21,440 bases of DNA from a virus. Numbering within the stretch: the stretch's first letter is position 1; each line of letters begins with the position of its first letter. Positions 1 to 21,440 of the stretch are shown here, one piece after another. A program made the translations under genes and the position numbers. The stretch lies in IMG/VR virus record IMGVR_UViG_3300045996_003115, positions 1-21,440 of that record; one strand, 5' to 3'. The notes under the pieces were generated by a model. The model made no database searches and was not told the DNA's origin. It saw only the letters and a program-made list of their open reading frames with translations.

Positions 1-2
1 AT

Positions 3-458
3 CGGACGCAGGTCCGGCACCGCAACCCGGTCGCACCCGGCGCAGAGTGGACCGAAGTCGACAACGTGCCGTTCACGAAGGCGCCGAAGCTGCGTCCGCG
101 GGCGACCGGCGGGATCTCCGTGATGGAGGTCGGCGCGGCCAACTCGCCGGACTGGCCGCAAGCCACGCTCGATTGGTGGCGCGACATCTCCCGGATGCCG
201 CACTGCGTGCTGTGGGGCGATGCCGAGTGGCGCTTCGCGATGGACTCCGCGGAGGTGCACGCTCGCACGATGGAAGCGTGGCGCGGCTACACGGGTGCCG
301 AGATCCGGGCGCGCGAGAAGCTCATGGGCACGCTCGCGGACTATCGGCGTGACCTGCGCATCCGCTACGTCGACCCGGCGAAGCGGAAGGCGGCCGAGGC
401 CGAGGAGAAGGCGAAGGCGGCCGGCGTCACGAAGCTCAGCGACTACAGGAGTCTGTGA
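3..458 (+). CDS. Terminase small subunit, 5'-truncated by window edge
   Basis: The frame is open to the first base of the window, so the true start lies upstream; a GTG at 66 is possible but would drop conserved-looking sequence. The visible N-terminal part (HRNP...GAEWTEV) resembles the segment before the core of actinophage small terminase subunits. The core has W-rich helices with RMPH and LWGDAEW, then an AREKLMGT helix and the ending DLRIRYVDP, which I recognise from Streptomyces-type phage small terminases. The charged, Lys/Ala-rich tail ends in DYRSL. The small subunit recognises the packaging site on concatemeric DNA and loads the large subunit. The large subunit gene follows after five small ORFs, which supports the call. 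The stop codon overlaps the next start. Recognition is from memory of the family, not from a search. Confidence 0.8.
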   Translation, partial: RTQVRHRNPVAPGAEWTEVDNVPFTKAPKLRPRATGGISVMEVGAANSPDWPQATLDWWRDISRMPHCVLWGDAEWRFAMDSAEVHARTMEAWRGYTGAEIRAREKLMGTLADYRRDLRIRYVDPAKRKAAEAEEKAKAAGVTKLSDYRSL

Positions 459-460
459 TG
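446..460 (+). repeat. 15-bp junction repeat, copy 1 (RBS-stop-start)
   Basis: The sequence caggagtctgtgatg spans the end of the terminase gene, its TGA stop, and the ATG start of the next gene. It contains the AGGAG ribosome binding site. An identical 15-base copy lies at 667-681 at the next gene junction. Confidence 0.85.
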
Positions 461-679
461 GGTGATGGTCGACCCGACCCGTTCGGTGGCAAGTACGGCC
501 GGCTCGTGCCGTGCGATCTCCTGACGCCCGGCGTTGACGACGGGTCCGAGTCGGTCGCGCCGCGCATCGAGCCGAAGCCGGCACCGGCCGAGCTCGGCTT
601 CGATCCGGTCAAGTGGGCGGCGATGCCGCGCGCCGAGCGCCGCGCCGTACTGCGTCGCGCGAAGAGCAGGAGTCTGTGA
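458..679 (+). CDS. Small hypothetical protein (73 aa) between terminase genes
   Basis: I do not recognise this protein. The start is taken as ATG 458, overlapping the terminase stop by one base. An AGGAG at 447-451 sits six bases upstream; GTG 455 is a less likely alternative. The product is 73 residues, rich in Gly, Pro and Arg, with a basic helical C-terminus (AERRAVLRRAKSRSL) and no membrane segment or cysteine pair. It is translationally coupled to both neighbours. Its last codons (AGG AGT CTG TGA) double as the ribosome binding site of the next gene, exactly as the end of the terminase gene does for this one. Its place between the terminase subunits hints at a packaging accessory role, but nothing in the protein shows one. 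Confidence 0.65.
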   Translation: MGDGRPDPFGGKYGRLVPCDLLTPGVDDGSESVAPRIEPKPAPAELGFDPVKWAAMPRAERRAVLRRAKSRSL

Positions 680-681
680 TG
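667..681 (+). repeat. 15-bp junction repeat, copy 2 (RBS-stop-start)
   Basis: Perfect second copy of caggagtctgtgatg, at the junction of the second and third genes. In both copies the reading frame is the same: the upstream protein ends Arg-Ser-Leu-stop and the downstream ATG overlaps the stop by one base. Confidence 0.85.
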
Positions 682-927
682 CCTCGCTGTCAGGTGCATC
701 GAGACCTCGATCGGTACACGGCTGCGGCCGAGGGGCACGTGCAGCGAGGAGGCCTACCGATCACGCATCCGCTTGTCGTCCAGGCCACGCGCCGAGTCCA
801 GGCCGCCCTCCGACTGATCCGTGCTCAGCAGCATTCCATCGGCTACGACTGTCCGGACGAAACCGATGCTGAGCGCCGCGAGCGTGAGGCCGACGAGTGC
901 CCGGCGGCGTCCGATGAAGCTCGGTAG
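679..927 (+). CDS. Small hypothetical protein (82 aa)
   Basis: Starts at ATG 679, one base into the preceding TGA stop, with AGGAG at 668-672. The 82-residue product has an N-terminal Cys/His pair (CQVH), a helical middle (QATRRVQAALRLIRAQQ) and a very acidic, charged C-terminus (DETDAERREREADE). It looks soluble and mostly helical. I recognise no family. The frame extends upstream to 613, but the RBS and coupling support 679. It overlaps the next gene by 14 bases. Confidence 0.65.
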   Translation: MPRCQVHRDLDRYTAAAEGHVQRGGLPITHPLVVQATRRVQAALRLIRAQQHSIGYDCPDETDAERREREADECPAASDEAR

Positions 928-1120
928 CCGCGAGCGGCACCCGCTGTGCACGTGCCCTGAGCTCACATGGGACGCGGCGACCGGCCGCGCGCCGGCACCG
1001 GATCTCGATGCGTGCCGGGCTCGCGCCTTCGGCGGCATCGACCCGCATCCGGTGCTCACGGCCGACGACCTGCGTGCGATCCGGTCCGTCGTCGCTTACG
1101 CGGAGGGCGGGCAGCAATGA
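914..1120 (+). CDS. Small hypothetical protein (68 aa) with CxC
   Basis: ATG 914 lies inside the end of the previous gene. The open frame extends upstream to 821, but a start there would overlap that gene by over 100 bases, so 914 is preferred. The 68-residue product has HPLCTCPEL near the N-terminus and one further Cys (DACRARAF), perhaps part of a small metal site, though too few ligands are visible to claim zinc binding. No family is recognised. Its TGA overlaps the next ATG (ATGA), consistent with co-translation along this run of small genes. No strong Shine-Dalgarno is seen just upstream, so the exact start is uncertain. Confidence 0.55.
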   Translation: MKLGSRERHPLCTCPELTWDAATGRAPAPDLDACRARAFGGIDPHPVLTADDLRAIRSVVAYAEGGQQ

Positions 1121-1281
1121 TGGCGCCGACCTGCCCGGCGTGGCATCGTCCGGTCGCCCGGTCGCTCGCGCTCTGGCATAACGGTGGGTGGCACACGCGG
1201 CTCGTTCGGTTCGCGTACCCGGCGCTCGCTCGGGCGCTTGACGCCTCGCTCGACGCGTTGCCGCCCGAGGTGAATCGGTGA
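1117..1281 (+). CDS. Small hypothetical protein (54 aa)
   Basis: ATG 1117 overlaps the preceding TGA (ATGATG; ATG 1120 is an in-frame alternative). GGAGGG at 1102-1107 is a good Shine-Dalgarno. The 54-residue product is rich in His, Trp, Arg and Leu (WHRP, LWHNGGWHTRL) with no clear domain. It ends in a GTGA overlap with the following gene. It is probably real because of its RBS and double coupling, but it is short and I cannot assign a function. Confidence 0.55.
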   Translation: MMAPTCPAWHRPVARSLALWHNGGWHTRLVRFAYPALARALDASLDALPPEVNR

Positions 1282-1568
1282 CCGAGAACGCCGTCCACTA
1301 CCGGCGGCCGACCGTCAACGGCGTGCCGCAACCGATTGAGTGCGGCCTGAGACCGATCCTCATCCACGACGGTCTCGGCAACGTGACCAGCGAGCGTGAC
1401 GCGGCCACGTGCACGGACTGCCGCCGTATCGCGCAGCTCGCCGACGCCGCCGCGCTCGCCTGCGGATGCGGCAACGGGTGGTATCACCGCGGGGTCGCGC
1501 GGGCGCGCTACTGGGGTGGAGAGTCGGCTACGATCAAGCCGGCGGATCACCGTGACGACGACGATTGA
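1278..1568 (+). CDS. Small cysteine-rich hypothetical protein (96 aa), possible zinc-binding
   Basis: GTG 1278 overlaps the previous TGA (GTGA). The product has five cysteines: one near residue 22 (ECGL), a CTDC pair near the middle and a CGCG pair close to the C-terminus, followed by GWYH. The CxxC plus CxC arrangement resembles small phage zinc-ribbon proteins, but the spacing fits no family I can name. The tail is acidic (ending DHRDDDD). It overlaps the start chosen for the large terminase subunit by 17 bases. It is the last of five small ORFs between the two terminase subunits. Confidence 0.6.
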   Translation: MTENAVHYRRPTVNGVPQPIECGLRPILIHDGLGNVTSERDAATCTDCRRIAQLADAAALACGCGNGWYHRGVARARYWGGESATIKPADHRDDDD

Positions 1569-3324
1569 GCGCTCGCCGGCCGTCGAGATGCTCCCCGGCT
1601 ACCGGCTCGACCCCTGGTACGGCACCACGGCATGGGTCACGCTGCCGTGGCCGGACGATCCGGCCGAGAAAGCCCGGCTCATCGACAACTCGCTCGGTCC
1701 GGGGGTCATCGATTGGGCGGAAGGCCGCGGCGACGGCCCGGGGCTGATCAACTACCAGACCGGCGAGCAGTGGACGTACACGCCGGGACAGAAGCGGTTC
1801 CTGATCCTCTGGTACGCGTATGACCCGTTCACTGGTCGGTGGCTGTATCGCCGCGGCGCCAAGCGCGGCGCGAAGGGAACCGGTAAAGACCCGTTCGGCG
1901 CGTCCCTCTGCGCTGCACAGCTCGTCGGACCGACGCAGCTCGTCGGTGTCGCGCACCGCTGGCGCGGCGAGCCGTTCGGGATGCCGCTCGTGCAGATCGC
2001 GAGCAACTCCGAGGCGCAGAGCAAGGACGTCATGCGCGTCATGAACGCGATGTTTTCGCGCGACGCCCGAGCTTATTACGATCTCGACGTCGGCGAGACG
2101 CGCACGAACATCAGGCATACCGGCGGCCGGGCGGAGGTGCTCACGGCGTCCGAGGCGAGCGCCGAAGGCGACCCGGCGACCTTCGTCTTTCTGAACGAGA
2201 CCCACCACATGACCGAGAGCAGTGGCGGTCACCGGGTCGCGAAGGTCGTGCGCCGCAACGTCGGCAAGTCGCCGGCCTGGATTCAGGCCCGAGTGGTCGA
2301 CGGCACGAACGCGCACATGCAAGGTGGCGACTCGATCGCCGAGCGGACCTTCGTCGCGTGGCAGGCGCAGGTCGCGGGGAAGGCGGCGCGTGCCGACATC
2401 CTGTACGACTCGATCGAGGCTCCGCCGAACACGGACCTGTTCGACGACGAGAGCCGGCGGGCAGGCCTGCGCGCCGCGTACGCCGACGCGCCTTGGGCGG
2501 ACCTCGAACGGCTCGACGGCGAGGTGCTCGACCCTGAGACGCCGGTCGCCGACTCGATTCGGTACTACTTCAACGGCCTCGCCGCCGCGGAAGACGCATG
2601 GTGCGACCCGCGGAAGATCGACGCGCTCGCCCGGCCGGGGACCGTCGTCGAGCCCAAGTCGCAGATCTCGATGTTCCTGGACTGCTCGAAGAGCGGCGAC
2701 TGTACGGCGCTGGTCGGGTGCCGGCTTTCCGACGGCTTCGTGTTCAAGCTCGGCATCTGGGTACCCCCTCGCGGCCGAGCCGGACAGGGATGGCTCGCGC
2801 CGCGCGAGGAAGTCGATGGCGCGGTGCGGCACGCCTTCGAACTGTTCCGGGTCGAGTGGTTCGGCGTCGACCCGAGCCCGGCGAAGGACGACGAGACCGA
2901 GCTCAACTATTGGATGCCGCTGGCCGACGCGTGGCACCGCGACTTCCACAAGAAACTCAAGATTTGGGCGACCGGCGGCACGAAGGTCGGCCACTCCGTG
3001 CTCTTCGACATGCGTATCAAGACGCTCGGCGGAGCGTCACGCAATCAGCAGTTCGTCGCCGCGGCGATGCAAACTCAAGCCGACATCGACGAGCATGGGA
3101 CGTTCCTATGGGATGGCGACGCGCTCTTGCGCGCGCACTTCCACCAGGCAAAAGGCAGGCCTACCCCGTGGGGCCGAACGCTCGGTAAGGTCACTCGGGA
3201 CTCGGCGAAGCACGTTGACGGCGCAGTGAGCGCGGTCGGCGCGCGGATGGGACGTAGGATCGTGCTCAACAGCGGAAAGGTCCGCACGCGTCGAGCGGGT
3301 GGCACAGGGAAGGCGGTTTTCTGA
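1552..3324 (+). CDS. Terminase large subunit (packaging ATPase/nuclease)
   Basis: The motor that pumps DNA through the portal and cuts it at headful or cos ends. With the GTG 1552 start it is 590 residues, normal for the family. Residues 104-113 (KRGAKGTGKD, Lys112) form a Walker A-like motif. Residues 211-219 (FVFLNETHH) match the Walker B/catalytic Glu segment, with Asn where Asp is usual. The C-terminal RNase H-like nuclease shows three acids in order: Asp377 (FLDCSKSGD), Asp440 (FGVDPSP) and Asp556 (KHVDGAVSA). The frame is open back to 1396, but that part overlaps the preceding gene and is compositionally poor. ATG 1588 is the other plausible start. No strong RBS is adjacent to either. 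The portal gene follows directly. Confidence 0.92.
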   Translation: MTTTIERSPAVEMLPGYRLDPWYGTTAWVTLPWPDDPAEKARLIDNSLGPGVIDWAEGRGDGPGLINYQTGEQWTYTPGQKRFLILWYAYDPFTGRWLYRRGAKRGAKGTGKDPFGASLCAAQLVGPTQLVGVAHRWRGEPFGMPLVQIASNSEAQSKDVMRVMNAMFSRDARAYYDLDVGETRTNIRHTGGRAEVLTASEASAEGDPATFVFLNETHHMTESSGGHRVAKVVRRNVGKSPAWIQARVVDGTNAHMQGGDSIAERTFVAWQAQVAGKAARADILYDSIEAPPNTDLFDDESRRAGLRAAYADAPWADLERLDGEVLDPETPVADSIRYYFNGLAAAEDAWCDPRKIDALARPGTVVEPKSQISMFLDCSKSGDCTALVGCRLSDGFVFKLGIWVPPRGRAGQGWLAPREEVDGAVRHAFELFRVEWFGVDPSPAKDDETELNYWMPLADAWHRDFHKKLKIWATGGTKVGHSVLFDMRIKTLGGASRNQQFVAAAMQTQADIDEHGTFLWDGDALLRAHFHQAKGRPTPWGRTLGKVTRDSAKHVDGAVSAVGARMGRRIVLNSGKVRTRRAGGTGKAVF

Positions 3325-4839
3325 GTGGCACTCGAAACGGCCGATATCATCCCGCTCGCCGACATGCTGTATGAGCAATTCGAGCGCGAGCGCCAAGAGC
3401 TCGACGTGCTGCGACAGTACGTTGTCGGAAAGCAGGGGCTGCCGCTCGTCATCCCGGGGGATGCACCGCTCGAAGTCCGCGAAATGGCGCGTATTTCGCG
3501 TATCAACATCATTGCGATCGTCGTGAACGCGCTCGTCGAGTCACTTTTCGTCGACAACATGCGCGCCGTCGATGACCCCGCGGCGCCCGAGCTCGACGCC
3601 AGCGTGATCGAGCGCGCAGAGGCGGAGATCGAGGCGGAATCCGAGTCGGATGACGTTGTGCGCCAGATCTGGGACGTCTGGCAGGCCAACAAGCTCGACC
3701 GCGGTCAGAGCGGCCTCTATCGCGCCGTCTTCACGTACGGGTACGGGTACATGCTGGTCACGGCCGGCATTCCGAAGCCGGTCGTCCGCCCGGTCTCGCC
3801 GCGGATGATGACCGCGATGTACGGCAGTGACCCGGACTGGCCCGAGTACGCGCTCGAAAAGCGCCGCGGCGGCCGGTGGGATCTCATCGAGCAGACGCAC
3901 GTGTACGAGCTCGGTCGCAACGAGAAAGACGGCAAGTTCTCTCTGCTCGGCGAGCGTGAGCACGGTCTGTCGTACTGCCCCGTGATCCGCTACGTCGATG
4001 CCGAAGATCTGGATCTCGACGACGAGCCATCATGGCCGCAGCAGTTCGGCGGTTCCCGCGCCGGGCAGCGCGTGATGACGGAGATCGTCGCAGGGCAGGT
4101 CGCGCCACTGATGACCTTGCAAGATCAGCAGGATGTCACGACGTTCGGGTTGCTCTCTGCGCAGTGGTATTCCGCGTTCCGGCAGCGCTGGATCATCGGT
4201 TGGACACCCGAGAGCCGGACGGCGAAGATCTCCGCGGCGGCGTCGCAGATGTGGACCTTCGAGGACTCGCCCGACGACATCAAGATCGGCGAATTCTCCG
4301 AGACGCAGCTCGAAGGCTATCTACGCAGCCGGGACGCGACCGCGCGCTTCGCGGCGACCCTCTCGCAGACGCCCGTGCACGAGTTGATCGGCGAACTGGT
4401 CAACCTCTCCGCCGAGGCGCTCGCCGCCGCGGAAGCGGGCCGGGATCGGAAGGTCGACCTGCGCAAGACCGGCTTCGGAGAGTCGCACGAGCAGATGGCA
4501 GGCGCGGTCGGCGACCTGCTGAACATCGAGGTGCCCGAGGACATCGAGACCGTCTGGCGCGACACGTCGGCGCGAGCCTTCGGCGCGCTGGTCGACGGGC
4601 TCGGCAAGCTCGCGCAGATGCTTGAGATCCCGCCGGAGGCGCTCTGGGAGCGGGTGCCGGGCGCGACCCGGCAAGAGATCATCAAATGGAAGGCCGCGCG
4701 ACGCGAAGGCGATGCGATGGCCGGCCTCACGCGCCTGCTCGACCAGCAGGCGACGCCGCCGACGCAGCCGGCGATCGGTGCCGGCGGCGAGCAGCGCACA
4801 CAGGGTGGCCTCATCCTGCCGCTGGGTGTACAGGCGTAG
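3325..4839 (+). CDS. Portal protein
   Basis: The dodecameric ring at one capsid vertex through which DNA passes and on which the terminase docks. It is 504 residues, the usual size for SPP1 gp6-like/actinophage portals. The N-terminal part (LADMLYEQFERERQELDVLRQYVVGKQGLP) and the segment with RINIIAIVVNALVESLF are typical of this family, as is the long mid-region beta/helix mix with HGLSYCPVIRYVD. The C-terminus is helical and Gln/Ala-rich. The GTG start abuts the terminase stop with no spacer; AGGGAAGG at 3306-3313 is the likely ribosome binding site, eleven bases upstream. Gene order terminase-portal-MuF is canonical and supports the call. Confidence 0.9.
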   Translation: MALETADIIPLADMLYEQFERERQELDVLRQYVVGKQGLPLVIPGDAPLEVREMARISRINIIAIVVNALVESLFVDNMRAVDDPAAPELDASVIERAEAEIEAESESDDVVRQIWDVWQANKLDRGQSGLYRAVFTYGYGYMLVTAGIPKPVVRPVSPRMMTAMYGSDPDWPEYALEKRRGGRWDLIEQTHVYELGRNEKDGKFSLLGEREHGLSYCPVIRYVDAEDLDLDDEPSWPQQFGGSRAGQRVMTEIVAGQVAPLMTLQDQQDVTTFGLLSAQWYSAFRQRWIIGWTPESRTAKISAAASQMWTFEDSPDDIKIGEFSETQLEGYLRSRDATARFAATLSQTPVHELIGELVNLSAEALAAAEAGRDRKVDLRKTGFGESHEQMAGAVGDLLNIEVPEDIETVWRDTSARAFGALVDGLGKLAQMLEIPPEALWERVPGATRQEIIKWKAARREGDAMAGLTRLLDQQATPPTQPAIGAGGEQRTQGGLILPLGVQA

Positions 4840-4841
4840 CG

Positions 4842-5651
4842 ATGGCAGCGACGTCGACCGGGGCCGCGCTCACGCAGGCGCATCGCGCGCAGCAGCTCGC
4901 CGTACAGGCCGGCTCGCTGCGCGGCCTGCTCGTGCTCTGGCGCGCCGTCGATGTGACCCGACTCAGCGACACGATTGAGGTTTTCGCCCATGCCGCGGCC
5001 CTGCTCGCGGGCGAAGGCTTCGACGCTTCCGCGCTGGTTGCCGCGCAGTACATGACGCTTTTCCGGCAGGCCGAGATCGGCTCGGGCGTCGCCGTGGCGC
5101 AAGCTGCCCGGCTCGATCGGGATTACCTCGCCGGCCAAGTTCGCGGCGCCGCGTTGAAAGGAATCATCGACGGCCGCCGCGCAGGCATGAGCGTCTCGAC
5201 CGCGAAATCGAACGGCCTCGTGCGCGTCGTCGGGACCTTCGGCAAGCTCGTCCTCGCTGGCGGCCGGATGACGATCGTCGGCGCCGTGCAGAGCGATCGC
5301 CGGGCACTCGGGTGGCAGCGAGCGACCAGCGGCGACCCGTGCGCCTTCTGTCGCATGCTGGCCGGCCGTGGTGTGACGTATAAGACGGAGAAGTCGGCCG
5401 ATTTCGAGCCGCACGACAACTGCGGATGCACGCCCGAGCCGCTCTATCTCGGCGAGGGGGTCGACCCCCGGGCGGCCGAGTACCGGCGCGAATGGACCAA
5501 GTCCCAGAAGTGGGCGGCGTCGAATGTGACCCGCTCTCAGGGAACGAGCAATAATGCACTGAACAATTACCGGCAATGGCTTGCAGCCGGCAAGCCCGAG
5601 CCGGGTCGCAACGGTGGCAACACCGGTCAACCGACGGGAGAGACCCGGTAA
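4842..5651 (+). CDS. MuF-like / VG15 minor head protein (often called capsid maturation protease)
   Basis: 269 residues from ATG 4842, two bases after the portal stop; the Shine-Dalgarno is weak, suggesting translation by coupling. The N-terminal half is helical. The diagnostic part is residues 164-200: SGDPCAFCRML (Cys167, Cys170), then FEPHDNCGC (His191, Cys194, Cys196). This CxxC...HxxCxC signature is typical of the VG15/MuF-like head morphogenesis proteins of actinophages and probably binds a metal. Such proteins sit inside the capsid by the portal. Many annotations call them capsid maturation proteases, but I see no clear protease triad, so that function is not shown. The scaffold gene follows with a one-base overlap (TAATG). 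Confidence 0.82.
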   Translation: MAATSTGAALTQAHRAQQLAVQAGSLRGLLVLWRAVDVTRLSDTIEVFAHAAALLAGEGFDASALVAAQYMTLFRQAEIGSGVAVAQAARLDRDYLAGQVRGAALKGIIDGRRAGMSVSTAKSNGLVRVVGTFGKLVLAGGRMTIVGAVQSDRRALGWQRATSGDPCAFCRMLAGRGVTYKTEKSADFEPHDNCGCTPEPLYLGEGVDPRAAEYRREWTKSQKWAASNVTRSQGTSNNALNNYRQWLAAGKPEPGRNGGNTGQPTGETR

Positions 5652-6274
5652 TGGCAGCAGACGACGAAGACAAGCCCGAGCGCACTTTCACGAAGGCCGA
5701 ATTCGCTCGCGAGGTGGCGAGGCAGGTTCGGGCGAAGGTCGCCGAGGCTCTGTCGGAGTACGGGGATCTTGACGAGCTGCGTAAGCGTGCCGACGAGGCC
5801 GACAAGCAGCAAAGCAAGATCGACAAGATGGCCGAGCAGCTCAACACGCTCACGCAGCGAGCTGAGAAGGCTGAGCTTGACGTCGCGCGGCAGAGGGTCG
5901 CCGACGAGCTCGGGCTCACTCAGCGCGAGGCGAAGCGGCTGAGCGGAAAGACGTACGACGAGCTCAAGGCTGACGCCGAAGAGCTTGTCGAAGATCTCGG
6001 GATCGACGTCGAGGCGCGTAAGGCGGGCCGCAAGCCGGCGGCCGGCCGTAAGACTGACCAGCAGAACGAGGACAACGACCAGCAGAACGGGGTCGGCGAC
6101 AACGACGACGGCGACGACGACAACGACGAGACCGAAGACCAGCAGGAGTCGGCACCGCGGCCGCAACCGCGGCGCGTGCGGCCCCAAGAGCTGCGCTCGG
6201 GCGCCCCGTTGTCCAGTGGCCGACGCGAGGAGACCGACCCGCTGAAGCTCGTCGCCGCTGTTCCGCGGCGATAA
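5651..6274 (+). CDS. Capsid scaffolding protein
   Basis: 207 residues from ATG 5651, with GGGAGAG at 5636-5642 as RBS. Residues about 15-110 form a long charged helix with coiled-coil character (repeated LRKRADEADK and MAEQLNTLTQRAEKAEL patterns). A low-complexity acidic stretch rich in Asp, Asn and Gln follows (about 135-170). The C-terminus is basic and Pro-rich (RPQELRSGAPLSSG...DPLKLVAAVPRR), the expected capsid-binding tail of a scaffold. Coiled coil, acidic linker, basic end, and position between MuF and the major capsid gene together make the call strong. Scaffolds guide coat assembly and leave or are digested before DNA fills the head. A short hairpin (6253-6258/6265-6270) overlaps its last codons. 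Confidence 0.88.
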   Translation: MAADDEDKPERTFTKAEFAREVARQVRAKVAEALSEYGDLDELRKRADEADKQQSKIDKMAEQLNTLTQRAEKAELDVARQRVADELGLTQREAKRLSGKTYDELKADAEELVEDLGIDVEARKAGRKPAAGRKTDQQNEDNDQQNGVGDNDDGDDDNDETEDQQESAPRPQPRRVRPQELRSGAPLSSGRREETDPLKLVAAVPRR

Positions 6275-6322
6275 AGGCTCCGCGGCACGGAAACGCCGGC
6301 CGCGCTGAGAAAGGATGAGAGC

Positions 6323-7300
6323 GTGCCGAACACGTTTCTGAAGCCGTCGGTGATCGCTCGCGCGACCGTCGGCCTGCTGTACCGGGAGCTCACGGTTGCG
6401 CGCACCGTGTGGTCCGACGCGATCGACCCGGGTGAATTCACCGGTGCTCTCGACGACACCGTTTCGATGCGGGTCCCGGCCCGCCGGGTCGCCCGTAAGC
6501 GCACGCTGCGCGCCGGCACGGCGATCGTGAACGACACGTCGACCGAATTCAGCGTGCCGGTCAAGCTGGACACGGACGTCTACAACGGCGCACCGATCAC
6601 CGACGAAGAGCTCACGCTCGATATCACGGACTTCTCCACGCAGGTCCTCTCGCCGCAGGTGCGCGCCGTGGTCGAGGGTGTCGACGAAGAGGTGATCGAC
6701 GAGATCGAGAACGCCGATTACGGCTCGATGGTCGTCGACCCGACCGACGCCGACTTCGTCGTGTCCGGCGAGACTGACTGGTACTTCGCGGCGCTGCGGG
6801 CGCGCAAGATGCTCAACAACAACCACGTGCCGCAGGAGGGTCGCACCCTGCTCATCGGTACCGACATCGAAGAGCAGATCATGCGGTCGGACCGCTTCGT
6901 GCGCTTCGACTCGCGCGGCCCGGGTGCCGAGACCGCCCTCGAAGGCGCGACCATCGGCCGGATCGCCGGCTTCGACGTCGTGCTCTCGACCGAGGTCGAG
7001 GACGACGCCGCGTACGCCTACCACCGGACGGCTTTCGTCGTGGCCACCCGGGCGCCGCTCGTCCCCCGCGGAGCGTCCATGGCGCAGATCCGCTCGGCGA
7101 GCGTCGGCATGGGTGCGTCGCAGTTCTACAACGGCCTCTCGGTCCGCTGGCTCATGGACTACGACTACACGAACACCACCGACCGCTCGCTCGTCAACAC
7201 GTGGGTCGGCACCGCGACCGTCGAGGAGCCGGACGACGCGCAGAACCCCGCCAGCACGAAGTCCCTGAAGCGGGCCGTCGCGATCCGTTCGGGTTCCTAA
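6323..7300 (+). CDS. Major capsid protein, P22-coat-like HK97 fold
   Basis: 325 residues starting at GTG 6323, with AAGGA at 6311-6315 seven bases upstream. The start MPNTFLKPSVIARATVGLL and the following segment about VP.RRVARKRTLR, VPVKLDTDVYNGAPITDEEL and ALRARKMLNNNHVP are typical of the P22 coat-like family widespread in actinophages. It has no long N-terminal delta domain; the separate scaffold upstream does that job. It is shorter than P22 coat itself (about 430), so it may have a reduced insertion domain. It is followed by the strongest hairpin in the window (7306-7342), which could protect or end a capsid-rich transcript. Confidence 0.9.
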   Translation: MPNTFLKPSVIARATVGLLYRELTVARTVWSDAIDPGEFTGALDDTVSMRVPARRVARKRTLRAGTAIVNDTSTEFSVPVKLDTDVYNGAPITDEELTLDITDFSTQVLSPQVRAVVEGVDEEVIDEIENADYGSMVVDPTDADFVVSGETDWYFAALRARKMLNNNHVPQEGRTLLIGTDIEEQIMRSDRFVRFDSRGPGAETALEGATIGRIAGFDVVLSTEVEDDAAYAYHRTAFVVATRAPLVPRGASMAQIRSASVGMGASQFYNGLSVRWLMDYDYTNTTDRSLVNTWVGTATVEEPDDAQNPASTKSLKRAVAIRSGS

Positions 7301-7305
7301 TCGGA

Positions 7306-7342
7306 ACGGCCCGCTGCTGCTTGAAAGGCGGCAGCGGGCCGT
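7306..7342 (+). terminator. Strong stem-loop after the major capsid gene
   Basis: A 15-bp stem (7306-7320 with 7328-7342) containing a single G.T wobble closes a seven-base loop (ttgaaag). It starts six bases after the capsid stop. No T-run follows, which is common in actinobacterial terminators, so it may act as a partial terminator, a processing site or an mRNA-stabilising structure. The next gene starts 24 bases later on the same strand. Confidence 0.7.
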
Positions 7343-7366
7343 GATTCGGCCGGGAAGGGGCGGATC

Positions 7367-7714
7367 GTGGCATTCAACAACAACGGGCTGAACGCAGCGG
7401 TGAACGGCATCGCGGCGGCCGGCACGTACATCTCGGCGCACACCGCCGACCCGGGCAGCACGGGCACGAGCGAGGTGGCCGGCGGGTCGTACGCCCGGCA
7501 GCAGACGACATGGGGCACGGCCGCGGCCGGCGAGCGGGTCGGTTCGCAGGTGGCGATCCCGATCCCGGCCGGCACGACGGTCACGCATTGGGGCGTCTGG
7601 TCGGCCGTCTCCGGCGGGACGTTCCTCGGTGGTTTTCAGCTCTCTGCGCCGGAAACTTTCGGCTCGGCCGGTACGCAGAACCACACGCCGACGCTCGACG
7701 CCAACGCGAGCTGA
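7367..7714 (+). CDS. Small head/tail-fiber-like decoration protein
   Basis: 115 residues from GTG 7367, with GGGAAGGGG at 7352-7360 six bases upstream. The sequence begins MAFNNNGLNAAVNGIAAAGTYISAHTADPG, then GGSYARQQTTWG, IPAGTTVTHWGVWS and GGTFLGGFQLS. This beta-rich pattern (start of type LN..LNG, HTADPG, YARQ...WG) is one I recognise from a small protein family in actinophages and Streptomyces prophages variously annotated as tail fiber or head fiber. Its position straight after the major capsid protein and before the connector favours a capsid-surface or head-fiber role over a tail role. No catalytic motif is visible. Confidence 0.65.
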   Translation: MAFNNNGLNAAVNGIAAAGTYISAHTADPGSTGTSEVAGGSYARQQTTWGTAAAGERVGSQVAIPIPAGTTVTHWGVWSAVSGGTFLGGFQLSAPETFGSAGTQNHTPTLDANAS

Positions 7715-7723
7715 GTCGGGCCG

Positions 7724-8650
7724 ATGCCACAATCGCTGTTCACCTCACAGACGCCGGCCAGTCCGGACCTCGCCGATGGCTCCGCGGCGTACTCGATGGG
7801 GACGTATTTCACGTCTTCGGTGAACGGCACCGTCACGCATATCCGCTGGTACTTCCCGCTCTCCGCGCAGCCGAGCGGGGTCGTCGGCGGGCAGGCGATC
7901 AAGGGCAACCTGTTCCGTAACAGCGACTCGCTCAAGCTCGGCGGGGTCGATGCCGTGTTCGCGTCGCCGGGTACGCCCGGCGCGTGGAATCAGGTGGCTC
8001 TCTCGACGCCGGTCGCGATCACTGCCGGCACTCTGTACTGCGCCACGATTTGGACGCCCCGTCGCTATGTCGCCAGTGTTGGCGGGGCGTCTCCGTGGCC
8101 GGTCTCAAACGGCAACCTGGCGGCGCTTACCGGCGCCGGCCGCTTCACCGACGGCAGTAGCGGCAACGTCGAGTTTCCGACGTCGAGCTTCAACAACGGG
8201 TGCTACTTCGCCGATGTCGTCTTCGTGGCGGATGGTGAAGAGGAGGAAGTCGACACGACCGGTACCGGTGCCGTCTCGGTCACGGCCTCGGCGGTCGTGT
8301 CGACGCAGCGGACGTCTTCCGGGCTTGCTGTGGCCGGGCTCGCCGCCTCGGCGGCCGTGTCGACGCTGCGAGTCACGGAGGGCGTAGCCGCGGCCGGCCT
8401 CAGCGCCTCAGCAGCGGTCGCAACCACGCGACTCACCGCCGGGTCCGCACCGGTCGCTGTTGGCGCTCGTGCGGCCGCCTCGTCGGCCCGCACGACGGTA
8501 GGGACCGGCCGGGTCGTCGTCACGGGTGGCACGTATGCGCCACTGATCGGAGCGGCGCCGCTGCTGATCACGCAGTCGCAGCCGGATCGTCTGGAGACGA
8601 TCGACACGGCGGCCGGCCGTATCGTCACGACAACGGTCATGGCGCGATAG
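7724..8650 (+). CDS. DUF4082-domain protein with four 20-residue repeats; putative capsid-surface fiber
   Basis: 308 residues. Residues 1 to about 168 match what I know of DUF4082: SLFTSQTPASPDLADG, the G.YFTSSVNGTVTHIRWY strand pair, W.QVALSTPVAITAGTLY and PTSSFNNGCYFADVVF at the end. DUF4082 is a beta-sandwich seen in secreted, often carbohydrate-associated bacterial proteins. A short acidic hinge (EEEEVD) leads to four tandem 20-residue repeats at about 186-265, with Arg at 196, 216, 236, 256 and Gly at 200, 220, 240, 260. The C-terminal 40 residues form a short separate cap. The RBS is weak; ATG 7724 follows the previous stop by nine bases. Its place between capsid and connector genes suggests a head-decorating fiber, which is inference. 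Confidence 0.72.
   Translation: MPQSLFTSQTPASPDLADGSAAYSMGTYFTSSVNGTVTHIRWYFPLSAQPSGVVGGQAIKGNLFRNSDSLKLGGVDAVFASPGTPGAWNQVALSTPVAITAGTLYCATIWTPRRYVASVGGASPWPVSNGNLAALTGAGRFTDGSSGNVEFPTSSFNNGCYFADVVFVADGEEEEVDTTGTGAVSVTASAVVSTQRTSSGLAVAGLAASAAVSTLRVTEGVAAAGLSASAAVATTRLTAGSAPVAVGARAAASSARTTVGTGRVVVTGGTYAPLIGAAPLLITQSQPDRLETIDTAAGRIVTTTVMAR
8279..8518 (+). repeat. Four tandem 60-bp coding repeats
   Basis: Four in-frame units of exactly 60 bases within the DUF4082 gene. Copies one and two are closest: bases 8285-8310 match 8345-8370 at 24 of 26 positions. Copies three and four have diverged but keep the Arg-x3-Gly register. The repeat encodes Ala/Val/Ser/Thr-rich strands. Confidence 0.8.
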
Positions 8651-8662
8651 GGGAGACGGACG

Positions 8663-9367
8663 ATGCGGCGATACGACCCGGGAGACACGGCGACCTTGCG
8701 TCACGTCGTGCGCGACGCCGATGGCGAGCTCACGGCGGCGACCGTCGCGCTCTCCGTGACGCCTAAGGGTGGCTCGACGATCACGCCGGTCATCAGTAAT
8801 CCGTCGGTCGGTGTGTACGACGGCGCCGTGCCCGATCTCGACCCCGGGCTGTACGACTACGTGTGGACGGTCAGCGGCACGGTCGCCGACGTCGCCGACG
8901 GGCAGTTCTATGTTGCGACCGACGAGGACCACCTACCGCCACTGGCGTCCTTCGCCCGGCTCGCCGCGAAGATCGGCTACGAGCCGCAGGAGACCGAGCG
9001 CGATCGCGCCGAAGAGCTGCTCGATCAGGCCAGTGAGCTCGTGCGCGCCACCGCGGGCAAGACGTGGACCGATGAGGCGACCGGCGTCGTATCCGACGTC
9101 CCCCGGCGCGTCCGGGCGATCGTCATCGACGTCGCGTACCGCGCCTTCACCAACCCTGAGGGGCTCTCTCAGCGCTCGATCGGCGACTCGTCGAAGTCAT
9201 GGGATCGTGCCGGCCGCGAGGGCGGGCAGATCGTCTACCTGACTGACGACGAGCGCCGGGCGGTCCGCGCGGCCGGCGGGTCGTCGTCGATGATCGTCGC
9301 CACGCTCGTATCGCCGTACAGCGGCGATGCCGGCGGCGACGCGTGGGCGGAGGTGACGCTGGAGTGA
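8663..9367 (+). CDS. Head-tail connector (adaptor) with extra N-terminal Ig-like domain
   Basis: 234 residues from ATG 8663, with GGGGAGA at 8650-8656. The part after residue 97 (LASFARLAAKIGYEP...ERAEELLDQASELVRATAGKTWTDE...VPRRVRAIVIDVAYRAFTNPEGLSQRSIGD...) is a helical bundle typical of HK97 gp6/SPP1 gp15-like connectors, which bind under the portal. Residues 1-92 are different: strand-rich with YDPGDTATLRHVVRDADG, VGVYDGAV and PGLYDYVWTVSG, like an Ig/beta-sandwich. Such a domain is not part of the minimal connector and may project from the neck. It ends with a GTGA overlap to the next gene. Confidence 0.8.
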   Translation: MRRYDPGDTATLRHVVRDADGELTAATVALSVTPKGGSTITPVISNPSVGVYDGAVPDLDPGLYDYVWTVSGTVADVADGQFYVATDEDHLPPLASFARLAAKIGYEPQETERDRAEELLDQASELVRATAGKTWTDEATGVVSDVPRRVRAIVIDVAYRAFTNPEGLSQRSIGDSSKSWDRAGREGGQIVYLTDDERRAVRAAGGSSSMIVATLVSPYSGDAGGDAWAEVTLE

Positions 9368-9711
9368 CGACACCGATCGGCTATCACGAGCTGCCTGAGA
9401 CCCTCGGCGTCTGGCGCAACGTCTCCACCACCGACCCTTGGGGCGGCAGTACGACCGAGCGGCAGCAGGTCGGTGAGGTGCGCGCGAAAGTGTCGCAGCC
9501 GGCCGCGGCCGAGCAGATCGAGGCGCAGCAGGCCGGCTCCACGATGACGATGATCGTTCACATGCGGCCCGATGCCGACGTGCGCCGCGGTGACGAGCTG
9601 CGGCGCGATGACGGCGACATGCTCCGCGTGAAGTACACGATCGCGCCGAGCGAGCCGGCATACCTGCGTGCCGACTGCGAGCTCGTACAGAGCGAAGGCG
9701 ACCCGCCGTGA
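9364..9711 (+). CDS. Head-tail stopper/adaptor, SPP1 gp16-like
   Basis: 115 residues from GTG 9364, overlapping the connector stop by four bases; GGAGG at 9349-9353 is a good RBS. The pattern of strands (VEVRAKVSQ-like opening, TMTMIVHMRPDADVRRGDELRRDDGDMLRVKYT, AYLRADCELVQ) fits the small beta-barrel head-tail joining or stopper family: a repeated measure of a property, a 'rGDeL...dGd.l.V' turn and a closing strand. It would plug the DNA channel and form the tail docking surface. Order after the connector supports this. It is followed, unusually, by a glycosyltransferase gene rather than by the next tail gene. Confidence 0.75.
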   Translation: MTTPIGYHELPETLGVWRNVSTTDPWGGSTTERQQVGEVRAKVSQPAAAEQIEAQQAGSTMTMIVHMRPDADVRRGDELRRDDGDMLRVKYTIAPSEPAYLRADCELVQSEGDPP

Positions 9712-10370
9712 GCGCGCCGACATGGGCGATCCTGATCCCGACGATCGGGCAACGCGAGCAGCTCTTCGAGCGCCTGCTCGATGTGCTGCTACCGCAGCTC
9801 GACGCGTATAGCGGTCGGGTGCGGGTCGTCGCGTGGCGCAACGACGGATCTCCCCGGATCGCCGAGCTGCGCGACATCATGATCAACACTGTCGACGCCG
9901 ATTACGTGAGCTTCATTGACGACGACGATCTCGTGTCGCACCGGTACGTCAAGGCGATCGCCGACGCGCTCGAAGAGCGACCGGATCACGTCGGCTTCAA
10001 GCTCGAATACTGCGTCGATGGTGAACCGAGAGAGATCGTTGATCACTCGCTGCGGCATCACCGCTGGCACCGCAACGCCGACGGGATACTCGTTCGCGAC
10101 TTCACGCACGTCGATCCGGTGCGTCGCGATCACGCGACCCGTGGGCGTTTCGCAGCCGCGAAGAGCGGCCGAGCCGAAGATCGCGCATGGGTCAAGCAGG
10201 TACGCCCGTTCCTGCACTCCGAGGCGTACATCGACGAAGTGCTGTACCGGTACCTCTGGTCGCCGGCCATGTCGTCATGGCAGCGCCCGGAGCGGCTCAT
10301 CCCGACCGGCCGACCCCGACCGAAGATCGATTACCCGCACTTCGCATGGCACGAGCGGTCGGACGCGTGA
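9708..10370 (+). CDS. GT-A fold glycosyltransferase (GT2-like)
   Basis: 220 residues from GTG 9708, overlapping the stopper stop (GTGA), with GAAGG at 9694-9698. The opening ILIPTIGQREQLFERLLDVLLPQL is the first beta strand and helix of a GT2-type nucleotide-sugar binding fold. Residues 44-48 (RNDGS) and the acidic run at 71-74 (FIDDDDLVS) match the NDGS and DxD elements that hold the sugar-nucleotide phosphate and metal. A C-terminal acceptor region is His/Arg/Trp-rich. No signal peptide or membrane segment is seen, so it acts in the cytoplasm on a soluble acceptor, perhaps a virion protein. The substrate and sugar are unknown. The next gene, a methyltransferase, overlaps by one base, suggesting a shared pathway. 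Confidence 0.82.
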   Translation: MSAPTWAILIPTIGQREQLFERLLDVLLPQLDAYSGRVRVVAWRNDGSPRIAELRDIMINTVDADYVSFIDDDDLVSHRYVKAIADALEERPDHVGFKLEYCVDGEPREIVDHSLRHHRWHRNADGILVRDFTHVDPVRRDHATRGRFAAAKSGRAEDRAWVKQVRPFLHSEAYIDEVLYRYLWSPAMSSWQRPERLIPTGRPRPKIDYPHFAWHERSDA

Positions 10371-11002
10371 TGCGGACAATCGATGATTTTCGCTGGTCGT
10401 TCCGTCTGTTCCCGGATGCGATGTCCGAGCTTCGCGTCCGGCCCGACGCGCTGCTGCACGTCGGTGCGCACCATGGGCAAGAGGTTCCGCAGTACCTGGC
10501 GGCCGGCTTCCAGCGGATCACGCTGGTGGAGCCGGATCCCGAGAACTGCGCGGTCATCGCCAGTCAGCCATGGATCGACGCGGCGAATATCGGGATCGTC
10601 GCGAAGGCCTGCGGCTCGAAGCCCGGCCGCGCAACCTTCCACCGCACCGATGACACTGCTTTTTCTGGTTTGCAGCGCGACATTCGCATGAGTGACGCGG
10701 CCTCGTTCCCCGTTGATGTTGTGCGCATAGCCGATATCCAGGTCGAGGCGCGCGCCAATGTGCTCGTCGTCGACACGCAGGGAACCGAGCTCGACGCGCT
10801 CGCCTCCGCGGACCTCGATCCGCTCGACCTGATCATCGTCGAGGCGCAGGATTCCCACCGTGGGGCACCCGGCGCCTACCTTCCCGACCTGCTCGCATGG
10901 TGCCGATCGATCGGGTGGCTGCCGCGGATACAGTGGCGACGCGATGCGCACTGGGCAGACACGCTGCTTACGCCGCGCCGAGCTCTGGAGAACTTGCCAT
11001 GA
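10370..11002 (+). CDS. FkbM-family SAM-dependent methyltransferase
   Basis: 210 residues from ATG 10370 (TGATG overlap; GTG 10367 is an alternative). Residues 28-34 (LLHVGAH) and HGQE after it form the glycine-rich SAM-binding motif I; Glu54 (LVEPDP) is the acid expected to hold the ribose hydroxyls. The second conserved block is 132-143 (LVVDTQGTELDA), the FkbM signature, then DLIIVEAQ. FkbM enzymes O-methylate sugars or polyketides. Placed between two glycosyltransferase-like genes, it most likely methylates a sugar being added by them, which is inference. A frame extending upstream to 10187 is shadow coding of the glycosyltransferase gene. Confidence 0.85.
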   Translation: MRTIDDFRWSFRLFPDAMSELRVRPDALLHVGAHHGQEVPQYLAAGFQRITLVEPDPENCAVIASQPWIDAANIGIVAKACGSKPGRATFHRTDDTAFSGLQRDIRMSDAASFPVDVVRIADIQVEARANVLVVDTQGTELDALASADLDPLDLIIVEAQDSHRGAPGAYLPDLLAWCRSIGWLPRIQWRRDAHWADTLLTPRRALENLP

Positions 11003-11736
11003 AGCCGCTCCTGATGATCGTTCCGACCCGTAGCCGGCCGGGCAACGTCCGGCGGGTCGTCACGGCCTGGCTTGAAACGGGCGGATTCGACGACGCCGAT
11101 CTGATCTTCGCGATCGACTTCGACGACCCGGAGCACGACGCGTATCTCGACGAGCTGCAAGCCGCGGCCCGGACGGTCGCCGAGCACGGCGCCACGATCG
11201 CCTGCCACTCCTCGCCGCGGCACGAGCCGCTCGTGCCGAAGCTGAACGCCGTCGCCAAGCTGCACGCCGAGATCGAGCCGGACCGGTTCGCGCTGGGCTT
11301 CGCGGGCGACGACCATCTGCCGCGTACAGCCGGATGGGCGAAGGCCTTCGTCGAGCACCTTCGCGGCGCCGGTACGGGCATCGTGTACGGCGACGACCTG
11401 TACAAAGGTCACGAGCTCGCGTCGTCGTGGGCGATGACCGCTGACATCGTGCGGGCGCTCCGGCGGATGGTCCCGGCGCCGGTCGACCACTTGTACTGCG
11501 ACAACTCGATCATGGATCTCGGCGCCGCGCTCGACCGGCTCGCGTACCTGCCCGGCGTCGTCATCGAGCACGTGCATCCGGTCGCCGGCAAGGGCGCCAC
11601 CGACGAGCAGTACGAGCGCGTCAACGGCCGTGAGCAGTATCGTCGGGACCGTCCGGCGTATAAGCGGTGGAAGCGTGACGGCGGACTTCGCGACGATGCC
11701 GCCCGCGTGCGGGCGTACATGGAAGGTGTCCGATGA
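10999..11736 (+). CDS. Second glycosyltransferase-like protein (GT-A fold)
   Basis: 245 residues from ATG 10999, overlapping the methyltransferase end by four bases, with GGAG at 10987-10990. The start LLMIVPTRSRPGNVRRVVTAW resembles a GT-A nucleotide-binding strand-helix. Acidic pairs occur at FAIDFDDPEHDAY (about 37-48), FAGDDHLP (101-108) and YGDDLYKG (130-137); GDD at 103-105 fits a DxD-type metal site. EHVHP near 195 may be the catalytic-side His cluster common in GT2 proteins. It resembles small phage and prophage glycosyltransferase-like proteins. Activity cannot be shown from sequence; it may be an accessory to the upstream enzyme. It completes the coupled GT-FkbM-GT cassette. Confidence 0.75.
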   Translation: MKPLLMIVPTRSRPGNVRRVVTAWLETGGFDDADLIFAIDFDDPEHDAYLDELQAAARTVAEHGATIACHSSPRHEPLVPKLNAVAKLHAEIEPDRFALGFAGDDHLPRTAGWAKAFVEHLRGAGTGIVYGDDLYKGHELASSWAMTADIVRALRRMVPAPVDHLYCDNSIMDLGAALDRLAYLPGVVIEHVHPVAGKGATDEQYERVNGREQYRRDRPAYKRWKRDGGLRDDAARVRAYMEGVR

Positions 11737-12287
11737 CTCAGATCATGGTCGCGCAGCGAAGCGGCATCCTGCGCGCGCCCGACGGAAAGCAGTACCGGTT
11801 GGTCCGCGGGCAGACGCTCGCCGACGGCCGTCACCCGGCCGTCACTGGCTCGCCGGCCTCCTGGCGACCGATGCACGTCGAGCTTGCAGTCGACGATTCG
11901 GCCGATTGCCCGCCCGACGGCTTCGATCAGAGCGATCAGATCGCTGAGCTCGAAGAGACCGCCGAGCAGTACCGCTCGGCGCTTCAAGCCGTCGCCGACC
12001 TGCTCGACGAGCGCGGCCTGCTGGCCGGCGTCGACCGCGAGCAGGAGGGGTGGCTGCTCGACCGGCTCGGCGAGCTGCTGCCGCCCGGCGACCCGGCCGA
12101 CGTTGCTCCGGTGCCGGCCGCGCCGAAGCCGCCGCACGCGCCTGCGGCACAACTCGCAGACCCGGAGACCTCGGAGGGCCGCGCCGCGATCCGTGAGTGG
12201 GCCTGGTCGCACGGGCAGAACGTCTCGGAGCGCGGGCAGCTACCGAAGGCCGTCATCGACGCGTACCGGGCCGCTCATGGCGGGTAG
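11733..12287 (+). CDS. Lsr2-like C-terminal DNA-binding domain protein with coiled coil
   Basis: 184 residues from ATG 11733 (ATGA overlap; GGAAGG at 11721-11726). Three parts are visible. Residues 5-51 are a small beta domain (YRLVRGQTLADGRHPAV...WRPMHVEL). Residues about 66-116 are a leucine-rich heptad-type helix that could dimerise. A Pro/Ala linker follows (119-142). Residues 150-182 (RAAIREWAWSHG..VSERGQLPKAVIDAYRAAH) match the Lsr2 C-terminal DNA-binding domain, where the usual RGR minor-groove motif reads RGQ (167-169). Lsr2 is the actinobacterial xenogeneic silencer. Here it sits between head and tail genes, so it could bind packaged DNA, antagonise host Lsr2, or regulate late genes. 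None of these is proved. Confidence 0.78.
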   Translation: MTQIMVAQRSGILRAPDGKQYRLVRGQTLADGRHPAVTGSPASWRPMHVELAVDDSADCPPDGFDQSDQIAELEETAEQYRSALQAVADLLDERGLLAGVDREQEGWLLDRLGELLPPGDPADVAPVPAAPKPPHAPAAQLADPETSEGRAAIREWAWSHGQNVSERGQLPKAVIDAYRAAHGG

Positions 12288-12651
12288 AGCGAAGGTCACG
12301 GTCTCCGGGCTCGACGAGCTCGATAAGCGGCTCGCCGAGCTGCCGAGGGTCGTCGAGCGCGGAGCGTTGCGCGCTGTCCGGGTGGAGACGCATGACGTCG
12401 CCGACGACATGCGCGCCAATGCTCCTGTGCTGACCGGGGAGCTGCGGCAGGGCATTCAGGAAGAGGTCGACACGAAGGCGATCGAGGGTCGCGCCGTGTC
12501 GACCGCGAGGCACACGACCTTCGTCATCCACGGGACGTCCGACACCCCCGCGGACGACTTCATGGAGCCGGCCGCGCAGCGGTCGCGGGCGCGGTTCCCC
12601 AAGCGAGCGCAGGCCGAGGTACTCAAAGAGCTCGGAAAGGTCACCGGATGA
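12277..12651 (+). CDS. HK97 gp10-like tail/neck component
   Basis: 124 residues from ATG 12277, overlapping the Lsr2-like gene end by eleven bases. The helical opening (GLDELDKRLAELPRVVERGALRAVR), then DVADDMRANAPVLTGELRQGIQ, is the classic HK97-gp10-like pattern (APVLTG.LR..I). The C-terminal part FVIHGTSDTPADDFMEPAAQRSRARF also fits. Members join the tail to the head or help complete the tail. The longer open frame back to 11884 is shadow. The adjacent terminator gene confirms the neck-tail context. Confidence 0.85.
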   Translation: MAGRAKVTVSGLDELDKRLAELPRVVERGALRAVRVETHDVADDMRANAPVLTGELRQGIQEEVDTKAIEGRAVSTARHTTFVIHGTSDTPADDFMEPAAQRSRARFPKRAQAEVLKELGKVTG

Positions 12652-13124
12652 CGCTGCCGAGCCGGTCGCCGATCAACCCGCTGCAAGCCGCGATCGTCGC
12701 GCTGCTGCGTGCCGATGCGACGCTCGCCGGCAAGATCGCGAAGATCCGTGACGTAACGCCGCTCACGCCGGCCGTTGTCGACCGGGTGCCGGAGGGACAG
12801 GCCTACCCGTACGTCCGGGTCGGCGATCATCTGTCGGTGCCGGCGAACGACTTGACCAGCTTCGGCCGCCGCATCACGGAGACGTTGCACGTGTGGACGA
12901 AGACGCGCAGCAACGGCCCGGGACAGGACATCGCGACCAGGATCGGTGAGCTGCTCGATCACCAACCTGCCGCCCTCACTGTGGCGCTGCAAGCGCAGTC
13001 CGGCGGCGGAAGCCATCGGATCGTTGCTGTACGGCAAACATTCGATCAGGCGCTCGAAGATCCCGATCCCGAGATCAGGCATCATGTACTCAGGTTCACC
13101 ATAGAAACCGCGCAGATCAGCTAG
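12648..13124 (+). CDS. Tail terminator / tail completion protein
   Basis: 158 residues from ATG 12648 (ATGA overlap), with GGAAAGG at 12634-12640. The start NPLQAAIVALLRADATLAGKIAKIRD, then EGQAYPYVRVGDHLSVPANDLTSFGRRITETLHVWTK, is typical of DUF3168-like tail terminator proteins: a helix, a PYV.VG strand and a hexamer-forming beta sheet. These cap the growing tail tube and set its length together with the tape measure. It follows gp10 and precedes the major tail protein, the canonical order. Confidence is limited only by the lack of a search. Confidence 0.82.
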   Translation: MTLPSRSPINPLQAAIVALLRADATLAGKIAKIRDVTPLTPAVVDRVPEGQAYPYVRVGDHLSVPANDLTSFGRRITETLHVWTKTRSNGPGQDIATRIGELLDHQPAALTVALQAQSGGGSHRIVAVRQTFDQALEDPDPEIRHHVLRFTIETAQIS

Positions 13125-13133
13125 GGAGACCGC

Positions 13134-13571
13134 ATGTCCGGCCGCGATGCATTCGGCACACAGTTCCAGCGCGCGACCGGCGTCGCGCCCGGCACGACCT
13201 ACGAGACGATCGCGAACGTCACGAGCATCGGGGGGCCGGAGCGGACCCGCGAGACGATCGACGTCACTTCGCACGATTCCCCCGATGGGTGGATGGAGTT
13301 CATCGGCGGTCTCAAGGACGGCGGCGAGATCTCGCTCGACGTCAATTACGACCCGGCGGAGACCACCCACGATCTCGACGACGATTTCGATGACGTTTTG
13401 CCGCGTAACTACCGGATCGTGCTGCTGCCCGACACCGACGACGAGCACACGTGGCAGATCTCCGGAATCCTCACGCAGCTCGGCGACGAATTCCCCTACG
13501 ACGACAAGATGGCGCGGACCATGACGATCAAGGTCACGGGTAAGCCGACGCTCGCGCCGTCGGGCAGCTAA
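13134..13571 (+). CDS. Major tail tube protein
   Basis: 145 residues from ATG 13134 with AGGGAG at 13123-13128. The motifs are those of phage tail tube proteins with a beta-sandwich: ANVTSIGGPERTRETIDVTSHDSPDGWMEFIGGLKDGGEISLDVNYDP, then YRIVLLPDTDDEHTWQISGILTQLGDEFPYDDKMARTMTIKVTGKP. The 'dvTshdspdgw.efi.GlkdgGei' block is diagnostic. It polymerises as stacked hexamers around the tape measure protein. There is no C-terminal Ig domain. It is followed by a 40-base gap holding only the RBS of the chaperone gene. Confidence 0.9.
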   Translation: MSGRDAFGTQFQRATGVAPGTTYETIANVTSIGGPERTRETIDVTSHDSPDGWMEFIGGLKDGGEISLDVNYDPAETTHDLDDDFDDVLPRNYRIVLLPDTDDEHTWQISGILTQLGDEFPYDDKMARTMTIKVTGKPTLAPSGS

Positions 13572-13611
13572 GCTCGCAATTCGCACCAACAACTCTGGGA
13601 GAGATCGGCAA

Positions 13612-14007
13612 ATGGCATTCCTTACCCGGCAGCAGATTCTTGAGGCCGACGACACGAAGTATGAGACCGTCGAGTGCCCCGAGTGGGGCGGCGACGTCCG
13701 GCTGCGCTCGATCTCGGGCTCGAAGCGCGACCAGTACGAGCAGTCGCTCGTTGAGCAGCGCGGCAACTCGCGCCAGATGAATCTGCGCAACGCTCGGGCG
13801 AAGCTGATCATTCTGTGCGCCGTCGATGAGGACGGCCGCCCGCTGTTCACCAGCGAAGACCTGCGGCAGCTCGGCAGCAAGAACGCGGCGCCGCTCGACC
13901 GGCTCTTCGACGCCGCTCGCAAGCTGACCGGCATGAGTGACAACGACGTGGAGAAGCTGACCGAAAATTTCGGCGAGACGGACGACGTCGAAGATACTTC
14001 CGACTAG
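13612..14007 (+). CDS. Tail assembly chaperone, short (gpG-like) product
   Basis: 131 residues from ATG 13612, with GGGAGAG at 13597-13603. It is a small, largely helical and acidic protein with ILCAVDEDGRPLFTSEDLRQLGSKNAAPLDRLFDAARKLTGMSDNDVEKLTENFGE, a pattern typical of the N-terminal tail chaperone (gpG-like). It binds the tape measure and tail tube subunits before assembly. Its TAG stop is bypassed in a fraction of ribosomes by the -1 frameshift described at 13965-13971. Confidence 0.85.
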   Translation: MAFLTRQQILEADDTKYETVECPEWGGDVRLRSISGSKRDQYEQSLVEQRGNSRQMNLRNARAKLIILCAVDEDGRPLFTSEDLRQLGSKNAAPLDRLFDAARKLTGMSDNDVEKLTENFGETDDVEDTSD

Positions 14008-14315
14008 CGCTCGCGCTCGGCTGCACGGTCGAAGAGCTGCTCGACCGGATCGACTCGCGCGAGTTGACCGAGTGGGAGGCGTACGAGCGGGCGACCGGTC
14101 CGCTCGACGTCGGCGAGCGACTCGACCAGCTTTTCGGCATGCTGCAAGCCACGATCGCGAACGTGAACCGATCGAAGAAGACGCGTCCGTATAAGGCTGA
14201 GCAGTTCGTACCGGAGTGGGGTAGCGGGTCGCGGAGCTCTGCGCCGATGAGCGGCGAAGATATGCTTCGCGCAGTGAAGCGGATCAACCGCGGGATGGGT
14301 GGATCGGGAGGGTAG
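13612..14315 (+). CDS. Tail assembly chaperone, -1 frameshifted (gpGT-like) product
   Basis: Predicted long product of 234 residues: 120 residues in the first frame through 13971, then -1 and 114 further residues ending at 14315. After the shift the protein reads ...YFRLALALGCTVEELLDRIDSRELTEWEAYERATGPL, whose first part is the classic start of the T domain in actinophage chaperones and continues past the site where an independent start would be needed. An upstream stop in that frame at 13938-13940 and the first-frame stop at 14005-14007 leave a window of about 67 bases for the shift. A later TTG/other start could also be proposed, but it would cut the conserved LALALGCTVEELL block. Confidence 0.82.
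13965..13971 (+). other. -1 programmed ribosomal frameshift slippery site AAATTTC
   Basis: In the first frame the codons are A AAT TTC, a canonical X XXY YYZ heptamer. Sliding back one base lets both tRNAs re-pair with AAA and TTT. It is the only such heptamer I see within the 67-base window set by the flanking stops. A small hairpin with one bulge (13987-13993 with 13997-14004) lies 15 bases downstream, farther than the usual 5-9 bases, so its role is uncertain. Confidence 0.8.
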
Positions 14316-14320
14316 GCAGC

Positions 14321-16240
14321 GTGGCGACTCTGGCCGATCTGCTCATCAAAATCGGGATCGATCCGAAGGGCGTCGAGCAGGGTGGTTCTCAGATTGAGAG
14401 CTCGCTCTCGAAGACGTGGTCGAAGGTAGGCGCAGCAGCGGCCGTGGGGGGTGCGGCCGTCGGTGCGGCGCTTATGGCAGGCGTTCAGCAGGTCATCGAG
14501 TCCAGTAAGCCGGCGGCGTTGCTTGAAGCGCAGCTCGGCGCCGGGACCCCTCTCGCGGCCGAGGCGGGCAAGGCGGCCGGCGACGTCTACACCCGCGGTT
14601 TCGTCGGCACCATGGAAGAGGCCACCGACGCCGTGCGCGCGGCCGTGCAGAACGCTCTCGTGCCGCCGAATGCGAGCTCTACCGAGATCGATAAGGTGGC
14701 GTCCCGGATCGCGACGCTGGGCGGCACCATGCAAGAGGAGGCGGGTGCGGTCTCCCGGTCCGTCTCGCAGATGATTCGCACCGGCATGGTCGATTCCGCA
14801 CAGGAAGGTTTCGACCTGCTGCAACGCGGTGTCGAAATGGGCGTCAACAAGTCCGAAGATCTGCTCGATACGTTCAACGAATATGGCACGCAGTTCCGTA
14901 AGCTCGGTCTCGAAGGCCCGGAAGCGATGGGCATGCTTTCGCAGGCCATTCAAGCAGGCGCGAGGGACTCCGATATCGCGGCCGATGCGCTGAAAGAATT
15001 CTCGATCCGGGCGATCGATGGATCGGAGGCCACTGCCGAGGCATTCAAGTTGCTCGGGCTCGACGCTGAGAAAATGGCGGCGCAGATCGCCAAGGGCGGG
15101 CCGGACGCCGCGGCCGGCTTGCAGACGGTCACCGACAAGCTGCGCGCGATGGAGGATCCGGTTAAGCGTGAGGCGGCGGCCGTCGGACTGTTCGGCACGC
15201 AGGCCGAGGACCTCGGTGACGCGCTCCTCGCCATCGACCCGTCGAAGGCGACGCAGGGGCTCGGCAACCTTGCCGGCTCGGCGGACCGGGCCGGGCAGGC
15301 GCTCGAACAGTCCGCGGGTGCCAAACTGGAATCGTTCAAGCGGCAGGCGCAAGCCGCGCTCGTCGAGCAGCTCGCGAAGGCCATCCCGTACATCGAGGCC
15401 ACCTTCGGATGGCTCTCGCGCAACTCCTCGTGGGTCGTTCCGTTGGCCACTGCGCTCGGCATTCTCGCCGCGGCGATTGCCATCGTCGTGATCGCGCAGA
15501 AGGCGTGGAACGCCGCGCTACTACTCTCGCCAACGACGTGGATCGTGATAGCGATTCTCGCGGTCGTTGCGGCGCTCGTGTATTTGGCGACCAAGACTCG
15601 GTTTTTCCAGACCATCTGGGAAAGCGTGTGGGGCTTCCTGAAAAGGGTCGGAGCGTGGTTCGCGGGGCCGTTCGCTCAATTCTTCGTCAATCTCGGAAAC
15701 AGGATTAAGAATACTTTCGCGTCGGTCAAGAACGACATTACCGCCAAGATCAACCTGATTAAGGCAGTGTTCACCGTTCTGAAGAATCACGTCGTGTCGA
15801 TGTGGAATAAGGTGCTCGATAAGGGCGCCAACGTCGTTACGTGGTTCCGGAACCTGCCCGGGCGCATCCGCGGCGCACTGTCGAATCTTTTCTCGCCGCT
15901 CTGGACGTCCTTCCGCCGCGGTGTGAACGCGATCATCGGTGGGTGGAACAGGCTCTCGTTCACGATCGGCGGCGGCAACTTCATGGGCGTCTCGATCCCG
16001 AGCGTCACCGTGAGCACACCCGACATCCCGTATCTGGCAAAGGGAGGCATCGTCACCCGACCGACGCTGGCGATGGTCGGCGAAGGTGGCGAGAGCGAAG
16101 CCGTCGTGCCGCTCTCGCGCCTGCCCGAGCTGGCCGGCCGTGGCGATCGGCCGATCATCGTCGAGATCGTTCCGGGCGGTGAGCCGGAATTCCGGAAGTG
16201 GATCAAAAAGAGCATTCGGGTTAAGGGGGCACTCGGGTGA
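14321..16240 (+). CDS. Tape measure protein
   Basis: 639 residues from GTG 14321, with GGGAGGG at 14306-14312 eight bases upstream. It is Ala-rich and helical: N-terminal helices (LIKIGIDPKGVEQGGSQIESSLSKTW), a TP901-type tape measure core (about 95-345, GTQAEDLGDALLAID near 292-306) and two membrane-type helices at 371-392 and 406-424. A basic region follows, then the conserved C-terminal AKGGIVTRPTLAMVGEGGESEAVVPLSRL. Tape measures fill the tail tube and set its length; about 1.5 angstrom per residue would give a tail near 95 nm. Codons around 15600-15800 are visibly more A+T-rich than the neighbours. It ends in a GTGA overlap. Confidence 0.92.
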   Translation: MATLADLLIKIGIDPKGVEQGGSQIESSLSKTWSKVGAAAAVGGAAVGAALMAGVQQVIESSKPAALLEAQLGAGTPLAAEAGKAAGDVYTRGFVGTMEEATDAVRAAVQNALVPPNASSTEIDKVASRIATLGGTMQEEAGAVSRSVSQMIRTGMVDSAQEGFDLLQRGVEMGVNKSEDLLDTFNEYGTQFRKLGLEGPEAMGMLSQAIQAGARDSDIAADALKEFSIRAIDGSEATAEAFKLLGLDAEKMAAQIAKGGPDAAAGLQTVTDKLRAMEDPVKREAAAVGLFGTQAEDLGDALLAIDPSKATQGLGNLAGSADRAGQALEQSAGAKLESFKRQAQAALVEQLAKAIPYIEATFGWLSRNSSWVVPLATALGILAAAIAIVVIAQKAWNAALLLSPTTWIVIAILAVVAALVYLATKTRFFQTIWESVWGFLKRVGAWFAGPFAQFFVNLGNRIKNTFASVKNDITAKINLIKAVFTVLKNHVVSMWNKVLDKGANVVTWFRNLPGRIRGALSNLFSPLWTSFRRGVNAIIGGWNRLSFTIGGGNFMGVSIPSVTVSTPDIPYLAKGGIVTRPTLAMVGEGGESEAVVPLSRLPELAGRGDRPIIVEIVPGGEPEFRKWIKKSIRVKGALG

Positions 16241-18918
16241 CGGCGCCGTTCGATTTCCGGGTCGACATCGCGCCCGACGCGGACCCGGACGGCGACCCGG
16301 CCGATTGGGAATGGCTCGACGTTTCGAGCTACCGGCGGCAGAAGCAGCCGATCGAGCTCAATCAGGGTCGCGACGACGAGGCCGATCACGTCGAGGCCGC
16401 GGACTCGTCGGCCGTCTTCGACCTGCGTGACGGGTACCTGTCGCCGCGTAACCCGATGTCCGAGCTCTACGAGCGGATCGGCCCGAACACTCCGATTCGC
16501 TACCGGCTGAAGATCTTCGATGACGACTTCGAGCGCACGGTTGCGAGCGGGCTCGGCACGTCCTCCAGCGGCCACACCTGGACGACGCAGAGCGGCTACT
16601 CGGTTTCCTCGGGCGCTGGCCGGGTCGCCTTCGGCGCGCCCAACTTCGCCACCGAGGCCTACGCGAACGGCGCCGGATCACTCGATATCGATTTCGTGTA
16701 CTCCGCCACGATGGCTGTGCTCACGACCGGCGGGCCGTGGATCTCCGCAGCGCTCGTGCGGCGAATCGATTCGTCCAACTACTACCGACTGCACACGGAA
16801 TTCAAGCCGGCCGGCGAGCTGTACATGAAGTGGGTCAAGCGCGAGGCGGGCAGCTCGTCGGACTTCGGCTCAGGTGTCACGCTCGCCGCCACCTACGCGC
16901 CCGGAACGAAGGTGTGGACCCGCGTACAGGCCGTCGGCGACCGCCTGCGCGCTCGGCTGTGGACCGGCACGGCCGGCGACGAGCCGGCCAGCGGGTGGGA
17001 TCTCGACGTCGATGGCGCGACGCAGATCGAAGGCACGGGCTTCGGCTTCTATCAGTGGCGATTCAGCACGAACACGAACGTCGGCGCTCTCGGCATCGCC
17101 TTCGACGACGTCAGCGTGCATGCGCTGCTCTGGCAGGGCAACGTGCCCGAGTGGCCTCCCCGATGGGACAAGTCCGGCAGGGACGCCAGGGTGCCGATCG
17201 CCGCAGCCGGACCGCTGCGCCGGATCGGGCAGGGTGACGAGCCGATCAGGAGCCCCCTCGCTCGGCAGCTTCCCCGGTACAACCCTCGTGGGTACTGGCC
17301 GCTCGAAGACGGCAGCGACGCCACGGCGGCCGGCTCGGGCGTCTCGGGCGGCCGCTCGGCGCGCGTTGTCGATGTGACCTTCGGCGATGACGACTGCCCG
17401 CCCGGCGCCAGCTCGTCAATGAAGATCAACTCGACCGGATCGCTTGTTGCCGGGTATGCGACCGGCTCAACCGGTAACAGTTGGTCCGCTCTCGCTTTCG
17501 TCAAGTTGAACGCGCTGCCCGGCACCGAAAGCACGATCTTCGAGTGGTTCACGACCGGCGGCACTCTGCGAAGGTGGCAGGTGCGCGCCGACGGCGCCTC
17601 CTTCCACATGCGTGTTTTCAACGCTGACGGCACGCAGATTCACGCGCAGAACGCGGCCTTTATCGACGTCCCGACGCAGTGGACCGCCGTGCAGCTCGAA
17701 ACGCTGCAAGTCGGCGGAAACGTGCAATGGGCGCTGATCTGGAACCGTGTCGGCAGCGAGACTTTCTGGGCTATGAGCAGCACGATCAACACGCACACGG
17801 CCGGATCGCTCAACCGTTTCGCGATTCCCGGATCGGCCGCGCTGGTCGACGCTCGGTACAGCCACATCTACGCGGGCACCGAAGAATTGCCATTCGTCGA
17901 TGCCGACTTCCTCGCCGTCTCGTCCGGCTACGCGGGTGAGGCGGCGAGTGCCCGGATTGCGCGCTTGTGCGCGGAGGAAGGTCACCGGATCGCGATCACG
18001 CCGGGCGAATCCGAGGCGCTCGGCCGGCAGCGCGCGGCGAAGTTTCTCGACCTGCTGCGCGAATGCGCCGAGGCCGATCTCGGCATCCTGTACGAGCGCG
18101 ACGGGTCGCTCGGCTACATCCCCCGGAGCGCCCGGTACAACGGCACCGTTGCCATGACGCTCGATTGGACCGGGGGCGACCTGGCAGAGGCGCCCGAGCC
18201 GACCGACGATGATCAGCGCTTCCGCAGCAGGTGGACCGTCAAGCGCACCGACGGCAGTGAGGCCACGTACGAAGTCAGCGATCGCCGTGGGCGCGTCCCG
18301 GACTCGGCGGAGATCAACATCGCGGAAGATCGCCGACTCGGGTGGCACGCGATGTGGCGGACCGCGCTCACTACGATTGACGAGCTGCGATGGCCGGTCA
18401 TCACGATTGATCTGCTCGCACATCCGGAGCTTATTCCGGGATTTCTCGGCATTCGGATCGGTTCGCGAATACAGGTGACCAACCCGAAAGATCAGCTCCC
18501 GGGAATCTCGATCGATCTCATCGTCGAGGGGATCAAGCAGTCGTTCACCCGGTACAAATGGGTCGTCGACCTGGCCTGCTCGCCGGCCTCAGTCTGGCAG
18601 GTCGGGACGTGGGGGACGTCACGATATTCGGCCAGCACGACGACCGTGCAGAGCACGACGGTTGCCGGCGACACGACGTTCAACATCACCAGCACATCGC
18701 GCTATCACCGCTGGTCGACGACGGCGACCGGCTACCAATGGGATCTCGCGGGTGAGCGCGTCACCGTGACGTCGGTGGGCGCCGCGGCCGGCACGGGGCC
18801 GTACGTGCAAGCCGTCACCGTTTTGCGCGCGCAGAATGGAGTGAGCAAGGACATCCCGGCGGGCACGCCGGTAAAGATGGTCAATCCGGCGCGATGGGCG
18901 CTAGCAAGGGGAGAGTGA
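16237..18918 (+). CDS. Fused minor tail protein (distal tail + tail hub) with two lectin-like inserts
   Basis: 893 residues from GTG 16237 (RBS AAGGGGG at 16223-16229). Residues 1-94 look like the start of a distal-tail protein (DVSSYRRQKQPIELNQGRDDE, PNTPIRYRLKIF). Residues 95-296 are a jelly-roll domain opening DDFERTVASGLG.SSSGHTW and ending IAFDDVSVHALL. A return to the tail scaffold (LWQGNVPEWPPRWDKSGRD, 298-316) is followed by a second LamG-like jelly roll (about 350-552, GYWPLEDGSDA...SHIYAGTEELPF). Residues 553-893 are the hub-like C-terminal part (FLDLLRECAEADLGILYERDGSLGYIPR). I infer that the inserts bind host glycans. It is the adsorption-tip candidate. Confidence 0.8.
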   Translation: MTAPFDFRVDIAPDADPDGDPADWEWLDVSSYRRQKQPIELNQGRDDEADHVEAADSSAVFDLRDGYLSPRNPMSELYERIGPNTPIRYRLKIFDDDFERTVASGLGTSSSGHTWTTQSGYSVSSGAGRVAFGAPNFATEAYANGAGSLDIDFVYSATMAVLTTGGPWISAALVRRIDSSNYYRLHTEFKPAGELYMKWVKREAGSSSDFGSGVTLAATYAPGTKVWTRVQAVGDRLRARLWTGTAGDEPASGWDLDVDGATQIEGTGFGFYQWRFSTNTNVGALGIAFDDVSVHALLWQGNVPEWPPRWDKSGRDARVPIAAAGPLRRIGQGDEPIRSPLARQLPRYNPRGYWPLEDGSDATAAGSGVSGGRSARVVDVTFGDDDCPPGASSSMKINSTGSLVAGYATGSTGNSWSALAFVKLNALPGTESTIFEWFTTGGTLRRWQVRADGASFHMRVFNADGTQIHAQNAAFIDVPTQWTAVQLETLQVGGNVQWALIWNRVGSETFWAMSSTINTHTAGSLNRFAIPGSAALVDARYSHIYAGTEELPFVDADFLAVSSGYAGEAASARIARLCAEEGHRIAITPGESEALGRQRAAKFLDLLRECAEADLGILYERDGSLGYIPRSARYNGTVAMTLDWTGGDLAEAPEPTDDDQRFRSRWTVKRTDGSEATYEVSDRRGRVPDSAEINIAEDRRLGWHAMWRTALTTIDELRWPVITIDLLAHPELIPGFLGIRIGSRIQVTNPKDQLPGISIDLIVEGIKQSFTRYKWVVDLACSPASVWQVGTWGTSRYSASTTTVQSTTVAGDTTFNITSTSRYHRWSTTATGYQWDLAGERVTVTSVGAAAGTGPYVQAVTVLRAQNGVSKDIPAGTPVKMVNPARWALARGE

Positions 18919-18921
18919 CCG

Positions 18922-19608
18922 ATGGTAGGCGTACCCGGCGAGCCGGTAGACCCGGAGGATTTCGCGAATCCGATCTTCGAGACGATCGAGCTCGATCCGC
19001 CCGAGAGCGCTACGGCTCTCGCCGTTCAGTTCAATCATGCGTATTCGTTCTATGTCGATAACGCTGGCTCGGGCGGGAACAACACCCGTTTCTGGCTCGA
19101 AGGTCCGGACGGCGGCGAAGCTGTCATCGGTCCACGAGCGTCCGGCTCGCAATTCGGCAGCATTCGTCTTCGCACCTCAGCGACGACCGCCAGTGCCGCA
19201 ACCTGCAATATCGATACCAGCGGCGTTATCCGACGGAGCACTTCGTCGCGGAAGTACAAAACCGACATCCAGCCGCACGACATCGATCTCGACGCACTGC
19301 GTTCGCTTCCGGTCGTGACGTTCCTCTCGCTGCCCGAGATCGCCGAGCAGCAGCGTTGGCGGGCCGCGGTCGAGGCCGGCGACGAGGCGATGATCGGTGT
19401 TCCCGAGCCACGACCGCGCCGGTACGTCGGCATGATCGCCGAGGACATGCACGACGCTGGGCTGCACGAGTTCGTCGCGTATCACGACGAGACCGGCGAG
19501 CCGGACGGCATCATGTACGACCGCATCGTGCTCGGCGCACTCCAGATGATCACGAAGCTCGAAGAGCGCGTGCAGCAGCTCGAAGCGCAGCTCGCCGAGA
19601 AAGGGTAG
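18922..19608 (+). CDS. Short tail fiber with C-terminal S74 self-cleaving chaperone domain
   Basis: 228 residues from ATG 18922, with AAGGGGAGAG at 18906-18915. Residues 1-105 form a short beta-rich fiber shaft. The conserved S74 (intramolecular chaperone auto-processing) domain begins at 106: STSSRKYKTDI, with Ser108 and Lys113 in the S-x4-K spacing of the Ser/Lys dyad known from MYRF and phage endosialidases. RRYVGMIAEDM (166-176) and IMYDRIVLGALQMI (197-210) are the other two S74 signatures. A trimeric coiled coil closes the protein (LEERVQQLEAQL). After trimer folding the chaperone would be cut off at about residue 108. It lies immediately downstream of the tip protein. Confidence 0.85.
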   Translation: MVGVPGEPVDPEDFANPIFETIELDPPESATALAVQFNHAYSFYVDNAGSGGNNTRFWLEGPDGGEAVIGPRASGSQFGSIRLRTSATTASAATCNIDTSGVIRRSTSSRKYKTDIQPHDIDLDALRSLPVVTFLSLPEIAEQQRWRAAVEAGDEAMIGVPEPRPRRYVGMIAEDMHDAGLHEFVAYHDETGEPDGIMYDRIVLGALQMITKLEERVQQLEAQLAEKG

Positions 19609-19616
19609 GGGAACCC

Positions 19617-20306
19617 ATGGCACGTAGACCGTGGCACGTGAACGAAGGCCTCAGCGTTCTGATCGACCAGTGGAAGAAGGAGCATCCCGGCGCCGTCGTC
19701 TACACGATCGCCGACAGCGAGCACTCGACCGACCCGGACGTGTCGCAGCACGCGCCCGAGGCGTCCGGCGAGGTCGACGCCGGGGACTTCATGCCCGGCA
19801 AGGGTGGCGTCACGATGGCCGAGCTCCGTGAGCTCCGTGACGACCTGCGCGACGCTCGCGACCCGCGGCTGCTGTACCTGATCATCGACAACCAGATCGT
19901 TTCTTCGCGGCCGGTCGCCGGATACCCGGCATGGGCGATCCGCCCCTACCGCGGAAAGAAGCACAGCCATCTCCACGTGTCACTGAACGATCTGGTCAAC
20001 AACGAAAAGCCGTGGGACATCGACGGGAAGGATGGCGACGTGGCACGCGAGTACACGATGAAGCCGATCAATGGTGAGATGCCCGAGCTCCGGCTCGGCG
20101 ACGAAGACGTGCCCGGCGAGACCGCCTACATCTGGCGCGCGCAGCGCCTTCTGGGCGTCGAGGACGACGGCGCGTACGGCCGAGTGACGGCCGCCGCACT
20201 GGCCAAGCGGATGGCCGCGCAGAAGGCGTACAAGCCGAGCAGCCCCGGCGGGACACGGCTGCAAGAGCCCGAGTGGCGCGTGCTGTTCGCGTTGTGGGGG
20301 AAGTAG
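19617..20306 (+). CDS. Endolysin: M15-type peptidase plus peptidoglycan-binding domain
   Basis: 229 residues from ATG 19617; AGGGGAA (19607-19613) serves as RBS with short spacing. Residues 1-125 resemble the M15-type (VanY/L,D-Ala endopeptidase) enzymes of actinophages: H36 and SQHAP (His45), EVDAGDF (Asp54/Asp57), then HSHLHVS (His116, His118, His120). The pattern of His, Asp and a late His fits a zinc site, with WAIRPYRG before it. Residues about 158-205 (LRLGDEDVPGETAYIWRAQRLLGV...GRVTAAALAKRM) form a PG-binding_1 domain. It would cleave peptide stems of host peptidoglycan from the cytoplasmic side after holin action. A tandem 9-bp repeat (gagctccgt, 19821-19838) encodes ELRELR. No signal peptide. 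Confidence 0.82.
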   Translation: MARRPWHVNEGLSVLIDQWKKEHPGAVVYTIADSEHSTDPDVSQHAPEASGEVDAGDFMPGKGGVTMAELRELRDDLRDARDPRLLYLIIDNQIVSSRPVAGYPAWAIRPYRGKKHSHLHVSLNDLVNNEKPWDIDGKDGDVAREYTMKPINGEMPELRLGDEDVPGETAYIWRAQRLLGVEDDGAYGRVTAAALAKRMAAQKAYKPSSPGGTRLQEPEWRVLFALWGK

Positions 20307-20424
20307 TTCCGGCCTGACGGTCGGGTGCCAACCCGATACGTGAACCTTTATGTTTGCTTAGCGCGCCGTCGTCACGCTCCGTTGATCGTCGGCGCGCTCG
20401 GCATACGTAGGGAAGGTGGCCGGA
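20307..20424 (+). promoter_or_regulatory. 118-bp intergenic region with two inverted repeats
   Basis: The largest gene-free stretch in the window, and locally A+T-rich. It holds a short hairpin (tcgggt-gcca-acccga, 20321-20336), a TATGTT at 20349-20354 that could be a -10 element without a convincing -35, and a perfect 9-bp inverted repeat (20360-20368 with 20390-20398, 21-base loop). A good RBS, GGGAAGG, lies at 20410-20416. This could hold a terminator for the tail operon, a promoter or an operator for the membrane lysis genes; the sequence alone does not decide. Confidence 0.45.
20360..20398 (+). repeat. Perfect 9-bp inverted repeat upstream of holin-like genes
   Basis: Arms agcgcgccg (20360-20368) and cggcgcgct (20390-20398) are exact reverse complements, with a 21-base loop. 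It could form a stem-loop or an operator. No T-run follows. Confidence 0.6.
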
Positions 20425-20664
20425 ATGCCAACATGGGCGCGTGTATTCGTGCTGCTCACGGGCATGATCGCATGGATCGCGATCGTGGCTGTGAGTCTGT
20501 TCTTGCAGCAGATACCGAGCGCAGTCGTCGTCGGCTTTCCGGCCGCGTTGTGGATAGCCCTGGCCGGCACGTCTAGCATCGGCCGCGGGCGGGCAGAACA
20601 GACCGACGAAGAGCCGGCCGCCGTTACGTCGGCGGCGACCGACCAGGAAGGCGATCTGGCATGA
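20425..20664 (+). CDS. Small two-helix membrane protein, holin candidate
   Basis: 79 residues from ATG 20425, with GGGAAGG at 20410-20416 eight bases upstream. GTG 20416 is in frame but overlaps the RBS, so it is rejected. Two hydrophobic helices are visible, about 5-27 (ARVFVLLTGMIAWIAIVAVSLFL) and 31-48. A polar, acidic, Ala/Thr-rich tail follows. The size and two-helix layout right after the endolysin suit a holin or antiholin. A more typical holin lies at the end of this cluster, so this one might be an accessory lysis or superinfection protein. No family is recognised. Confidence 0.65.
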   Translation: MPTWARVFVLLTGMIAWIAIVAVSLFLQQIPSAVVVGFPAALWIALAGTSSIGRGRAEQTDEEPAAVTSAATDQEGDLA

Positions 20665-20810
20665 TCGATCCGACGTACACAGCAGACGCGCTCGCGTGGC
20701 TACTCGCATGGGGTGCACTTGGCGTCGCCGGCCGAGTGCTGGTGACCCGCGCAGACCGTCGGCGTGCCAACCGCAGTGAGCCGGCGGGCCGGGTGACCAA
20801 TGTTCGGTGA
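20661..20810 (+). CDS. 49-residue single-helix membrane peptide
   Basis: ATG 20661 overlaps the previous TGA (ATGA) and the frame runs to TGA 20808-20810. The peptide has a hydrophobic helix at about 10-27 (ALAWLLAWGALGVAGRVLV) and a strongly basic tail (TRADRRRANR), a typical N-out, C-in membrane peptide. It overlaps the next gene by eleven bases. The 4-base overlap with its neighbour and the coding-like composition support it; it is short and could be accidental. It might modulate holin timing. Confidence 0.5.
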   Translation: MIDPTYTADALAWLLAWGALGVAGRVLVTRADRRRANRSEPAGRVTNVR

Positions 20811-21147
20811 CCACCCGCCGCAGTGGCTCACGTGGGCGAACACGTCAGGCGCCCGTGCCGTGACGACGATCATCGCCTTCGTCGCGCTCGTGCTGTCCGG
20901 CTTCCTGGCGGTCCGGCAGCAGTCGTACATCAACTGCGTCGCCGAGCAGCAGCAGCGCGACGCGGAGCGCACCCGGGCGATCTCCGCGGCGACCGACGTC
21001 GAACGGGAAGCTGACCGGGCGCTGCTCGCCGGTCCCACCCCCGGTGGGCCGGACGCCGCCCGACTGCGTGCCGCCGCCGCAGCGGCTCGGGCGATCACCG
21101 ATCGGGTCCGGCAGCAGAACCCGGCACCGCCGATGCATCGCTGCTGA
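20800..21147 (+). CDS. Membrane-anchored helical lysis protein, spanin-like candidate
   Basis: 115 residues from ATG 20800. One transmembrane helix at about 19-38 (RAVTTIIAFVALVLSGFLAV) is followed by a long, highly charged, Ala/Arg/Gln-rich helix (EQQQRDAERTRAISAATDVEREADRALL) with a Cys near residue 46 and a Pro-rich end. A single N-terminal anchor with an external coiled coil is the layout of i-spanin-like or Rz-like proteins and of small accessory lysis proteins in actinophages. The host is likely Gram-positive, where classical spanins are not needed, so the function is unsettled. The RBS is not obvious; coupling to the previous gene is likely. Confidence 0.65.
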   Translation: MFGDHPPQWLTWANTSGARAVTTIIAFVALVLSGFLAVRQQSYINCVAEQQQRDAERTRAISAATDVEREADRALLAGPTPGGPDAARLRAAAAAARAITDRVRQQNPAPPMHRC

Positions 21148-21166
21148 TCGACGTATTCTCGGGGTC

Positions 21167-21409
21167 ATGAAGCGAACTTACGGCCGCAACTTCTGGCGGC
21201 AGACTGCGGAGCGCGCAGCGAAGACGGCCGCGCAAGGTGTCGGCCTGCTGTTCGTCGGCGACGGTTTCAATGTGCTCGACGTCGACAACTGGAAGCCCAT
21301 CGTCGGCGCGGCCGTGACCGGCTTCGTGCTCTCGGTCGTGACGTCGATCGCGACCGCGCCCGTCGGCGAGCCGGATGACCCGTCGGCGATCCACACGACG
21401 AACCCGTAA
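21167..21409 (+). CDS. Holin, phage r1t-like family
   Basis: 80 residues from ATG 21167. The sequence is the typical r1t-type holin: FWRQTAERAAKTAAQGVGLLFVGDG (amphipathic/hydrophobic helix, about 9-32), a short polar turn with LDVDNWKPIVGAA, then VTGFVLSVVTSIATAPVG (second helix, about 48-63) and a polar tail ending PSAIHTTNP. This arrangement is common in actinophage holins, which form membrane lesions that release or activate the endolysin. It lies 19 bases after the preceding gene. Longer upstream starts in the same frame overlap that gene and are rejected. The last 31 bases of the window hold no resolvable gene. Confidence 0.82.
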   Translation: MKRTYGRNFWRQTAERAAKTAAQGVGLLFVGDGFNVLDVDNWKPIVGAAVTGFVLSVVTSIATAPVGEPDDPSAIHTTNP

Positions 21410-21440
21410 CGGCAGCGAGCCCGCGGCCGGCATGGTCGGC

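Follow-up and report, generated by a model that had tools for sequence, protein, structure and literature searches.

The cassette within the head-tail operon

The window, meaning the whole stretch of DNA analyzed, is a viral contig of 21,440 bases, from a soil phage, that carries an actinophage-like head-tail operon. The order of genes is terminase, portal, MuF-like protein, scaffold, P22-type capsid, two probable head proteins, Ad1, Hc1, GT1-FkbM-GT2, Lsr2-like protein, neck, terminator, tail tube and tape measure, several of the identities being from position and conservation only. The genes whose coordinates follow are all on the plus strand. Head closure Hc1 (9364-9711; phrog_25) forms the upstream border of the cassette. 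It is followed by GT1, a GT-A glycosyltransferase (9708-10370), an FkbM-type SAM methyltransferase (10370-11002), and GT2, a glycosyltransferase of GT-A fold (10999-11736). The downstream border is a gene for a protein with a C-terminal Lsr2 DNA-binding domain (11733-12287), beyond which lies the HK97 gp10-like neck/tail completion gene (12277-12651), the right-hand anchor of the synteny census below; both were recognized by family match. Upstream and downstream are the genes of the major capsid protein (6323-7300) and of the major tail (tube) protein (13134-13571), the latter identified by its place in the operon and its conservation among relatives.

The cassette is tied to its neighbors by overlaps. 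Hc1 ends at 9711, past the GTG start of GT1 at 9708 (GTGA), GT1 and FkbM share TGATG at 10370, where the stop of the former runs into the ATG of the latter, and ATGA overlaps join FkbM to GT2 at 10999 and GT2 to the Lsr2-like gene at 11733. The first-pass annotation had described a three-gene block between the stopper (head closure) and the Lsr2-like and tail genes, with joints GTGA, TGATG and ATGA; sequence and open reading frames bear out the arrangement and every joint. The Lsr2-domain gene precedes the neck gene in most relatives, as here, and in one relative (L048; contigs are cited by L numbers) the gene directly 3' of the capsid gene appears by eye to have a similar C-terminal sequence. 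The capsid-to-adaptor interval (7301-8662) is highly variable: it contains gp80 and DUF4082 genes in the window, several kb of largely unrecognized sequence in L007, L008, and L036, and almost nothing in L006, L009, and L019. Farther downstream (18922-19608), a short protein of 228 residues has an end that resembles, by eye, the self-cleaving intramolecular chaperone of tail spikes.

GT1 matches the glycosyltransferase family PHROG 14775 (E 1.2e-44), and scores 22.4 bits against PF00535 (Glycos_transf_2), just below the cut-off of 23.3. GT2 matches PHROG 2675 (E 1.4e-77) and PHROG 14945 (E 5.7e-32); it matched no glycosyltransferase model of Pfam, PF00535 included, and a sequence search against solved structures gave no match. 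PHROGs name both proteins as glycosyltransferases. AlphaFold2 models, built from 51 relatives of GT1 and 62 of GT2, have pLDDT values of 94.8 and 97.2, respectively. The structural search that had been suggested for both enzymes returned the GT-A fold for each, with Z of 16.8 to 6p61 for GT1 (164 residues, 2.8 A) and 17.4 to 6yv7 for GT2 (210 residues, 3.3 A), and the matches to GT-A enzymes span most of the length of either protein. Because many structural rows tie in both searches, the fold does not point to any one donor or acceptor.

The residues expected of such enzymes are in place. The DDDD motif of GT1 (D71-D74) is invariant in 51/51 sequences. In GT2, which has the acidic motifs D40xDD and GDDH (103-106), D40, D43, and D105 are invariant in 62/62 and D104 and H106 are kept in at least 90%. 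FkbM matches PF05050 over residues 30-179 (42.4 bits, cut-off 22.7); its SAM residues (the GxHxGxE motif, E54, and DxQGxE) are intact, and G32/H34/G36/E38/E54 and D135/Q137/G138/E140 are invariant in 15 relatives. Loss of DxD or SAM residues, raised earlier as a concern, is thus not seen in the alignments (n = 51 for GT1, 62 for GT2, and 15 for FkbM). All three genes alike are under purifying selection, with approximate dN/dS (Nei-Gojobori) of about 0.2-0.5; comparison with L007 gives about 0.3 for GT1 and 0.5 for GT2, and FkbM is at about 0.25 when compared with L019 and L041. By hydropathy, none of the proteins has a membrane helix, the largest 19-residue means being 0.74 (GT1), 1.25 (FkbM), and 1.30 (GT2); on this point the initial claim of enzymes lacking a membrane segment holds.

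The glycosyltransferase pair and its methyltransferase partners

Relatives of the window were fetched through the capsid gene alone, so there was no selection for the cassette. GT1 and GT2 lie between Hc1 and the neck gene in all capsid-found contigs that cover that interval (21/21), and in 25/25 once contigs found through GT2 are added. The methyltransferase is less constant. FkbM is 5' of GT1 in L022, L024, L050, L051, and L088, and between GT1 and GT2 in the window and L032; in L044 and L089 an enzyme of the rhamnosyl O-methyltransferase/CmcI family (RMNT_CmcI) is found between the two glycosyltransferases, and L041 has both kinds. Since a recognized methyltransferase is absent from 12 of the 21 capsid-found contigs, methylation is optional. 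On the capsid tree, the presence of FkbM requires six changes by parsimony, at least four of them on supported branches, and this repeated gain and loss rules out FkbM as a fixed member. The locus had been pictured as a three-gene cassette; what emerges instead is a core pair of glycosyltransferases. Among all viral contigs, 42 of 80 GT2 genes have a methyltransferase within 1.5 kb (a raw count), and the kinds near the GT2 genes are FkbM (14), RMNT_CmcI (9), and Methyltransf_24 (21).

The same activities also occur fused. GT1 and GT2 form a single ORF in L050, L051, L052, and L088; GT2 and a methyltransferase do so in phiAsp2 and about twenty contigs; and GT1, GT2, and a methyltransferase are together in single ORFs of 770-797 residues in L143, L145, and L159. 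Such fusions argue strongly that the three activities belong to a single pathway. Additional genes are found around the pair in some relatives. In L014 a gene on the opposite strand (7157-7918, minus) is located between GT1 and GT2, with similar genes in L022 and L024. In a sister clade, two extra GT-like genes come after the fused GT1-GT2, with FkbM in front (L050:5095-6521, L051:9680-11123, L088:9616-11496).

C-terminal serines of the capsid and tail-tube proteins

The capsid protein of the window ends in RSGS (codons 7286-7297) and the tail-tube protein in PSGS (codons 13557-13568), both therefore in -SGS. In relatives with both glycosyltransferases, the capsid ends in [GN]S in 19/23 and SS in 4/23, and the tail tube in GS in 25/28 and SSL in 3/28. 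The sister clade of L050, L051, and L088 has SS on the capsid and SSL, not GS, on the tail tube. The 172 other structural proteins inspected, those of the adaptor, head closure, neck, terminator, portal, tape measure, gp80, and DUF4082, include not one with a [GN]S end. Because S or T is a frequent last residue of the terminator, a Ser/Thr end alone is not special. Mycobacteriophage glycans are reported to be carried on the C-termini of the capsid and tail-tube proteins (PMC12619734, citing Freeman 2023).

Other phages were inspected for Ser ends only after the pattern had been noticed. Capsid and tail protein both end in Ser in the GT-bearing phages Dylan, Fryberger, Poise, phiGD23-1, Neville, ShakeNBake, Forza, and mEp390. 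In D29, TM4, Bxb1, Giles, phiC31, R4, lambda, and L048, not both proteins are Ser-ended (in lambda, V alone is), and no match to PHROG 854 or PF00535 was found in these phages, D29, TM4, and others having been searched with limited families. Two phages do not fit. In phiAsp2 glycosyltransferases are present, the capsid ends in CCP, and the annotated tail protein ends in SS. In HK97 no glycosyltransferase was found, yet the capsid ends in SGS and the tail protein in IS, so the Ser tail is not exclusive to GT phages. The capsid of Sauce, and the capsid and tail genes of Jada, were not identified in the stretches examined. Over the 18 comparison phages, both ends are Ser in 8/9 phages with glycosyltransferases vs. 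1/9 without (Fisher p 0.003), and in actinophages only, in 7/8 vs. 0/7 (p 0.0014); since the phages are few and partly related (D29 and Bxb1 are kin, and mEp390 shares the capsid type of HK97), the association is a lead and not a proof. As such a lead, paired Ser ends appear to track the glycan enzymes in most phages examined, phiAsp2 and HK97 being the exceptions. The best natural control for the Ser tail is L048, a 50 kb contig with a capsid 61% identical, in which no glycosyltransferase was found and the two proteins end in GPGV and LDET (the tail protein assigned by position). Many distant capsid relatives (L056, L059-L061, L063-L079) end in an apparent Ig-like (BIG2-type) domain and have no Gly-Ser tail; no match to GT2 or PF00535 was found in L060, L063, L067, L069, L070, L072, and L079.

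The best candidates for the acceptor thus appear to be the C-termini of the capsid and tail-tube proteins. It is unlikely, if the best of the alternatives, that the virion is glycosylated instead on another structural protein, such as gp80, the DUF4082 head protein, or a tail fiber. Such an acceptor would accord with the possible surface proteins contained in the capsid-adaptor interval and, outside the lineage of the window, with cassettes that adjoin tail-region genes (phiAsp2, ShakeNBake). However, gp80 and DUF4082 proteins have no Ser tail, and L006, L009, and L019 keep both glycosyltransferases with no recognized copy of either gene. Neither protein is therefore needed as acceptor, including the DUF4082 protein, which the first-pass annotation had listed beside the capsid and tail tube as a possible carrier.

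Studied cassettes and the proposed role

GT1 has a homolog in the N-terminal half of Che8 gp108, with 31% across 190 residues (E 7e-19); the Che8 protein then runs on into a TylF/Methyltransf_24 domain and is followed by gp109 and gp110. Capsid glycosylation is reported to require the glycosyltransferases gp110 in Che8 and gp38 in Corndog (PMC12363180, citing Freeman 2023), and for cluster O the capsid and tail-tube proteins are the reported targets of the cassette enzymes (PMC11600133). Because these cassettes are reported to act on the virion, the idea of a virion glycan at the present locus has direct precedent. In Che8, a GT1-type domain is joined to a methyltransferase and, as in the window, the capsid and tail proteins have Ser ends (TGS and DGS). 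Unlike the window cassette, which is in the structural operon, gp108-110 are at the right end of the genome, and the PHROG scan found no member of the GT2 family among them. The Corndogvirus Dylan likewise has a methyltransferase and tandem glycosyltransferases within the head operon (O-MT-GT-GT-GT, gp32-35), and its capsid and tail subunit end in VGS and GDS. However, its cassette is between portal and protease rather than stopper and neck, its methyltransferase is of TylF rather than FkbM type, and its glycosyltransferases belong to other families, including PHROG 854, with no match to PHROG 14775.

Two other actinophages share different parts of the cassette. In the Actinoplanes phage phiAsp2 (pas33-pas34-pas35), homologs of GT1 (47%) and GT2 (50%) are side by side with a methyltransferase. 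Here, unlike in the window, GT2 is fused to Methyltransf_24, a third glycosyltransferase (pas35) belongs to PHROG 854, the family of Che8 gp110, the cassette is placed after the tail genes, and the capsid has no Ser end. GenBank and PHROG 2675 call pas34 (L003:9001-10791) a DNA methyltransferase; the label is wrong, as its domains are a GT-A domain fused to Methyltransf_24. In the Streptomyces phage ShakeNBake (gp31-33), an FkbM homolog (38%) is in an overlapping cassette with a glycosyltransferase, and the capsid and tail protein end in LS and AGS. That cassette is downstream of the tail genes, and the partners of FkbM are a Glyco_trans_1_2-type glycosyltransferase and a weak NTP-transferase match, not GT1 and GT2.

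The window shares two traits with the Che8/Corndog type, glycosyltransferases clustered with an O-methyltransferase-like gene and, through GT1 and Che8 gp108, homology to a glycosyltransferase of a studied cassette. A PHROG 854 glycosyltransferase was not found in ten scanned window genes or in nine long relatives, and for this reason the cassette is classed as a variant. By analogy, it probably resembles the Che8/Corndog cassette but without its PHROG 854 enzyme, and with another glycosyltransferase pair, place in the operon, and methyltransferase.

Modification of the host cell wall is a quite improbable explanation. The glycosyltransferases and FkbM would then decorate a wall polymer, as the prophage glycosyltransferase TarP does teichoic acid, and alter receptors for other phages. 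TarP and TarS are indeed among the best structural matches of GT1 (Z 16.2 and 16.0; the top row, at 16.8, ties with them). Since TarP is a soluble enzyme that acts on teichoic acid, the lack of a membrane helix does not by itself rule out a wall-polymer acceptor; the earlier argument from that lack to a cytoplasmic acceptor stands as to the helix and fails as to the exclusion of the wall. However, a TarP/TarS-like fold is common to many GT-A enzymes, every relative has the genes inside its late head-tail operon, a location ill suited to lysogenic conversion, and the closest cassettes that have been studied work on the virion (PMC11600133, PMC12363180). DNA hypermodification, in which the enzymes would glycosylate modified phage bases against restriction, is very improbable: DNA-glycosylating phage glycosyltransferases are known (cited in PMC12619734) and public annotation gives the DNA methyltransferase label to the GT2-bearing protein of phiAsp2 and its PHROG, but that label is mistaken, the late operon position fits poorly, and a thymidylate-synthase-family gene (PF00303), which would serve a hydroxymethylated base and so covers one base chemistry, was found in none of 11 relatives (nine near 40 kb, phiAsp2 whole).

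We consider it likely, with good confidence, that the cassette is a virion-glycosylation module in which GT1 and GT2 glycosylate, FkbM O-methylates, and the capsid and tail tube most likely receive the glycan on their terminal serines. The cassette would be made late, together with the head and tail genes. The two soluble GT-A enzymes would add sugars in turn to phage structural proteins in the cytoplasm, most likely to the terminal Ser of the capsid (...RSGS) and of the tail tube (...PSGS), and FkbM would O-methylate a sugar of that chain, perhaps capping it as the first-pass annotation had suggested. In this scheme we infer enzyme activity, sugar, order of addition, acceptor, methylation, and purpose alike. 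The modification may shield the particle or tune adsorption. In a free-living soil setting, shielding from antibodies, as reported in mycobacteriophages, cannot have been the original reason; adsorption, particle stability, and protease protection are guesses. The first-pass annotation had proposed a methylated glycan on virion proteins assembled in the cytoplasm, and fixed synteny, fusions, and homology to Che8/Corndog-type cassettes support that core, with the DUF4082 protein dropped as a needed acceptor and the two C-termini put first.

If so, probable virion glycosylation reaches beyond the cultured mycobacteriophages, into an uncultured lineage that is actinophage-like. In the lineage of the window, the glycosyltransferases belong to the head-tail operon as fixed members and the methyltransferase is swappable. 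The same Ser tail on two unrelated particle-building proteins offers a concrete acceptor: the -SGS observed here on capsid and tail tube matches the C-terminal glycan sites reported in PMC12619734. The tail would also allow a sequence-based test of which phages have modified coats and of where the modification lies.
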